Shown in pieces: positions 1-64,000 of a DNA stretch of 64,000 bases. This DNA comes from Bowdeniella nasicola. Lineage in GTDB: Bacteria; Actinomycetota; Actinomycetes; Actinomycetales; Actinomycetaceae. Position numbers and translations under genes: made by a program. The DNA is taken from the NCBI RefSeq assembly GCF_900107735.1, contig NZ_FNQV01000002.1:1-64000 (forward strand), in the 5' to 3' direction. The notes below the pieces were generated by a model, which was not told the DNA's origin, did no database searches, and saw only the letters and a program-made list of their open reading frames with translations. Position 1 is the stretch's first letter. Each line of letters opens with the position of its first letter.

Positions 1-234
1 CGAGAGGATGCGATGCTCACGCTTCTTTGGGAGCCGGTTTGGTGAGGTGCGCGGGCGGGAGGAACGGTCTGTGAGTGGCAGACCAGCGCGATAACGTGCC
101 GCCCATTTCTGTGCGGTCGAGGGCGAGACTTGGAGCCGTTGGGCTGCGCGCCTGATTGGCCAGCCCTCGTCCACGATCAGGATGGCAAGACGGCGGCGCC
201 CTTCGGGTGTAAGGGGTGCGTTAGCGTGAGACAT
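1..234 (-). CDS. IS481 family transposase, N-terminal fragment (cut by window edge)
   Basis: Seventy-eight codons are open to the left edge, starting at the ATG whose complement is 232-234. The protein begins MSHANAPLTPEGRRRLAILI and continues with a helix-turn-helix (WPIRRAAQRLQVSPSTAQKW, about residues 25-44), then a basic segment with DRSSRP. That arrangement is typical of the IS481 N-terminal DNA-binding domain, which positions the transposase on the element ends. The DDE catalytic core would lie outside the window. Whether the full gene is intact cannot be judged. Confidence 0.75.
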   Translation of the reverse strand, partial: MSHANAPLTPEGRRRLAILIVDEGWPIRRAAQRLQVSPSTAQKWAARYRAGLPLTDRSSRPRTSPNRLPKKREHRILS

Positions 235-293
235 GAAGACCTCCGGTGACTGGATGCGAGTGTGGTAACCCACATCCTGCCGGAGGTCTTCAT
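233..293. repeat. 14-bp perfect inverted repeat in IS leader
   Basis: ATGAAGACCTCCGG at 233-246 is the exact reverse complement of 280-293. A smaller inner pair, TGTGG 261-265 and CCACA 270-274, lies between them. The structure sits between the transposase start and the presumed IS end and overlaps the transposase start codon. It could act as a terminator or fold-back that shields transposase translation from outside transcription. That role is inferred; the symmetry is seen directly. Confidence 0.6.
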
Positions 294-340
294 CTCATCT
301 CGACCGTTCGCAACGTCCCAAGGAACTACATCTAGCCCGC

Positions 341-353
341 TAGAATGCGAGGC
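341..353 (+). promoter_or_regulatory. leuS -10 box, leaderless start
   Basis: TAGAAT at 341-346 is followed by 7 nt and then ATG at 354. No Shine-Dalgarno sequence precedes either candidate ATG (345 or 354), and the ATG at 345 overlaps the hexamer. A leaderless transcript beginning at 354 fits best. The matching -35 region would fall inside the adjacent IS end. Confidence 0.5.
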
Positions 354-3248
354 ATGACCACTGAGAACCACACCCCGGCCGCTGTCCCCGCTCACCGCTA
401 TACGGCGGAGCTTGCGGGCCAGCTAGAGGCCGACTGGCAGCAGCGCTGGGAGACGCGCGGCACCTTCAATGCGGACAATCCCGTGGGTGATCTTGCTGGG
501 CCGAAGGCCGAGCTGGAGCGGTTCTTCGTGCTCGACATGTTCCCCTACCCCTCGGGCAAGGGCCTGCACGTCGGCCACCCGCTCGGCTACATCGCCACCG
601 ACGTCGTCGCGCGCTACCAGCGCATGAAGGGCAAGAACGTCGCCTACACCATGGGCTACGACGCCTTCGGCCTGCCCGCCGAGCAGTACGCCGTCCAGAC
701 GGGCCAGCATCCACGCGTCACGACTGACGAAAACATCGCGAATATGCGCCGCCAACTCTCGCGCATTGGGCTCTCGCACGACCTGCGACGCTCCATCGCG
801 ACGACGGACGACGATTACGTGAAGTGGACGCAGTGGATCTTCCTGCAGATCTACTCCTCCTGGTATGACCCCGAGGCCACCCGACGCGATGGCGGCAAAG
901 GCTCGGCGCGCCCGATTGCCGACCTCGTCGACGAGTTCACCACCGGCGTGCGCCCCACGCCCGACGGCCGCCCCTTTGCAGAGTATTCGGCCGCCGAGCG
1001 CGCCGAGCTAATCGACAGCCACCGGCTGGCCTACATCGACTACGCGCCGGTGAACTGGTGCCCCGGACTTGGCACCGTGCTCGCCAATGAAGAGGTCACG
1101 AGCGAGGGTCGTTCAGAGCGTGGCAACTTCCCGGTCTTTGCCTCCCGCCTGCGCCAGTGGATGATGCGCATCACCGACTACGCCGACCGCCTTGTCGATG
1201 ACCTCGAGACGATCGACTGGCCCGACAAGATCCGCGCGATGCAGCGCAACTGGATTGGCCGCTCCGAGGGCGCGACCGTTACCTTCACCGTGCCCGGCGG
1301 CGATGGTCGCAGCGAAACCCCGCTGCAGGTCTACACGACGCGGCCCGATACGCTCTTTGGCGCGACGTTCATGGTGATCGCGCCCGAGCATCCGCTGCTT
1401 GGCAGCGGCGATGATTTGCTCGTTCCGGCCTCGTGGCCGAGCGGCACCCGCGAGGCGTGGACCGGGGGAGCGCAAACCCCGGCCGAGGCCGTCGCCCGCT
1501 ACCGCGAGCAGGCCGCGCGCCGCTCGGAGGCCGAACGTCAGGACGAAGAGCGCGTCAAGACCGGGGTCTTTACCGGTATTTACGGCATCAACCCCGTCAA
1601 CGGCGAGCAGGTCCCGATCTTCGTCGCGGACTACGTCCTCATGGGATACGGCACCGGAGCGATCATGGCGGTGCCCGCCCACGATGAGCGCGACCACGCC
1701 TTTGCCACCCGCTTCGAGCTGCCGATCATCCCGACGATCGACTCGCCCGATGGCGTCGAAGACGCCGCATACACCGGCGACGGCGTCATCATTAACTCCG
1801 CGAACGAGGACATCAGCCTCAACGGCATGACCAAGGAGGATGCGAAGGCCGCGATGACGGCCTGGCTCGCCGAGCAGGGCCTGGGCGAGGCCACGACGAC
1901 CTACCGCCTGCGTGACTGGCTCTTTAGCCGGCAGCGCTACTGGGGCGAGCCGTTCCCCGTCGTCTACGACGAGGACGGCCAGGTGCATGCGCTGCCCGAG
2001 GAGATGCTGCCCGTCACGCTGCCCGAGATGGACGATTTCTCCCCGCGCACCTTCGATCCGGACGACGCCGCGAGCTCCCCGGAGCCGCCGCTGGGGCGGG
2101 CCACGCAATGGCTCGAGGTCGAGCTCGACCTCGGCGATGGGCTGAAGACCTACCGTCGCGATACCAACACCATGCCCAACTGGGCGGGCTCGTGCTGGTA
2201 TGAGATGCGCTACCTGGACCCGAACAACGACGATGTGCTCATCGACCCGGCCAATGAGGCCTACTGGATGGGCCCGAAAACGCCGGGCGGCTCCGGCGGC
2301 GCGGACCTGTACGTCGGCGGCGTCGAACACGCCGTGCTGCACCTGCTCTACGCCCGGTTCTGGCACAAGGTGCTCTACGACCTGGGCCACGTCACGAGCT
2401 TCGAGCCCTTCCACCGCCTGTTCAACCAGGGCTATATCCAGGCCTATGCCTACGCCGATTCGCGCGGCCAGTACGTGCCGGCCGATGAGGTCGAGGGCGA
2501 TGAGAGCGCGGGCTTTACCTGGCAGGGCGAGGCCGTCACGCGCGAATACGGCAAGATGGGCAAGTCGCTGAAGAACATCGTCACGCCCGATGAGATGTGC
2601 GAGACCTACGGCGCTGACACCTTCCGGCTCTACGAAATGTCGATGGGGCCGCTGGACCTGTCCCGTCCCTGGGAGACGCGCGCCGTCGTCGGTTCGCAGC
2701 GATTCTTGCAACGGCTGTGGCGAAACGTCGTCGACGAAAACACCGGCGAGGTCACGGTCAACGAGGAGCCGATGGGCGAGGAGACCGCGCGCCTGGTGGC
2801 GCGCACCATCGCCGACGTCACCGAGGAACTTGACAATCTGCGGATGAACACCGCGATCGCCAAGATGATCGTGCTGAACAATCACCTCACCGGGCTTGCG
2901 GCAGTGCCGCGCGCCGCGATCGAGCCGCTCATCCTCATGGTCTCCCCGCTCGCGCCGCACATCGCCGAGGAACTGTGGTCGCGCCTCGGGCACGCCGACT
3001 CGCTGGCCTTTGAGCCCTTCCCGCTCGCGGATGCGGACAAGCTCGTCGATGAGACGACGACGTGCGTCGTGCAGGTCGCGGGCAAGGTACGGGACCGGCT
3101 CGAGGTTCCCGTCGATATCGCCGACGATGACCTCGCTCAGCTCGCGATCGCCTCGGCCGGTGCGCAGCGCTACCTGGCTGGCCGCGAGCCGATGAAGGTC
3201 ATCGTGCGCGCGCCCAAGCTCGTCAACATCGTGCCGCCGCGCGACTAG
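354..3248 (+). CDS. leuS: Leucyl-tRNA synthetase
   Basis: This cytosolic class I aminoacyl-tRNA synthetase charges tRNA-Leu. The HIGH signature appears as HVGH (residues 72-75, after PYPSGKGL) and the KMSKS loop as KMGKS (734-738). Between them lie the CP1 editing domain and the insertions usual for bacterial LeuRS; the C-terminal anticodon-binding domain is complete. At 964 aa it has the usual length for actinobacteria. The start at 354 was chosen over 345 because of the -10 box 7 nt upstream and the lack of a ribosome site. The stop interlocks with that of the convergent HerA-like gene inside CTAG 3245-3248. Confidence 0.97.
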
Positions 3249-5023
3249 CGGCGGCGGGTGCCGAAGATCGAGCGAGTGATCTCACGCGTGAGCGTCCGGC
3301 CCGCGGTGCGCAGCATGTCCTCCATGACGCGCGAGCGCTTCGCGGCCGCACGCTCCTGCTCACGCCGCGCGGCCTCCGCGTCCTTTTCGGCCTGACGACG
3401 CATCCGCTCGTATTCCTTCTCGCGCGCCTTATCGGCGGCGGCTCGCGCCTTTTCGGCCTCCTTGGCGGCGGCCTCGGCGGCCTTGGCCTCCTCGCGTGCC
3501 CGCGCCTCGGCAGCCACGCGCGCTTCGAGGAGCTCGAAGGCGGATTCCGGGTCGACGGCGTCCTTGTAGCGAGCGAGTTTCGCCGACGCGGCTACGTGCG
3601 CTTCAGCAACGCCCGGGCTCGCCTCGCCCATGTTCGCAGCGGGCGCGAACAGGCGCGTCGGCGCGACGGGGGTGGGCCGGCCCTTGCGGTCCAGCACGGT
3701 GACGACGGCTTCGCCCGTGCCGAGCGAGGTCAGCACCTCGGCCAGGTCATAGGGGGAAGTCGGGAACGTGGAGACGGTTTCCTTCAGCTTCTTCGCGTCC
3801 TGCGGCGTGAAGGCTCGCAGCGCGTGCTGCACCCGGGCACCCAGCTGTGCCAGCACGTCGGCGGGCACGTCCTTGGGGGTCTGCGTGACGAAGAAAATGC
3901 CGACGCCCTTGGAACGCACGAGCCGCACTGTCTTGATGACCTCATCGAGGAAGGCCTTCGAGGCGCCGTTAAACAGCAGGTGCGCCTCGTCGAAGAAGAA
4001 GACGAGCTTCGGTTTTTCCCCGTCGCCAACCTCAGGCAGCGTCTGGAACAGGGAGGCCAGCAGCCACATGACGAAGGTCGAAAACAGCACGGGCTGATCG
4101 TGCACGCTCGGCAGCTCGAGCACGGAGATGACGCCGCCCTCGCCCGTCATGGCGAGCAGGTCGGCGGTATCAAAGGCCGGTTCGCCGAAGAACTCGTCAC
4201 CGCCCTGCGCCTCGAGCGCGGCAAGTTTACGCAAGATGACGCCGGCCGTCGCGGACGAAATACCGCCGATAGCCTTCAGCGACTCCTTGCCCTCATCGCT
4301 TGCGAGATAGGCGACGACGGCGCGCAGGTCCTTGACGTCAATGAGTGCCAGCTGCTGGGAATCGGCCCAGTGGAAGATGAGCTGCAACGCGGATTCTTGC
4401 GTGTCGTTCAGCTCTAGGACGCGCGCGAGCAGTAGCGGACCAAAGTCGGTGATCGACGTGCGCACCGGGATCCCGACGCCCGCGCTGCCAAGGCGGTAGA
4501 GCTCGACGGGAAATGCGCGTCCGGCCCACTGCTGGCCGAGCGCCTGGGTGCGGGCGCTCAGCTTATCGGAGCCCTGGCCGGCTTCAAGCAGGCCCGTCAG
4601 ATCGCCCTTGATATCCATGACAAAGCTCGGCACGCCCGCCGTTGATAGCCCCTCGACCATGAGCTGCAGCGTGCGCGTCTTGCCGGTGCCCGTCGCGCCC
4701 GCGACGAGGCCGTGGCGGTTCATCATGGCAAGCGGTAGCGAGATTCGGGCGCTTGGCACCGGCTGCCCGTCCTCCAGCAGGACGCCGAGCTGAAGCACTT
4801 CGCCGTCGAAGTGGTAGCCCTCGGTGATGGTCTGGACCTGGGGCGAATCACTCGGCGCCGCGGGCTCCGGGGCCGCGGGCTCTGGAGCGGCAGCGGCGGC
4901 GGCGAGGGCGGCTTCAGCGGCTGCGGCTCGCGCGGCGGCGGCTTTGGCTTCGGCTTCGGCGGCTTCGGCGGCGGCCGCGGCCGCCGCCGCCTTCAGGGCA
5001 GCGAGATCAGGCGTATCCGTCAT
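3245..5023 (-). CDS. HerA-like (DUF853 / YjgR family) ATPase
   Basis: A 592-aa P-loop ATPase of the FtsK-HerA group. The Walker A motif is GATGTGKT (109-116) and the Walker B-like strand is [12 protein letters not shown]. This core family is called DUF853 or HerA-like C-terminal domain protein; its cellular role is not established. Two low-complexity flanks are conspicuous: residues 9-46 are nearly pure Ala/Glu/Lys, and residues about 495-575 form a charged Ala/Glu/Lys/Arg region predicted to be a coiled coil. No signal peptide is seen, so it is probably cytosolic. A partner nuclease (NurA-like) is not adjacent. It is convergent with leuS and divergent from the DegV gene. Confidence 0.85.
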
Positions 5024-5054
5024 AGGCCTATCCTATTCGTGGCAAGCTAGCGAT

Positions 5055-5867
5055 ATGACCTTTGCGCTGCTCACGGATTCCTCGTGTGCGCTGCCCGCCG
5101 CGAGCAGCGAGGCGGCCCGCGTTCCGATCATCGAGGTACCCCTCAGCGTCGAACACGCAGCGGGCCGCCCCACGACGTCCCAACCCAGCGCGGCCGCACT
5201 GCTCGACGCGCTAGATCGCGCCAGCCTATCCGGTACGCGTCCCGTCATCGCGCCAGTACTGTCCTCCAAGCTGTCAGGCACGGCCCAGGCGCTGCGCCAA
5301 ATCGTCGTGGAGCACGGGGCCGACTGCCAGGTCATCGATACCCTCACGACGGGCGGCACGCTCGGCCTTGCCGTCCTTGCGGCCTCCCGCGCGACATCGC
5401 CGGCTGCCGCGGCCGCCATCGTCCGCGAGGTCGTTGCCAAATCCATGACGCAGCTGCTCGTTGGCGATCTGAAGCCGCTCGTCGCTGGCGGCCGACTCGC
5501 CTTGCCGAGCGCGATGATCGGCACCGCCCTCGGCATCGTTCCCATCATCGACGTGCGCGAGGGACAGCTCCGCCTTGCCGAGGCCGTGCGCGGCAAGAAG
5601 CGTGCCCGCAACCGCATGATCGCCCGCGCGCTCACTCACCTCGGGGCGCGGCCCGCGCGAGCGGTGCCCGCCGACGGCGTCGACTGCTTTTGCCACGTCC
5701 CAGGGGACGATCCGTTTCCTGATGAGGTCGCCGCTGCTCTCGCCGTCGCGGACGTTCCCGTCCGCGACCTGCGCGTTGCCCCGCTGCCGGAGGCCCTGAC
5801 CGTCCACACCGGGCAAACCTACTGGGGTCTGTGCCTGACCCCCGCGCTGGCCGCGGATATCCACTAG
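5055..5867 (+). CDS. DegV family fatty-acid-binding protein
   Basis: A 270-aa protein with the DegV N-terminal signature TDSSC (residues 7-11) and the later segment RPVIAPVLSSKLSGT. DegV/FakB proteins bind a single fatty acid and, with a FakA kinase, feed exogenous fatty acids into phospholipid synthesis. No fakA-like DAK gene is next to it, so the physiological role is open. The ATG at 5055 starts the conserved first strand (FALLTDSS). A longer upstream frame only encodes antisense of the Ala-rich HerA-like N-terminus and was discarded. Confidence 0.85.
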   Translation: MTFALLTDSSCALPAASSEAARVPIIEVPLSVEHAAGRPTTSQPSAAALLDALDRASLSGTRPVIAPVLSSKLSGTAQALRQIVVEHGADCQVIDTLTTGGTLGLAVLAASRATSPAAAAAIVREVVAKSMTQLLVGDLKPLVAGGRLALPSAMIGTALGIVPIIDVREGQLRLAEAVRGKKRARNRMIARALTHLGARPARAVPADGVDCFCHVPGDDPFPDEVAAALAVADVPVRDLRVAPLPEALTVHTGQTYWGLCLTPALAADIH

Positions 5868-5933
5868 CGCATCTTCGGGCCTCTTGTAGACGTTTCCCTC
5901 CGCCGGCGCCCGCCGCGAGAAGGCAGGCCGCCC

Positions 5934-5945
5934 TAGGTTGGCGGC
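5934..5945 (+). promoter_or_regulatory. comEA -10 box, leaderless start
   Basis: TAGGTT (5934-5939) lies 6 nt before the comEA ATG at 5946. There is no convincing Shine-Dalgarno sequence. This is the same spacing seen at several other starts in the window. Confidence 0.45.
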
Positions 5946-6593
5946 ATGTCAGATCTGCGCGCTGGGAGCGAACCCATAGAGCGCCGTCGAGTCCGGGTGT
6001 TGGCGGGCCCGCGCGTCGTCCTCGCGCTTGTGGCCCTCACCCTCATCAGTGCCGTCGCGGCGCTCGGCTTTCATCTGGCCACCGGTACAACGGCAACGGT
6101 CATTGCCACCCCGCCCGCAACGGCCTCGCCATCGGGCCCCGTCGTTGTCCCCGAAGAGCCCGCAGCGGGCGCAGATATCGTCATTTACCTCACGGGCGAG
6201 GTCGAGAAGCCGGGCGTGTACACGCTGCCGGCCACAGCCCGGCTCACCGACGCGATCGCGGCGGCCGGGGGACTGCGCGCGGGGGCCGATCCGGCGGCTC
6301 AGAACCTCGCGCGCCATCTGGAAGATGGCGAGCACATCCACGTTCCCAAACCGGGGGAGGCCCCGCCCGCCGCGGCAGGGGCCGCAACGCCAGCCGAGGG
6401 ACTGATCAACGTCAACACCGCGACGAGCGAACAGCTCCAACAGATCTCCGGCATCGGGCCCGCCCTCGCCGAACGCATCATCAACCACCGCGAGACCAAC
6501 GGGCCGTTCACTTCCGTCGACGCGCTTGATGACGTATCCGGGATTGGACCCGCGCTGTTATCGCGGCTGCGCGAAAAGGTCGAGGCGAAGTGA
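5946..6593 (+). CDS. comEA: ComEA-type DNA-binding protein (SLBB + helix-hairpin-helix)
   Basis: A 215-aa membrane-anchored protein. One transmembrane segment (22-45) is followed by a Thr/Pro/Ala linker, an SLBB domain (about 77-134) and two helix-hairpin-helix repeats (152-213, with GIGPALAE and GIGPALL). In naturally competent bacteria ComEA binds incoming double-stranded DNA at the outer face of the membrane and passes it to ComEC. The stop overlaps the start of comEC by 4 bp, so the two are translationally coupled. Competence in this organism is not shown; many actinobacteria keep the pair without demonstrated transformation. Confidence 0.9.
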   Translation: MSDLRAGSEPIERRRVRVLAGPRVVLALVALTLISAVAALGFHLATGTTATVIATPPATASPSGPVVVPEEPAAGADIVIYLTGEVEKPGVYTLPATARLTDAIAAAGGLRAGADPAAQNLARHLEDGEHIHVPKPGEAPPAAAGAATPAEGLINVNTATSEQLQQISGIGPALAERIINHRETNGPFTSVDALDDVSGIGPALLSRLREKVEAK

Positions 6594-8986
6594 AATCTCG
6601 CCGCCCGGCTCTCGATCTACGCCTTGCTCCACTGGCCCTTGGCACATGGGCCGGGGCATGGCTCGTCCTTTCCGCGCCGCGCACGATCGCCCTCGCGGCC
6701 TTCCTTATGGCGAGCCTGCTTGCGGCGCTCAGCCACGCCCGCCGGCGCGGCCGCCACCGCGACAGCGAACGCAGCGTCCTTGCAGTCTTTATCGCCGTCG
6801 GGCTAGGGCTCGGCATCCTCACGAGCGGCGTGCATGTCGCGACCCGCGGGACCATCATCGCCGAGGCGGCCAAGCGCGGCACCGACAACCTCGTCGTCTC
6901 TATCGAGGCGATCGCCCGCACCGATCCGGTCGCGATCACCGGCCCGGAGTGGGCAGGGGACCGCCGCCGATTCATCGCCGACGCTACCCGCGTGTGCCTG
7001 AAAGGGCAGTGCCATGCCAGCCGTGAGGTCGTCACGATCCTCGGGCCAACAAGCGGTATCAGCGCGGGCAGTAGAATCACCGCGAGCGGGCGGCTGCGGG
7101 CGGCGCGCCCCGGTGAAGAGTCGGCCGCGCTCCTGTCCGCCAGCAAACTGGCCGAGAGTTCACCGCCACGCGGACTTGGGGCCCTCACCGCTCGGATCCG
7201 AACCGACTTCCGGGCCGTGGCCGACGAACTCTCGCCCCAGGGGGCGGGCCTCGTGCCGGGCATCTCGATCGGCGATCGCTCCCGCCTGCCAGCAAGTCTC
7301 GATGACGCTATGAAGGCCGCCTCCCTCACCCATTTGACGGCGGTCTCCGGTGCCCACGTCGCCGTCATCCTTGCGACCGTTCTCCTGCTGACCGCTGCGC
7401 TGCCACGGTGGGCGGGCATTGCCGCGGGTGCGGCCACCCTCATTGGGATGTTCTTGCTCGTTGGCCCGATGCCCTCGATCAAACGCGCCACCGTCATGGG
7501 CCTAGTCGTGCTGCTTGCGCGGCTGCGCGGCAGAGCACCGACGGGCCTGCCAGCCCTCAGCGTGGCGGTGATCGCCGTCGTTTCGATCTGGCCGCATTCT
7601 GCTCGCAGCTACGGCTTCGCCCTGTCCGTCACCGCGACCGCTGGCCTGATGCTCCTGACACCCATCATGACCCGCGTGTTAGCGCGGTTCTTCTCCCAAC
7701 AACTGGCCCGTGCGCTCGCTGTGCCGCTAGCTGCACAACTGGCATGTACGCCGATCATTGCCCTTATGATTTCCGAGGTCCAAACCTATGGAATCTTCGC
7801 GAATCTCATCGCCACACCCGCGTTCATCCCAGCCCTGCTGACCGCGATGCCGGCGGCCCTGCTCGCTCCGGTTTTTCCCCGGGCCGCAAGCGTTCTGGCC
7901 CACGTATCGTCGGGTCTTACGTGGTGGCTAGCGCGAGTGGCTCAGTTCTTTGCCGAATTGCCCGTGGCTCGCTACGGCCTGCCGGAGGGGATTGGTGGCG
8001 TCGCGATCGCAATCGGTGGATGCCTCGTGGTTCTTGGTACGGTCATTGCCGCTGACCGGTGGCTATCCACCCGGCCACGAAAACGTCAGGCTTCCCGTCG
8101 CCGCATGCGGGCGGCACTGGCAATCGCTATGGCTGCCGTCATCTGCGGCGTTGTCACCTACCGCTGGGCGAGCGGTGGAGTCCGTGAGTGGGATATGTGG
8201 CAGTGCGATGTCGGACAAGGCTCGGCATTCCTCATCCGCGCGGGACCGACCTCGGCACTCCTCGTTGATGCCGGCAGTCCCGGCGCCGGTGTTGAACGCT
8301 GCTTATCTCAGGCCGGCATTTCAAATCTCCCCATCGTTTTCCTCTCTCACCCGCACTCCGATCACGTCGGTGGTTTGCACGATGTACTCGTCGGTGTGGA
8401 CGTCGGGCAGATCATCATCGGTCCCAGCCGTCACCCGAGCGCAAACACAGAGCAGACGTCTCAACTCGCCGCATCGGCCGACATCGACATCACCGATGCC
8501 GTGCGGGAGGGAAGGTACCTCACCGGTTCAAGTGGGCAGGCCACGTGGCAAATCTGGGGCCCTACCCGCGCAGTCGCCGATAGTTGGGACCACGATGCTG
8601 GTGCTAATGATCTCTCGCTTGTGGTGTATGCCGAATCCGGGGGCATCCGCGCCCTCATCTTGGGCGACCTTGAACTGGAGGGGCAGGCCGAGCTTTATCG
8701 TCGGCTATCAGCGGTGTGTTCGGTCCCGCGCTGTCCCGAGATCGATGTGCTGGTGATGGCTCACCACGGCTCGGGGCGTCAGCTGCCAGAACTCGCACAT
8801 CAGTTGGCGGCTCCTGTCGTGGTCATCTCGGTAGGAGCCGATAACGACTATGGCCACCCCACAGCGTCGGCGATCGAGCTGTATGAGGCGAGCGGCGGAA
8901 CAATCTTCCGCACCGATCGCGACGGCGCATTGACCTTTCACGCCACGCCGGACGGTGTCGCTGTGACGCGCCGCGGCGGATCGTGA
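6590..8986 (+). CDS. comEC: ComEC/Rec2 DNA-uptake channel
   Basis: A 798-aa polytopic membrane protein. The N-terminal third carries early transmembrane segments and a DUF4131-like exterior domain; the middle holds the Competence domain (GDRSRLPASLDDAMKAASLTH region). The C-terminus is a metallo-beta-lactamase-like domain with SHPHSDH (His587, His589, Asp591, His592). It is thought to form the inner-membrane channel for single-stranded DNA, and the C-terminal domain may degrade the non-transported strand. The gene is full-length with no frameshift, which argues that it is under selection. It overlaps comEA and lies 12 bp before holA. Confidence 0.92.
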   Translation: MKSRRPALDLRLAPLALGTWAGAWLVLSAPRTIALAAFLMASLLAALSHARRRGRHRDSERSVLAVFIAVGLGLGILTSGVHVATRGTIIAEAAKRGTDNLVVSIEAIARTDPVAITGPEWAGDRRRFIADATRVCLKGQCHASREVVTILGPTSGISAGSRITASGRLRAARPGEESAALLSASKLAESSPPRGLGALTARIRTDFRAVADELSPQGAGLVPGISIGDRSRLPASLDDAMKAASLTHLTAVSGAHVAVILATVLLLTAALPRWAGIAAGAATLIGMFLLVGPMPSIKRATVMGLVVLLARLRGRAPTGLPALSVAVIAVVSIWPHSARSYGFALSVTATAGLMLLTPIMTRVLARFFSQQLARALAVPLAAQLACTPIIALMISEVQTYGIFANLIATPAFIPALLTAMPAALLAPVFPRAASVLAHVSSGLTWWLARVAQFFAELPVARYGLPEGIGGVAIAIGGCLVVLGTVIAADRWLSTRPRKRQASRRRMRAALAIAMAAVICGVVTYRWASGGVREWDMWQCDVGQGSAFLIRAGPTSALLVDAGSPGAGVERCLSQAGISNLPIVFLSHPHSDHVGGLHDVLVGVDVGQIIIGPSRHPSANTEQTSQLAASADIDITDAVREGRYLTGSSGQATWQIWGPTRAVADSWDHDAGANDLSLVVYAESGGIRALILGDLELEGQAELYRRLSAVCSVPRCPEIDVLVMAHHGSGRQLPELAHQLAAPVVVISVGADNDYGHPTASAIELYEASGGTIFRTDRDGALTFHATPDGVAVTRRGGS

Positions 8987-8998
8987 GAAAGTGAAGGC

Positions 8999-9988
8999 GT
9001 GCCTCCCCGTCAACGAAAAGCCCCCGCCGGACTCAGCTGGGACGTCGTGGAACTTGCGCCCATCGTCCTCATTAAAGGTCCCGAAGCGGTCCTCGCCGAT
9101 CGCGCACGAACCCGATTGATGCGCCAAGCCCGCGACATCGACCCGGATACCGAAATCACCCATGTTGATGCGGCAGCCTATGCACCTGCGCAGCTCGGCG
9201 TGTTGACCTCACCGTCTCTCTTCGGCGAGCGGCGACTCATCATGGTGGACAACGCCAACCAAATGAACGATGCGTTTCTCACGGAAATGCTGGACTACCT
9301 CGAGCACGTCGAAGAGGACTGTTGGGTCATTGTTCACCACGGCGGGGGACAACGCGGTAAGAAGCTCCTCGATGCGCTAGCTACTGCGGGGCCCGTAGTT
9401 GCGTGTGAGGAAATCAAAACCGATGGCGATAAGGCCGCGTTTATTGCGCAGGACTTTCGGCGCGCTCGGCGACGTATCGATAGGGAGGCTGTGACCGCGC
9501 TCGTTGAGGCGGTCGGCTCGGATGTGGCTGAACTCGCAGCAGCCTCCGCGCAGCTCATTGCTGATACTTCCGGGACTGTCACGACAGATGTCGTCAAGCG
9601 CTACTACGGAAACCGGGTGGAAGCCTCTGGGTTCGCCGTTGCCGATGCGGCGCTCGCGGGCGATATTCCCAAAGCCCTGGCACTGTCACGACATGCGATC
9701 GATACCGGCACATCACCGGTGCCACTCGTTGCCGCGTTGGCGATGAAACTTCGCTCGTTGGCGAAGGTGGGCGGCATGCAGGCGCGGGGGCTGAACGCGC
9801 GCGATGTAGGGCTCGCGCCCTGGCAGATCGACCGCGCTCGCCGCGAGCTGCGCGGATGGCGTCCGGAAGGCTTGGGAGCCGCAATCATTGCGGTCGCGCA
9901 AGCCGATGAGGACGTCAAAGGCGGAGGCAAGGATCCGGTCTATGCGGTCGAGAAAGCCATTTTGGCCATTGGCGCGGCACGCGGCTAG
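8999..9988 (+). CDS. holA: DNA polymerase III delta subunit
   Basis: A 329-aa clamp-loader subunit that opens the sliding clamp. It shows the usual HolA order: an N-terminal P-loop-like fold without ATPase residues (APIVLIKGPEAVLADRA), a middle region with ALVEAVGSDVAELAAA, and a helical C-terminal collar domain. The GTG at 8999 has a purine-rich stretch (GTGAAGGC) just upstream. It is co-transcribed with comEC, an arrangement common in bacteria. The downstream end is a bidirectional terminator shared with rpsT. Confidence 0.93.
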   Translation: MPPRQRKAPAGLSWDVVELAPIVLIKGPEAVLADRARTRLMRQARDIDPDTEITHVDAAAYAPAQLGVLTSPSLFGERRLIMVDNANQMNDAFLTEMLDYLEHVEEDCWVIVHHGGGQRGKKLLDALATAGPVVACEEIKTDGDKAAFIAQDFRRARRRIDREAVTALVEAVGSDVAELAAASAQLIADTSGTVTTDVVKRYYGNRVEASGFAVADAALAGDIPKALALSRHAIDTGTSPVPLVAALAMKLRSLAKVGGMQARGLNARDVGLAPWQIDRARRELRGWRPEGLGAAIIAVAQADEDVKGGGKDPVYAVEKAILAIGAARG

Positions 9989-9996
9989 ATAAACGA

Positions 9997-10030
9997 AAAC
10001 CGCCGATGACCTGAGCGGTCTCGGCGGTTT
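9997..10030. terminator. Bidirectional terminator between holA and rpsT
   Basis: AAACCGCCGA (9997-10006) is the perfect complement of TCGGCGGTTT (10021-10030), with a 14-nt loop. The A/T ends give short U tracts in both directions, so it can serve both convergent genes. Confidence 0.85.
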
Positions 10031-10055
10031 CGAATCAGCGTATGCTGGAGCGTCC

Positions 10056-10316
10056 TTACAGGGAGTTAACGGCGCGGGCGAGCTTGCCCTTGCGGTTGGC
10101 TGCCTGGTTCTTGTGGATGACGCCCTTGGAGTGAGCCTTGTCGAGCTTGCGGCTCGCGACAGTCAGCGCCTTCTCGGCGGCGTCCTTATCGCCCGCAGCA
10201 ACTGCCTCACGGACACGACGGACGTAGGTCTTGAGCTCGCTCTTCACAGCCTTGTTGCGCTGACGAGCCTTCTCGTTCGTCTTGTTGCGCTTGATCTGAG
10301 ACTTGATGTTAGCCAC
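10056..10316 (-). CDS. rpsT: 30S ribosomal protein S20
   Basis: An 86-aa basic protein that binds 16S rRNA early in 30S assembly. The sequence starts [20 protein letters not shown] and ends in [12 protein letters not shown], matching S20 throughout. The GTG start (complement of 10314-10316) was chosen because ANIKSQIKR is the conserved N-terminus. A longer frame adds 45 unrelated residues from the leader. The holA/rpsT neighbourhood is common in bacteria. Confidence 0.97.
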
Positions 10317-10470
10317 TTGTGGTGAACTCTTTCGTTGTTCGCTTGCGCGATCGGATTCGGTCAGTGAGGGATAGTGTCGGCGCCGGGACTGGGCCGTGGG
10401 GATGGCACGTGGTTGGCTCCGACAGGTGCGCCACACGACCATGCGGTACACCGAGGATCAACACTATCAC
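10317..10470 (-). promoter_or_regulatory. Candidate rpsT promoter and leader
   Basis: Reading toward rpsT, a TAGTGT hexamer (complement of 10461-10466) could be a -10 box and would give a leader of about 140 nt. GATAGTGT in that promoter region is complementary to ACACTATC at about 10370-10377, closer to the gene. S20 is autoregulated in some bacteria, so a structured leader is plausible, but I see no known motif. A nearer TATCCC could be an alternative -10. Confidence 0.25.
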
Positions 10471-10550
10471 CGAAACCCCCTGACGCCGCTAGTGAATCCG
10501 CGCGCTAATGCCCACCACCGGGTGTGAATCGCCGCACCCTGGCGCGTCGG

Positions 10551-10556
10551 TATAGT
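10551..10556 (+). promoter_or_regulatory. -10 box for the INIPWP repeat gene
   Basis: TATAGT is a good -10 hexamer, placed about 30 bp before the chosen GTG start. The rest of 10471-10588 shows no other gene. Confidence 0.45.
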
Positions 10557-10588
10557 AAATCCGTTAATGAAACAAAGTGGGGACAGCA

Positions 10589-11530
10589 GTGGAAGAGTGG
10601 CGACTCAACCATCCCGAGTTCGGTGAGCTTGTCGTCCGTATCGCGCGGCCCGTCGAGCTTCACCCCTACGACCCGGAGTTCCCGCGTAAGCACGCCGACC
10701 CTCCTGACTGGGAAGAACACGACAGCCCCAAGAATCGACTCACTGCGTTACTCACCAAGCTGAAGGATCGCCGCACGGCAGGCAAAGAACGGTCGATGCT
10801 CTTCACCGTCAATGGCGAGGTTCGTGCGCGCCTAAAGAACATGGAACGAGCGAAAGTGCCCGTCAAGCTCGAGGCCGACGAAGAGGATGACGAGCCTGAC
10901 ATCCCGACGCGGACCGTGCCGATCGGCAATGAGCCCTTCATCGACATCGATGTCAACCTATTTGGGGAACCTCGCTCGATCTACTTTCGCGATCGCGGCA
11001 GCCACGAAGTCGCGCTGTTTGATGTCCCGAACAACTCGCCGGCAGAGCGTCGGTTCAAGGCAATGGAAGCCTCCCCCTGGAAACGCTTGGTTTTCCCGAT
11101 CATGGCGGGCATGGGCAAGGTGGGGTGGGCGCTCATCGTCATTCTCGCCGCACCACTGATCGAACGGATAGTGACGTGGCTCCTCAGTTTCCTGCCCGAG
11201 ATCAATATCCCGTGGCCACAGATCAATATCCCTTGGCCAGAAATCAATATCCCGTGGCCACAGATCAATATTCCTTGGCCCGAGATCTCGCTGCCATCAC
11301 TTCCTGCATTGCCTGCCTGGTTGGAGTGGTTGATTGACCATCCCAAGCTGTGGATGCCGATCGTGATCGGCATCATTGCAGGAATTCTCGGCATGCGACG
11401 CGCTAAGAGATCCGCCAAGACACGCAAGTCCTGGCAAGAGCGGCAGGCTAGCCCTGATGAAGAGAAATCAACGCGTCAGTCACCGCATCAAAGACCGGCT
11501 TGTCGAGACGACCACCTTCGCGCCGAATAA
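10589..11530 (+). CDS. Membrane protein with INIPWP tandem repeats, function unknown
   Basis: A 313-aa protein I cannot assign to a named family. The N-terminal half (1-175) is soluble and charged, with an acidic patch EADEEDDEPD. A transmembrane helix (about 182-200) leads into four exact 7-residue repeats of the form [E/Q]INIPWP (204-231). A Leu/Pro/Trp-rich stretch and a second transmembrane helix (about 253-272) follow, then a basic tail. The repeat segment therefore lies between the two helices, probably outside the cytoplasm. The GTG at 10589 has GGGGA 5 nt upstream; GTG 10577 is an alternative. The last 83 bp overlap the convergent PemK-like gene. Confidence 0.75.
   Translation: MEEWRLNHPEFGELVVRIARPVELHPYDPEFPRKHADPPDWEEHDSPKNRLTALLTKLKDRRTAGKERSMLFTVNGEVRARLKNMERAKVPVKLEADEEDDEPDIPTRTVPIGNEPFIDIDVNLFGEPRSIYFRDRGSHEVALFDVPNNSPAERRFKAMEASPWKRLVFPIMAGMGKVGWALIVILAAPLIERIVTWLLSFLPEINIPWPQINIPWPEINIPWPQINIPWPEISLPSLPALPAWLEWLIDHPKLWMPIVIGIIAGILGMRRAKRSAKTRKSWQERQASPDEEKSTRQSPHQRPACRDDHLRAE
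11198..11281 (+). repeat. Four 21-bp coding tandem repeats (two 42-bp units)
   Basis: Units lie at 11198-11218, 11219-11239, 11240-11260 and 11261-11281. Each encodes [E/Q]INIPWP. Units 1 and 3 use CCG for the first proline while 2 and 4 use CCT, and the first residue alternates E/Q. The array therefore looks like a 42-bp block duplicated once. Confidence 0.9.
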
Positions 11531-11981
11531 CATCGGGCGAGACCCACAACAGCCGGTCGAGACGCACCTCTGACGGGCGGCCGCGACGATCCCAGACGCC
11601 GCTGCCCACATCCATCCAGTAGCGGCCGTAGCGCGCTTCCTTATCTGCGTCCCGGTCGTGGTCCTTGCTTGTGAGCTGCGCGATGATCAGCTGATTGCTC
11701 TCTCGAGCGAGGACGAGGACCGGACGGTCCTTACCCTGGGTGGCGTCTTCTTCGTAGGGCACCCACGTCCAGACGACTTCGCCGGGATCGGCATCACCGT
11801 CGAGTTCAGGTGAGTACTCGAAGCGAGGCAAGCCGCGCGTCGTGTCGTACTCGCCGATGGTTGCGCTGGCACGTGGCGCCGGCTGGACCCGGCGCGGTGA
11901 GGCGCTCGTGCGGGATGACTTTAAGGCATCGGTCGCGAGTTGGGAGACAAGTCGCAAACCGCGTCGAAACAGGGAATTCAC
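11448..11981 (-). CDS. PemK/MazF-like protein without an adjacent antitoxin
   Basis: A 177-aa protein. The N-terminal about 65 residues are a basic, Ser/Ala-rich region. A PemK/MazF-type fold follows, recognisable from GEVVWTWVPYEEDATQGKDR, PVLVLAR, and IIAQLTSKDHDRD. MazF/PemK toxins are mRNA interferases. This longer actinobacterial subgroup is usually found alone, and its activity is not established. No small antitoxin frame is adjacent. The GTG at 11981 was chosen because TACAGT lies exactly 6 nt upstream (leaderless pattern). Its 3' end overlaps the INIPWP gene. Confidence 0.75.
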   Translation of the reverse strand: MNSLFRRGLRLVSQLATDALKSSRTSASPRRVQPAPRASATIGEYDTTRGLPRFEYSPELDGDADPGEVVWTWVPYEEDATQGKDRPVLVLARESNQLIIAQLTSKDHDRDADKEARYGRYWMDVGSGVWDRRGRPSEVRLDRLLWVSPDVIRREGGRLDKPVFDAVTDALISLHQG

Positions 11982-11993
11982 GTCTCCACTGTA
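11982..11993 (-). promoter_or_regulatory. -10 box of PemK-like gene, leaderless start
   Basis: On the minus strand TACAGT (complement of 11988-11993) is followed by GGAGAC and then GTG. The GGAGA is too close to the GTG to be a ribosome site, so a leaderless start is preferred. Confidence 0.5.
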
Positions 11994-12009
11994 CAAAGGA
12001 GACGCGTTG

Positions 12010-12606
12010 TTAGCTCAAGAGCAAGGCAAATGCGCACACGATGAAGCCGAATAGGGCGAGGGGGAGCGCCGCTGCGGTCCCGATAAACGACCCAATGATG
12101 ATTCGAAGGTCGTGCTTGAGGTACGGCGCATTGACAACCCCACCCGCGGCGCGAATAAGGCCGCGTTGGGCGGCTTCGATGCGCGGAAAGTACTTCGCTG
12201 TGCGAATTGTCGTTTCGCGATAGGCCTCACCGAGGGCTTGTGCCTCGTCGTGCAGCGCCGAGTTCACCGCACCCGATGATTGATACGGCGCGACTTCCTG
12301 ATCATGGCTGACGACGTCATCATCGATGACGACGGCGACGCCGGTTGCCTGACGCTCGAGATCGTCCAAGTTGCGTCGCAGGATTTCCCGGTAGATGCCG
12401 AACGCCGCGATAAAGATCCATAGCACGATGGCAAGCGCGAGCGGCAAGAACCGGATCGGTGACGAGGAGGAGGCAATGACAGCCAGCGACATGAGGGCCA
12501 GCAGACCGGTTGCCCCTGCTGCAGCCATGAGGAGCAGCCCTCCCGGCTTGTGTGCAATGCGCAGCAGGGTTGGCAGCAGCTTCGTGACAGTCTGCGACGA
12601 TGTCAT
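12010..12606 (-). CDS. Small membrane protein, function unknown
   Basis: A 198-aa protein with three hydrophobic segments: about 22-46 and 50-72 near the N-terminus and 167-197 at the extreme C-terminus. Between them is a cytoplasm-like region of about 95 residues with an acidic stretch ([13 protein letters not shown]) and amphipathic helices. I recognise no family motif. The start was placed at MTSSQTV (12606), since the upstream extension is Arg/Cys-rich and lacks a ribosome site. It lies directly upstream of the PemK-like gene on the same strand and is divergent from lepA. Confidence 0.65.
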
Positions 12607-12698
12607 GTCTTTACTCTGACACCGCCGGCGGCCCAAAGCACGCCTAAACGTGGCGCGTTCGTCCTTGGCGCAACTGGGTTAGATCCTTGCGGTCATGC

Positions 12699-12734
12699 GA
12701 CAATGGCGCGGACGACGTTTTGGGAAATGAGGAA
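12699..12734 (+). promoter_or_regulatory. lepA -10 box and ribosome-binding site
   Basis: GACAAT at 12699-12704 is a likely -10 box. GAGGAA at 12729-12734 is a strong Shine-Dalgarno sequence 7 nt before GTG 12742. The ATG at 12703 overlaps the -10 box and so cannot be the start. Confidence 0.5.
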
Positions 12735-12741
12735 TCTGTTC

Positions 12742-14598
12742 GTGCCCCTGAGCAATAACCCGGCCCTTGATGCCATTCGCCCCGCGGCCACCGACCCGTC
12801 GCTGCTGCGTAACTTCTGCATCATTGCGCATATCGACCACGGTAAGTCGACGCTTGCTGACCGCATGCTCCAACTCACGGGGGTAGTCGAGGAGCGACTC
12901 ATGCGCGCCCAGTACCTCGATCGCATGGATATCGAACGCGAGCGCGGGATCACGATCAAATCTCAGGCCGTCAGGATGCCCTGGGTCGTGAGCGAGCAGC
13001 CCTACGCGCTCAACATGATTGACACGCCCGGCCACGTCGACTTCTCCTATGAGGTCTCACGCTCGCTTGCGGCCTGTGAGGGTGCGGTCCTGCTCGTGGA
13101 TGCGGCCCAGGGGATTGAGGCGCAGACTCTCGCCAACCTCTATATGGCGCTCGAAAACGATCTGACGATCATCCCGGTCTTGAACAAGATCGATCTGCCC
13201 GCGGCCCAGCCCGAGAAGTATGCGGAGGAACTTGCCGGACTCATTGGTGGCGAGCCCGAGGACTGTCTGCGGGTCTCCGGTAAGACCGGCGCCGGCGTGA
13301 CCGAATTGCTCGACCGAATCGTCGCCGAAATCCCCGCTCCGCAGGGTGATTCCGACGGACCCACCCGCGCCATGATCTTTGATTCGGTGTACGACACCTA
13401 CCGCGGCGTCGTCACCTATGTGCGCGTCATCGACGGTCATATCGAGCCGCGCGACCGCATCGAGATGCTCTCGACGAAGGCCCGTCACGAGCTGCTGGAA
13501 ATTGGGGTGATTTCTCCGGAGCCCACGCCGTCGAAGGGTCTTGGCGTCGGCGAGGTCGGCTACCTCATTACCGGTGTGAAGGATGTTCGCCAGTCGCGTG
13601 TCGGTGACACCGTCACGACGACCGCTCGCGAAGCAACCGAGCCACTCGCGGGCTACCGCGATCCACAGCCGATGGTCTTTTCAGGCCTGTATCCGATTGA
13701 CGGTTCGGATTATCCGGCGCTGCGAGAGGCACTCGACAAACTCAAGCTGAATGACGCTGCCCTCGTCTACGAGCCGGAAACCTCCGCGGCCCTTGGTTTC
13801 GGTTACCGCTGCGGATTCCTTGGCCTGCTTCACCTCGAAATCGTGCGGGAGCGATTGGAGCGCGAGTTCAATCTCGACCTCATCTCAACTGCGCCCAACG
13901 TCGTCTACACCGTCGAGATGGAAGACCGCACCACGGTGACCGTGACGAACCCGTCGGAGTTTCCCGACGGGAAGGTCCACGCCGTGCACGAGCCCATGGT
14001 CAAGGCGACGATTTTGCTGCCAAGTGATTTCGTCGGGGCCGTCATGGAACTGTGCCAAAACCGCCGCGGCAACCTGCTTGGAATGGACTACCTCTCTCCG
14101 GAGCGTGTCGAGCTGCGCTACGAGCTCCCGCTCGCCGAGATCGTGTTCGACTTTTTCGATCAGCTCAAATCGCGTACGAAGGGCTATGCCTCCCTCGACT
14201 ACGACATGACGGGCGACCAGGTCGCGAATCTCGTCAAGGTCGACATCCTGCTACATGGCGACACGGTCGACGCCTTTTCCGCCATTGTCCACCGCGACAA
14301 GGCCTACGAGTACGGCGTGGAGATGGCCGGCAAACTCAAGAACCTCATCCCGCGCCAGCAATTCGAGGTTCCCATTCAAGCCGCGATCGGCTCGCGCATC
14401 ATTGCTCGCGAGACCATCCGCGCGCTCCGCAAGGACATGCTCGCCAAGTGCTACGGCGGCGATATCTCCCGCAAGCGCAAGCTGCTGGAAAAGCAGAAGG
14501 AAGGCAAGAAGCGGATGAAGGCCATCGGTCGCGTCGAGGTGCCGCAGGAGGCCTTTGTTGCGGCGCTATCCTCGGATGCGCCGACGGGCAAGAAATGA
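12742..14598 (+). CDS. lepA: Elongation factor 4 (LepA)
   Basis: A 618-aa translational GTPase that acts on stalled or mis-translocated ribosomes. The G1 motif is AHIDHGKST, followed by [10 protein letters not shown] (G2), DTPGHVDF (G3) and LNKIDLP (G4). Domains II and III, the elongation factor G-like domain V and the LepA-specific C-terminal domain ([20 protein letters not shown]) are all present. The GTG start has the best ribosome site and gives the usual length. The stop overlaps the start of the MOSC gene by 4 bp. Confidence 0.95.
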
Positions 14599-15257
14599 CC
14601 GTCCTCGGACGAGTCGAGGCGGTGTGCTTAGCGCACCCTGTCTTGACGGTGGTGCCGGGACCGGTGGGTCTGAGCGCGATTGACAAGCGGCCGACCGCAA
14701 AGGCCGTGGTGGTCGACGACCTTGGCCTGCAGGGCGATATCCAATGCGCCCGCAAACACCACGGTGGCCGTGATAAAGCCATCTACGTTATGGACTCGGC
14801 CGAGTTCGCATACTGGGAACGTGAACTCGCAACAGACCTGCTCTATGGCCACTTTGGCGAGAACCTGCGCATCGCGTCACCCACGGGCTGGGGCATCGAC
14901 GATGCAGAGATCGGTGAAAAGTGGCGCATCGGGGGTATCGAGGTTGAGGTGACGGGGCCGCGTAACCCGTGCGCGACGTTTTCGTTTCACATGGGTATTG
15001 AGCGCTGGAATCGCACCTTTCGTCAGCGGGGACGACCCGGGGTCTATCTCAAGGTCCACAAGCCCGGCACGATCACCGCGGGCGATAGCGTCGAACTCCT
15101 CGATCGACCCGGCCATGGAGTCTCAGTGACACAGTGGTTTTCACACCACGATCCCGCTGATGCGCGCGCGATCCTCGCGCTGCACGACGCCGGCGAGATG
15201 ACCGTGGCGCCCTACACGTTGAAGTACCTCATCGCGGCCGTCATGCGGGAGGGATAG
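14595..15257 (+). CDS. MOSC domain protein (YiiM-like)
   Basis: A 220-aa protein with a MOSC beta-barrel: [26 protein letters not shown] and [15 protein letters not shown], which contains the conserved Cys of this superfamily. MOSC proteins carry or transfer sulfur or the molybdenum cofactor; the YiiM group reduces N-hydroxylated substrates. No molybdenum cofactor synthesis gene is nearby, so the substrate is unknown. It is translationally coupled to lepA and 4 bp from trmB. Confidence 0.85.
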
Positions 15258-15261
15258 CAGG

Positions 15262-15969
15262 ATGACGAACAGGTATCACGCCCGAACGACATCATTCGTC
15301 CGTCGCGGTGAGCGCATGACCCGATCCCAGGCCGCGGCGTGGGAGAGGTTCGCTGACGATCGTGTGATCGAGGTGGAACGAGCCGACGGTTTTACGACCG
15401 TCGCTCCAGATCAGACCTTGGATCTGGCAGCGATCTTTGGTGGCCCCGCACAGCGCACGATCATCGAAATCGGCACCGGAACGGGCGATCAGATCGTTCA
15501 CGCGGCCGCGCTCAACCCCGACACCCACTTCGTCGGCTTTGAGGTTTGGCGGCCCGGAATCGCCCAGGCGCTTGTGAAGGCCAACCAGGCCGGCGTGAGC
15601 AATCTTCGCTTCATCCAGGCGGACGCCGAGCAGGGACTGACTCACCTTTTTGCCGCCAATAGCATCGATGAGGTCTGGACGTTCTTCCCGGACCCTTGGC
15701 AGAAGTCGCGCCACCACAAGCGTCGACTCGTCAAGGAGACTTTCGCGACCGACGTCGCCCAGGTGCTAGTCGATGGTGGTGCCTGGCGACTAGCGACCGA
15801 TTGGCGCGCCTACGCTTCGCACATGATTCACGTCCTGTCGGCACACCCCGACTTCGAGCTCTATAACCAGGGTCGTTTTGCGGGACGAACGCTTACCAAG
15901 TTCGAAGCCCGCGCTGAAGCCGAAGGACGCTTCCCCTACGACCTGGTTGCCTACCGGAAGGCCCGATAG
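15262..15969 (+). CDS. trmB: tRNA (guanine-N7-)-methyltransferase
   Basis: A 235-aa SAM-dependent enzyme that forms m7G46 in the tRNA variable loop. It shows the SAM-binding motif IEIGTGTGDQ (68-77) and the TrmB signature PDPWQKSRHHKRRLV (143-157). The N-terminal part with SFVRRGERMTRSQ is typical of the actinobacterial form. It lies between the MOSC gene and hemW, whose GTG overlaps its stop. Confidence 0.94.
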   Translation: MTNRYHARTTSFVRRGERMTRSQAAAWERFADDRVIEVERADGFTTVAPDQTLDLAAIFGGPAQRTIIEIGTGTGDQIVHAAALNPDTHFVGFEVWRPGIAQALVKANQAGVSNLRFIQADAEQGLTHLFAANSIDEVWTFFPDPWQKSRHHKRRLVKETFATDVAQVLVDGGAWRLATDWRAYASHMIHVLSAHPDFELYNQGRFAGRTLTKFEARAEAEGRFPYDLVAYRKAR

Positions 15970-17177
15970 TGCCGGCTTTTCCCGACGGCGAGCCAGCACC
16001 CGAATCGGGCGCGCTGCCCGAATCAGCCCGCCACGGCGCCGCCGAGCGTCCATGGTCCGCCTACGTCCACGTGCCGTTTTGCTCGGTGCGCTGCGGCTAC
16101 TGCGACTTCAACACCTATACGGCCAGAGAGCTTGGCCCCGGCGCGGACCGAGACCAATACGCCAATACGCTCGCCACCGAGATTGAGCTTGCGGGCGCCG
16201 TGCTCGCCGAGTTTCCAGAGCGAGAACTCGACACCGTGTTCTTTGGCGGCGGCACCCCGACCTTGCTGCCTGCCGCAGATCTCGCAGCCATGCTTGATGC
16301 GCTGAAACAGCGTTTCGGGCTGGTACCAGGCGCGGAAGTGACGACTGAAGCGAACCCGGATACCTTGAGCGACAGCTATGCTGCTGAGCTCGCAGCTGCC
16401 GGGTTCACTCGGGTCTCGATCGGCATGCAATCCGCCGACGAGCGCGTCCTTTCGGTGCTCGACAGAACCCACAATCCGGACAATGTCGCGACGGCCATTG
16501 CTGCCGCCAAAAACGCTGGCCTATCGTGCTCCCTCGATCTGATCTACGGCACCCCCGGCGAGTCACATGACTCGTGGCGGACGTCGCTGCAGGCGGCTAT
16601 TGCTCTCGAGCCGGACCACATCTCGGCCTACGCCCTCGGGATCGAGGAGGGAACAAAGATGGGCGCCGACGTTCGGCGCGGTCTGCTGCCTGACGTCGAC
16701 CCCGACGTACAGGCCGACCGGTACGAGATCGCCGACGAGCTCCTCACCTCTGCCGGATACCCGTGGTACGAAGTCTCAAACTTCGCACGCCCCGGCCACG
16801 AATGCCGACACAACATCCATTACTGGCGTAACTCCGATTGGTGGGGCTTCGGGCCGGGAGCGCACTCGCATATCGGCGGGGTGCGGTGGTGGAACGTGAA
16901 GCATCCTCGCGCTTACGCTCAGTTGCTCGCGACCGGCGTCTCGCCCGCACACGCCCGCGAGGTACTGTCCGATCGGGCGCGCCACGAGGAGCACGTCATG
17001 CTCGGTATCCGGTTGCGTGAGGGAATTGCCATCCCGATGGACGCACGAGCTGAGATCGATACCTTGGTGGGCGACGGACTTATTGATGCCACCGCGGCCG
17101 CCGACGGGCGCGCTGTTCTCACACTGCGGGGCCGGCTGCTAGCCGACCGGGTCACCTATGCGCTGCTCGGGATCTAG
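15969..17177 (+). CDS. hemW: Radical SAM heme chaperone HemW
   Basis: A 402-aa radical SAM protein. The iron-sulfur cluster motif CSVRCGYC (Cys38, Cys42, Cys45) is preceded by YVHVPF, followed by FFGGGTPTLL and, near the C-terminus, a HemN_C-like domain. It resembles HemN, but this family (formerly called HemN-like) inserts heme into target proteins. The GTG shares a base with the trmB stop (TAGTG). Its own stop lies in CTAG 17174-17177 with that of the convergent methyltransferase. Confidence 0.92.
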   Translation: MPAFPDGEPAPESGALPESARHGAAERPWSAYVHVPFCSVRCGYCDFNTYTARELGPGADRDQYANTLATEIELAGAVLAEFPERELDTVFFGGGTPTLLPAADLAAMLDALKQRFGLVPGAEVTTEANPDTLSDSYAAELAAAGFTRVSIGMQSADERVLSVLDRTHNPDNVATAIAAAKNAGLSCSLDLIYGTPGESHDSWRTSLQAAIALEPDHISAYALGIEEGTKMGADVRRGLLPDVDPDVQADRYEIADELLTSAGYPWYEVSNFARPGHECRHNIHYWRNSDWWGFGPGAHSHIGGVRWWNVKHPRAYAQLLATGVSPAHAREVLSDRARHEEHVMLGIRLREGIAIPMDARAEIDTLVGDGLIDATAAADGRAVLTLRGRLLADRVTYALLGI

Positions 17178-18001
17178 GGCAGGTGTGCCGATAGGAGGAA
17201 TTGCAACGGCAGGTTCTCGCCTCCGTGCTTGAGGCGGAAACCATCCTCGCATTCCTCCATCGCATCGGGCCAGATCCGCCACGCCGCGGTCCACGATTCC
17301 TCGAATGCATCAAGCCTCAAACCGGCGTCCAATACCGCGGTGATGACCTCACCGATTGAGTGACTCCACTGGTGATTGCGCGCCGCAGTAAGCGGCGCCG
17401 AACCTTCCGCGCTCTCGACATAGCTCTGCTCACTCAGCCACGTGATCGGCGCGCGCTGTTCGAAGTACGGCAGCTCGATCACAAATCCCCGCGAAATATC
17501 GTCCCCGATCGTCATCGCCATCGGGTGGTCATCGCGCAAGAAGAGCCGCCCGCCGGGCTTCAGCAGGCTCGCCACGACGCGCGCCCACGACGCGATATCG
17601 GGAAGCCAGCACAGCACCCCGATCGTCGTATAGACGAGGTCGAACTCGCCGTCGAGCGCCTCGCGTGCGTCGTAGACATTGGCCTGGACGAACGAGACTC
17701 TGTCCTCGGAGCCCGCCTGGGTCGCGAAGGTGCGGGCACGACGAACGGACTCGCCCGAAAGGTCGAGCCCAACGACCTGTTCCGCACCAAGCCGAGCCAG
17801 GCTCACGGTATCCGTGCCGAGATGGCTTTGCAGATGGCAGACGCGAGCCCCGGATAGGTCTCCAAGGTAGGGGAGGTCCCGGCGGACCGTGGTGCTGATC
17901 GCCGCGGGGTCCGCGATGAGCTCGGACATCCCGTAGCCGGCTTCGGCGTGGAGCCGGGCGCGGTCGTCCCAATTGGCGGCGTTGTCTGCGAAATAATCCA
18001 T
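17174..18001 (-). CDS. Class I SAM-dependent methyltransferase
   Basis: A 275-aa protein with a Rossmann methyltransferase core: motif I VCHLQSHLGT (54-63), GLDLSGESV, and FDLVYTTIGVLCWL. It resembles the large family of actinobacterial small-molecule methyltransferases, and the substrate cannot be read from sequence. The start at MDYFADNAANWDDRA matches the usual beginning of the family; upstream codons overlap the DUF3097 gene in another frame. It follows the DUF3097 gene by 5 bp on the same strand. Confidence 0.85.
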   Translation of the reverse strand: MDYFADNAANWDDRARLHAEAGYGMSELIADPAAISTTVRRDLPYLGDLSGARVCHLQSHLGTDTVSLARLGAEQVVGLDLSGESVRRARTFATQAGSEDRVSFVQANVYDAREALDGEFDLVYTTIGVLCWLPDIASWARVVASLLKPGGRLFLRDDHPMAMTIGDDISRGFVIELPYFEQRAPITWLSEQSYVESAEGSAPLTAARNHQWSHSIGEVITAVLDAGLRLDAFEESWTAAWRIWPDAMEECEDGFRLKHGGENLPLQFLLSAHLP

Positions 18002-18006
18002 AGCTG

Positions 18007-18873
18007 TTAGTCCTGTCCGTAGCGATCTGCGAGGACGAAGTCGATGAGCTCTTCCATCCGGCCGATAAGACTTGGCTCGAGATCGGCATAGGTGCGAACG
18101 CGCGCAAGGATGGCCCGCCAGCCGCGCGCGATGTCCGCCTGGTTGGCGTGGGGGAGCCCTAGTGCCTGCAGAGTACCGACCTTGATATCGATATGTCGCG
18201 GAATCTCCGGCCACGACGTCAGACCCACGCGTTCGGGTTTGATGGCTTGCCAGACATCCACGTAGGGGTGGCCAAGCACGAGGACATGGTCGCGTCCGGG
18301 CAGCTTGGCCAGTGCATCATTCACCAGGCGGGTCTCTTTAGATCCCGCCACGAAGTGGTCGACGAGCACGCCCACCCGCCGGCCGGGGCCAGGTGAGAAG
18401 TCTCGGAGCATCGCCGCGAGGTTATCCACACCTTCGAGGAGGTCCACGGCCACCCCGTCATAGGCGAGATCCTCGCCCCATACCTTCTGAATGAGATCGG
18501 CGTCGTGGCGTCCCTCCACCCAGATCCGGGAAGGCAGCGCGACTTGAGCGGCACGCGGGCCGGTAGCGCGTGAGCCGGAAGCCGTTCGGGTGGGGGCTGC
18601 GGGAGCCGCCGGAGCGCTCGGCGGTGTAACGATGACAGGGCTGCCATCGATGAGGAAGCCGGGACCTAGCGGAAAGGACCGGATCCGGCCGTGCCGATCC
18701 TCCAAGTCCACGAGGTGCACCCCGCCGGATTTTTCCACTCTGATCGCCGCGCCCACCCAGCCGGTTTCGGCGTCCTCAAGGACATCGCCCAAGCTCAGTT
18801 GGTGCTGCCGCGAGGCAGGGCGCCGACTGGCGTGCGGGTCCGAGTCGAAAATATTGGTCCCATAGCGATCCAT
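18007..18873 (-). CDS. DUF3097 family protein
   Basis: A 288-aa actinobacterial protein of unknown function. The N-terminal part (RYGTNIFD onward) is a small beta-rich domain with ETGWVGAAIRVEKSG. After a Pro/Ala linker (about 88-105), the C-terminal part begins SRIWVEGRHDADLIQKVWG and contains VGVLVDHFVAGSKE and VLVLGHPYVDVWQAIKP. The acidic pattern E...D.D recalls a TOPRIM-like fold, which is inference. GTG 18876, 7 nt after a TAGCCT hexamer, is a possible leaderless start one codon earlier. Confidence 0.85.
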   Translation of the reverse strand: MDRYGTNIFDSDPHASRRPASRQHQLSLGDVLEDAETGWVGAAIRVEKSGGVHLVDLEDRHGRIRSFPLGPGFLIDGSPVIVTPPSAPAAPAAPTRTASGSRATGPRAAQVALPSRIWVEGRHDADLIQKVWGEDLAYDGVAVDLLEGVDNLAAMLRDFSPGPGRRVGVLVDHFVAGSKETRLVNDALAKLPGRDHVLVLGHPYVDVWQAIKPERVGLTSWPEIPRHIDIKVGTLQALGLPHANQADIARGWRAILARVRTYADLEPSLIGRMEELIDFVLADRYGQD

Positions 18874-18950
18874 CACGCCCCCAAGGCTAGAACAGTTCGC
18901 GGGTGACGAACGTGACCACACCCCACGGTAGGCAAACCGGACATCAGCGG

Positions 18951-18982
18951 TAGACTTGGCACTCGATACTCTCGAGTGACAG
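18951..18982 (+). promoter_or_regulatory. CIRCE operator and hrcA promoter
   Basis: TTGGCACTC (18956-18964), a 9-nt spacer and GAGTGACAG (18974-18982) match the CIRCE consensus TTAGCACTC-N9-GAGTGCTAA, strongly in the left half and over the GAGTG core on the right. TAGACT at 18951-18956 is a plausible -10 box, so bound HrcA would cover the transcription start. Confidence 0.8.
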
Positions 18983-19000
18983 CGCGGAAGGAGGACAGCC

Positions 19001-20029
19001 GTGGCAAGTGATCGCAGACTCCAGGTGCTACAAGCAATCGTGCAAGACTACGTCAGCACGAAGGAGCCGGTGGGCTCTCGGGCTCTCGTGGAGCGTCATC
19101 AGCTAGGGGTTTCCCCAGCGACAATTCGAAATGACATGGCAGCGTTGGAAGATGCCGGCCTCATTACCCAACCGCACACCTCTGCCGGCAGAATCCCGAC
19201 GGACCTCGGCTACCGTGCCTTCGTCGACCAGATCTCCGGTCTCAAACCGCTGTCCGCCGCCGAACGTCGCGCGATTGAAACCCTGCTGCGCGACGCCGTC
19301 GACCTCGAAGACATCATTGACCGCTCCGTGCGGCTCCTGGCGACCCTGACCCATCAGGTCGCGGTCGTCCAATACCCCTCGCTGCACCGCACCGCGCTGC
19401 GCCACCTCGAACTCGTCCAGTTGTCGCCGCGACTGTTGTTGCTCGTCATCATCACCGACTCCGGCCGTGTCGAACAGCGCACGATTGGCTGCACACTGGA
19501 GTTGAGTGACGAAGAACTCCATGCGCTGAAGACCGCCCTCAATGCGGCGGTCGTGGGCAAGCGCCTGCCCGAGCTCGATCAGCCGGTTAGCGAGCTGTCG
19601 GCCCTCGTGCCGCAAGAGATTGAGCCCCTGTTGGCAACCATCCACGAAGAGCTCAAGCAGATTCTGCAAAGTGAATCAGTTGACCGTGTCGCGATGGCCG
19701 GCACCGCGAACCTGGCCCGCACGCCCTCGGACTTCAGGCGCTCCATCGGGCCGGTGCTTGAGGCACTCGAGGAACAGGTGGTCCTCCTCAAACTGCTGAC
19801 GGAGATGACCGAAGACGAGGCCGTGACCGTACGCATCGGCTCCGAGACCCACCACGATCAGCTGGCAGAGACCTCGCTCATTTCATCGACCTACTCCGCC
19901 CCCGCGGAGACTCTCGCGGCCCTTGGTATCTTGGGCCCAACACGGATGGATTACCCCGCCACGATGACGATCGTGCGCGCCGTAGCCCGCTACATATCCC
20001 GCATCCTTTCTGGAGAAGACGACTCGTGA
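19001..20029 (+). CDS. hrcA: Heat-inducible transcription repressor HrcA
   Basis: A 342-aa repressor of class I heat-shock genes. The N-terminal winged helix (RRLQVLQAIVQDYVSTKEPV, then SPATIRNDMAALEDAGL) is followed by the GAF-like middle domain and the C-terminal dimerisation part. GTG 19001 has the strong ribosome site AAGGAGG just upstream. The CIRCE element immediately before it indicates autoregulation. The last 4 bp overlap dnaJ, so repressor and co-chaperone are produced together. Confidence 0.96.
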   Translation: MASDRRLQVLQAIVQDYVSTKEPVGSRALVERHQLGVSPATIRNDMAALEDAGLITQPHTSAGRIPTDLGYRAFVDQISGLKPLSAAERRAIETLLRDAVDLEDIIDRSVRLLATLTHQVAVVQYPSLHRTALRHLELVQLSPRLLLLVIITDSGRVEQRTIGCTLELSDEELHALKTALNAAVVGKRLPELDQPVSELSALVPQEIEPLLATIHEELKQILQSESVDRVAMAGTANLARTPSDFRRSIGPVLEALEEQVVLLKLLTEMTEDEAVTVRIGSETHHDQLAETSLISSTYSAPAETLAALGILGPTRMDYPATMTIVRAVARYISRILSGEDDS

Positions 20030-21144
20030 GAAATTACTACGACATCCTCGGCGTTTCGCAGCAGGCGAGCACCGAAGAGATTAAGCGCGCCTACCGCAAG
20101 CTTGCGCGTAAGCTCCATCCCGACGTCGCAGGACCCGGCTCGGAGGATGAGTTTAAGGAAGTCCAGCGCGCCTACGATGTGCTCTCCAACGCGGAAAAGC
20201 GCCAAATGTATGACCTCGGCGGCGAAAGCGCGTTCAGCGGTGGGATGCCCGGCGGCGGGTTCGGCGGCTTCTCCGACTTTTTCGACACCTTCTTCTCGGC
20301 GGCAACCGGCGGCGGCAGCGCCCACGGCCCGGTGCCGCGAGGCCGCCGCGGCCAAGATGCCCTCGTTCGGCTCGACATCACGCTCGCCGATGCCGTGTTC
20401 GGCACCTCCAAGGACATCCAGGTCGATACCGCCGTCGTGTGTTCGACCTGCCAGGGCACGTGCTGCGCGCCGGGAACCTCCCCGGTAACCTGCTCAACCT
20501 GTGGTGGTCGCGGCAGTGTTCAGCGCGTTGCACGCTCCTTCCTCGGCCAGGTCATGACGACGGCGCCCTGCCCGGAATGCCGCGGCCATGGCACCATCAT
20601 CGAAACCCCGTGCACCGAGTGTTCCGGCGACGGCCGCGTTCGCACCCGCACGACGATCACCGTCGACATCCCGGCCGGAGTCGATTCCGGCACGCGCATC
20701 CGTATGACGGGTCGCGGCGAGGTCGGCCCCGGGGGTGGCCCAGCGGGCGACCTGTACATCGAAACCCATGTCCGCGCCCACCCGGTCTTTGCGCGGCAGG
20801 GTGATGACCTGCACTGCACGCTGACCATCCCGATGACGGCCGCTGCGCTCGGAACCGTCATCACGCTTGAGACCCTCGACGGGGAACGCGACATTACGAT
20901 CGCGCCCGGCACGCCTTCCGGCCACGTGGAGGTCCTGCGCGGCCTCGGTGTCACCCACCTCCGGTCCGCAGGTCGCGGCGACCTGCTGTGCCACCTCGAT
21001 GTAGCCGTCCCGACGAACCTCACCGATCGCCAACAAGAACTCTTGGCCGAGCTCGCCGAGCTGCGGGGCGAAGAGCGCGTCGAGCCCAAGATTGCTCCCG
21101 CCTCCTCGGTCTTTAGCAGGCTCCGGGAAAAGATCGGGTTGTGA
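20026..21144 (+). CDS. dnaJ: Molecular chaperone DnaJ (DnaJ2-type)
   Basis: A 372-aa Hsp40 co-chaperone that stimulates DnaK. The J domain (1-66) contains HPD at 31-33; a Gly/Phe-rich linker (67-95) follows. The zinc domain has four Cys motifs at 139-146, 156-163, 182-189 and 196-203, then the two client-binding barrels. The first zinc motif reads CSTCQGTC where CxxCxGxG is usual: the final Gly is Cys146. All eight zinc ligands remain. It follows hrcA, the standard position of the second actinobacterial dnaJ; dnaK is not in this window. Confidence 0.95.
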   Translation: MRNYYDILGVSQQASTEEIKRAYRKLARKLHPDVAGPGSEDEFKEVQRAYDVLSNAEKRQMYDLGGESAFSGGMPGGGFGGFSDFFDTFFSAATGGGSAHGPVPRGRRGQDALVRLDITLADAVFGTSKDIQVDTAVVCSTCQGTCCAPGTSPVTCSTCGGRGSVQRVARSFLGQVMTTAPCPECRGHGTIIETPCTECSGDGRVRTRTTITVDIPAGVDSGTRIRMTGRGEVGPGGGPAGDLYIETHVRAHPVFARQGDDLHCTLTIPMTAAALGTVITLETLDGERDITIAPGTPSGHVEVLRGLGVTHLRSAGRGDLLCHLDVAVPTNLTDRQQELLAELAELRGEERVEPKIAPASSVFSRLREKIGL

Positions 21145-21899
21145 CCGCACCCGTCTTTCTCGACGCCGACCTCATCGCTGCGAGCGTCGGGTCATCGCTC
21201 ACACTGCGCGGCGCCGAAGCGCGCCACGCCGTCGCCGTCCGACGCCTACGTCCCGGCGAGATCGTTCACGTCGTCAACGGGCAGGGGCTTCGTGTCTGCG
21301 GGACGGTGACAAGCGCCGATAAGTCGGCCTCCGAACTCACGATCGATATCGCCGAGGTGCATGAGGAGCCTGCTCCCGAGCCGCGCCTCATCCTCGTCCA
21401 AGCCCTCGCAAAGTCGGGGCGTGACGAGGCCGCCGTCGAAATGGCCTGCGAGGTCGGCGTTGATGCCATCATCCCGTGGCAGGCCAACCGCTCGATTGTC
21501 CAGTGGCACGGCAAGAAAGCGATCGAACGGCAACAGCGCTGGCAGGCGATAGCCACCGGTGCCGCCAAGCAATCCCGGCGATCGTGGGTGCCGCGCGTGC
21601 ACTCCATGGTCACGAGCTCAGCGCTCGCCGATCTCATCGCCGCCGGCGGCACGTGGATCGTCGGCCACGAAAGCGCCACGCAGCCGATCGCGCAGATCGC
21701 GCTGCCGCCAACCGGGCAGGTCGCCGTCATCATCGGGCCCGAGGGCGGGATCGACGATGCAGAGCTTGCAGCCTTGAGCGCCGCTGGCGCCGAGGCGGCG
21801 CTCATTGGTCCGCACGTGATGCGCTCGTCAACGGCCGGACCCATCGCGATCGCACACCTTGCGAGCCGCGCGGGTCGGTGGGCGCACCGCGTAGGATGA
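21141..21899 (+). CDS. rsmE: 16S rRNA (uracil-1498-N3)-methyltransferase
   Basis: A 252-aa SPOUT methyltransferase acting on helix 44 of 16S rRNA. The N-terminal PUA-like domain (LTLRGAEARHAVAVRRLRPG) is followed by the SPOUT knot with VIIGPEGGIDDAE and the terminal loop LIGPHVMRSSTAG. It overlaps dnaJ by 4 bp and is followed at once by phoH, as in many actinobacteria. Confidence 0.94.
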   Translation: MTAPVFLDADLIAASVGSSLTLRGAEARHAVAVRRLRPGEIVHVVNGQGLRVCGTVTSADKSASELTIDIAEVHEEPAPEPRLILVQALAKSGRDEAAVEMACEVGVDAIIPWQANRSIVQWHGKKAIERQQRWQAIATGAAKQSRRSWVPRVHSMVTSSALADLIAAGGTWIVGHESATQPIAQIALPPTGQVAVIIGPEGGIDDAELAALSAAGAEAALIGPHVMRSSTAGPIAIAHLASRAGRWAHRVG

Positions 21900-21907
21900 A
21901 GGCACAC

Positions 21908-22909
21908 ATGAGCGCCAACGACTTTCGAACTGACTCCATCGTCATTCCCCACGATCTGGACCCCGTCGCCCTGTTTGGTATGCGCGACGAAGTCCTTTCG
22001 AGCATCGAGAAGGGGTTCCCCCGCCTCACCCTCGGGGTGCGGGACCGCACCCTCACGCTCGCCGGCCCCGGCGGCGAGGTCACGACCGCGCTGCACCTGC
22101 TGGAAGAACTCATCCAGGTCGCGCGTACCGGCACCCCGCTGACCGCCGACGCCGTTGACCGCGCCATCACCATGGTGCGCACCCACGCCGCCCGGCCGAG
22201 CGAAGTCCTCACCGATGACATCGTCTCCACCCGCGGTAAGACGATCCGTCCCAAGACGCTCGGGCAGAAAACCTACGTCGACGCGATCGACTCCAACACG
22301 ATCGTCTTCGGCATCGGCCCCGCCGGCACAGGCAAGACCTACCTCGCGATGGCCAAGGCCGTCGTCGCCCTGCAAACGCGCCAGGTCAACCGCATCGTCC
22401 TCACGCGGCCCGCGGTCGAGGCCGGCGAATCGCTCGGCTACCTGCCCGGCTCGCTCACGGACAAGATCGATCCGTACCTACGCCCCCTATACGACGCCCT
22501 GCATGACATGGTGGACCCCGAATCCATCCCGAGCCTCATGGCCGCCGGCACGATCGAGGTCGCGCCCCTGGCCTACATGCGCGGGCGCACGCTGAACGAT
22601 GCCTTCATCATTCTCGACGAGGCTCAAAACACCTCGCCCCAGCAGATGAAGATGTTCTTAACGCGCCTGGGCTTTAACTCCACCGTCGTCGTCACCGGCG
22701 ATACCTCGCAGGTTGACCTGCCACGCGGCACCGCTAGCGGCCTGCGCGTCGTGCAAGAAATCCTGACCGGCATCGACGACGTCGCCTTTTGTTATCTCAC
22801 GTCCGCCGACGTCGTCCGCCACCGGCTCGTCACCGACATCATCGACGCCTACGAGCGGTGGGACGCGACACGGCCGGCAGCATCAAACCAGGGGAGGAAG
22901 CGCTCATGA
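21908..22909 (+). CDS. phoH: PhoH-like ATPase
   Basis: A 333-aa ATPase. An N-terminal KH-like region is followed by the PhoH P-loop domain with GPAGTGKT (137-144) and IILDEAQN (Walker B). It is associated with YbeY in RNA processing. ATG 21908 has AAGG 5 nt upstream. ATG 21896, which overlaps the rsmE stop, is the alternative. The stop overlaps the ybeY start by 4 bp. Confidence 0.93.
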
Positions 22910-23358
22910 GCGTTGACGTAGCAAACGAGACGGGCGCGGCAATCGAACTGACGGAATTCGCGGCAGTCACGCGTTTCGTCCTCGACGAGATGCACGTGCA
23001 TCCGCAGGCGGAGGTCTTCATCCGCTTCGTCGAGGAAGACGAAATGGCCGAGCTGCACGAAAAGTGGCTCGATCTGCCCGGCCCGACGGACGTCATGAGC
23101 TTCCCGATGGACGAGCTGCGTCCCGGCAAGGACGCCGAGCACCTGTCCGAGGGTTGCCTCGGCGATATTGTCATCTGCCCTTCGGTTGCGGCGAAACAGG
23201 CGCGCGATGCCGGCCATTCCAGCGCCGAGGAAATGCTCCTGCTGACGATCCACGGCCTGCTGCACCTGCTCGGCTTCGATCACGCTGAGCCGGCCGACGA
23301 AAAGGTCATGTTCGACCTGCAGCGTAAACTGCTGCTGACCTTCCTCGCGGGCCGATGA
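22906..23358 (+). CDS. ybeY: Endoribonuclease YbeY
   Basis: A 150-aa metal-dependent RNase for 16S rRNA 3' maturation and ribosome quality control. The zinc motif [11 protein letters not shown] supplies His116, His120 and His126. [11 protein letters not shown] and [10 protein letters not shown] are also family hallmarks. A strong ribosome site (GGGGAGGAAG) precedes ATG 22906. It is sandwiched between phoH and the CNNM gene with 4-bp overlaps on both sides. Confidence 0.96.
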
Positions 23359-24638
23359 ACGGCGTTCCCGACCTCGCCCTGATCTTCCTCGCGCTCTTCG
23401 CCCTCATCATCGGCGCGGTCCTGACCGCCGGCGAAACCGCGCTCACGCGCGTCACCCGCGCCCACGCAGCCGAACTCGCAAGCGATGGCAAGCCGCGCGC
23501 CGCCGCCGTGCAACGCCTGATCGATGAGCGCCACAGCGCGATCCTTGGCACCGGCTTTGTGCGCGTCATGGCGGAGATGACGGCCGCCGTCGCCATCACG
23601 CTGGTGCTCGCTACGACGGTGACCACCTGGTGGCTTGCCTTCGGTGCCGCCGTCGGAATCTCCGCGCTGTTGCTTCTCGTCATCACGGGTGCCTCCCCGC
23701 GCCGCCTCGGCCGGCGCCACCCGGCGGATACGACGCACGCGCTCGCCCCGATCCTGCTCGCGCTCGCCACCCTCGGCCGCCCGATTTGGGTGCTGAGCTC
23801 CCGGTTCGCACCGGGCCGCACGACGCGCGAGCAAACGGCCGATACCGCCGAAGAAATGCGCGACATGGTCGACCTCGTCTCGGAGTCCGAGCACCTGGAA
23901 GACGACGAGCGCGAAATGCTCCACTCGGTCTTCGAGCTCGGGCGGACCATTACCCGCGAAGTCATGGTGCCCCGCACGGAAATGGTGACGATCGACGCCG
24001 ATGCCACGCTCGAGTCGGCCATGCGGCTATTTGTCCGCTCTGGCTACTCCCGCATCCCCGTCATTGGCGACGACATCGAAGACATCCGCGGCATCCTCTA
24101 CCTCAAGGACGCGCTGCGCCGCCGCGAAAACCCGCGCAACGACGAATCCCAGGGCGCCATCCCCGTCGAACACATCGCACGCAACGCCGAATTCGTACCC
24201 GAGACGCTGCTGGTCGATGAGCTGCTCGAACAGATGCAAACCCGCAGCTTCCACATGGCTATCGTCATCGACGAATACGGCCTCATTGCGGGCCTGGTCA
24301 CCCTGGAGGACCTTCTGGAGGAACTCGTGGGCGACATGACCGACGAGCACGATCACGCCGAACCCGAGGTCGAGGAGCTCGCCGATGGCACCTGGCGCGT
24401 GCCGGCCCGGCTGCCCGTGGACGAGCTCGGCGAGATCTTTGATCTACCCGTCGACGATGACGACGTCGATACGGTCGGCGGCCTGCTGACCAAGGCGCTC
24501 GGCCGCGTGCCGATCGAGGGCGCAATCGCCCGGGTCCAAGGCCTGGAGCTTGTCGCGGAACGTGCCGGCGGCCGCCGCCGGCAGATCGAGACGGTGCTCG
24601 CACGTAGGATGAGTGAAGACGAAGAGAAGGACGAATGA
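23355..24638 (+). CDS. CNNM/CorC-type transporter with CBS domains (hemolysin family)
   Basis: A 427-aa membrane protein. The N-terminal DUF21/CNNM domain has about three hydrophobic segments in residues 5-155. It is followed by [12 protein letters not shown], paired CBS domains (about 195-325; [14 protein letters not shown] and [21 protein letters not shown]) and a C-terminal CorC_HlyC domain. Relatives export or sense magnesium or cobalt; the old name hemolysin is misleading. It is conserved between ybeY and era in many bacteria. Confidence 0.9.
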
Positions 24639-25603
24639 ACTTTCCAAGCGACGACGAACTCATGGCGGGCGAAGACGTCACCCCCGCCCACCTCATCGCC
24701 GAATACCCCGAGGACTTCCGAGCGGGATTCGCCTGCATGGTGGGCCGGCCCAACGTCGGCAAATCGACCCTGACAAACGCGATGGTCGGGCAGAAAATCG
24801 CCATCACCTCGCTGCGCCCGCAAACCACGCGCCACACCATCCGCGGCATCGTCCATCGCGACGACGCCCAGCTCGTGCTCGTCGATACCCCGGGCTTCCA
24901 CCGCCCGCGCACGCTGCTCGGCAAGCGCCTGAACGACGTCGTCCGCGAAACCCTCACCCAGGTCGACGTGATCGTCGTCTGCCTGCCCGCGACCGATGAG
25001 ATCGGGCCGGGTGACCGCTTCATCGTCTCCGAGGCGGCCGCCACGAAGACTCCGCTCGTCGCCGCCATCACGAAGACGGACCTCGCCGGCAAGGAACGCA
25101 CCGCGCGGGCGCTGATCGAAGCCTCCCAGCTTGCCGATTTTGCCGACCTCGTCCCGGTCTCGGCCGTCGCCGGCCATCAGGTCGATACGCTCACCGACGT
25201 GCTCGTGTCCTACCTGCCGAAGAGCCCGCCGCTCTATCCCTCGGGCGATATCACCGACGAGCCCGAAAACGTCCTGATCGCCGAGTTCGTGCGCGAAGCG
25301 GCCCTTGAGGGCGTGCGCGAGGAACTGCCGCACTCGCTGGCGGTCCTCGTCGAGGAAACGCGGCGCCTACCAGCAAAAAACGGTGGCGATCTGCTGCACG
25401 TCTACGTCACCATGTATGTCGAGCGCGAGTCCCAAAAGGCGATCGTCATCGGCCGTGGCGGCTCGCGCCTGCGCGAAGTAGGTTCCCGGGCACGCAGCCA
25501 GATCGAGGCCCTGCTGGGGGAGAAGATCTACCTCGACGTGCACGTGAAAGTCGCAAAGGATTGGCAGCGTGACCCAAAGCTCCTCGGACGACTCGGCTTC
25601 TAG
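24635..25603 (+). CDS. era: GTPase Era
   Basis: A 322-aa GTPase that chaperones 30S assembly at the 3' end of 16S rRNA. G1 is GRPNVGKS (37-44), G3 DTPGF, G4 TKTD. The C-terminal KH domain contains VIGRGGSRLREVGSRAR. Twenty extra residues precede the usual start; ATG 24635 was kept because it overlaps the upstream stop. The hydrolase gene starts inside its last 35 bp. Confidence 0.95.
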   Translation: MNFPSDDELMAGEDVTPAHLIAEYPEDFRAGFACMVGRPNVGKSTLTNAMVGQKIAITSLRPQTTRHTIRGIVHRDDAQLVLVDTPGFHRPRTLLGKRLNDVVRETLTQVDVIVVCLPATDEIGPGDRFIVSEAAATKTPLVAAITKTDLAGKERTARALIEASQLADFADLVPVSAVAGHQVDTLTDVLVSYLPKSPPLYPSGDITDEPENVLIAEFVREAALEGVREELPHSLAVLVEETRRLPAKNGGDLLHVYVTMYVERESQKAIVIGRGGSRLREVGSRARSQIEALLGEKIYLDVHVKVAKDWQRDPKLLGRLGF

Positions 25604-27125
25604 GCGGCTACCAGCCAACTGGGGGAGCGTCACGCTGTGGCTGGTAGCCGTCTTCGGTTTGACGCTGCTCGGCAACTTCTCCGGCCCGGGCTGGTCGCCG
25701 ACGCCGCTATCCGCCTCAATCACCGTCCAAACCGCTGACACGACGATCGGTTCGTCCGCGCTCACGCCGCCGCCCGGAACGTACGAGGTCGAACGCGAGA
25801 TCGTCGACGTGAGACTCGCGCCCGACGTCAGCGTCAAAGCCTCGATCTATCGCCCCAAGGGCGCGCCGGGAACGCGCCCAGGTCTCGTGTTCTTGCACGG
25901 TGCCGGCTCCGCCACGCACCTGCATTTCGAGCCGCATGCGCGCGCCCTGGCGTCAGCCGGAATCGTCGCGATGGTGCCGGATAAGCGGATGGACACCTAC
26001 ACCACCGCCGAGCGCGACTATTTCGCCATGGCGACGGACTACCACACCTCCACCGATTACCTGCGGGCCCTGCCCGAGGTCGACGACGCACAGGTGGGCG
26101 TCTACGGCGAGTCCGAAGGCGCCTATATCGCCTCCATCATCGCGGGCCGAAACCCGGAAACCGCGTTCCTCATTCTCGTCTCGGCCCCCGTCGTTCCGCC
26201 CCGGGAGCAGGCCGTCTACGCCACCGATAACTACCTGCGTAACACCCAGGTTCCGCAAGCGCTCTTAAACGTCATCCCGCGCGGGCTTGGCGCACAGTTT
26301 CCCGGCGGCATCCTCAACTACGCCGATTTCGACGTCCGGCCCTATCAGCGCCACATTACCGCCCCTGTCTTCATGGCCTACGGCACGGGCGACACCTCGA
26401 TGCCGGTCATCCAAGGCGCCGAACAGGTGATCAGCGATATTGCGCGCGCCGGAAACTCGAAATACACGGTGCGCTATTACGACGGCGCGGACCACGGAAT
26501 CAAAGTCAATACCCAGCTTGTGCCCGAGTTCCTGCGGGATCTAGCGCGCTGGATCGACGGCCTCCCAGAGACCGCCGCGGCGAGTCCTCGCATCGCCGGC
26601 GCCCAGCCGGTGCAACGATTCTTGGCCGAACCACCCCCGCAGCCGCGATGGTATGCCAGCGGCGACATGATGCTCTACGGCGTCCTGCTCGGTCCCGCGC
26701 TCGCGCTGGCCGGGCCACTGTTCGGCGGGGCTGCCTACCTGCTACCTCGACGCCGCAGCGGGGAGGAGGCAATCTCCCGTGCCGGTACCGCGACGCTGCT
26801 GCGCCTCTCGTGCGCCGCAGCGCTTGCCGCCGCGGGCGCGTGGGTGCTGTATGCCGCCTACATCGCCAACGTCGCTAACCTCGCGCTGAACTACCGAACG
26901 AACGCCCTCGCCGTGGACGGCGGCTGGGTGATCACCCGGCTCGCGGCGATCTTCGCCGTCCTCGTCCTGGTCCTCGCCGGGCGTGCCCTGGGCCAAACCC
27001 ACCGGGCGCCTGTCGCCCTGCCGCTATGGCTGTCGATCACCCTGCTGGGCCTGCTCGGTGGCGCCCTAGCGATGCTCATCTCCGGCGCCTACTGGGGAAT
27101 CTTCGCAGGCCTCATGCCGATTTAA
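25569..27125 (+). CDS. Alpha/beta hydrolase with C-terminal membrane domain
   Basis: A 518-aa protein. A signal anchor (about 21-40) is followed by an extracellular alpha/beta hydrolase domain (about 75-335): GLVFLHGAGSATH holds the oxyanion strand, GESEG contains nucleophile Ser182, and YYDGADHGIK holds the likely catalytic His. Four hydrophobic segments follow (about 365-518). This resembles membrane-tethered S9/dienelactone-hydrolase-like esterases; the substrate is unknown. It starts inside era (35-bp overlap) and ends the long hrcA operon. Confidence 0.75.
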   Translation: MTQSSSDDSASRRLPANWGSVTLWLVAVFGLTLLGNFSGPGWSPTPLSASITVQTADTTIGSSALTPPPGTYEVEREIVDVRLAPDVSVKASIYRPKGAPGTRPGLVFLHGAGSATHLHFEPHARALASAGIVAMVPDKRMDTYTTAERDYFAMATDYHTSTDYLRALPEVDDAQVGVYGESEGAYIASIIAGRNPETAFLILVSAPVVPPREQAVYATDNYLRNTQVPQALLNVIPRGLGAQFPGGILNYADFDVRPYQRHITAPVFMAYGTGDTSMPVIQGAEQVISDIARAGNSKYTVRYYDGADHGIKVNTQLVPEFLRDLARWIDGLPETAAASPRIAGAQPVQRFLAEPPPQPRWYASGDMMLYGVLLGPALALAGPLFGGAAYLLPRRRSGEEAISRAGTATLLRLSCAAALAAAGAWVLYAAYIANVANLALNYRTNALAVDGGWVITRLAAIFAVLVLVLAGRALGQTHRAPVALPLWLSITLLGLLGGALAMLISGAYWGIFAGLMPI

Positions 27126-27143
27126 GGTCACCAGGTGGGACGA

Positions 27144-27174
27144 TTGACGCCAACGTGAGCCTGCGGGCTAAGAT
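27144..27174 (+). promoter_or_regulatory. leuA leader promoter
   Basis: TTGACG (27144-27149) and TAAGAT (27169-27174) are separated by 19 nt. TAAGAT is 6 nt before the leader-peptide ATG, so the transcript probably begins at that ATG. Confidence 0.65.
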
Positions 27175-27180
27175 CCCCGT

Positions 27181-27231
27181 ATGTGGCTAGCGATCCTGCT
27201 CCTTCGTAGCCGCGCTGAAAGCCTGTCATAG
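27181..27231 (+). CDS. leuL: Leucine leader peptide of leuA
   Basis: Sixteen codons encode MWLAILLLRSRAESLS and end in TAG. Five are leucine codons of four kinds (CTA, CTG, CTC, CTT, CTG), three of them consecutive. A stalled ribosome there would sense leucine or charged tRNA-Leu. The frame lies between a good promoter and a stable hairpin upstream of leuA, the classic layout of amino-acid attenuation. Leucine leader elements before leuA are known in Actinobacteria. It has no role as a protein. Confidence 0.8.
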   Translation: MWLAILLLRSRAESLS

Positions 27232-27251
27232 GGTCGGCCTTCCAGCGCGGC
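27209..27251 (+). promoter_or_regulatory. leuA leader hairpin (attenuator or regulator)
   Basis: GCCGCGCTG (27209-27217) pairs with CAGCGCGGC (27243-27251); the stem continues with AAAGCC against GGCCTT. The left arm begins five bases after the triple Leu codons, so a ribosome stalled there would block the stem. No U-run follows, so control may be Rho-dependent or translational rather than intrinsic termination. Confidence 0.6.
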
Positions 27252-27300
27252 GACAAGTGCTGCTTCCGACCCACCCCACGGCACGGAGAGCTTAGGACAG

Positions 27301-29067
27301 ATGAAAACCGCCGGACGCACCACCTATCAGGCCCCCTCCGCGATGCCCGTCGCGAAGTATCGGCCCTTCCTCGATGTCAATCCCGTCGACCTGCCGGATC
27401 GCACGTGGCCCACGCGCCGAATCACTCGCGCCCCACGCTGGCTGTCCACCGACCTGCGCGACGGTAACCAGGCCCTCATCGAACCGATGGACCCCGCCCG
27501 CAAACGAGCCATGTTCGACCTCCTAATCGCGATGGGCTACAAGGAGATCGAGATCGGCTTTCCGGCGGCATCCCAAACGGACTTCGATTTCGTTCGCCAG
27601 CTGATCGAGGATGAGGCGATCCCGGGTGACGTCGTCGTCTCGGCGCTCACGCAGTCGCGCGAGGACCTCATCCACCGCACCATCGACGCGCTCGTCGGGG
27701 CGCCACGCGCGAACGTCCACCTGTACAACGCCACGGCCCCCGTCTTCCGCGACGTCGTCTTCCGCGCCGACCGTGACGCTACCAAGGAACTGGCCGTCTC
27801 GGGCACGCGCGAGGTCCTCGCGTACGCGGAGAAGATCTTCGACGACGACACGGTCTTCGGCTACCAGTACTCCCCGGAGATCTTCGTCGATACGGAACTC
27901 GATTTCGCGCTCGAGGTGTGCGAAGCCGTCATGGACGTCTGGCAGCCGAGCGCCGAGCGCGAGATCATCCTCAACCTGCCCGCGACGGTCGAGCGCTGCA
28001 CCCCGAATGTCTACGCCGATCAGATCGAGTACATGAGCCGGAACCTGTCGCGGCGGCAGTACATCGCTCTGTCGGTCCACCCGCACAATGATCGCGGCAC
28101 GGCAGTCGCGTCGGCCGAACTTGCCGTCATGGCGGGCGCCGATCGAGTCGAGGGCTGCCTGTTCGGGCAGGGGGAGCGGACCGGAAACGTCGATCTGCTC
28201 ACTCTGGGCATGAACCTCATGACGCAAGGCGTTGACCCGGAGATCGATTTTTCTGACGTCGATCACGTCCGCCGCGTCGTAGAACAGTGCACTCGGATGG
28301 ACGTCCATCCGCGCCACCCCTACGGCGGCGACCTTGTCTACACCGCATTTTCCGGTTCGCATCAGGACGCGATTGCCAAGGGCATGGTCCGCAGAGAAGC
28401 CGATATTGCCGCCGCCGGCGGCGATGAGAACGCCGTGGCCTGGAACGTGCCGTACTTGCCGGTCGATCCGCACGACCTTGGCCGCAACTACGAGGCGATC
28501 GTCCGCGTTAACTCGCAGTCCGGCAAGGGCGGGGTCGCATACCTCATGAGCTCGACGCGCCACCTCGAACTGCCGCGCCGCCTGCAGATCGAGCTCAGCC
28601 AGATCGTTCAGCGCCACTCCGAAGTCGGTGGCGGCGAGATCACCGCGGAATCGCTGTGGCAGATCTTCGCCGACGAGTACCTGCCCGCCAGCACGGCCGA
28701 GGGCCTGAAGCCATGGGGTCGGTTCTCCCTGCGCGGCACGACGGTGACGACCGCGGACGACGGCGAGCACGCCACGCTGACGGTCAACCTCACCGATCAC
28801 GGCGAGGATCGGGTCCTGGCCGCGACCGGTAACGGTCCGATCGACGCCTTTGTGAAGGCGCTCGGCCAGCTCGAGATCGACATTCACGTGCTGGACTTCG
28901 CTGAGCATGCCCTCTCGACGGGCGGCGACGCGACGGCGGCCGCCTACATCGAGGCCGAAGTCAATGGTCAGGTGCTGTGGGGAGTGGGGATCGATCCGTC
29001 GATCACGACTGCCTCCTTTAAGGCCATTATCTCGGCTGTCAACCGGGCAGTGCGAGACGCGTCCTGA
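27301..29067 (+). CDS. leuA: 2-isopropylmalate synthase
   Basis: A 588-aa enzyme that condenses acetyl-CoA with 2-ketoisovalerate in the first step of leucine synthesis. The catalytic TIM barrel contains DLRDGNQAL and the metal-binding SVHPHNDRGTA. The C-terminal LeuA dimerisation/allosteric domain (about 440-588), which binds leucine, is complete. This is the long actinobacterial form. ATG 27301 has AGGA 4 nt upstream. Expression is probably set by the leader peptide and hairpin just upstream, in addition to feedback inhibition. Confidence 0.96.
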   Translation: MKTAGRTTYQAPSAMPVAKYRPFLDVNPVDLPDRTWPTRRITRAPRWLSTDLRDGNQALIEPMDPARKRAMFDLLIAMGYKEIEIGFPAASQTDFDFVRQLIEDEAIPGDVVVSALTQSREDLIHRTIDALVGAPRANVHLYNATAPVFRDVVFRADRDATKELAVSGTREVLAYAEKIFDDDTVFGYQYSPEIFVDTELDFALEVCEAVMDVWQPSAEREIILNLPATVERCTPNVYADQIEYMSRNLSRRQYIALSVHPHNDRGTAVASAELAVMAGADRVEGCLFGQGERTGNVDLLTLGMNLMTQGVDPEIDFSDVDHVRRVVEQCTRMDVHPRHPYGGDLVYTAFSGSHQDAIAKGMVRREADIAAAGGDENAVAWNVPYLPVDPHDLGRNYEAIVRVNSQSGKGGVAYLMSSTRHLELPRRLQIELSQIVQRHSEVGGGEITAESLWQIFADEYLPASTAEGLKPWGRFSLRGTTVTTADDGEHATLTVNLTDHGEDRVLAATGNGPIDAFVKALGQLEIDIHVLDFAEHALSTGGDATAAAYIEAEVNGQVLWGVGIDPSITTASFKAIISAVNRAVRDAS

Positions 29068-29079
29068 GACAATGGCGAG

Positions 29080-29823
29080 GTGAAGACCTATCGTGACGAA
29101 GCCATCGTGCTGCGCACCCACAAGCTGGGTGAAGCCGATCGCATCCTCACGCTCCTGACCCGGCATCACGGCCAGAGCCGGGCCGTAGCCAAAGGCGTCC
29201 GCCGGACCTCTTCTCGCTTCGGCGGGCGCCTTGAGCCGTTCAACCACATCGATGTGCAGCTCTACCGTGGGCGCAACCTCGATACGGTGACGCAGGTTGA
29301 GTCGATCCATCCATATTCTGATGCGCTTGCCCGGGACTTCGACAAGTACACCCGGGCGGCCGTCATGGCTGAAACTGCCCTGAAACTCACCGATGACGAC
29401 GTGGACGCGGGCCCCCAGCAGTTCCTCCTCCTGCTTGGTGCGCTTCACGCATTAGCGACCGGCAGGATCAGCGGGCAGCTGGTGATGGATTCCTACCTCC
29501 TGCGCGCTTTTGCCGTTGCTGGCTGGGCGCCGTCGTTCTTTGATTGCGCGGTCTGTGGCGCCTCGGGACCGCATCGCTCCTTTCACGTCGGCGCCGGTGG
29601 CGCTGTGTGCGATACCTGTCGACCGCCCGGTTCTGCCTCTCCGGATCCCAAAGCGATGGAGCTTCTAGGCTCGCTGCTGTCCGGCGATTGGCAGGAAGCA
29701 GAAGATAGCTCAGCGCGGGTTCGGGGCGAAGCCTCGGGTCTCGTGGCAGCGTTCGTCCAGTGGAATATGGAGCGACGGCTGCGTTCACTGTCCCTGATTC
29801 GCCACTTTCCGGAAGGTTCCTAA
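29080..29823 (+). CDS. recO: DNA repair protein RecO
   Basis: A 247-aa mediator that loads RecA onto SSB-coated DNA. The N-terminal OB fold (YRDEAIVLRTHKLGEADRI) is followed by a helical domain and a zinc finger with CAVCG and CDTC. GTG 29080 lies 6 nt after GACAAT (29068-29073), suggesting a leaderless transcript separate from leuA. The next gene begins at the base after its stop. Confidence 0.93.
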   Translation: MKTYRDEAIVLRTHKLGEADRILTLLTRHHGQSRAVAKGVRRTSSRFGGRLEPFNHIDVQLYRGRNLDTVTQVESIHPYSDALARDFDKYTRAAVMAETALKLTDDDVDAGPQQFLLLLGALHALATGRISGQLVMDSYLLRAFAVAGWAPSFFDCAVCGASGPHRSFHVGAGGAVCDTCRPPGSASPDPKAMELLGSLLSGDWQEAEDSSARVRGEASGLVAAFVQWNMERRLRSLSLIRHFPEGS

Positions 29824-30600
29824 ATGGCTCCTGTTGCTCCTCCGCCGCACCCCAGTGGCGCTCAGCCACCGAGGGTTCCTACCGAACTCGTCCCGAAGCA
29901 TGTGGCGATTGTGATGGATGGAAACGGCCGGTGGGCAAATGCCCGAGGCCTGACACGTACCGAAGGGCACAAGGCAGGTGAAGCCGCACTACTCGATGTT
30001 GTGGCGGGAGCTATCGAGATCGGCATTACCCACATCTCCGCCTATGCGTTCTCAACTGAGAACTGGAAGCGCTCACCGGCCGAGGTTCGGTTCCTCATGG
30101 GTTTTAACCGCGACGTCCTGCGCCGCCGGCGCGATACGATGAATTCCTGGGGGGTCCGGGTTCGTTGGGCGGGGCGGCGGCCTCGGTTATGGAAATCGGT
30201 TATCGATGAGCTGATTACGGCCGAGGAACTGACCGAGAACAACGACGTATGTACCCTCACGATGTGCGTGAACTACGGTGGCAAATCAGAGATTACCGAT
30301 GCCGTCCGAGCCATTGCGGCTGATGTGGCTGCTGGTCGAATCCAGCCAAAGGGAATTTCCGAGAAGACCATCGAAAAGTACCTCTACGTGCCGGAGCTTC
30401 CCCCGGTTGACATGTTCATGCGAACCGGGGGAGAGCAGCGGACGTCGAACTTTTTGACCTGGCAATCGCAGTATGCCGAGATGGTCTTTCTGGACGAACC
30501 ATGGCCGGAGGTGGACCGCCGGTCACTGTGGCGAGCAGTAGAGATCTATGCCCGCCGGGATCGCCGCTACGGTGCAGCAATTGACGCCATTTCCACCTAG
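29824..30600 (+). CDS. uppS: Isoprenyl transferase (undecaprenyl diphosphate synthase type)
   Basis: A 258-aa cis-prenyltransferase making the lipid carrier for cell-wall synthesis. The catalytic Asp32 is in [23 protein letters not shown] and [16 protein letters not shown] are the other conserved blocks. The last one reads TGGEQR where RxSGExR-type sequences are usual, a mild variation. It directly follows recO, a conserved actinobacterial pair, and shares CTAG 30597-30600 with the convergent HNH gene. Confidence 0.94.
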
Positions 30601-32204
30601 AACGGTGGCGGATCTTCGTCATCTGGAGGGCTATATCGTCGGCGGAATGGGCGCCGCGGAGATTCCACAGAACGGGCTGAACCGATCTGCCACACGCGGG
30701 TTCCATCGGAATACACCGTGACAAGTCTGGCGAGTTTGCGGGTCTTCAAGCTGTGACAACGGTGGCAGAGCAGCATGAGATTGCGCACCGAGGTGGGTCC
30801 GCCGTCTTGCCACTCGATGACGTGGTCCATTTCGAATCGACCCGTCGGACGGCCGCAGCGCGGGCCCTGGCAAAAGCGGTCCCGCCGCTTGACTGCGGTT
30901 TCAATTGCGGCCGGCGGGCGGTACCGCTCGCGGCCGATATCAAGTGGTTGACCGGTGAGGGTGTCGGTCACGATACGCTGCCACGTTCCGCCGGCGGAGA
31001 GCAGGATTGCCAACGCGGGCGGGATAGCGCCGTAGCCTTCGAGCCACGCGCTTTCGATGCGACCGCAGGGCGAGGCGGACGCCTCAGCGTCCTCGCGCTC
31101 GATGGGAGCCGGTGCGGGATACTGCGGGACGCTCGCCCCTGGTCCATACACCACGTCGTTGATCGTCACAGGCCCAAGGATGACGTGCTCAAGATCGTCC
31201 AGGACCTTAATCTCGCCTTCGTCCATGCTCACGTCGTCGCCCAGGACGCCATCGGCTGAATTCGGGTGCGGATCCCAATCGGGATTGGCACGTGCGAGCA
31301 CCTCGAAGGGGATCGTGACAGAGATCTTCATCGGCGGGATGACAAAGGGCTCACCGCAGGTGGTCTCGGTCGCGAATCCTTCCGACATGACCTTGACCAT
31401 GATCTCTGCGAGGAGATCAGCGCGCAGCTGGGGATACGTCCGGCAGTCTCCGTTGCGGATCGCGCTGTGCGCGAGCTCGTTCAGGACGGAGTCCAATGCG
31501 AGTGCCTGTTCGGCAGGCATATTGATCCAGAACTTCGCCATCCCGTTAGCTGTTTTCACCGGCCGGGAGACGCAGCGCTTCTCCGAAGCCCGAACGTGAG
31601 CCTTGTCCTCTTCGTCGGGCGCAATCTCGATCAGGAGGTCGGATACTTCCTTCGCAGCGGCGTTGGGAGAAAGCGTCGCCAAGCGGGGCGCGAGGGCGGC
31701 GTCGACCGCAAGGCAGACCTGGGCAGCAGAGTTACTGAGTTTCGAGGTGACGGCTCGGATAACTGACAGGGAGACCAAACCCTGATCGAACTGGTCGGAG
31801 CATAGCGGCAGAGTCTGCAAGATGGAGCCCACGTCGCGCAACTGGCGGACCTTGTATGTCGACATGCCCGTTTCCGCTGCGATGACCTCGGGCGTGGCAT
31901 CGACGACGCCAAAGCGATCCTTGTGAACGAAGGTGGGCTTTTCGAAGACTTGAAAGATGTGCCGCACGATCTGGGCATCGGCCCGATTCGAAACCTTGAT
32001 GCACTCGTTGAGACACTGCAGGTTCGTGGGAGTGCTCGTGTGGACATAGGGAAAACTCGTCGCCAATTCGATGGCGGGGGACAGGGCAGAAAACGCTACT
32101 CGGTAAGCGCTCGCACAAGCGGCTCCGAGTTGCTCATCGAGCACCGCGACCGCTTGCGGGGCGGAATGTCCCGACTGCGGCTCTGATTCGGTGTTGTCTG
32201 CCAT
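30597..32204 (-). CDS. DUF222 / HNH endonuclease family protein (13E12-like)
   Basis: A 535-aa protein with an N-terminal DUF222 region (about 40-330) and a C-terminal HNH nuclease (about 440-500): [18 protein letters not shown], then [11 protein letters not shown]. The two Cys pairs and the His-Asn-His set are present. This family (13E12 repeat proteins) occurs in multiple copies in many actinobacteria and is often linked to repeats, but its activity is poorly known. It is intact, with no flanking repeats visible here. The residues between 295 and 390 are acidic and low in conservation. Confidence 0.88.
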
Positions 32205-32313
32205 AACGTCATCACATCATCGACCACTGACACGCTTGTTCGAATGCGGCGGATTCTCGGGTGCCGTTCGCTCTCAGCGAACTAAAGTCGCGTGATTGCG
32301 GGCAAAAGCAGCG

Positions 32314-32814
32314 CTACAGCTCGACTGAGTTCTTACGGGAGCGCAGGAGCCGGGAGACGATCATGGCCAGGGCAAAGATTACGAGCAGCGCCGCTAGCGT
32401 CCACCACGATCCGGCCACGGCATTGATGGCGGCGACCCACACCGCGAGGAGGCCGAGGCCGTAGAGCAGTGCCCACATGAGGCAGCCGGGCAGCATAGCG
32501 AGCGTGTAACGGCGCCATCGCATGCGCACGAGTCCGGCCGCAGCGTTGACGGCGGTTTGGAAGCCCACGGTGAGAAACGAGACGGGGATAATGACTAGTC
32601 CCCAGCGCTCCAGTGCGCGCTTGCCACGTTCTGGTCCGGGCCCCGTAAACCATGCGGCGATCTTGGCGATGAGAGGACGTTCGCTGTGGGAGCGCATGGC
32701 GCCTGCGGCAACCGCGCGCGCCAACCAATAGGTGCCTTGGGCGCGACAAAAGACGACGACGAAGAGGAATGCGACGACGAGCCAGATTGGCCCATCCTTT
32801 ATCAGCTCAGGCAC
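32314..32814 (-). CDS. VTT/DedA-like membrane protein
   Basis: A 166-aa protein with about four hydrophobic segments (9-30, 70-100, 106-128, 135-157). FLTVGFQTAVNAAAGLVRMRW and YTLAMLPGCLMWALLYG resemble the VTT/DedA core, which includes flippases for lipid carriers. It is shorter than classical DedA (about 200 aa). It lies 14 bp after zur on the same strand and may be the last gene of the zinc operon by read-through. A role in zinc is not indicated. Confidence 0.7.
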   Translation of the reverse strand: MPELIKDGPIWLVVAFLFVVVFCRAQGTYWLARAVAAGAMRSHSERPLIAKIAAWFTGPGPERGKRALERWGLVIIPVSFLTVGFQTAVNAAAGLVRMRWRRYTLAMLPGCLMWALLYGLGLLAVWVAAINAVAGSWWTLAALLVIFALAMIVSRLLRSRKNSVEL

Positions 32815-32828
32815 GGAGACGATCGACC

Positions 32829-33212
32829 TTATTCAGCTGCGCAGTTCGCGCACAGGCCAAACAGCTCAAGGGTGTGATCGACCTCGACGAAACCATGCTC
32901 CCGAGCGATCTTCTTCGCCCAGTCCTCAACCTCCAGCCCGGCAAGCTCCTCCGTCGTGCCGCAATTGCGGCAGACGAGATGGTGGTGGTGCCCGGTCCGC
33001 TTACACATGCGGTAAACGTTCTCGTCTTCGATCCGCAGCACGTCGACGATGCCCGAATCCGCGAGTGACTGCAGGGTGCGATAGACCGTTGCGAGGCCGA
33101 CCGCGTCGCCGCGCTCTTTGAGGTCGTCATGCAACTGTTGTGCTGAGCGGAAGTCGTCGAGGCTCTCCATGAGCGACGTCACGGCAATCCGCTGCCGGGT
33201 CATGCGTTGCAT
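32829..33212 (-). CDS. zur: Fur family regulator, probably Zur
   Basis: A 127-aa metal-responsive repressor. The winged helix includes SAQQLHDDLKERGDAVGLAT and VYRTLQSLADSGIV. Metal sites follow: HHHHLVCRNCG and a C-terminal CANC. Fur, Zur and PerR share this fold; the zinc transporter operon and the Zur-like box at znuA point to Zur. ATG 33212 has GAGGA 8 nt upstream. The gene overlaps znuB by 13 bp, so the repressor is made from the operon it likely controls. Confidence 0.88.
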   Translation of the reverse strand: MQRMTRQRIAVTSLMESLDDFRSAQQLHDDLKERGDAVGLATVYRTLQSLADSGIVDVLRIEDENVYRMCKRTGHHHHLVCRNCGTTEELAGLEVEDWAKKIAREHGFVEVDHTLELFGLCANCAAE

Positions 33213-34114
33213 GTCTCCTGTCCTCCGAATTCCGAGTCCGCGTCATCTTCGTGCTTGTGGTGCGGTTCCACCCGATGAAACAGGGGCCGCACCATCGAGA
33301 CTACCCCGTAAATCGCGATCGCGAGTACGACGATTGTGGAACCTGCGCTGTAGGGCTTGACGTAGGTGATCGTCAAGCCAGCAACGGCGACGGCGGCACC
33401 GATAGCCATCGCGACATGCATGGTGCCCGCGAACGAACGGCACACCAGCTGGGCGATGGCGACCGGAACAATCATGATGGCTGAGACCAATAAAACGCCG
33501 ACGACCCGCATCGCCACGGAGACGGTCAGGGCCGCGACGATGGCAATCAGGATATTAAGGAAGCGCACGGGCAGGCCGGTCGCGCGCGCGAAGTCCTCGT
33601 CGTAGGACAGCGAAAAGAGTGCCGGGCGAAGGCCCAGTCCCACGGCGATGATGAGAGCGGCGAGGATGACGGTCCAGGTGAGGTCGGCGCTCGTGACCGT
33701 CGCGATGGAGCCAAAGAGGTAGGCCGTGAGGTTCGCGGAGGTGCCGCCCGCCATGGAGATGAGCAGGACGCCGCCGGCGATACCGCCATAAAACAGGAGT
33801 GCGAGGGCGACGTCGCCGGAGGTGCGGCCGCGCGATCGGACGACCTCGATCATGACCGAGCCGACGATGGAGGCGGCGACCGCGCCGGGGATCGCCCACT
33901 GGTCCTGATTGGCGGCGCCAGCCCAGGCGGCAGCGAGCCAGCCGAGGGCGACGCCGGTCAGCGCGACGTGCCCGATGCCGTCGCCTAGCAGCGCGAGGCG
34001 ACGTTGCACGAGGTAGGTGCCGATGATGGGGGCGGAAATCCCGACGAGGAGCGCGGCAAGGAGGCCACGCACCATGAGGGGCGAGGAGAGCATGTCAGAC
34101 AGGATGGCGATCAT
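33200..34114 (-). CDS. znuB: Zinc ABC transporter, permease
   Basis: A 304-aa ABC-3 family permease with about eight transmembrane helices. GDGIGHVALTGVALG and SYDEDFARATGLPVRFLN are family signatures. The C-terminal cytoplasmic tail after the last helix is rich in His and acidic residues (HRVEPHHKHEDDADSEF), which is unusual and may bind zinc. It lies 3 bp after znuC and overlaps zur. Confidence 0.92.
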   Translation of the reverse strand: MIAILSDMLSSPLMVRGLLAALLVGISAPIIGTYLVQRRLALLGDGIGHVALTGVALGWLAAAWAGAANQDQWAIPGAVAASIVGSVMIEVVRSRGRTSGDVALALLFYGGIAGGVLLISMAGGTSANLTAYLFGSIATVTSADLTWTVILAALIIAVGLGLRPALFSLSYDEDFARATGLPVRFLNILIAIVAALTVSVAMRVVGVLLVSAIMIVPVAIAQLVCRSFAGTMHVAMAIGAAVAVAGLTITYVKPYSAGSTIVVLAIAIYGVVSMVRPLFHRVEPHHKHEDDADSEFGGQETCNA

Positions 34115-34117
34115 GGT

Positions 34118-34900
34118 CTAGCCCCAGGAAAGATCGGGAGCGAGCGCCGGGGGAGCGTCATCGCCGTGCGGGTGGTGCTGGTGGACGTGGTCGGGATGGG
34201 CGTGATGGCCATGCGGCTCGGGCGGAGCGCCGTCATGCGCGATGGATCCCTGGGCGAGCACGATCGAGCGGTCAAGGAAGCCCTCAAAGGGCCCGAGCTC
34301 ATGCAGAACGACGATGATCGTCGTGCCCTCATCGTGGAGCTCGTGTAGCGCGTTGAGCAGCAGCTCTTGAGAGTGGCGGTCGATTCCGGCCAGGGGCTCG
34401 TCGAGCACGATCAACTCGGGGCGGCGAACGAGGGCGCGGGCAATGAGGGTGCGCTGGATCTGGCCGCCGGAAAACACGCGGATCGGATCGTTAGCGCGTT
34501 CGGCGAGATTGACCTTTTCCAGGGCCTCCATAGCGGTGGCTTTCGCGCCGCGGCGCGGGCGCAATCGCCAGTTGCCGATCAGTCCCGACATGACGACTTC
34601 CAGCGCCGTCGTTGGGGTTTCACCAATGGCGGCAGCGCGCTGCGGGACGTAGCCGATACGGTCGAAGGGAATCTTGGCGGGCTGCGAAATGGGCTCGCCA
34701 AAGAGGTAGATCTCGCCGCGTGTCACGGGCGCGAGGCCGAGGGCGGCTTTCATGAGGGTCGACTTTCCGGACCCGTTAGCGCCAAGGACCGCCACGACCT
34801 CCCCACGCGTCACCGTGGCGGTGACGTCGTGCAGGATCGTGGCGGGACCGTAGGCGACGCTCAGGTCGTCGAAAAAAAGTACTGGGGCAGGATCACGCAT
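34118..34900 (-). CDS. znuC: Zinc ABC transporter, ATP-binding protein
   Basis: A 260-aa ATPase: Walker A GANGSGKS (40-47), Q-loop GYVPQR, signature FSGGQIQR (143-150), Walker B LIVLDEP and switch His200. After the ATPase core, residues 230-245 hold nine histidines, an added segment that may sense or bind zinc. Its start overlaps the znuA stop, and znuB follows after 3 bp. Confidence 0.93.
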   Translation of the reverse strand: MRDPAPVLFFDDLSVAYGPATILHDVTATVTRGEVVAVLGANGSGKSTLMKAALGLAPVTRGEIYLFGEPISQPAKIPFDRIGYVPQRAAAIGETPTTALEVVMSGLIGNWRLRPRRGAKATAMEALEKVNLAERANDPIRVFSGGQIQRTLIARALVRRPELIVLDEPLAGIDRHSQELLLNALHELHDEGTTIIVVLHELGPFEGFLDRSIVLAQGSIAHDGAPPEPHGHHAHPDHVHQHHPHGDDAPPALAPDLSWG

Positions 34901-35826
34901 TAGTTACACTCTAGGGCAGAGCGCAGCGCCTCCAGATTTTCCTTCATGACGGCGACGTAGTCCTTGGAGTCATCGGCTTGGTTCTCAAGGGGGTCAAGGA
35001 CGGCGGTTTTCGCGCCGGTTTCCTTCGCGAACGTCTCGGCTGCCTTCGGATTGATGAGGCTCTCGGTAAAGACCGTGGTGACGTGCTTCTCAGCCATGAG
35101 CTTCTTGATGGCCGCGAGGGTTGCGGGGGACGGCTCCGATTCCGGGTCGATCCCGGAGAGGCCGACCTGCTGAATGTGCGCGTCCGAAACGAGGTAGCCA
35201 TAGGCCTCGTGCGCGACGACGATCGTGTCCTTCTCGCACGTCTTTAGGCCCTGGGAGATGGAGTCTTTCAGCTCGCGCAGGCTCTCGGCGACGGTTTTCG
35301 CGTTTGCTTCGTAGTCGGCGGCGTTGTCCGGGTCAATCGCGCTCAACGTCGCGGCAATTTTCGGTGCGACGTCGGCCATGCGAGCAGGGTCGAGCCAGAA
35401 GTGCGGGTCGAGGTTGCCATGGGCGTGGTCGTGGTCGTCACCGTGGTCATGGTCACCGTGGTCGTGGTCGGCCGCGACAAGGTTGGCATCCTTGGCGGCG
35501 TCATAGGCGTAGTCCGGCTTGACCTCGGTAATCGCCTTGTCGACCGAGGGCTGGAAACCGGAAAGGTAAATGACAGCGTCGGCCTTGCCGATGGTAGAGA
35601 CCTGCGCGGGAGCGAGTTCGAGGTCGTGGGGCTCTGCCCCCTTCGGGGTCAGCGAGGAGACGTCAATGTGATCCTTGCCGATCTGCTCCGTCAGGTACTG
35701 CAGCGGGTAGAAGGATGCGAGGACCTGCGGCTTGCCATCGGCTTTCGGGGTATCGCTCGAGCCACCGGACGAGCAGGCCGCCAGCGCTAGGGCAGCAAGG
35801 GAGAACATGGCAACTAACTTTCGCAT
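34900..35826 (-). CDS. znuA: Zinc ABC transporter, substrate-binding lipoprotein
   Basis: A 308-aa cluster A-I binding protein. The lipobox LALAAC places the lipidated Cys at residue 18. A His/Asp loop ([18 protein letters not shown], about 120-137) is typical of zinc rather than manganese binding proteins. Other features are [19 protein letters not shown] and [13 protein letters not shown] 35826 was chosen because a promoter ends 7 nt upstream and the signal peptide then starts MRKLVAMF; 12 extra upstream codons are possible but lie in the promoter. Confidence 0.93.
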
Positions 35827-35862
35827 GATAATGATTCTCATCGTGGATGGGGTGAGAGTCAA
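35826..35862 (-). promoter_or_regulatory. znuA promoter with overlapping Zur box
   Basis: On the minus strand, TTGACT (complement of 35857-35862), 17 nt, then GAGAAT (complement of 35834-35839) and 7 nt lead to the ATG. A 15-bp near-palindrome TGATAATGATTCTCA (35826-35840) covers the -10 box and reaches the start codon. It fits the Zur/Fur-type pattern TGAnAATnATTnTCA. Bound repressor would block RNA polymerase. Confidence 0.75.
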
Positions 35863-35926
35863 GTCCGGCTCCCATGTCCTTGCTCACCTGCGCGGGGTGG
35901 TTGCCGGTTTCGGGGAGAATGTCGGT

Positions 35927-35977
35927 ACCCTAAAGCTGAAGTGCACCAGCCAGGTGTGCAGCCCCTAACTCAGGAGA
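35927..35977 (+). promoter_or_regulatory. glyS -10 box and ribosome site
   Basis: TACCCT at 35927-35932 is a likely -10 box. AGGAGA at 35972-35977 is the ribosome site for GTG 35983. A small inverted repeat (TGCACC...GGTGTGCA) lies between them. No T-box features are seen. Confidence 0.4.
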
Positions 35978-35982
35978 ACAAC

Positions 35983-37371
35983 GTGGCTAAGGCTCCATCC
36001 CGTCTCGATTCCGTCATCAACCTCGCCAAGCGACGCGGTTTTGTCTACCCGTGCGGTGAGATCTATGGCGGTACCCGCTCTGCGTGGGATTACGGACCGC
36101 TCGGCGTCGAGCTGAAGGAAAATCTCAAGCGCCAATGGTGGAACGCCATCGTTCGCTCCCGCGAAGACGTCGTCGGGATTGATTCCTCGATCATTTTGCC
36201 GACGGCGGTGTGGCAGGCCTCCGGGCACGTCGAGGCCTTCACCGATCCGCTCGTAGAATCGCTCTACACCCACAAGCGCTACCGCGCAGACCACCTGCTC
36301 GAAGAGTACGAAGAGAAGCACGGCCACGCCCCGGAAAATGGGCTCGCCGACATTAACGACCCGGTGACGGGCCAGCCCGGCAAGTGGACCGAGCCGCGCG
36401 CGTTCTCGGGCCTCATGAAGACCTACCTGGGCGCCGTCGACGATGAGACCGGACTGCACTATCTGCGTCCCGAAACCGCCCAGGGGATCTTCATCAACTT
36501 CGCCAACGTTGCCGCGTCGGCGCGGATGAAGGTGCCGTTCGGTATCGCCAACATCGGTAAGTCGTTCAGGAACGAGATCACCCCCGGTAACTTCATCTTC
36601 CGCACGCGTGAGTTCGAGCAGATGGAGATGGAATTCTTCGTCAAGCCCGGCACCGACGAAGAGTGGCACGAATACTGGATTGAGCAGCGCATCAACTGGT
36701 ACACCGACCTCGGCATCAAGCGCGAGAATCTGCGGCTATATGAGCACCCCAAGGAGAAGCTCTCCCACTACTCCAAGCGCACCGTCGATATCGAATACAC
36801 CTTCGGTTTTGCCGGGAGCAAATGGGGCGAGCTGGAGGGCATCGCCAACCGGACCGACTACGACCTGAAGACGCATCAGGAGGCATCGGGCCAGAACCTC
36901 AGCTACTTCGAGCAGGCCACCGGCGAGCGCTTCATTCCCTACGTCATCGAGCCCGCGGCGGGCCTGACCCGCTCGCTCATGGCCTTCCTCGTGGAGGCCT
37001 ACGAGGAGGACGAGGCTCCCAACACCAAGGGCGGCGTCGACAAGCGCACCGTGCTGCGCCTGGATCATCGCCTGGCGCCGGTCAAGGTGGCCGTGCTGCC
37101 GCTGTCTCGCAAGCCGGAGCTCGCGCCGCTGTCGAAGCAGATCGCAGCGGATCTTCGCAGCGCGTGGAACATCGAGTTCGACGATGCGGGGGCCGTGGGC
37201 CGACGCTACCGCCGCCAGGACGAGATCGGTACGCCATATTGCGTGACGATCGACTTCGACTCGCTCGAGGATAATGCCGTGACCGTACGCGATCGCGACT
37301 CGATGGCACAGGAGCGCGTCGGCGTCGATCACCTGAAGGGTTACCTCGCGGCCAAGCTCGTCGGCTGCTAA
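35983..37371 (+). CDS. glyS: Glycyl-tRNA synthetase (single-chain type)
   Basis: A 462-aa class II synthetase of the homodimeric type, as in other actinobacteria, not the alpha/beta type. Conserved blocks include [50 protein letters not shown] (motif 2) and [15 protein letters not shown] (motif 3). The C-terminal anticodon-binding domain follows. GTG 35983 has a clear ribosome site. A 14-codon upstream extension is not conserved-looking. It shares its last base with the next gene. Confidence 0.96.
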
Positions 37372-38558
37372 TGCATCAACACCATGCAGGCGGGGGCGAG
37401 CTGCCCGCAACGGCACGCCGACGCGCGCAGCTCGTCCTCGCCGCGATCGTGCTTCCGCTCCTCATCGCGACCCTCGTCGCGACGTGGATGCTGTGGCCGA
37501 CCGATCGCTCGGCGATTGGCTCGCGCCCACTCATCGATGCGAACGCGGAGCCGATCTCTGCCGTCGTGACCGATATTTCGGGCGCTCGTGACGAGGCGAT
37601 TCCCGCCGCCGGAATTCGCCTCACGAGCGGCGATAACGAGGGCGCCACCACGGCAATGCAGGTCCCGCCCGAAATCCTCGAACACGGGCTGGGCGAGGGG
37701 GACAAGGTCTCCGTCGTCTTCCTCGCGGACGCGATGGAATCGGGCTCGCCGTACGTCTTTTTGGATTATCAACGCCAGCTGCCGATGGGGCTGCTGTTTG
37801 CGGGCTACCTCCTCGTCGTCGCGCTCGTCGCGCGCATCAAGGGGCTCGCCGCCGTCGTGGGATTGCTGGCCTCCCTCGGCGTCATCGTCTTCTTCGCGAT
37901 TCCCGCCATCATGGCGGGTGCGAACCCCGTCGCTGTCGCGCTGACGGCGGGCTCGCTCATGATGTTTTGCGCGGTCTACCTCGCGCACGGCGTCTCGATT
38001 CGCACGACAACGGCGCTCCTTGGCACCTTCGGCGGGCTGGCCATCACGCTGGCCGTCGGGCTGTGGGCGCTGCGCGCCGCGCACGTGACGGGTGCGCAGG
38101 GCGACACCGGCCAGCTCATCTCGACGATGTTTCCCGACCTGCGGCTGGGCGATCTCATCCTGTGTGGGCTCGTCATCGCGTGCCTGGGTGCGCTCAACGA
38201 CGTGACGATCACGCAGGCATCGGCGGTGTGGGAGCTGCACGCCGCGAATCCGAAACTCACCAAGCGCGAACTGTGGCGCGGCGGAATGCGGATCGGGGAG
38301 GACCACATCGCCTCGACGGTCTACACGCTGGCATTCGCCTACGTCGGAACCGCGCTGCCGCTTCTCATCCTGGCCGCGCTCATCGACCGGACCTTTCTCG
38401 CGACGCTCGGGGCGGGTGAGATCGCCGAGGAGATCGTGCGGACGCTCGTGTCCTCGATCGGTCTGATCCTTGCGATCCCGATGACGACCGCGATCGCCGT
38501 CGCCCTCGTCCATCGGGCGCCGACGCGCGGCAAGGTGCAGCAGGAGGCCGCCCAATGA
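37371..38558 (+). CDS. YibE/F-like membrane protein
   Basis: A 395-aa protein. A transmembrane helix at about 20-42 leads to an exterior beta-rich domain (about 45-130), followed by about seven helices. GALNDVTITQASAVWEL and GGMRIGEDHIASTVYTLAFAYVG are YibE/F signatures. The family is widespread in Gram-positive bacteria and its transport or other role is unknown. The N-terminus starts MHQHHAGG. It is coupled to glyS and overlaps dusB by 4 bp. Confidence 0.88.
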   Translation: MHQHHAGGGELPATARRRAQLVLAAIVLPLLIATLVATWMLWPTDRSAIGSRPLIDANAEPISAVVTDISGARDEAIPAAGIRLTSGDNEGATTAMQVPPEILEHGLGEGDKVSVVFLADAMESGSPYVFLDYQRQLPMGLLFAGYLLVVALVARIKGLAAVVGLLASLGVIVFFAIPAIMAGANPVAVALTAGSLMMFCAVYLAHGVSIRTTTALLGTFGGLAITLAVGLWALRAAHVTGAQGDTGQLISTMFPDLRLGDLILCGLVIACLGALNDVTITQASAVWELHAANPKLTKRELWRGGMRIGEDHIASTVYTLAFAYVGTALPLLILAALIDRTFLATLGAGEIAEEIVRTLVSSIGLILAIPMTTAIAVALVHRAPTRGKVQQEAAQ

Positions 38559-39763
38559 GCTACCCCGCGCTGAAGCTCGGGCCGGTCACGGCGCTCACCC
38601 CGGTGGTGCTGGCGCCGATGGCGGGCGTGACGACCCCGCCATTTCGTCGGCTATGCCGCGAAGCGGGGCTTGCCGGTTACCCCGGTGAGCTCCCGAGCGG
38701 GGACCTCATCGCGCCAGCCGGCCTGTACGTCACCGAGATGGTGACCTCTCGCGCGCTGGTTGAGCGCCACCCGGCGACGATGCTGATGGTCGAGCCGGAT
38801 CCGCTCGAGGCGGTGCGCAGCGTACAACTCTACGGCGTCGATCCCGCGACGATCGCCGAAGCCATTCGCATCCTCATCGCCGAGGACCTTGCCGACCACA
38901 TCGACCTCAACTTTGGCTGCCCAGTACCCAAGGTGACGCGCCGCGGGGGCGGGGCGGCGCTGCCGTGGAAGATCGGCCTGTTCGAAGAGATCGTGCGCCG
39001 GGCCGTCGCGATGAGCGAACGCGAATCCCGCCCCGGCCGCAGCGTGCCGATCACCGTCAAGATGCGCATGGGCATCGACGACAATCACCTCACGTTCCTA
39101 CAGGCCGCCAACGCCGCGCGCGACGCCGGGATCGCTGCGGTCGGACTGCATGCCCGCACCGCAGCCCAGCACTATTCGGGCACGGCGCGCTGGCCCGAGA
39201 TCGCGCGCCTCAAGGACACAATGGGGGACTACCCGGTGCTTGGTAACGGCGACATCTGGTCCGCCGATGACGCGCTCGCCATGATGGAGACGACGGGGTG
39301 TGACGGCGTGGTCATCGGTCGCGGCTGCCAGGGGCGACCCTGGCTCTTTACCGACATCGTCGCCGCATTCAACGGCTCCGAGCTGCGGGTGCGCCCCGGA
39401 ATGAAGGCCGTCACCGACGTCGTGTACCGCCACGCCGAGCTCATGACCGAGCATTTCGGCGACGAGTTTAAGGCCGCCCGCGAGATGCGTAAGCACATGG
39501 GCTGGTACTTCAAGGGCTATCCCGTCGGCGGCACGCTGCGCCATGAGCTCGCGATGATCGACTCGCTCGCGGATTTGCGCGCGAAGCTTGACCAGCTCGA
39601 TGCGAGCGAGCCATACCCCGGGGCGGCCGTCGAGGGCCCGCGGGGGCGGGCCGGGCATCAGCGCCGGCCCCACCTACCCGACGGGTGGCTCGACAGCCAG
39701 GAGTTATCCGAGGCGCACCAAAGGGCGCTACACGAGGCCGAACTCGGGATCTCGGGCGGCTAG
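38555..39763 (+). CDS. dusB: tRNA-dihydrouridine synthase (DusB type)
   Basis: A 402-aa flavoenzyme reducing uridine in the tRNA D-loop. The FMN barrel starts LAPMAGVTTPPFRRLCRE; the catalytic Cys122 is in NFGCPVPKVTRRGGGAAL; VGLHARTAAQHYSG and GNGDIW follow. The C-terminal helical RNA-binding domain contains EFKAAREMRKHMGWYFKG. It ends the glyS operon and interlocks with the GH13 gene stop in CTAG 39760-39763. Confidence 0.93.
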   Translation: MSYPALKLGPVTALTPVVLAPMAGVTTPPFRRLCREAGLAGYPGELPSGDLIAPAGLYVTEMVTSRALVERHPATMLMVEPDPLEAVRSVQLYGVDPATIAEAIRILIAEDLADHIDLNFGCPVPKVTRRGGGAALPWKIGLFEEIVRRAVAMSERESRPGRSVPITVKMRMGIDDNHLTFLQAANAARDAGIAAVGLHARTAAQHYSGTARWPEIARLKDTMGDYPVLGNGDIWSADDALAMMETTGCDGVVIGRGCQGRPWLFTDIVAAFNGSELRVRPGMKAVTDVVYRHAELMTEHFGDEFKAAREMRKHMGWYFKGYPVGGTLRHELAMIDSLADLRAKLDQLDASEPYPGAAVEGPRGRAGHQRRPHLPDGWLDSQELSEAHQRALHEAELGISGG

Positions 39764-41415
39764 GCGCGCGAAGCCCATACCGTCACATCGGCCGGGACCT
39801 CGCCGGATTCGGTGAGATCGTCCGTCGCGAGCTCGATCTGCCAGCCCGCTGGCAGCGGCGCCGCCTTGCCGATCGCCGTAAAGACGAGGTACTCGGCCCC
39901 CGTCTGAGTGCGGGCAACGCCGGCGACGACGTGCTCGGGAACGTCGGGGAGGAAGACGAAATCCGCTTCGCCGAGCTGCCAGGCCTTTCGCAGGTGGAGC
40001 AGCGCCCGATACAGATACAGCGTCGAGGTCGGATCCGACAGCTGCGTATCGACGGCGTAGATGTCCCAGTCCTCCGGCTGCGGCAGCCATGTCTCGCCGC
40101 TGGGCGAGAAGCCGTAGCCGGGCTCGTGTGCGCGCCACGGTAGCGGTACGCGGCAGCCGTCGCGGCCCGCCTCTAAGCCGTTGGTGCGGAAGAATGCGGG
40201 GTCTTCGCGCACCTTATCGGGCAGCGACGTGTGCTCGGGCAGGCCGAGCTCTTCGCCCTGGTATAGGTAGGCCGAGCCTGGAAGGGCGAGCATGAGCGCC
40301 GTGGCCGCGCGGGCGCGACGCAGGCCGAGTTCGCGATCGGGCTGCGGGTCGGTGGCGAAGATTCCGTTGGGGCCCTTGCCGGTTTCACGCAGCCCGAGTC
40401 GGGAGGCGTGGCGCACGACGTCGTGGTTGGACAGCACCCAGGTCGTTGGGGCGCCAACGGCGGCGAAGGTCGCCATGACCTGCTCGGCGACGGCGCGCAG
40501 TTCGCGGGCGTCCCACGGGGCCACGAGGTAGTCGAAGTTGAACGCCTGGTGCATCTCGCCGTCGCGCACGTAGCGGGCGAGGCGTTCGGGCGGATCGACC
40601 CACGCCTCGGCAACGAGCATCCGATCCCCGTCGTATTCGGCCAGGACCTTATTCCACCGCCGATAAATCTCGTGGACGCCATCTTGATCGAACATGGGCG
40701 GACGCTCGCCGTCATCGCCCTGCACCATCTGGACGTGGCCGGCGTAATCCGGCAGCGCGGGATCCTTCACGAGCCCGTGCGCCACGTCGATCCGGAAACC
40801 GTCGACGCCTCGCTCGAGCCAAAATCGCAGGATCCTATCGAAGAGGTCCGCGACCTCGGGGTTGTCCCAGTTAAGGTCCGGCTGCGAGGAATCAAACAGG
40901 TGGAGGTAGTACTGCTCATCGTCGGCGTAGGAGCTGCCGGGCGCATCTGCGCGATCCTTGACTCGCGTCCAGGCTGAACCGCCGAAGATCGAGAGCCAGT
41001 TGTTGGGCTCGTCGCGAAAGTAGTAGCGCTCACGCTCGGGGGAGCCGGGGCCGGCGGCAAGCGCCGCCTGGAACCATTCGTGGTCCTCCGAGGTGTGGTT
41101 CGGCACGAGGTCGATGATGACTTTCAAGCCGCGCTCGTGTGCGGCCTGGATCATCTCGTCGGCATCGGCCAAGGTGCCAAAGCGCGGATCGACGTCGAAA
41201 TAGTCGGCGACATCGTAGCCCGCGTCGTGCTGCGGACTGCGATAAAAAGGTGAGAGCCAGATGGCATCAATCCCTAGGTCGCGCAGGTAATCCAGGTTCT
41301 TCGTCACGCCGGCCAAGGTCCCGATCGGGCCCTTCGACGAGGCAAAGGAGCGCGGATAGATCTGATAAATGACAGCCGAATGCCACCAGGGGTAGGTAGC
41401 TGCAGGCTCAGACAT
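39760..41415 (-). CDS. GH13 alpha-glucosidase / oligo-glucosidase
   Basis: A 551-aa cytoplasmic glycoside hydrolase (no signal peptide). The four GH13 regions are intact: DLVPNH (102-107), GFRIDVAHG with nucleophile Asp210, LVAEAW with acid/base Glu270, and LSNHD with Asp332. The best family fit is actinobacterial alpha-glucosidases acting on maltose and short maltodextrins. AGGAGA precedes the ATG. It is 11 bp from lacI on the same strand, with lacI first, and probably hydrolyses sugars brought in by the adjacent MalEFG. Confidence 0.92.
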   Translation of the reverse strand: MSEPAATYPWWHSAVIYQIYPRSFASSKGPIGTLAGVTKNLDYLRDLGIDAIWLSPFYRSPQHDAGYDVADYFDVDPRFGTLADADEMIQAAHERGLKVIIDLVPNHTSEDHEWFQAALAAGPGSPERERYYFRDEPNNWLSIFGGSAWTRVKDRADAPGSSYADDEQYYLHLFDSSQPDLNWDNPEVADLFDRILRFWLERGVDGFRIDVAHGLVKDPALPDYAGHVQMVQGDDGERPPMFDQDGVHEIYRRWNKVLAEYDGDRMLVAEAWVDPPERLARYVRDGEMHQAFNFDYLVAPWDARELRAVAEQVMATFAAVGAPTTWVLSNHDVVRHASRLGLRETGKGPNGIFATDPQPDRELGLRRARAATALMLALPGSAYLYQGEELGLPEHTSLPDKVREDPAFFRTNGLEAGRDGCRVPLPWRAHEPGYGFSPSGETWLPQPEDWDIYAVDTQLSDPTSTLYLYRALLHLRKAWQLGEADFVFLPDVPEHVVAGVARTQTGAEYLVFTAIGKAAPLPAGWQIELATDDLTESGEVPADVTVWASRA

Positions 41416-41426
41416 GTGTCTCCTAA

Positions 41427-42431
41427 CTAGGGGGTGAGGACACCGGTCGATGCACGCACGACCAGTTCGGGTGCGAACACCAGTGACGCCGCCGATGTCG
41501 TGCGGCCATCGATCATCTGGATCAGAGTTCCGGCAGCCGCCCGCGCGATGCGGCCAACGGGCTGGCGGATCGTGGTCAGCGGGGGATCGGTGTAGGCGAT
41601 GAGCGGTGTGTCGTCGTAGCCGACGATAGAAATATCGTCCGGAACTCGCAAACCGAGTTGACGTATCTGGCGCACGGCACCCATCGCCATCATGTCGGAG
41701 GCGCAGATGATCGCGGTGCAGCCGGCGCGCAGCAGCTCGGCGGCGGCGGCCTGGCCGCCTTCCATCGTGTAGAGCGAGGACGAAATGTGCGGCTCGGTGT
41801 TCAGTCCCGCACGCTGGTGGGCGGCGGTGAAACCCGCGACCTTCTTTTGCGTGGGAATGAACCGTTGTGGGCCGACGGCGAGCCCGATGCTGGTGTGACC
41901 GAGCGTGACGAGATGATCGAATGCGCGCGCGGTCGCGTCCTCATCGTCGCAGGAAAACGACGGCGCGCTGACCTCGGGATTCGGGCCATTGATCGTGACA
42001 AATGGGGTATCGGCGAGGTTGGTGTAGCGCTCGGGGTCTGCAGCCGAATCGGCGTGCAAACCCGAGACGAAGATAATTCCCGCGACGTGCCGGTCAAGGA
42101 GCGTGCGCACGTACTCGTCCTCGGTGATTCCCCCGGGCGACTGGGTACACAGCAGCGGCATGTACCCCTCGGTGGACAGGACTTGTTCGATCTCTTGGGC
42201 GTAGAGCGGGAACACCGGATTCGATAGCTCGGGGACAATGAGGCCAATGAGGCCGCTCGACTGTGGGGCCGACTCGGTGGGACGCTCGTAGCCGAGGACG
42301 TCAAGCGCCGCAAGAACCGCGCGCCGCTTGTCTTTGGCGACGCCGGGTCGGTCGTTGACGACACGTGAAACTGTTGCCGTGGAAACCTTGGCGTGCCGAG
42401 CGACATCGCTCAGCCGAATGCGTGATGACAT
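41427..42431 (-). CDS. LacI family repressor of the sugar locus
   Basis: A 334-aa regulator. The LacI helix-turn-helix (RLSDVARHAKVSTATVSRVV, residues 5-24) is followed by the hinge helix and a periplasmic-binding-protein-like effector domain (LIGLIVPELSNPVFPLYAQE onward). It is divergent from malE, with a LacI-type operator in the shared 135-bp intergenic region, and upstream of the GH13 gene on its own strand. It probably represses both sides until a maltooligosaccharide binds. Confidence 0.92.
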   Translation of the reverse strand: MSSRIRLSDVARHAKVSTATVSRVVNDRPGVAKDKRRAVLAALDVLGYERPTESAPQSSGLIGLIVPELSNPVFPLYAQEIEQVLSTEGYMPLLCTQSPGGITEDEYVRTLLDRHVAGIIFVSGLHADSAADPERYTNLADTPFVTINGPNPEVSAPSFSCDDEDATARAFDHLVTLGHTSIGLAVGPQRFIPTQKKVAGFTAAHQRAGLNTEPHISSSLYTMEGGQAAAAELLRAGCTAIICASDMMAMGAVRQIRQLGLRVPDDISIVGYDDTPLIAYTDPPLTTIRQPVGRIARAAAGTLIQMIDGRTTSAASLVFAPELVVRASTGVLTP

Positions 42432-42487
42432 GCCACGTGCCTTTCCCCCGTTATTGAAACGTGACTGTAAGCATAGCTGAAAACGGA

Positions 42488-42501
42488 TGTAAACGCTTGC
42501 A
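42488..42501. promoter_or_regulatory. LacI-type operator between lacI and malE
   Basis: TGTAAACGCTTGCA is a near-palindrome centred on CG, matching the LacI/CcpA-type pattern TGnAAnCGnTTnCA. It lies 57 bp upstream of lacI and 66 bp upstream of malE, so it can control both. A TACTCT at 42545-42550 could be the malE -10 box. Confidence 0.65.
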
Positions 42502-42566
42502 AGAGTTGCAGGACGAGCGTACGCTCAAGGTGACAACACGTTGATACTCTGAATGGGAGACATCAA

Positions 42567-43826
42567 ATGCGACGGAGCATTGCGGGCGTTTCAGCCCTCG
42601 CGCTTACCCTCACTCTGGCCGCCTGCGGTGGCGGATCCGGAACCACCGAAACCGCAACGCCAACCGGCGATGCGACGACGACCGAAGCTGGCGGCGACAA
42701 GGGCGGCGAAGGCCAGACCCTGACCGTGTGGGTCGACGAGACTCGCATCAAGCCGGTGGAAGCTGCGGCAGCCAAGTTCAAGGAAGACACGGGCGTCGAG
42801 GTTCAGATCGTCCAGAAGAACTTCGATGACATTCGCGCCGAGTTCAACAGCCAGGTCCCCTCGGGCAAGGGCCCGGACATCACCGTTGGCGCTCACGACT
42901 GGCTCGGCGAAATGGTCAAGAACGGCGTCGTGTCCCCGATCGAGATCGGCGACAAGTCTGGTGAATTCCAGGACGTGGCCATTGAGGCCTTCACCTCCGA
43001 TGGCCAGGTCTACGCCGTGCCTTACGCCGTGGAGAATATCGGCCTGATCCGCAACACCGAGCTTGCCTCGGAAGCCCCCGCGACCTTCGACGACATGGTC
43101 AAGATGGGCAAGGACGCCGGCACGCAGTACCCCTTCCTCATCCAGGTGGATGAAAAGGGCGATCCCTACACGATGGCTCCCTTCCAGCACTCCTTCGGGG
43201 CCTACGTCTTCAAGCAGAATGACGACGGCTCCTACACCAGCGAGCTCGGCCTTGCCGGCGAGCCCGGCCACAACTTCGCCAACTGGCTGAAGGACAACGG
43301 CAAGAACGGCACCGGCCTGCTCTCGACCTCCATCACCTACGACATTGCGACCGAGCAGTTCGCTCAGGGCAAGGCGCCGTTCATCATCGGTGGCCCCTGG
43401 ATGCTGGAGAAGTTCGCGGATCTGAAGCTCGCGATTGACCCGATCCCGACGACTGGCTCCGAGGTTGCCGCACCGTTCGTGGGTGTCCAGGGCTTCTACA
43501 TCAGCGCCAAGACCCCCAACGCGATCCTCGCGAACAACTTCCTGCTGAACTACATCGGCTCCAAGGACATCCAGGTTGAGATGTACAAGGCCGGCGGACG
43601 CGTTCCCGCGCTGCAGGTTGCTGCCGACGAAGTGAAGTCCGATGCGATCGTGGCGGGCTACGCCAAGGTCGCGGAAAACGGCATCCCGATGCCCTCGGTT
43701 CCCGAAATGGGCGCCGTGTGGAACTTCTGGGGCGTGACTGAAGCCCAGATCATCAACGGCGACGTTGAACCCGTCGCCGGCTGGGACAAGATGGTCGGCG
43801 ACATCGAAGCCGCCATCAAGAAGTAA
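42567..43826 (+). CDS. malE: Maltose/maltodextrin-type binding lipoprotein
   Basis: A 419-aa solute-binding protein, family 1. Lipobox LTLAAC places the lipid Cys at residue 20, followed by a Thr/Gly/Ala-rich linker. The mature domain shows LTVWVDETRIKPVEAAAAKF, GPDITVGAHDWLGEMVKNG, QVYAVPYAVENIGLIRNT and FIIGGPWMLEKF, close to MalE-type proteins. GGGAGA precedes the ATG. A hairpin after the stop separates it from malF. The sugar identity (maltose or longer dextrins) is inferred from the GH13 neighbour. Confidence 0.9.
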   Translation: MRRSIAGVSALALTLTLAACGGGSGTTETATPTGDATTTEAGGDKGGEGQTLTVWVDETRIKPVEAAAAKFKEDTGVEVQIVQKNFDDIRAEFNSQVPSGKGPDITVGAHDWLGEMVKNGVVSPIEIGDKSGEFQDVAIEAFTSDGQVYAVPYAVENIGLIRNTELASEAPATFDDMVKMGKDAGTQYPFLIQVDEKGDPYTMAPFQHSFGAYVFKQNDDGSYTSELGLAGEPGHNFANWLKDNGKNGTGLLSTSITYDIATEQFAQGKAPFIIGGPWMLEKFADLKLAIDPIPTTGSEVAAPFVGVQGFYISAKTPNAILANNFLLNYIGSKDIQVEMYKAGGRVPALQVAADEVKSDAIVAGYAKVAENGIPMPSVPEMGAVWNFWGVTEAQIINGDVEPVAGWDKMVGDIEAAIKK

Positions 43827-43834
43827 CGTCATCT

Positions 43835-43864
43835 GCGGGGCGCGGCACTTAGGCCGCGCCCCGC
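43835..43864 (+). terminator. Strong GC hairpin between malE and malF
   Basis: A perfect 12-bp GC stem (43835-43846 with 43853-43864) with a 6-nt loop lies 8 bp after the malE stop. No U-tract follows, so it is more likely an mRNA 3' stabiliser or partial attenuator than a full terminator. Confidence 0.7.
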
Positions 43865-43887
43865 GGTCGTATGCGTAAGGGGTATCG

Positions 43888-45495
43888 ATGTCGGATCACC
43901 AGTCGGCTGCCGATACGAAGGTAGCGAAAAACCGCGCGAAGGCTGCGCGCGAATCTCACGCGACGAGCATCCAGCCTGGCTTCATCGCCAAGCTCGTCGT
44001 CATGGCGATTATCAACGCCCTTGGCGTCTACATCCTGCTTTCCGCTTGGCAGGGTGGACACACGATGATCACGGGCATCATGCTAGCGATCCTCATCGTC
44101 GTCAACATCATTTATTTCTCCAAGCGCATGCTCCCCATGAAGTATCTGGCGCCGGGCTTGGTCTTCTTGCTCGTCTACCAGATCTTCGTGGTGCTCTACA
44201 CCGGATATGTGGCCTTCACGAACTACGGTGATGGCCATAACTCGGACAAGTCCGATGCCATCAGCGCGATCCTGGCCCAGAACCAGCGCCGGGTTGAAAG
44301 CAGTGCCGCGATGCCGCTGACTGTCATCGACAAGGACGGCGAGCTCGGTTTCGCAGTCGTGCAAGATGGCGCCGTCAAGGTCGGAACCTCGGAGGAACCG
44401 CTGGCTGACGCGCCTGACGCGAAGGTCGATGGCACCAAGGTCACCGAGGTTCCCGGCTGGCAGGTGTTAAACTTCGGTGACATCGCCAAGCGGCAAACCG
44501 AAATCACCCAACTTCGGGTACCCGTCTCCGATGACCCGAACCAGGGTTCCGTCGGAACTTCGGACGGTATGACGGGCTATGCCTATACGCCCCAGATGAC
44601 CTACGACGAAGCGAGCGATACCCTCACCGACCTCGCATCGGGCAAGGTCTACAAGCCCAATAACACGGGCAACTTCCAAGCCGAGGACGGCACAACAATC
44701 TCAACCGGTTGGCGCGTGCCCGTTGGCTTTGACAACTTCAAGGAAGCCTTCGGAGACTCGCGCTATGCGGGCCCCTTCGTCAAGGTGCTCCTGTGGACCT
44801 TCGCCTTCGCGTTGCTGTCGGTTGCAACGACCTTCTTCCTCGGCCTGTTCTTCGCCATCGTGATGAACGATGAGCGCATGAAGGGTCGCAAGATCTATCG
44901 CACCCTCATGCTGCTGCCATACGCATTCCCCGCGTTCTTGACGGCACTGCTGTTTAAGGGCATGTTGAACCGCGACTTTGGCTTCATTAACCAGGTCCTG
45001 CTCGGGGGAGTCGGGGTCGAGTGGCTCAACGATCCATGGCTCGCAAAATTCGCGATTATCTTCGTGAACCTGTGGATGGGCTTCCCCTACATGTTCCTCA
45101 TCTGTACCGGTGCGCTTCAGGCAATTCCGGACGACGTGATTGAGGCAGCGAAAATCGATGGGGCCTCGCCCTTTAGGATCTTCCGTTCGGTCACGATGCC
45201 GCTGCTGCTCGTGGCGGTGGCGCCGCTGCTGATCTCCTCATTCGCATTCAACTTCAACAACTTCAACCTCATCTACATGCTGACGGGCGGTGGGCCACGC
45301 TTTACCGACACGTCGGCCCCGATTGGCGCAACCGACATCCTCATCACCATGGTCTATTCCGTGGCCGGTCTGGATGGCGGCGCAGCGAAGAACTACGGCC
45401 TGGCCTCGGCCCTGTCGATCGTCATCTTCCTGATCGTCGCAACGATCTCGCTCATCAGCTTTAAGAAGACCAAGACCCTGGAGGAGATCAACTAA
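43888..45495 (+). CDS. malF: Maltose-type ABC transporter permease MalF
   Basis: A 535-aa permease. Three N-terminal helices (about 30-112) are followed by a large exterior domain (about 113-285), corresponding to the MalF P2 loop that contacts the binding protein, and the BPD transport core (about 290-535). The EAA loop reads EAAKIDGASPFRIFRSVTMP and docks with the ATPase. The ATPase gene is not in this locus; a shared MalK/MsmK-type protein elsewhere is likely. Confidence 0.92.
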   Translation: MSDHQSAADTKVAKNRAKAARESHATSIQPGFIAKLVVMAIINALGVYILLSAWQGGHTMITGIMLAILIVVNIIYFSKRMLPMKYLAPGLVFLLVYQIFVVLYTGYVAFTNYGDGHNSDKSDAISAILAQNQRRVESSAAMPLTVIDKDGELGFAVVQDGAVKVGTSEEPLADAPDAKVDGTKVTEVPGWQVLNFGDIAKRQTEITQLRVPVSDDPNQGSVGTSDGMTGYAYTPQMTYDEASDTLTDLASGKVYKPNNTGNFQAEDGTTISTGWRVPVGFDNFKEAFGDSRYAGPFVKVLLWTFAFALLSVATTFFLGLFFAIVMNDERMKGRKIYRTLMLLPYAFPAFLTALLFKGMLNRDFGFINQVLLGGVGVEWLNDPWLAKFAIIFVNLWMGFPYMFLICTGALQAIPDDVIEAAKIDGASPFRIFRSVTMPLLLVAVAPLLISSFAFNFNNFNLIYMLTGGGPRFTDTSAPIGATDILITMVYSVAGLDGGAAKNYGLASALSIVIFLIVATISLISFKKTKTLEEIN

Positions 45496-45496
45496 C

Positions 45497-46411
45497 ATGG
45501 CTACCTCAGATGTCACCACGGTCCAGACGCAGACCGGTGAAAAGGTCACGGTCGAAAACAAGATCTCGCGTAAGCGGTGGTTTCGAGAGATCGGCTGGCG
45601 CCACATCGTTGGCGTCCTGGCCGTGATCTATTCGGCCTTCCCCATCATCTATATTCTGTCCGCCTCGCTGAACCCGACGGGCACGATGACCGGGTCGAAC
45701 AAGCTCTTCAACGAGATCACGTTCGAGAACTTCGCCAAGCTCAACGACACCTACTTCTGGCAGTGGGTGCTCAACTCGCTGCTCATTGGTGGCGTGACGG
45801 CTATCGGAACGGTGCTTATGGGAGCTGCGGCAGCCTACGCGTTCTCGCGCTTCCGCTTCACCGGCCGCCGGATGGGCCTCATGAGTCTGCTCGTCATCCA
45901 GATGTTCCCGCAGTTGCTCGCCTTCGTGGCGATCTTCCTGCTGCTGCTGGCGCTGGGGGATGCGGTTCCGGTGCTGGGGCTGAACAGCCGGCTTGCACTG
46001 ATCTGCGTCTACCTCGGTGGCGCGCTCGGTGTGAACACGTTCCTGATGTACGGCTTCTTCAACACGATCCCGGCGTCTTTGGATGAGGCGGCGAAGATCG
46101 ATGGGGCCTCCCATGCGCAGATCTTCTGGACGATCATCTTGCGCCTGGTAGCGCCGATCCTCGCGGTCGTCGGCCTGCTGAGCTTCATCTCAACCTTCTC
46201 CGACTTCATTTTGGCGCGCATCTTGCTGCAGTCAGAAAAGAACTGGACGGTCGCGGTGGGGATGTACCAGTGGGTCTCGGACCGCCTCGATGCGAACTGG
46301 GGCCTGTTTGCCGCGGGAGCGCTGATCGCCGCGATTCCGATCCTGCTGCTGTTCTTGTTCCTGCAGAAGTACATCGTTTCCGGTCTGACGGCCGGAAGCG
46401 TGAAGGGCTAG
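45497..46411 (+). CDS. malG: Maltose-type ABC transporter permease MalG
   Basis: A 304-aa permease with six helices. The EAA loop is DEAAKIDGASHAQIFWTI. The N-terminal cytoplasmic stretch (1-38) is longer than in E. coli MalG. It starts 1 bp after the malF stop. Its stop shares CTAG 46408-46411 with the convergent GH13-like gene, leaving no room for a terminator. Confidence 0.92.
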   Translation: MATSDVTTVQTQTGEKVTVENKISRKRWFREIGWRHIVGVLAVIYSAFPIIYILSASLNPTGTMTGSNKLFNEITFENFAKLNDTYFWQWVLNSLLIGGVTAIGTVLMGAAAAYAFSRFRFTGRRMGLMSLLVIQMFPQLLAFVAIFLLLLALGDAVPVLGLNSRLALICVYLGGALGVNTFLMYGFFNTIPASLDEAAKIDGASHAQIFWTIILRLVAPILAVVGLLSFISTFSDFILARILLQSEKNWTVAVGMYQWVSDRLDANWGLFAAGALIAAIPILLLFLFLQKYIVSGLTAGSVKG

Positions 46412-47562
46412 CCCTCTTCCGACATCGCGAAGGGCGGAAGCTCAATCATCGCCGCCGCGTCCGACGGGACCACCAGCCTCCCGTCGGACAGGCGGCGAAT
46501 ATCGGTTGAGGCATGCTGGAGTTTGACTGACTCGGGCAGCAGTACCGGTTCGGCGGCCGTATTCAAGACGATGAGCATGCAACGATTGAGCAGCTCAAGG
46601 GTGCCTGATGCGCGATGGGCACCGTCGACCCACGCCACTGTTCCAGTGCCGAGCTGGTAGTCATCACGCAGGCGCAGGCTGCGGCGGTAATGCTCGAACA
46701 TCGACGTCGGGTCATTGGCCTGGGCCAGTTGCGCTTCGCGGACCTGGGCGGCGCGCGCGGCCGGATCGTGGTCGAGCGACCAGTCACGCAGTCCCACTTC
46801 CTCGCCCTGCAGCAGGTAGCAGGCGCCGGGTAGCGCCATCACCATGAGGGCGGCCGCGCGGACGCGGGCGACGGGCATCCGGTCGGCTTGCCACGAGTCG
46901 CCGGCCGGGCCGGTGCGGTAAAGCGCGTAGGTGGTAGTCCAGGCGGGGGAGGCGCCCAACGCGTCGCGGGTATCGAAGGTCTTGGTGACGGCGTTGCGGA
47001 TCTCGTCGGCGTTCCACGGCACATCGGTCAGCGAGTCATCGCGCAGGTGGCCGAGCCAATCCTCGGCGAGGTGGCCCGTGAGATCATCGCGTTCGCGCAT
47101 GGCACCGGCGAGCAGGCCCTCGTGGCGGTGCTCGGCGATCAGGGCGTGAAACGGCCCCGTCGAGGTCACCTGCTTTGCCGCCAGCGCCGAACGTAGATCA
47201 ATTCCGTCGACGTGCGCGTTGAGCCAGGTTTCCGCGTCAGCAAGAAGGCCGTCTTGGCCGCGCGAGGGCGCGAGCGAGGCAATGACCCGCAAACCGGCGG
47301 CCTGATGGGCCGAAACGATCTGGGCGGCGACCTCCGGTGAGATGGCATCCGGGCCCGACGGCACGACAACACCGTCGACGCCAAGGCGCACCGCGTCTGC
47401 GATGCACTCGGTTGCTAGCTCCGGCTGGGCGCCCGCAGTAAAGGAGTACTCGTAGAGTACGACGGATCGCCACCAGGCCTGTTCGCCGCGGCCTGCTCGG
47501 TGCACAAGTGTCATCGTCTGCAGGTCGGGGCGCAGCGTCGTGGTGTGCGGATCAAGGGTCAT
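46408..47562 (-). CDS. GH13-derived protein lacking catalytic residues (pseudoenzyme)
   Basis: A 384-aa protein clearly related to the neighbouring alpha-glucosidase: WWRSVVLYEYSF matches WWHSAVIYQIYPRSF, and RVRAAALMVMALPGACYLLQ matches its C-terminal barrel strand, followed in both by GEE and VGL/LGL. All four GH13 catalytic regions have changed: DLVPNH became ASLAPSR (95-101), GFRID became GIDLR (120-124), VAEAW became AGAMR (152-156), and LSNHD is absent near 212. It is also 167 residues shorter. The frame is open and undamaged, so it may be a binding or regulatory protein. ATG 47562 has GGGGAA about 10 nt upstream; ATG 47580 is possible. Confidence 0.75.
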   Translation of the reverse strand: MTLDPHTTTLRPDLQTMTLVHRAGRGEQAWWRSVVLYEYSFTAGAQPELATECIADAVRLGVDGVVVPSGPDAISPEVAAQIVSAHQAAGLRVIASLAPSRGQDGLLADAETWLNAHVDGIDLRSALAAKQVTSTGPFHALIAEHRHEGLLAGAMRERDDLTGHLAEDWLGHLRDDSLTDVPWNADEIRNAVTKTFDTRDALGASPAWTTTYALYRTGPAGDSWQADRMPVARVRAAALMVMALPGACYLLQGEEVGLRDWSLDHDPAARAAQVREAQLAQANDPTSMFEHYRRSLRLRDDYQLGTGTVAWVDGAHRASGTLELLNRCMLIVLNTAAEPVLLPESVKLQHASTDIRRLSDGRLVVPSDAAAMIELPPFAMSEEG

Positions 47563-47607
47563 GCGCCCATTGTTCCCCATTGAGCCGGATTCGTGCAGGT
47601 TGACCGG

Positions 47608-47616
47608 TTATCCACA
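47608..47616 (+). promoter_or_regulatory. Perfect DnaA box upstream of dgt
   Basis: TTATCCACA matches the 9-bp DnaA box exactly and lies 42 bp before the dgt start, upstream of its -10 box. DnaA can act as a transcription factor at such sites. By chance about one such 9-mer is expected in two windows of this size. Confidence 0.45.
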
Positions 47617-47645
47617 GTGCGTGAACCCGCTCGCATAACACTGAG

Positions 47646-47657
47646 TAGGCTTAGGGT
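47646..47657 (+). promoter_or_regulatory. dgt -10 box, leaderless start
   Basis: TAGGCT (47646-47651) is 6 nt before GTG 47658. No ribosome site is present. Confidence 0.5.
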
Positions 47658-48947
47658 GTGAGTGTTTTCCCCGAAGGTATCTCGGCTGATCGAGCCTATA
47701 ACGCTGCCTCACAGGAACGCTACGAGGCCGAACCACCGAAGTCCTCGGCGCGCACGGCCTTCGAGCGGGACCGGGCGCGCGTCTTGCACAGCGCCGGGCT
47801 GCGGCGCCTGGGAGCCAAGACTCAAGTCTTTGGGCCCAGCCAGGACGATTTTGTGCGGACTCGGCTGACGCACTCCCTGGAGGTCGCTCAAATCGGGCGC
47901 GAACTCGGCAAAATCCTGGGGTGCAACCCGGACGTCGTGGAAACGGCGTGCCTCGTGCACGACATCGGCCATCCGCCCTTTGGCCATAACGGCGAACGCG
48001 CGCTGAACGAGGTCGCGGCCGAGATTGGAGGCTTTGAGGGCAATGCGCAAACGCTCCGGCTGCTGACGCGCCTGGAGGCCAAGACGATGAGTGCGACGCG
48101 TAGCGTCGGACTGAACCTGACGCGCGCATCGCTCGACGCGACGTGCAAGTACCCCTGGGCGGAAGGCGCCGCACCGCCGCGCCCCGATGGCACGCGCAGC
48201 TCCAAGTACGGCGTCTATCACGACGATGCCGACATCTTCGGCTGGATGCGTACGGGAGCGCCCTACGGCGAGCGCTGCATCGAGGCCCAGGTGATGGACC
48301 TCGCGGACGATGTCGCCTACAGCGTGCACGACGTCGAGGACGCGATCGCCTCCGGCCGGCTTGCCCCGCACGTGCTTGCTGATGATGCCCTCATCTCGCA
48401 GGTTATCGACGCCACCGTCGCCTGGTACGGCTCGGAGGTGCGGGCCGATGATCTCTATGACGCGCTTGGCCGGCTCCGTCGCGAACCGTACTGGGTCGCC
48501 GATTTTACCGGGTCCCGCGCGGATCTCGCGGCGTTGAAGAATATGACGAGCCAGCTCATCGGGCGCTTCTGCTCAGCCGTGGAGAACGCCACCCGCAACG
48601 CCCACGGCCCGGGCAGGCTCGTGCGATACGACGCGCGTCTCGTCATTCCCGCTGATACGTTGGCCGAGATCACCGTGATGAAGGGGATTGCGGTGCATTT
48701 CGTCATGGCGCCGCGCGAGGCCGAACCGCTGTATTTGTCGCAGCGAACGATTCTATTTGACCTGGCCGATACGCTGATGACAAGCGGTGGGGAAGGCCTG
48801 GAGCCAGCCTTTGCTGGCGACTGGGCGGCCGCGCGCACCGAGGCCGAGCGCCTGCGCGTTGTCGTCGATCAGCTGGCCTCCCTCACCGATACATCGGCAC
48901 ACCAGTGGCATGCGCGGCTGTGCGGAATGTTCTCAGAACTGAATTAG
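47658..48947 (+). CDS. dgt: dGTP triphosphohydrolase-like HD protein
   Basis: A 429-aa HD-domain phosphohydrolase that removes triphosphate from dNTPs. The metal site includes His72 (RTRLTHSLEV), His101-Asp102 and His105 in CLVHDIGHPPFGHNGE, and a later Asp (VMDLADDVAYSVHD). This type-2 Dgt lies directly before dnaG in many actinobacteria. It ends 8 bp before the primase start. Confidence 0.93.
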   Translation: MSVFPEGISADRAYNAASQERYEAEPPKSSARTAFERDRARVLHSAGLRRLGAKTQVFGPSQDDFVRTRLTHSLEVAQIGRELGKILGCNPDVVETACLVHDIGHPPFGHNGERALNEVAAEIGGFEGNAQTLRLLTRLEAKTMSATRSVGLNLTRASLDATCKYPWAEGAAPPRPDGTRSSKYGVYHDDADIFGWMRTGAPYGERCIEAQVMDLADDVAYSVHDVEDAIASGRLAPHVLADDALISQVIDATVAWYGSEVRADDLYDALGRLRREPYWVADFTGSRADLAALKNMTSQLIGRFCSAVENATRNAHGPGRLVRYDARLVIPADTLAEITVMKGIAVHFVMAPREAEPLYLSQRTILFDLADTLMTSGGEGLEPAFAGDWAAARTEAERLRVVVDQLASLTDTSAHQWHARLCGMFSELN

Positions 48948-48955
48948 GACGAAAC

Positions 48956-50857
48956 GTGGCTGGGTTGATCAAACGAGAGGACATCGATCAGGTACGCGAG
49001 CGCACCCGCATCGATGACCTCGTCTCTCAACACGTCACGCTACGTCCTGCAGGCGTCGGCTCGCTGAAGGGACTGTGCCCGTTCCACGACGAAAAGACGC
49101 CATCCTTCCACGTCCGCCCGACGGTGGGCAGATGGCACTGCTTTGGCTGCGGGGAGGGCGGAGATGTCATCAACTTCGTGCAGCGCATCAATGGCGTGAG
49201 CTTCGTCGAGGCCGTCGAGCATTTGGCCGACCGCCTCGGCATGACGCTCCGCTACGAGGAAGGCTCCGCGCCCGCAAAGGACCAGGCGGCGCCTGGTTTG
49301 CGGCGGCGGTTGCTTGCAGCCCACGAGGTCGCCGAAGAGTACTATCGCAGCCAACTGCTCTCACCCGAGGCCCGGATTGCCCGCGAGTTCCTCTCAAAGC
49401 GAGGTTTTGACCAGGCAGCCGCCGTACGCTTCGGCATTGGCTATGCGCCCAAAGGCTGGGATAACCTCTTGTCCCACCTGCGCGGCCGCGGCTTTACCGA
49501 AAAAGAGCTGGCCGCCTCCGGCCTCGTCTCCCAGGGAAATCGGGGCCATTACGACCGCTTCCGCGGCCGCGTCATGTGGCCGATCCGAGACGTCATCGGC
49601 TCGACGATTGGGTTCGGCGCGCGTCACCTATACGAGGACGATAAGGGGCCGAAGTACCTCAATACCCCCGAGACGATGATCTATAAGAAGTCTCAGGTGC
49701 TCTACGGTCTCGACCTCGCCAAACGCGAGATCGCCAAGGACCGCCAAATCGTAATCGTCGAGGGTTACACCGACGTCATGGCCTGCCACCTCGCGGGCGT
49801 CGGCACCGCCGTCGCGACGTGTGGCACCGCCTTTGGCTCGGACCACGTGCGAATCGTGCGCCGATTGCTCGGCGATGCCAAGGACGCAGCCTCGGGGCTG
49901 CGCCTAGCCTCCGGACAGGTGCGCGGTGGGGAAGTGATCTTCACCTTCGATGGTGATGCGGCCGGACGCAAGGCAGCACTGAAGGCATTCAACGAGGACC
50001 AGTCGTTTGGAGCGCAGACGTTCGTTGCGGTCGAGCCGCGCGGTCTCGACCCGTGCGATCTCTGGCTCGCCGACGGAGATGAGGCCGTTTCCCGGCTCAT
50101 CGCCCAGCGCCAACCGCTGTTTGAGTTCGTCATTCACTCGGCCTTGGCCGAGCTCGATCTCGACACCGCCGAAGGTCGCGTCGCAGGACTGAAGAGCTGC
50201 GCCCCCGTCGTCGCGACGATCCGCGATCAGGCGTTGCGTGGTGAATACACGCGCCAACTGGCAGGCTGGCTCGGCATGGACGTCGCAACCGTCGCCCACG
50301 AGGTGCGGACGGCGCCCCGGCTCAGCCATCCCGAGCGCGTGAATCCCGCCGAGCGGCCCGTCGCGGGGCGCGCCGATGCGCCCGCGCAGCCCGATCGCTC
50401 CGATCCCGTCGTCAAGCTCGAGGCGCAAGCGCTGCAACTCGCGTTGCAAGAACCGGCAACCGCCTATGCCTGCGGCTTCGACTCTTTGCAGGGAGCGGCC
50501 TTCGTCGTGCCGATCTACCGCGCGCTGTTTGACGCCATCCAGGCTGTTGGTGGGACCGGCAGTGCAACGGAATCAGAATCGCCCTCCCACTGGCTTGAGG
50601 CTGTCGTCGAGGAAATTCCCGACCAGCTGCGCTCGGCCGCCGGAGCGCTGTCGGTCTCACCGATCCCGCTGGGGGATGAGCCGCTGCGGGCCTACACGAT
50701 CGAGGTTCTCAACGCACTGCTGCGGATGGACCTCAATCGCAAGATCGCCCACCTGCGCGGCCAGCTTTCGCGGGCTCAGCCGCAAGACCCGGACTATCAC
50801 GAAATCTTCACTCAACTCGTTGCATTGGAAACGGAGCGGCGGCGTCGTCAGGGATAA
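48956..50857 (+). CDS. dnaG: DNA primase
   Basis: A 633-aa primase making RNA primers at the replication fork. The CHC2 zinc domain uses Cys41, His44, Cys62 and Cys65 (CPFHDEKTPSFH, HCFGCGEGG). The TOPRIM core shows VIVEGYTDVMAC and FTFDGDAAGRKA. The C-terminal helicase-binding region (about 450-633) is diverged, as is usual. GTG 48956 has AGGA upstream and gives the conserved start AGLIKREDIDQVRERT. A longer frame overlaps dgt and was rejected. Confidence 0.95.
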   Translation: MAGLIKREDIDQVRERTRIDDLVSQHVTLRPAGVGSLKGLCPFHDEKTPSFHVRPTVGRWHCFGCGEGGDVINFVQRINGVSFVEAVEHLADRLGMTLRYEEGSAPAKDQAAPGLRRRLLAAHEVAEEYYRSQLLSPEARIAREFLSKRGFDQAAAVRFGIGYAPKGWDNLLSHLRGRGFTEKELAASGLVSQGNRGHYDRFRGRVMWPIRDVIGSTIGFGARHLYEDDKGPKYLNTPETMIYKKSQVLYGLDLAKREIAKDRQIVIVEGYTDVMACHLAGVGTAVATCGTAFGSDHVRIVRRLLGDAKDAASGLRLASGQVRGGEVIFTFDGDAAGRKAALKAFNEDQSFGAQTFVAVEPRGLDPCDLWLADGDEAVSRLIAQRQPLFEFVIHSALAELDLDTAEGRVAGLKSCAPVVATIRDQALRGEYTRQLAGWLGMDVATVAHEVRTAPRLSHPERVNPAERPVAGRADAPAQPDRSDPVVKLEAQALQLALQEPATAYACGFDSLQGAAFVVPIYRALFDAIQAVGGTGSATESESPSHWLEAVVEEIPDQLRSAAGALSVSPIPLGDEPLRAYTIEVLNALLRMDLNRKIAHLRGQLSRAQPQDPDYHEIFTQLVALETERRRRQG

Positions 50858-50892
50858 CCCCAGCGGAACGGGTGAGGCGAAATCCCGAAATG

Positions 50893-50908
50893 TCCGACTG
50901 GAGTCGGA
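50893..50908. repeat. 16-bp palindrome upstream of lysX
   Basis: TCCGACT-gg-AGTCGGA is symmetrical over 16 bp, lying 35 bp after the dnaG stop and 58 bp before lysX. It could be an operator or a small hairpin. No U-run follows, so it is not a typical terminator. Confidence 0.4.
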
Positions 50909-50953
50909 GAGAAATCGGCCCTGGAGCAGGATCATTTCGCCGCGGCGCAACCG

Positions 50954-50965
50954 TAAGGTTTAAAC
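50954..50965 (+). promoter_or_regulatory. lysX -10 box, leaderless start
   Basis: TAAGGT (50954-50959) lies 6 nt before GTG 50966, with no ribosome site. lysX therefore probably has its own promoter separate from dgt-dnaG. Confidence 0.5.
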
Positions 50966-53900
50966 GTGAATTCCTCTGCGCGTTTTAAAGAGCGTATTCC
51001 GACGTTTTTCGGTTGGCTTTTTACGGCCTACGGGGTGCTCTACCTACTCGGGATGGGCTTTGTCCATATCGGGCGGCCGATGCGCCACTTCCTGAATCAC
51101 GTCGACCTTTACCTCATGCCGGTACCGCGCGCATCGCTGTCCTGGCTCGTCGTATTGTTCTTACTCGCCGGAGCGATGTTCACGCGCAAGCGCGTCGTCC
51201 TCATTGTCACGGTGCCTGCCCTCGTCTTGATCCTGCTGACCAACATTTTGGGCCTGTCGTCCGGCGAGCGTGTGCCGCTGACCTGGGTGATCCCCGGGAT
51301 CGCGATCCAGGTCATCTTGCTGGCGCTGCTGCTATATGCACGCAAAGAATTCGTTGTACGGATCCGGCGAGCCAACTTTGTTGGCTCCATCATGGTGCTC
51401 GTCGTGGGTCTAATTCTTGCCATCGGCGTCGGCTGGCTCATCGTCATGGCCTTCCCATCCGACGTCCCGAGCTCCCAACGCCTGATCTACACGATCCAGC
51501 ACATCCTGTCGCTCGGGGCGATGGACTCCATTCGGGAACTTGGCCATGGCACCATCCACCTGCGCGCCACCTTGGGCGTGCTCGGGGCCCTGCCGATCAT
51601 CGCGGCCGTCGTCACGCTACTGCGCTCTCAACGGATCAGCAACACTCTCACCGAGGAAGACGAAGATCTCATCCGGACGCTGCTTTCGCACTATGGCGCC
51701 AACGACTCTCTGGGCTATTTTGCGACGCGGCGCGATAAGTCCGTCGTGTTCTCGCCGGATGGCCGCGCAGCTATCACTTACCGCCAGGAAGCGGGCAACG
51801 CTCTGGCCTCCTCGGATCCCGTGGGCGATCCCGACTCATGGCCGGCCGCCATTGCGCAGTGGCGCGAGGTGTGCCGACGCTACGGCTGGAGCGCGTCCGT
51901 CCTGGGCGCTTCCAGCGCTGGCGCCGCGGCATACGCGAAGGCCGGTTTGAAGGTGCTGCGCGTTGGCGACGAGGCCGTCGTCCATCTCACGAACCGATCC
52001 GCGCTGCGTTCCCCGGAAGTACGGCGCCACGTTAACGCCAGCCGTAAGCGCGGCATGAGCGTGCGGATTCGTCGGCACAGCGCGATCAGTGAAGCCGAGA
52101 TGGCGGAGATCGTCGCCGATGCTGACCGGTGGCGCACGGGCGGCGCCGAGCGCGGCTTTTCGATGGCGCTCTCCCGCCTCGGGCACCCGGCCGACGGCAA
52201 CTGCCTGCTCGCCGAAGTCCTCGATGCGGACGGCACGCGCGTAGCAATGCACTCCTACGTGCCGTGGGGGCCGAACGGGATCTCGCTCGATCTCATGCGG
52301 CGAAGCCCCGATGCGCCCGCTGGCGTTAACGAGTTCCTCGTTGCCTCGATCGTGGAGAATGCGGACGGCTTGGGCCTTACCCGGATGTCGCTGAACTTCG
52401 CTGTCTTCCGCGAAATCTTCGAAGCCGGGGCAGCCCTCGGCGCGGGACCGATTCTGCGCCTGACGCGACGCATCTTGCTCTTCGCTTCGCGCTTTTGGCA
52501 ACTCGAGTCCCTCTATCGCGCCAATGAGAAATACGCGCCCGAGTGGTTCCCGCGTTACGTCGCCTACGAAGAAACGCGCACCCTGGGTAGTGCGCTCGTC
52601 GCCATGGGGCTCGCGGAAGGCTACCTGCCTCGCATCCCGCTGAAGGGGCTGCCATCCAAGGTCACCGGCGCCTACCCCCAGGCCCACCTGGTAGAAACCC
52701 CGACCTTCGACACCGAGGTAATCGTTCGGCGGGTACCGGAGCAGGTGCGGGTGCGCACCGATAAGGCACGCGCACTCATCGACGAGGGAATCAACCCGTG
52801 GCCCGTAGGCGCGTCGAGCCCGCAGCACGCGGCGAAACTGCTGGAGGCTGCTACCGGAGCAAGTCTCACGATCTCGGGCCGCGTCATTCGGCAACGAAAC
52901 TTCGGTTCGGTCGTCTTCCTCGTCGTACGCGACTGGAGTGGACAGTGCCAGGTGATCGTCGATGCTGGCGCGCCCGAGGCGCTCGACTTCATCCGAAGCA
53001 ACGTCGACCTCGGCGACCTCATCGAGGTGTCAGGTAGTCGCGGTGAATCCCGCACCGGAGAGCCGTCGCTGCTCGCCACCGACGTACGGATGATCGCCAA
53101 GTGCCTGCGACCGCTGCCGGATAAGTACCACGGCCTGACTGATCCCGAGGCCCAGGTTCGTCAGCGCCACGTCGACCTCGCGATCAACGATGAGGCTCGC
53201 CGGACGCTGGCGGCCCGGTCCGCGATCCTGAACTCGCTGCGCGCAAGCCTGCTTGCCGAAGGCTACCTGGAAGTCGAAACGCCCATCTTGCAGCCGATCC
53301 ACGGTGGCGCAAACGCGCGCCCATTCACGACGCACATCAATGCCTATGACCTCGACCTGTACCTGCGCATCGCGCCCGAGCTCTATCTCAAGCGGCTGTG
53401 TGTGGGCGGCGTTGAGCGAGTCTTCGAGCTCGGCCGCACCTTCCGTAACGAGGGCGTGGACTTCTCCCACAACCCGGAGTTCACGATCCTGGAGGCCTAC
53501 CGCGCGCACGCCGATTACATCGACATGCTCCACACTATTCGTCGCCTCATTCAAAATGCGGCGATCGCCGTCCACGGCGAGTGTATCGTTCCCGGGCCCG
53601 ACGGTCAGATGGTCGATATTTCGGGGGAGTGGCCCATCGTACCGATCTACGACGGCATCTCCGACGCACTAGCGGGCACGAGCGTTGCTCATCTCGCACC
53701 GATCACGACGGAAACGAGCGTCGAGGATCTGCAGCAGGTATGCGAAGGGCTCGACATCGCCTACCGGCCTGACTGGGATCACGGCGAACTCGTCCTTGAG
53801 CTCTACGAACACCTGATTGAGGAGCGCACGACGACGCCACAGTTCAACATCGATTTTCCGCTTTCGGTTTCGCCGTTGACCGGGACGCACCGCCACAACC

Positions 53901-54196
53901 CGAAGCTCGCTGAGCGGTGGGACCTCGTCGCGTGGGGCGTCGAACTCGGCACCGCCTATTCCGAACTCACCAACCCGATCGACCAGCGCGACCGGCTGAC
54001 CGAGCAGTCGGTCAAGGCCGCCGGCGGCGATCCGGAGGCGATGGAGTTGGACGAGGACTTCCTATCCGCGCTCGAGTTCGGCATGGCGCCGTCAGGCGGA
54101 CTCGGCATGGGCGTCGATCGAGTCGTCATGCTCATCACCGGCAAGTCGCTGCGAGAAACGCTGCCCTTCCCGCTCGTCAAGCCCGCGGGTGCATAA
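50966..54196 (+). CDS. lysX: Bifunctional lysylphosphatidylglycerol synthase / lysyl-tRNA synthetase
   Basis: A 1076-aa fusion. The N-terminal membrane part (about 10-225) has six or so helices. The phosphatidylglycerol lysyltransferase domain (DUF2156, about 240-570) follows. An OB-fold anticodon-binding domain (about 645-720) and a class II LysRS core (about 735-1075) complete it; the core has motif 2 FELGRTFRNEGVDFSHNPEF and motif 3 GGLGMGVDRVVML. It charges tRNA-Lys and transfers lysine to membrane lipid, lowering negative charge and giving resistance to cationic peptides in mycobacteria. Whether a separate lysS exists cannot be seen here. Confidence 0.95.
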   Translation: MNSSARFKERIPTFFGWLFTAYGVLYLLGMGFVHIGRPMRHFLNHVDLYLMPVPRASLSWLVVLFLLAGAMFTRKRVVLIVTVPALVLILLTNILGLSSGERVPLTWVIPGIAIQVILLALLLYARKEFVVRIRRANFVGSIMVLVVGLILAIGVGWLIVMAFPSDVPSSQRLIYTIQHILSLGAMDSIRELGHGTIHLRATLGVLGALPIIAAVVTLLRSQRISNTLTEEDEDLIRTLLSHYGANDSLGYFATRRDKSVVFSPDGRAAITYRQEAGNALASSDPVGDPDSWPAAIAQWREVCRRYGWSASVLGASSAGAAAYAKAGLKVLRVGDEAVVHLTNRSALRSPEVRRHVNASRKRGMSVRIRRHSAISEAEMAEIVADADRWRTGGAERGFSMALSRLGHPADGNCLLAEVLDADGTRVAMHSYVPWGPNGISLDLMRRSPDAPAGVNEFLVASIVENADGLGLTRMSLNFAVFREIFEAGAALGAGPILRLTRRILLFASRFWQLESLYRANEKYAPEWFPRYVAYEETRTLGSALVAMGLAEGYLPRIPLKGLPSKVTGAYPQAHLVETPTFDTEVIVRRVPEQVRVRTDKARALIDEGINPWPVGASSPQHAAKLLEAATGASLTISGRVIRQRNFGSVVFLVVRDWSGQCQVIVDAGAPEALDFIRSNVDLGDLIEVSGSRGESRTGEPSLLATDVRMIAKCLRPLPDKYHGLTDPEAQVRQRHVDLAINDEARRTLAARSAILNSLRASLLAEGYLEVETPILQPIHGGANARPFTTHINAYDLDLYLRIAPELYLKRLCVGGVERVFELGRTFRNEGVDFSHNPEFTILEAYRAHADYIDMLHTIRRLIQNAAIAVHGECIVPGPDGQMVDISGEWPIVPIYDGISDALAGTSVAHLAPITTETSVEDLQQVCEGLDIAYRPDWDHGELVLELYEHLIEERTTTPQFNIDFPLSVSPLTGTHRHNPKLAERWDLVAWGVELGTAYSELTNPIDQRDRLTEQSVKAAGGDPEAMELDEDFLSALEFGMAPSGGLGMGVDRVVMLITGKSLRETLPFPLVKPAGA

Positions 54197-54197
54197 C

Positions 54198-54857
54198 GTG
54201 CACAAGGGAGCTGCTCTCGCCCTCGTGGGCGCCGCGCTGGCCTATGCCACCTGGGTGATCTCGCCTTGGCTCGTGCCCGAACTCAGCGTCGTCGAAAGCT
54301 ATGCCTCGGAGCTCGCGGCCGACGGGCTCGGGCATGCCGAGATCTTCCGGTGGGGCGATCGCATCGCAAGCGTCCTCCTGCTCATTGCGGCAGCCCTGCT
54401 ACGCGGGCCGCGGATCGCCTGGCTACGGGCGCTGCTCGCCGTGTGGGCAAGCGCCACGCTCATCGATTCGTTCTTCCCCATGTCGTGTGCGCAATCGCTT
54501 GATACCGGTTGCGTCCTGCGTCATTCAACATTCCCGACGGTGCAAGACACGATCCACGTCCTATCATCCTCGACGGCAACGATTGCCTCGGTCCTCGCGG
54601 TCGCCGCCGGAACGTGGTTGCGGCCCGCGGCTCGTTCCACCCGGGTCATGGCGTGGATCTGCGTGGGCGCCACGATCCTTGTCATCATCGCCTCAGGTGC
54701 TGCCGAGATCTTCCACGTCAATGCGGGACTCGGGTTAGTGCAGCGCCTCCAGCTCGCTACGCTATCGGCATGGCTGATCACATTCGGAAGGCAGCTATGG
54801 ACCAGCTGGTCTACGTCGCGGGCCTCGGCAGGCCCGCCGCTGACGTGCAGCCGCTAG
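54198..54857 (+). CDS. DUF998 membrane protein
   Basis: A 219-aa protein with six predicted hydrophobic helices. FRWGDRIASVLLLIAAALL, a loop with DSFFPMSCAQS and a His in TIHVLSSS fit the DUF998 pattern. Function is unknown. GTG 54198 begins the hydrophobic helix; GTG 54189, which overlaps the lysX stop, is equally possible. Its 3' end overlaps the hydrolase gene by 61 bp. Confidence 0.75.
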   Translation: MHKGAALALVGAALAYATWVISPWLVPELSVVESYASELAADGLGHAEIFRWGDRIASVLLLIAAALLRGPRIAWLRALLAVWASATLIDSFFPMSCAQSLDTGCVLRHSTFPTVQDTIHVLSSSTATIASVLAVAAGTWLRPAARSTRVMAWICVGATILVIIASGAAEIFHVNAGLGLVQRLQLATLSAWLITFGRQLWTSWSTSRASAGPPLTCSR

Positions 54858-55405
54858 CAACGGCCCTGGGAGCGCGGCTCGTTGCAGCTTTTGGCGTGGA
54901 CGACCCGCTCTTTGAGGATCTCGCCGCAGGGGCTGACCTCGTCGCGGCGGCAGCGGGAACGAGCCGCCCGGTGTTGATCGGTCATTCAATGGGGGCTTTC
55001 GTCGCCGAGTGCGCCGCCTACCGCCATCCTGCGGCCTTCAGCGCACTAGTGCTGCTCGATCCATCCATCGCCCGGCCACAGCGGGACGGATTGCCACCCG
55101 CCCTGCAAGAGGCCCTGCGCCAACTCCTTGTCGGAAAGTCGCGTTTCGTTAATGCAGCTCGTGACAACCTCAATTATCGCCGATTCGCGACGCTGACAGC
55201 TGCCGCGCGGCAGCGCTACGAGCTGTCGATACCGGCGCTCATCGTGACGGCGACACTCTGCCTGGAAAGTTCCTGGAGCCACCAGCACTCAGCGATGGCG
55301 AGCCAGCTGGGCGCGAGCCACATCGTGCGCGCGCCCGCCTCCCATCTATTGGCGACGAAACACTCGGATGATGTCGCCGCCATCATCCGCGCCTGGCAAC
55401 GTTAA
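54797..55405 (+). CDS. Alpha/beta hydrolase
   Basis: A 202-aa protein of the alpha/beta hydrolase fold, short for the family. LIGHSMGAFVAE holds the nucleophile Ser in GHSMG, VLLDPSIARP may hold the acid, and ASHLLATKHSDDV holds the likely catalytic His. The substrate is unknown. ATG 54797 has GGAAGG 6 nt upstream. ATG 54770 lies 6 nt after TACGCT and could be a leaderless start, adding nine residues. Its stop shares TTAA 55402-55405 with DUF3145. Confidence 0.8.
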   Translation: MDQLVYVAGLGRPAADVQPLATALGARLVAAFGVDDPLFEDLAAGADLVAAAAGTSRPVLIGHSMGAFVAECAAYRHPAAFSALVLLDPSIARPQRDGLPPALQEALRQLLVGKSRFVNAARDNLNYRRFATLTAAARQRYELSIPALIVTATLCLESSWSHQHSAMASQLGASHIVRAPASHLLATKHSDDVAAIIRAWQR

Positions 55406-55902
55406 CCGACGCGATGCAGCCAGCGAACCGGAGCACCGGCACCGGCGTAGCGGAAGGGTTCTAGTTCGTCATCCCACGCCTGACCAAGGGCGAGGTTGAG
55501 TTCGGCGCGCAGCGCACCTGCATCGGTGTGGGATTCCATCGCCGCGCGGATGCGGTCTTCCGGCACAAGCATGTTTCCAACCGAGTCGATGTGGGCGTGG
55601 AAAATGCCAAGGTCCGGTGTGTGCGACCAGCGTGATCCATCGACGCCAAGGGAGGCTTCCTCCGTGACTTCGTAGCGCAGATGCTCCCAGCCCCGAATAG
55701 CGGAGGCGAGCTGGGCGCCAGCGCCAACGGGTCCCACCCAGGAGTACTCGGCACGGAGCATCCCCGACAGGGCAGGCTGATCGGTCCATTGCATTTGAAC
55801 GGGCATGTTTAAGACCGCACCGAGTGCCCACTCCACATGGGGAGCGAGGACTTTCGGTGCGGAATGCACGAAAACCACGCCGCGCGTTGGTGCGCTAGCC
55901 AT
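55402..55902 (-). CDS. DUF3145 family protein
   Basis: A 166-aa cytosolic protein matching the actinobacterial DUF3145 family: RGVVFVHSAPKVLAPHVEWA at the start, then RWSHTPDLGIFHAHIDSVGN and AWDDELEPFRYAG. The family is widespread in actinobacteria and is of unknown function. GGAGG lies 6 nt before the ATG. About 90 bp separate it from def and contain its promoter region. Confidence 0.88.
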   Translation of the reverse strand: MASAPTRGVVFVHSAPKVLAPHVEWALGAVLNMPVQMQWTDQPALSGMLRAEYSWVGPVGAGAQLASAIRGWEHLRYEVTEEASLGVDGSRWSHTPDLGIFHAHIDSVGNMLVPEDRIRAAMESHTDAGALRAELNLALGQAWDDELEPFRYAGAGAPVRWLHRVG

Positions 55903-55994
55903 GTTGACCTCCAGTTACTCGACAGGGCGTCTTCCCCAACGACCGCCAAGATACAGAGGTTATCTTCAGTATGGCACGAAACCGCGCCAGGCGG

Positions 55995-56480
55995 CTACAT
56001 CGCGCGGATCGCGCGCATGGCCTTCTTTCGGTTAGCTCGATCTAACCGATCGATGTAGAGCATGCCATCGAGGTGATCGCATTCGTGTTGGATGCACCGA
56101 GCCATAAGCTCTTCCCCCTCGACGACGACCTTCTTGCCGTCCAGATCGGTTCCTTCCGCGCGCGCATACCAAGCGCGTTCCGTGGGGAACCACAGGCCGG
56201 GCACCGAAAGGCACCCCTCATCTCCGTCTTGGAATTCGTCGCTGGACATTTCCACGATGACGGGGTTGAGGATATAGCCTATTTCGCCATCGATATTCCA
56301 TGAAAACGCTCGCAAGCTCACACCGATCTGGTTCGCCGCTAGCCCGGCTCGGCCATCGTCATCGACGGTTTGCAGGAGGTCCTCTACGAGGGCCTTCACA
56401 CCGTCATCGATGGTCGTGACCGGATCGCACACGGTGCGCAAGACAGGGTCTCCGACGATGCGAATATCGCGATATGCCAT
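55995..56480 (-). CDS. def: Peptide deformylase
   Basis: A 161-aa metalloenzyme removing the N-formyl group from nascent proteins. The three family motifs are GLAANQIGV (46-54), EGCLSVPG with metal ligand Cys90, and HECDHLDG with His132, Glu133 and His136. It starts 2 bp after the stop of the small upstream gene, so the two are co-transcribed. Confidence 0.96.
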
Positions 56481-56482
56481 GG

Positions 56483-56767
56483 CTAGTTGACATCCTTCAT
56501 ATCGTTAGCTGCGAGCCACGTGGCGGCTTCTTGCAGCGCGTCGTCTACAGACTTTCCGGCCGCGAGAGCGTCAAAGACTGCCAGGGCTGCGATGTCGTTA
56601 ACGGGTGGGAAGTCATCGAGCCGGGACAGTTCGATTGCCAGGCCCTCGTCGGTGGGGGACATGACTGTCTGAAACCCGAGTCGAGCCGCGGCCTCGCACA
56701 GGAGGCCAGCTTCCTTGCTATCGCGAACGCGATCAATGCGCAGTGCCGCGCGGGAGAGGATTCGCAT
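56483..56767 (-). CDS. Small protein of unknown function upstream of def
   Basis: A 94-aa protein beginning [12 protein letters not shown] with no signal or membrane segment. The order of a helix ([15 protein letters not shown]), strands, and C-terminal helices ([23 protein letters not shown]) loosely recalls HPr-type phosphocarrier folds, but the phosphorylated His region is absent. This similarity is weak. ATG 56767 has AAAGG about 6 nt upstream; ATG 56773 overlaps that site. The 2-bp spacing to def indicates one transcript. Confidence 0.6.
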
Positions 56768-56794
56768 GGCCATCCTTTCGATTCGGGCTGTGAC

Positions 56795-56827
56795 AAATAA
56801 TAGCCGCGATCCGAAGCGGATCGCGGC
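56795..56827 (-). terminator. Terminator after tRNA-Asn
   Basis: An 11-bp perfect stem (56803-56813 with 56817-56827) with a 3-nt loop is followed on the minus strand by TATTATTTGT. It ends the tRNA transcript and isolates it from the small gene and def. Confidence 0.85.
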
Positions 56828-56834
56828 ATATTTG

Positions 56835-56906
56835 CTCCCGCGACTGGATTCGAACCAGTAACCGTCCGATTAACAGTCGGATGCTCTGCCGTTGAGCTAC
56901 GCGGGA
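56835..56906 (-). tRNA. tRNA-Asn (GTT)
   Basis: The minus strand folds into a full cloverleaf: acceptor TCCCGCG with CGCGGGA, D-stem GCTC, anticodon stem-loop CCGACTGTTAATCGG with anticodon GTT, and T-arm CTGGTTCGAATCCAG. The discriminator is G, and CCA is not encoded. Confidence 0.95.
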
Positions 56907-56943
56907 AGGTGCGGATACAGACTAACAGGTCAACGCGGGGCGG

Positions 56944-56976
56944 CAAAAACGAAAACGGGCTTAGGGGCCCCGCCCG
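56944..56976 (-). terminator. Terminator after the gene ending at 56997
   Basis: On the minus strand CGGGC (complement of 56972-56976) pairs with GCCCG (complement of 56956-56960). A GC-rich loop lies between, and GTTTTCGTTTTT follows. The stem is short but the U-rich tail is convincing. Confidence 0.6.
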
Positions 56977-56996
56977 ACAGTGATGTCTACCACCAG

Positions 56997-57494
56997 TTAA
57001 CCGGGCAGGCCGGCGGCTTCCCGCGCGGAGCGCTCGAGCTCATCGATAACCTCCCGATTCGCGGTGACCACCTCGGGCGAGCCGGCGACGATTGTTTGGG
57101 AGAACAACTGGCCATCTCGGCCGCGTCTAATGAGGATTTGGACCATTCCATCGTCACCGAATTCGCGTGTCCTGTCATGGACGATCGAAGCCTCGATTCG
57201 TTCCCGCACGGCGGTGGTGAAGGTGAACACGTTGTCGTTGAGGGTTTCAAAGACGAGATCCCCCCGTTCGGTGACGACCGGCGAGATGGTGAGGAGTCGA
57301 GAATCCCCGTTCCAGTGCGCGGAGCGGAAATCAGTCCAGGGCATTTCCTCGGTGCCCTCAGCGCTGGCGATCAGTAGTGCGCCGGGAGTGATCGCAAGCG
57401 CTCGAGAGTCGGCAAGTTCGATCGCCGTGGAACGGGCAGCGCGTGGCAGATACGCGGCGAGGGTGGCAGGGATTTTAGCGCGCGAAGTGAACAT
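56997..57494 (-). CDS. Conserved-looking cytosolic protein, function unknown
   Basis: A 165-aa protein with alternating short strands (AIELADSRALAITPGALLIAS, MPWTDFRSAHWNGDSRLLTI) and a C-terminal helix. The strand-rich first two thirds look PH-like or Bbp-like, but I cannot name a family. ATG 57494 was chosen over 57530 because TACGGT is exactly 6 nt upstream. It is divergent from gntP and has its own terminator, so it is probably a single-gene transcript. Confidence 0.65.
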   Translation of the reverse strand: MFTSRAKIPATLAAYLPRAARSTAIELADSRALAITPGALLIASAEGTEEMPWTDFRSAHWNGDSRLLTISPVVTERGDLVFETLNDNVFTFTTAVRERIEASIVHDRTREFGDDGMVQILIRRGRDGQLFSQTIVAGSPEVVTANREVIDELERSAREAAGLPG

Positions 57495-57506
57495 GACGTA
57501 ACCGTA
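57495..57506 (-). promoter_or_regulatory. -10 box of the unknown gene at 57494, leaderless start
   Basis: On the minus strand TACGGT (complement of 57501-57506), 6 nt and then ATG. No ribosome site is present. Confidence 0.45.
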
Positions 57507-57590
57507 ACCCGCTATCTGGAGATCCGACATATTCGACTCCCGCAGGGTTATGGTGAGGGTGTCCTACAGACCATAAAGAAGTGAGTCGCC

Positions 57591-59021
57591 ATGTCATACC
57601 TATCGTTGCTCCAACGCCTGCCAGCGGAAGTACCAGACTGGGAACAGACGCTAGGAACCGGGCCGTTGTTGGGAATCGCCATCGGCGCGATCGCTTTGAT
57701 CCTCGTGCTGATTATTGCTTTCCGCATCCACGCATTCGTCACATTGGTATTGGTCTCGCTCCTGACTGCGCTTGTTGCCGGAATCCCGGCGAGCGCCGTC
57801 GTGAAGGAAATGACGACTGGGTTTGGTGGCACGCTTGCTTCTGTTGCCCTCCTTGTGGCGTTAGGTGCCATGTTGGGGCGGCTCATTGAATCCTCGGGAG
57901 GCGCTCGGGTACTCGCTGAGGCAATGATCCGTACGTTTGGGGAGAAGCGAGCCCCCTTTGCGCTTGGTATCGCTTCTCTCATCATGGGCTTCCCGATCTT
58001 CTTTGATGCGGGTCTGATCGTCATGCTTCCGATCATCTTCGCGATCGCGCGACGGATGAATGAACCGGTCCTGCGCTACGGGTTCCCCGCGGCCGCCGCG
58101 TTCTCCGTGATGCACGTGTTCCTGCCCCCGCACCCGGGTCCGGTTGCGGCCTCGGAGTTCTTTAACGCCAACGTTGGCTACATCGTCATCGTCGGCCTGT
58201 TGATTGCCTTCCCACTGTGGTACGTCTCGGGTTACCTGTGGGGCCTTTACATCGGTAAGAAGTACCCCCTGCCGGTGCCGACACTGCTCGGTGAGCTCGA
58301 CGAGGACCAGCCGAAGAATCCGCCGAGCGTTGGCACAATCATTGGGCTGCTGCTCGTTCCGCTGTTCTTGATCTTCCTCAACACCGGATTGTCCACCCTG
58401 GAGAAGACCGGCCACGTGGACGGCAGCCAGCTGTGGGTACAGGTCCTGAAGATGATCGGCGAAACCCCGATCGCGCTGCTCATCGCGCTACTGGTCGCGA
58501 TGATCGTGCTGGGCTTCGCACGCGGCGAGGACAAGACGGCACTGGAAAAGCTGCTGGATTCGTCTCTCGGTCCGATCTGTTCGGTCGTTCTCATTACCGG
58601 TGCCGGTGGCATGTTCGGTGGCGTGCTGCGCGCCTCCGGCATCGGCGATGCGATGGCGGATTCCATGTCCGGCCTCGGATTGCCGCTGATCTTTGCGATC
58701 TACGTCGTTGCTGTCTTGTTGCGGCTCGCGCAGGGCTCGGCCACGGTCGCGCTCGTCACGACGGCGGGCCTGTTCGCCCCGGCGGTTGCGGCCGCAGCCG
58801 GCAACATGAACGAGATCCAGCTGGCGTGTTTGACCCTCGCTGCTGCGGCGGGTTCCGTCTTCTGCTCCCATGTCAACGACTCGGGCTTCTGGCTCGTCGG
58901 CCGACTTATGGGCATGGACGTCAAGACTACCCTGAAGACCTGGACCGTGCAGCAAGGCATCGAATCCGTTCTGGGATTCGTGCTCGTCTACGCGATCTAC
59001 CTGGTCGCAGGAGCATTCTAG
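57591..59021 (+). CDS. gntP: Gluconate:H+ symporter (GntP family)
   Basis: A 476-aa permease with about 12 helices. GNT-family motifs include GFGGTLASVALLVALGAMLG, MGFPIFFDAGLIVMLP, HVFLPPHPGPVAAS and SHVNDSGFWLVGRLMG. These transporters import gluconate or related sugar acids. The next gene, 9 bp downstream, is the matching kinase, which supports gluconate as substrate. No GntR-type regulator is adjacent. Confidence 0.93.
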   Translation: MSYLSLLQRLPAEVPDWEQTLGTGPLLGIAIGAIALILVLIIAFRIHAFVTLVLVSLLTALVAGIPASAVVKEMTTGFGGTLASVALLVALGAMLGRLIESSGGARVLAEAMIRTFGEKRAPFALGIASLIMGFPIFFDAGLIVMLPIIFAIARRMNEPVLRYGFPAAAAFSVMHVFLPPHPGPVAASEFFNANVGYIVIVGLLIAFPLWYVSGYLWGLYIGKKYPLPVPTLLGELDEDQPKNPPSVGTIIGLLLVPLFLIFLNTGLSTLEKTGHVDGSQLWVQVLKMIGETPIALLIALLVAMIVLGFARGEDKTALEKLLDSSLGPICSVVLITGAGGMFGGVLRASGIGDAMADSMSGLGLPLIFAIYVVAVLLRLAQGSATVALVTTAGLFAPAVAAAAGNMNEIQLACLTLAAAAGSVFCSHVNDSGFWLVGRLMGMDVKTTLKTWTVQQGIESVLGFVLVYAIYLVAGAF

Positions 59022-59030
59022 GAGTGAGCC

Positions 59031-60512
59031 ATGGCTTCCTTTGACGTTTCCGAAAAGGACGCAGTCGTTCCGTTCATTGTGGCCCTGGACGTGGGCTCGT
59101 CAGGAACCCGCTGCTGTCTCTACGATGCGACCGGCACGCCGATTACCGGTCGGCGGCTCAAGGTTCCGCACGATTTCACGACCAAGTCAGACGGCGAAGT
59201 CTCGATCGATCCCGACCTTGTCGTAAGGGAAGTTGAAGAGCTTCTCGACACGGTTGTGGGCACTGATTTTGTTGGTCAGATTGGCGGCGTGGCGATCGAT
59301 ACTTTCGCCGCCAGCGTTCTCGGCGTCGATGAGGAGGATCGCGCGGTAACGACGTGCTTTACCTACGCCGACTCGCGCGGCGCGGAGTTCGTCGATCAGC
59401 TGCGCGGTGCGCTCGATGTCGACGCATCGCACGAACGGACCGGGGCCTTCCTGCACACCTCCTACGTTCCGGCGCGCCTTCGCTGGTGGCGAGATGCCAC
59501 TGGGCAGGATCCGCGCCGAGTAGCGAAGTGGATGTCGCTGGGGGAGTACATCTATCTCCGGCTCCTTGGGAAAACCGTCGCAGGGACGGCGACCGCGTCG
59601 TGGACCGGAATGATCAACCGCCTCACCGGTCAGTGGGACGAATCGATGGTTCGCGCAGCTGGCATCGAGATCGAGCAGCTCAGCTCGATCGCCGATCCGG
59701 ACGAACCATTAGTGGACGTCAACCCCGATACCGAGCGCTGGCCGGGGTTGCGCGATGTGGCGTGGTACCCCGTCATTGCCGATGGTCTCGCGTCCAATAT
59801 TGGCCCGGTCCCACCCGGGGTCTCGGCCTGCGTCATGGGCGCCTCGACCTCGGGCGCGATGCGGGTGCTGTTGCCGAAACACCCGACCCAGGTTCCGGCT
59901 GGACTGTGGTGTTACCGGATTGATCGCAATCGCTCGCTGCTCGGTGGGGCAATTAACGACGCGGGCCGAGTACCGGCGTGGCTTGCGACGCTCCTGCAGC
60001 TGCCCGACCAAGAGGAAATCGATCGCTGGTGTCGCGCCGCTCCTGAGCCCGGCACCCCGCTCTTCCTGCCGTATCTGACGGGGGAGCGAGCAACCGGCTG
60101 GCGCGCGGACGCGCGTGGCGTGTTTGCTGGGCTTTTTGCTGGGCACACCGTGCGCGATATCTATCGCGGCAGCCTCGAGGGCCTCACCCAGGCCTATGGA
60201 CGCGTTGCTCGCGAGCTCTTCGCGGTCGATCCCGCAATCGACCACGTCGTCGCAACTGGCGGCATGTCGCAAGGGCTGCCAGCGTGGCTGCACATGGTTG
60301 CCGATGCGTTTGGTAAGCCCGTCGTGCCTGCGACGTTCAAACGCTCGACACTTCGCGGCACTGCGCTCCTGGCGCTCGAGCATGCCGCTCCGGACGTGAC
60401 TCCAGCAGAGCCACCCGTCGGTACCGCAATTCAACCCCGAGTGGAACATCGCGATTACTACCGGGCACAGGCGCTGGAATACGAACGGATCTATCGAGGA
60501 GTGATTGCGTAA
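59031..60512 (+). CDS. gntK: Gluconokinase (FGGY family)
   Basis: A 493-aa sugar kinase. The phosphate-binding N-terminus is ALDVGSSGTRCCLYD. The C-terminal half has GASTSGAMR, LPYLTGERATGWRADARGVF and VVATGGMSQ. FGGY gluconokinases phosphorylate gluconate to 6-phosphogluconate for the pentose phosphate pathway; this differs from the small P-loop GntK of enterics. It follows gntP with ribosome site GGAGTG. Confidence 0.9.
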   Translation: MASFDVSEKDAVVPFIVALDVGSSGTRCCLYDATGTPITGRRLKVPHDFTTKSDGEVSIDPDLVVREVEELLDTVVGTDFVGQIGGVAIDTFAASVLGVDEEDRAVTTCFTYADSRGAEFVDQLRGALDVDASHERTGAFLHTSYVPARLRWWRDATGQDPRRVAKWMSLGEYIYLRLLGKTVAGTATASWTGMINRLTGQWDESMVRAAGIEIEQLSSIADPDEPLVDVNPDTERWPGLRDVAWYPVIADGLASNIGPVPPGVSACVMGASTSGAMRVLLPKHPTQVPAGLWCYRIDRNRSLLGGAINDAGRVPAWLATLLQLPDQEEIDRWCRAAPEPGTPLFLPYLTGERATGWRADARGVFAGLFAGHTVRDIYRGSLEGLTQAYGRVARELFAVDPAIDHVVATGGMSQGLPAWLHMVADAFGKPVVPATFKRSTLRGTALLALEHAAPDVTPAEPPVGTAIQPRVEHRDYYRAQALEYERIYRGVIA

Positions 60513-60546
60513 CGCGCGGCGAGGGCAGTTAGCCTGAAGCAAGGGA

Positions 60547-60585
60547 GAGGGGTAAGATCGGGGGACGGATTTTCACTTGCCCCTC
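60547..60585 (+). repeat. Inverted repeat around the promoter of the membrane gene
   Basis: GAGGGGTAAG (60547-60556) is nearly complementary to CTTGCCCCTC at 60576-60585. A TAAGAT hexamer (60553-60558) overlaps the left arm and could be a -10 box. It may be an operator or an attenuating hairpin. Confidence 0.3.
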
Positions 60586-60605
60586 CCGAGCGAAAGACGT
60601 CTTCC

Positions 60606-61343
60606 ATGTCTCAAGCGACGCCACAGGCCTCAGCACGCCCGCTGCCTTCCAAAGCAGGAGTGTGGGTGTTCTGTGTTATCACCGCCCTCGCCGCAATCCT
60701 CGTCATCACCTCCGGACTGCTCTATCTCCAGGTCGTGAAAACCGACTTTGAACAGACCCGCTGGTTTACGCTGTGGGAATTTTTCAACGTCGACCTTGAA
60801 TTTAACATCCCCACGTGGCTGGCATCGTCCATGTGGTTGGTGCTGGGAATTGTTGCGGCGGTTGTCGGAGTGGTGGCGCCGCGGCTGAAGTGGCTGTGGT
60901 TCATCTTTGCGGCGGTCGGCATCTACGCCTCCGCTGACGAGGCCGCGATGCTGCACGAACAGTTCTACCGGTTGGGTTCGATCCTCACGCCGTACCTGCC
61001 TTTCGACCCGTTCTACTACCGGTGGGTGATCGGCGGGATTGTCGTCGCAATCGGAGTGATTGCGGTGTTGCTGCCGCTCGTGTGGCGATTGCCGCTGCCC
61101 ATCATGTTGATGCTCGTGGCGGCCGGAACGATCTTCCTCTTGGGTGCTGTCGTCATGGAGACCCTGGGTGGTCGAATGATCGAGTTTCATGGCAAGACGA
61201 CGTGGCACACGATGCTGCTCATCCATATCGAAGAGTCCCTAGAGTTCCTAGGGGTCGCCCTTGCTATCTGGGCGGTCTTCGAGATGCTCATCGTCAAACG
61301 CACCGACGAAGGCCTCGCCATCGGGTTTCGCGGATATCGCTAG
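60606..61343 (+). CDS. Six-helix membrane protein, function unknown
   Basis: A 245-aa protein with helices at about 19-43, 70-91, 95-113, 139-160, 164-187 and 203-230. Two polar motifs lie in or beside helices: SADEAAMLHE (Asp111, Glu112, His117, Glu118) and HIEESLEFLG (His207, Glu209, Glu210, Glu213). The pairing of DE...HE with EE..E suggests a buried metal or proton site, as in some hydrolase or transporter families. I cannot assign a family. A tRNA gene on the other strand begins at the base after its stop. Confidence 0.7.
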   Translation: MSQATPQASARPLPSKAGVWVFCVITALAAILVITSGLLYLQVVKTDFEQTRWFTLWEFFNVDLEFNIPTWLASSMWLVLGIVAAVVGVVAPRLKWLWFIFAAVGIYASADEAAMLHEQFYRLGSILTPYLPFDPFYYRWVIGGIVVAIGVIAVLLPLVWRLPLPIMLMLVAAGTIFLLGAVVMETLGGRMIEFHGKTTWHTMLLIHIEESLEFLGVALAIWAVFEMLIVKRTDEGLAIGFRGYR

Positions 61344-61417
61344 TGCCCCCGCCGGGGCTTGAACCCGGGACCGACGGATTATGAGTCCGCTGCTCTAACC
61401 GGCTGAGCTACAGGGGC
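61344..61417 (-). tRNA. tRNA with CAT anticodon (Met or Ile2)
   Basis: The minus strand forms a cloverleaf: acceptor GCCCCTG with CGGGGGC, D-arm GCTC...GAGC, anticodon arm GCGGACTCATAATCCGT, T-arm CCGGGTTCAAGCCCCGG and discriminator A. The D-arm is normal, so it is not initiator-like. Elongator Met and the lysidine-modified Ile2 species share this anticodon and cannot be separated with certainty here. Confidence 0.9.
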
Positions 61418-61455
61418 CACGGACAACCTTACCGGCGCCGTGATGTTCTTAAAAA

Positions 61456-62694
61456 CTACGCGCTGGTGATCACGAGCGCGACGTTGTGGCCGCCGAATCC
61501 GAACGCATTGTTGACGACCGCTCCCGCAGGAAGTTCGACTGGCTCGTTGCGCGTCACGTTGATCGGCAGATCCGGTTCGGGGTTGTCGAGGTTGATCGTT
61601 GGCGGGGCGACGCGGTGGTGGGCAGCCAGGACGGAGAACACCGCCTCCATGGCGCCGGCGCCACCCAGCAGGTGCCCAGTCATCGACTTCGTGCCGCTGA
61701 CAATCGCATCCGGAGAGACCCGCGAGATTGCCGCAGCTTCGATGCCATCACCCAGGGGAGTCGAGGTCGCATGCGCATTGACATGCACAATGTCGCTGCC
61801 GCTGAGGTCGGCGTCAGCGAGGGCGAGGCGCATCGCGTGTTCTTGCCCGGCGCCCGTCGGGTCGGGCGGTGCGACGTCGAATGCGTCAGCACTCATCCCG
61901 GTTCCCGCGATGCTCGCATACACCTTCGCGCCGCGCGCTGCCGCATGCTCGGCAGATTCCAGGACAACGATGCCGGCACCTTCGCCCATGACGAAACCAT
62001 CTCGGTCCACGTCGTAGGGACGAGACGCGGCCTGCGGATCGTCGTTTCGGGTGGAAAGTGCCATCATGCGGGCAAAGGCGGCGATCGGCATTGGATGGAT
62101 GGCGGATTCGGTTCCGCCGGCGAGCACGATATCTGCGCGGCCATTACGAATCATCTCGACGCCCATCGCGATAGCCTCCGCGCCGGATGCACAGGCGGAG
62201 GTCGGAGCGTGTGCGCCAGCCTTGGCTCCAAGGCGCACGGAGATGATCGCGGCCGACGAGTTCGGCATGAGCATGGGCACGGTCATCGGCAGAACTCGCC
62301 GCGCGCCCTTGTCCTTCATCGTGTCCCAGGCATTGAGGGTTGTGTGGATGCCGCCAATGCCGGAGGCGACGGCGACACCAAATCGCTCGCCGTCGACCTC
62401 CGGGCTACCGGCATCTGCCCACGCCTCGTCGGCTGCCACAACGGCGAGTCGAGAAGACGGGTCCATCTTTCGAGCCTGGGGGCCAGGAAGCACCGTGGCT
62501 GGGTCGACGGCGGCGGTTCCGGCAAAACGCACGGGCAATTCGAACTGGTCAAGCCAGTCGGCCTCGAGGCTGCGGATTCCGGAGGTGCCTGCTAACAGAG
62601 CCTGCCAGGTTTCGGCGGTGGTGCCGGCTAGCGGGTTCGTCGTCCCAAGGCCGGTCACCACGACATCGCGTCGGGGTGTGGTCGTGTGGGCCAT
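61456..62694 (-). CDS. fabF: Beta-ketoacyl-ACP synthase II
   Basis: A 412-aa condensing enzyme of type II fatty-acid synthesis. The catalytic triad is Cys168 (TSACASGAEA), His308 (VNAHATSTPLGD) and His341 (MTGHLLGGAGAM), with Lys336. It elongates acyl-ACP with malonyl-ACP. It is last in the order fabH-acpP-fabF on the minus strand, the common actinobacterial cluster, 26 bp after acpP. Confidence 0.95.
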   Translation of the reverse strand: MAHTTTPRRDVVVTGLGTTNPLAGTTAETWQALLAGTSGIRSLEADWLDQFELPVRFAGTAAVDPATVLPGPQARKMDPSSRLAVVAADEAWADAGSPEVDGERFGVAVASGIGGIHTTLNAWDTMKDKGARRVLPMTVPMLMPNSSAAIISVRLGAKAGAHAPTSACASGAEAIAMGVEMIRNGRADIVLAGGTESAIHPMPIAAFARMMALSTRNDDPQAASRPYDVDRDGFVMGEGAGIVVLESAEHAAARGAKVYASIAGTGMSADAFDVAPPDPTGAGQEHAMRLALADADLSGSDIVHVNAHATSTPLGDGIEAAAISRVSPDAIVSGTKSMTGHLLGGAGAMEAVFSVLAAHHRVAPPTINLDNPEPDLPINVTRNEPVELPAGAVVNNAFGFGGHNVALVITSA

Positions 62695-62720
62695 GATGCG
62701 TCCTATCCAGGTGGGGGTGC

Positions 62721-62969
62721 TTAGTTCTGGGCGCCTTCGATGAAGGACACCGCGTCGTTTACGGTCACGAGGTTTTGCAGTTCCTCGTCGGGAATGCGTA
62801 CGTCGAACTTCTCTTCTGCGAAGGTGCAGATCGACATCATCGACAGCGAGTCGATGTCCAGGTCATCGGAGAAGGACTTGTCCAGCTGGACATCCTCCGT
62901 CGGAACACCCGTTTCTTCGTTGACGATTTCGGCGAGGCCAGCGAGGATCTCATCCTTGTTCAGTGCCAT
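62721..62969 (-). CDS. acpP: Acyl carrier protein
   Basis: An 82-aa acidic protein. Ser41 in DLDIDSLSMM is the 4'-phosphopantetheine site. The helical pattern and flanking FSDDL are typical of ACP. It carries growing acyl chains between FabH, FabF and other enzymes. AAGGAGAAA lies just before the ATG. Confidence 0.96.
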   Translation of the reverse strand: MALNKDEILAGLAEIVNEETGVPTEDVQLDKSFSDDLDIDSLSMMSICTFAEEKFDVRIPDEELQNLVTVNDAVSFIEGAQN

Positions 62970-63007
62970 GGTTTCTCCTTGGTTTTTTCTAGATGGACCT
63001 GATGCCG

Positions 63008-64000
63008 TCAGGCGCGGTGCGGCAGGCGAATGACCTGCCCGGCGTAAACGAGCCCGGCTCCAAAACCAACCTGGAGGGCGAGCTCACCGCCACGTACTTC
63101 ACTATCCCGGTACAGACGCTCGGTTGCCAGCGGGATTGAGGCCGCCGAGGTATTACCGGTATCGACGATGTCGCGCGCAATCACGACGTCGTCACGCAGA
63201 CCAACGGACTTTGCCATTTGGTCGATGATTCGAATGTTTGCCTGGTGCGGAATGAAGACATCGATGTCCTCGGGAGCAAGACCCGCTGCCGTAACGATCT
63301 CCTTGGCCACTTCTGCCATCGAGAATGCGGCCCACTTAAAGACGGTGGGGCCTTCTTGCCGGAGAGTTGGCCACGACATATCCGAGCCATCACGGATGGT
63401 GAGCCACGAATGGGTCTGCCGAATGGCCTGGGCCTGGCCACCATCGGAGCCCCATACGGTGCGCGAGACGCCGGGGGAATCAGCGGGACCCAGGATAGCG
63501 GCACCCGCACCGTCACCGAGGATGAAGGAAATCGAGCGGTCGGTCGGATCGATGAAGTCCGAGAACTTCTCGGCGCCAATGACAAGGACGTGGGTGGCCT
63601 CGCCTGAGCGAATCAGGGAGTCGGCCATCGCGATTCCGTAGCAGTAGCCCGCGCAGGCCGCCGAGATATCGAAGGCAGCCGCAGGGGTCGCTCCAATGGC
63701 ATCTGCAACGATCGCGGCGGCAGCCGGGGTCTGTTCGAAATGTGTCACAGTCGAGACGATGACGGTGTCGACATCGGAGCCCTGAAGGCCGGCTTTCGAC
63801 AGCGCGTCCATCGCCGCAGCGGTTGCTAGGGAGACTGCCGTATCGGCTGCCGTCCCGTAGCGTCGCGTGACGATACCGGTGCGACGCCGAATCCATTCAT
63901 CGGAGGAATCGATCGGCTCGACGATGTCATCATTTGGCACAATGCGTTCGCCGCGAACGGCTCCAAACGCGAGCACCTGCGAGCCGGCGCGGGTCTCAGC
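63008..64000 (-). CDS. fabH: Beta-ketoacyl-ACP synthase III, 5' end cut by window edge
   Basis: At least 330 residues run off the right edge. FabH starts fatty-acid synthesis by joining an acyl-CoA primer to malonyl-ACP. Visible motifs are SSDEWIRRRTGI near the start, the active-site Cys in ISAACAGYCYG, the catalytic His in IPHQANIRIID, and the Asn in DTGNTSAASIPLA. The frame is open through RAGSQVLAFGAV to the edge, so the GTG at 63976 is probably not the true start. fabD is expected upstream, outside the window. Confidence 0.93.
   Translation of the reverse strand, partial: AETRAGSQVLAFGAVRGERIVPNDDIVEPIDSSDEWIRRRTGIVTRRYGTAADTAVSLATAAAMDALSKAGLQGSDVDTVIVSTVTHFEQTPAAAAIVADAIGATPAAAFDISAACAGYCYGIAMADSLIRSGEATHVLVIGAEKFSDFIDPTDRSISFILGDGAGAAILGPADSPGVSRTVWGSDGGQAQAIRQTHSWLTIRDGSDMSWPTLRQEGPTVFKWAAFSMAEVAKEIVTAAGLAPEDIDVFIPHQANIRIIDQMAKSVGLRDDVVIARDIVDTGNTSAASIPLATERLYRDSEVRGGELALQVGFGAGLVYAGQVIRLPHRA

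Follow-up and report, generated by a model that had tools for sequence, protein, structure and literature searches.

GH13 pseudoenzymes are already known as a kind, and those that we have met in print are eukaryotic, namely the animal protein 4F2hc and a plant isoamylase. The plant isoamylase ISA2 is a GH13 relative with non-catalytic roles that pairs with the active ISA1. The animal protein, 4F2hc (SLC3A2, the CD98 heavy chain), is one of the SLC3A heavy chains, which have a disulphide-linked amino-acid transporter light chain. Of the GH13 domains, 4F2hc retains A and C but lacks B, and its active site is not conserved (PMC8537225). BmaN1 is a GH13 alpha-amylase with a changed transition-state residue that stays active (PMC5347038), and we can therefore only infer inactivity for the protein described here. 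Among the open-licence PMC papers listed in our searches, no title or opening of an abstract described the present family.

The gene under study lies in a 64,000-nucleotide stretch of Bowdeniella nasicola DNA, which we refer to as the window. Its open reading frame runs on the minus strand from 47562 to 46408 and encodes 384 amino acids plus a stop codon; use of a second in-frame ATG at 47580 would give a version of 390 amino acids. The first-pass annotation of the window had reported an intact frame of this length and position, which stands, with the strand now corrected to minus. The gene is convergent with malG, the stop codon of which overlaps the gene's end, and it is divergent from dgt (47658-48947, plus strand), beyond which lies the dnaG primase gene (48905-50857, plus strand). 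The maltose-type ABC importer genes, encoding a solute-binding protein, a MalF-like protein and a MalG-like protein, occupy 42567-46411 on the plus strand. An intact GH13 alpha-glucosidase paralogue, P0002 (39760-41415, minus strand), is found at the opposite end of this mal cluster, with a LacI-family regulator (41427-42431, minus strand) beside it. A palindrome at 42492-42507, without strand, upstream of the solute-binding protein gene, is one that we take to be LacI-operator-like. GlyRS, YibE, DusB, Dgt, DnaG and LysX are used here as presumptive gene names.

In a single-sequence Pfam search the window protein scores 12 bits (E 0.12) for PF00128, short of the curated cut-off of 22, and at E<=0.01 this family was matched by one of 56 homologues and DUF3459 by nine. 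Profile-profile alignment with hhalign of the 56 homologues against 18 intact alpha-glucosidases covered 398 columns with a probability of 100 and an E value of 1.5e-49. The GH13 framework blocks WWRSVVLYEYSF and LPGACYLLQGEEVGL, to which the first-pass annotation had drawn attention, are indeed present. The 56 homologues all differ from one another and share 22-74% identity with the window protein; they were extracted, with start codons chosen by script, from 72 loci, of which those repeating an identical protein were left out. Thirty came as best matches in the search that also supplied the 40 context loci described below, and selection by a match to P0001 favours better-conserved copies. 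Loci of two Bowdeniella metagenome-assembled genomes (MAGs) contribute close copies, which share 64% and 56% identity with the window protein, and identity to copies from the family outside the genus is 22-38%. The closest solved relatives by sequence profile are 8yie and 8yif (E 3e-28, with the match in pieces); 8yie is titled as the GH13_30 protein CmmB, and our GH13_30 subfamily label is taken from this title and not from a CAZy search. The profile match to 4F2hc is full-length (E 3.9e-11) because domain B is absent in both, and some other alpha-glucosidases score similarly.

All four catalytic regions had been described as altered, and the profile alignment agrees. Where the enzymes have DLVPNH as conserved region I, the window protein has SLAPSR (residues 96-101; 47260-47277, minus strand), the nucleophile strand GFRID has become GIDLR, Ala154 (47101-47103, minus strand) occupies the column of the acid/base Glu (VAEAW in the enzymes), and Leu214 (46921-46923, minus strand) occupies that of the transition-state Asp (NHD). 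Asp or Glu occurs in the nucleophile column in none of the 56 homologues, and likewise in none in the transition-state column. The acid/base column, which has Ala in the window protein, has Glu in seven homologues and Asp in 15, so as aligned this site is not uniformly dead across the homologues. The placement of Asp122 (strand beta-4, GIDL; 47197-47199, minus strand) depends on the alignment: the profile alignment sets it at the invariant Arg of RxD/GFRID, off the nucleophile position, and a five-row MAFFT alignment with a two-residue gap inside the strand sets it at the nucleophile instead. Realignment did not restore the catalytic residues, and even on the loosest reading (Asp at 122 or 124, Glu within 152-154, Asp within 212-215) the set of D..E..D was found in one of 56 homologues. 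The LPG framework motif (residues 244-246; 46825-46833, minus strand) has its Pro245 and Gly246 invariant in all 56. Judged by these residues, the window protein is apparently catalytically dead.

Domain B, which in the enzymes comes after region I, is absent from all 56 homologues, which have 19-42 residues between the beta-3 and beta-4 anchors versus 97-109 in the 18 enzymes. The window protein has 21, between residues 97 and 119. The first-pass annotation makes no mention of this loss.

The better AlphaFold model had a pLDDT of 66.5 and a pTM of 0.70, with residues 161-181 and 201-227 (the signature described below and beta-7) under 50. Its input consisted of five rows, two of which were intact GH13 proteins, and the modelled fold is therefore partly built in. 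The best VIA-align matches were 4F2hc (2dh2), with a Z of 21.9 and 311 residues aligned at 4.1 A, and CmmB (8yie), with a Z of 20.8 and 302 residues aligned at 3.9 A, which are about tied, and the 50 matches listed, with Z of 18.4-21.9, were mostly GH13 relatives; this run covered the 1000 chains ranked highest by Foldseek and is not an independent search. Plain Foldseek with the better model gave no match at E<=0.001. A first model, built from three rows, had a pLDDT of 53.7, and its Foldseek matches were set aside. A GH13 relationship with a predicted fold of barrel plus domain C is thus indicated both by hhalign and by VIA-align, the latter with GH13 rows in the model input. No transmembrane segment was found by hydropathy, the highest 19-residue value being 1.45 at residue 234 and that of the first 60 residues 0.45, and a value above 1.8 occurred in one of the 56 homologues. 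The best reading of these profiles is that the pseudoenzyme is soluble.

In phylogenetic trees the pseudoenzymes formed one clade nested among the P0002-type enzymes, with a support of 100 in a quick tree and 100/100 in a more careful one, the outgroups of both having been picked by us. A grouping of the pseudoenzymes with enzymes of another family (f13) was supported at 99 in the quick tree but at 50/4 in the careful tree, and we therefore limit our claim to an origin inside the P0002-type group. Joining the pseudoenzymes to the Bowdeniella alpha-glucosidases (together with locus L056) gave AU p values of 0.515 in a first test and 0.125 in a second, and descent from the neighbouring P0002 itself is neither established nor rejected by them. 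Joining them to 14 Actinomycetaceae mal-cluster enzymes gave 0.509. By its profile matches and its place in the trees, the window gene is a descendant of a GH13_30 alpha-glucosidase.

Of 213 Actinomycetaceae genomes, 121 were matched at E<=1e-25 by a profile built from the 56 homologues. A second profile, which included shorter divergent copies, matched 134 of the 213 in 20 of 36 genera, three of these matches (G081, G109 and G129) being weak, and left 79 without a match. A sample of 198 genomes from the order, to which the family contributed at least 15, gave nine full-length matches (E <1e-90), every one of them in the family. Outside the family, the best match in that sample, at 1.3e-29, corresponded to the C-terminal region of a GH13 protein of full size with a 641-codon frame. 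In a sample of 396 genomes from the phylum, the genome from which the window comes was the sole match at E<=1e-40. Among the genomes sampled, the gene is confined to the Actinomycetaceae. The dgt locus was read by tblastn in 20 family genomes with no match or a weak one; three had divergent copies at the dgt slot (L135-L137), with open reading frames of 341-484 amino acids, and 17 had none that was recognisable. Searches of plasmids and phages returned no pseudoenzyme match, viral contigs scanned twice with individual homologues as queries gave no relative, and on these absences a mobile origin was set aside.

The 56 extracted frames are 328-453 amino acids long without a stop; as the reading ends at the first stop, it is the length that counts. 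One copy, in an 82%-complete genome (G391), is split across two frames. Among the 40 pairs of lowest synonymous divergence, 33 had a Nei-Gojobori dN/dS of 0.07-0.26, 31 of these pairs falling within one genus (g4) and two within another (g23), so that they are far from independent. The other seven pairs, at 0.5-0.9, were all among L017-L023, mostly of genus g23. Between the window gene and L041 the ratio was 0.19, above seven of eight neighbouring genes (0.09-0.22), and between the window gene and L042 it was 0.23, the highest of five genes. In the pair L075/L043 the pseudoenzyme had 0.60, and the other genes were lower (dgt 0.23, alpha-glucosidase 0.31, lacI 0.34); the pseudoenzyme value here and those of the L017-L023 pairs would fit relaxed selection there. 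The gene evolves faster than its neighbours and mostly well below neutrality, with dS made uncertain by the high GC content. Simple decay, which the first-pass annotation had set against its own proposal of a protein retained for a non-catalytic job, is thus not what most close pairs suggest. With no catalytic set on realignment, frames that are open, and purifying selection in most pairs, we therefore conclude that an apparently non-catalytic protein has been retained.

Among 100 core-block columns conserved in the enzymes, the pseudoenzymes keep the residue in 16, have a different one fixed in six and are no longer conserved in 78, where fixed means at least 80%, a threshold of our own, and the count of six stands without a chance expectation. 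The six newly fixed columns are D122, H164, W169, R174, D175 and D176. Five of them lie in residues 164-176, within the signature H-L-x-E-D-W-x-H-H-L-R-D-D-x-L (residues 164-178, here HLAEDWLGHLRDDSL; 47029-47073, minus strand), and hold residues unlike those of the enzymes. D122 is kept in 54 of 56 homologues, R174 in 50, and D175 and D176 in 47 each, the corresponding residues of the enzymes being R, F, N and F. The signature is not kept in the three divergent copies L135-L137, and the R-D-D cluster is incomplete in L024 and L057. With D122 in beta-4 and R174-D176 aligned to beta-6 of the enzymes, both may lie on the old active-site side; residues 161-181 have a pLDDT below 50, and this placement at the barrel mouth therefore rests on the sequence alignment. 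We count the newly fixed columns as pointing to a functional shift rather than plain decay. D122 and R174-D176 could line a pocket for a ligand, contribute to a surface for a partner, make up a new catalytic site or be no more than structural salt bridges.

Gene context was compared in 40 loci (L041-L080), which were chosen from 148 matching genomes for genus spread and not at random. Divergent dgt adjoins the gene in all 40, and dnaG is within 8 kb in 39. A MalF of at least 50% identity was found within 4 kb in eight loci and a weaker one in five more, an alpha-glucosidase of at least 53% identity within 9 kb in 14, and a LacI relative within 6.5 kb in 17. The maltose transporter is thus the variable part of the locus, and the link to it is a local feature. 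Even in the same genus, L042 has the gene with no malEFG or lacI at the locus. Among the 213 family genomes, 84 had both the gene and a P0002-type enzyme, 50 the gene only, 42 the enzyme only and 37 neither, which gave no association (Fisher p 0.20, with kinship uncorrected). The enzyme search, at E<=1e-140, matched 126 of the 213 genomes and misses some enzymes, such as one of 62% identity at the locus in G041, and the table is a rough one.

Twenty gene-bearing genomes, picked for small size or few first-look candidates with some added for comparison, were searched for PF00128, and 19 matched, as did 13 of 14 control genomes. The genome without a match, G030, is a single 1.54-Mb contig listed as 99% complete; it has an open copy of the gene of about 413 amino acids (L069), and the best match to MalF in it has 36% identity over some 200 residues. 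No recognisable GH13 enzyme is there for the protein to serve in this lineage, a conclusion drawn from one genome. In a further genome of this set, G019, MalF was without a match at 1e-20, but GH13 proteins are present. The palindrome of the mal promoter is not repeated in the gap upstream of the gene, and with up to three mismatches there is no second site in the window; a shared operator tie to the mal regulon was thus not found by this search, which is weak evidence. INDEPENDENCE from maltose use is supported, there being no consistent tie of the gene to the mal cluster.

Outside the family, nine loci were compared (L111-L119). In three of them, all from family f13 (L111, L112 and L116), a full-length alpha-glucosidase gene is divergent from dgt, and these enzymes are 58-62% identical to P0002. 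The alpha-glucosidase is at the dusB end in L113-L115 (family f8), L118 is rearranged, and L117 and L119 showed none of the other genes. Given the f13 enzyme in the dgt slot, the adjacency of the pseudoenzyme gene to dgt was therefore probably inherited from the enzyme gene and predates the loss of catalysis.

The explanation that we prefer, and to which we give an even chance of being right, is that of a soluble, dead descendant of a GH13_30 enzyme with a non-catalytic binding or scaffold role and a partner other than the maltose system. An alpha-glucosidase ancestor would have lost its nucleophile and transition-state acids together with domain B, and the adjacent importer and enzyme would have been lost or moved in many lineages while the pseudoenzyme gene stayed. 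The retained protein probably has a new job and would work in the cytoplasm. The mouth of its barrel, unroofed by the loss of domain B, would have been refitted with a polar set made up of Asp122 on beta-4 and Arg174-Asp175-Asp176 on beta-6, and this set may bind a small molecule or a protein partner outside the maltose system. The identity of the ligand or partner is the part of this explanation of which we are least sure. A bolder and more doubtful form of it has the rebuilt barrel-mouth site as that of an intracellular ligand sensor, or of a new enzyme unrelated to alpha-glucans, in a soluble bacterial counterpart of 4F2hc.

The same rebuilt mouth could be read as a new catalytic or metal site formed by D122 and the R-D-D cluster, particularly as these residues are fixed where the enzymes have others and as beta/alpha barrels often gain new activities. 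We hold this to be unlikely, in that the cluster is absent from the three divergent copies and incomplete in two other loci, the model is poor at the cluster, and the context gives no clue to a substrate. It is just as unlikely, in our estimate, that the gene is a relic, a dead alpha-glucosidase copy drifting under weak constraint before deletion. Such drift would account for the 79 family genomes with no match, for the low identity outside the genus (22-38%), for the seven pairs of high dN/dS and for the one split copy; against it stand the 56 open frames, the low dN/dS of 33 pairs, albeit mostly of one genus, the six columns fixed to new residues and retention in many genera. The reading of a lone decaying gene was ruled out as the main one by breadth (134 of 213 genomes) and by dN/dS, and is kept as a rival.

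The first-pass annotation had suggested binding or regulation of the active paralogue or transporter as examples of the non-catalytic job, and of this proposal the retained non-catalytic protein is supported, whereas the tie to paralogue or transporter is not. A role for the pseudoenzyme as regulator or stabiliser of the active alpha-glucosidase or of the MalEFG importer, by binding the same sugar or by pairing with the enzyme, would suit a gene that ends the mal cluster of the window and is convergent with malG. It would also suit the alpha-glucosidases and LacI relatives near the gene in 14 and 17 loci and the presence of some PF00128 protein in 19 of 20 gene-bearing genomes. That a MalF of at least 50% identity lies beside the gene in only eight loci, with weaker ones in five, that L042 lacks malEFG and lacI, that no association with P0002-type enzymes was seen over 213 genomes, that G030 has the gene without a PF00128 match, and that the operator-like palindrome does not recur at the pseudoenzyme promoter gap make such a role improbable. 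Less probable still is work with the product of dgt, in dNTP turnover, or with dnaG. Divergent dgt does adjoin the gene in every one of the 40 loci, but the f13 loci carry a full-length alpha-glucosidase in the same slot, and a Dgt match was found in all 30 genomes searched, 17 of the 20 whose locus was read having no recognisable pseudoenzyme there.

A bacterial family of single origin, with enzyme relatives in the same slot elsewhere, offers a natural experiment on the passage from enzyme to non-enzyme, one that is further served by the many genomes with the gene and the many without it.

Compared with the described GH13 proteins, the pseudoenzymes resemble GH13_30 alpha-glucosidases such as CmmB and P0002 in having a barrel, a C-terminal beta domain and the framework blocks WW, LPG and Arg299. 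They differ from these enzymes in having no domain B, nucleophile or transition-state Asp; the window protein in addition has no acid/base Glu, and its 384 amino acids compare with about 550-600 in the enzymes. ISA2 belongs to a different GH13 branch and is likened to the pseudoenzyme by description only, and the pseudoenzyme persists in G030, where there is no PF00128 match. BmaN1 likewise departs from the usual GH13 catalytic set (PMC5347038), but the window protein has lost three catalytic residues and domain B. The pseudoenzyme shares with 4F2hc the barrel and domain C, a degenerate site and the absence of domain B, and within SLC3A a catalytically degenerate protein with no domain B fits 4F2hc and not rBAT. 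Unlike 4F2hc, an animal GH13-like pseudoenzyme anchored by a single helix, it is bacterial and has no transmembrane segment by hydropathy. With 4F2hc outside the tree, the likeness between the two is best read as the result of independent loss.

A glutamate occupies the acid/base column in seven homologues of the pseudoenzyme, the apparently catalytically dead GH13_30-derived protein (loci L055, L056, L060, L064, L066, L067, and L070). Despite this residue, the nucleophile and transition-state columns of all seven lack Asp or Glu. Pseudoenzyme evolution is unusually rapid at loci L017-L023: among the 40 pairs with the lowest synonymous divergence, 7 have a dN/dS of 0.5-0.9. This rapid evolution could reflect relaxed or positive selection.

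At L076, found in one genome of the Actinomycetaceae genus g23, an additional full-size GH13 gene (8493-10109) is flanked by malG and the pseudoenzyme gene, and its product matches the intact alpha-glucosidase paralogue P0002 at 46%. Two loci from another family, L114 (1906-3117) and L115 (17607-18686), have a distant GH13 match between dgt and the mal genes, at 25% to P0002.

In the window, dnaG is followed by a single ORF of 1076 amino acids (50966-54196, forward strand), which looks like a fusion of two halves: the N-terminal one is membrane/DUF2156-like, and the other resembles lysyl-tRNA synthetase of the LysX type.
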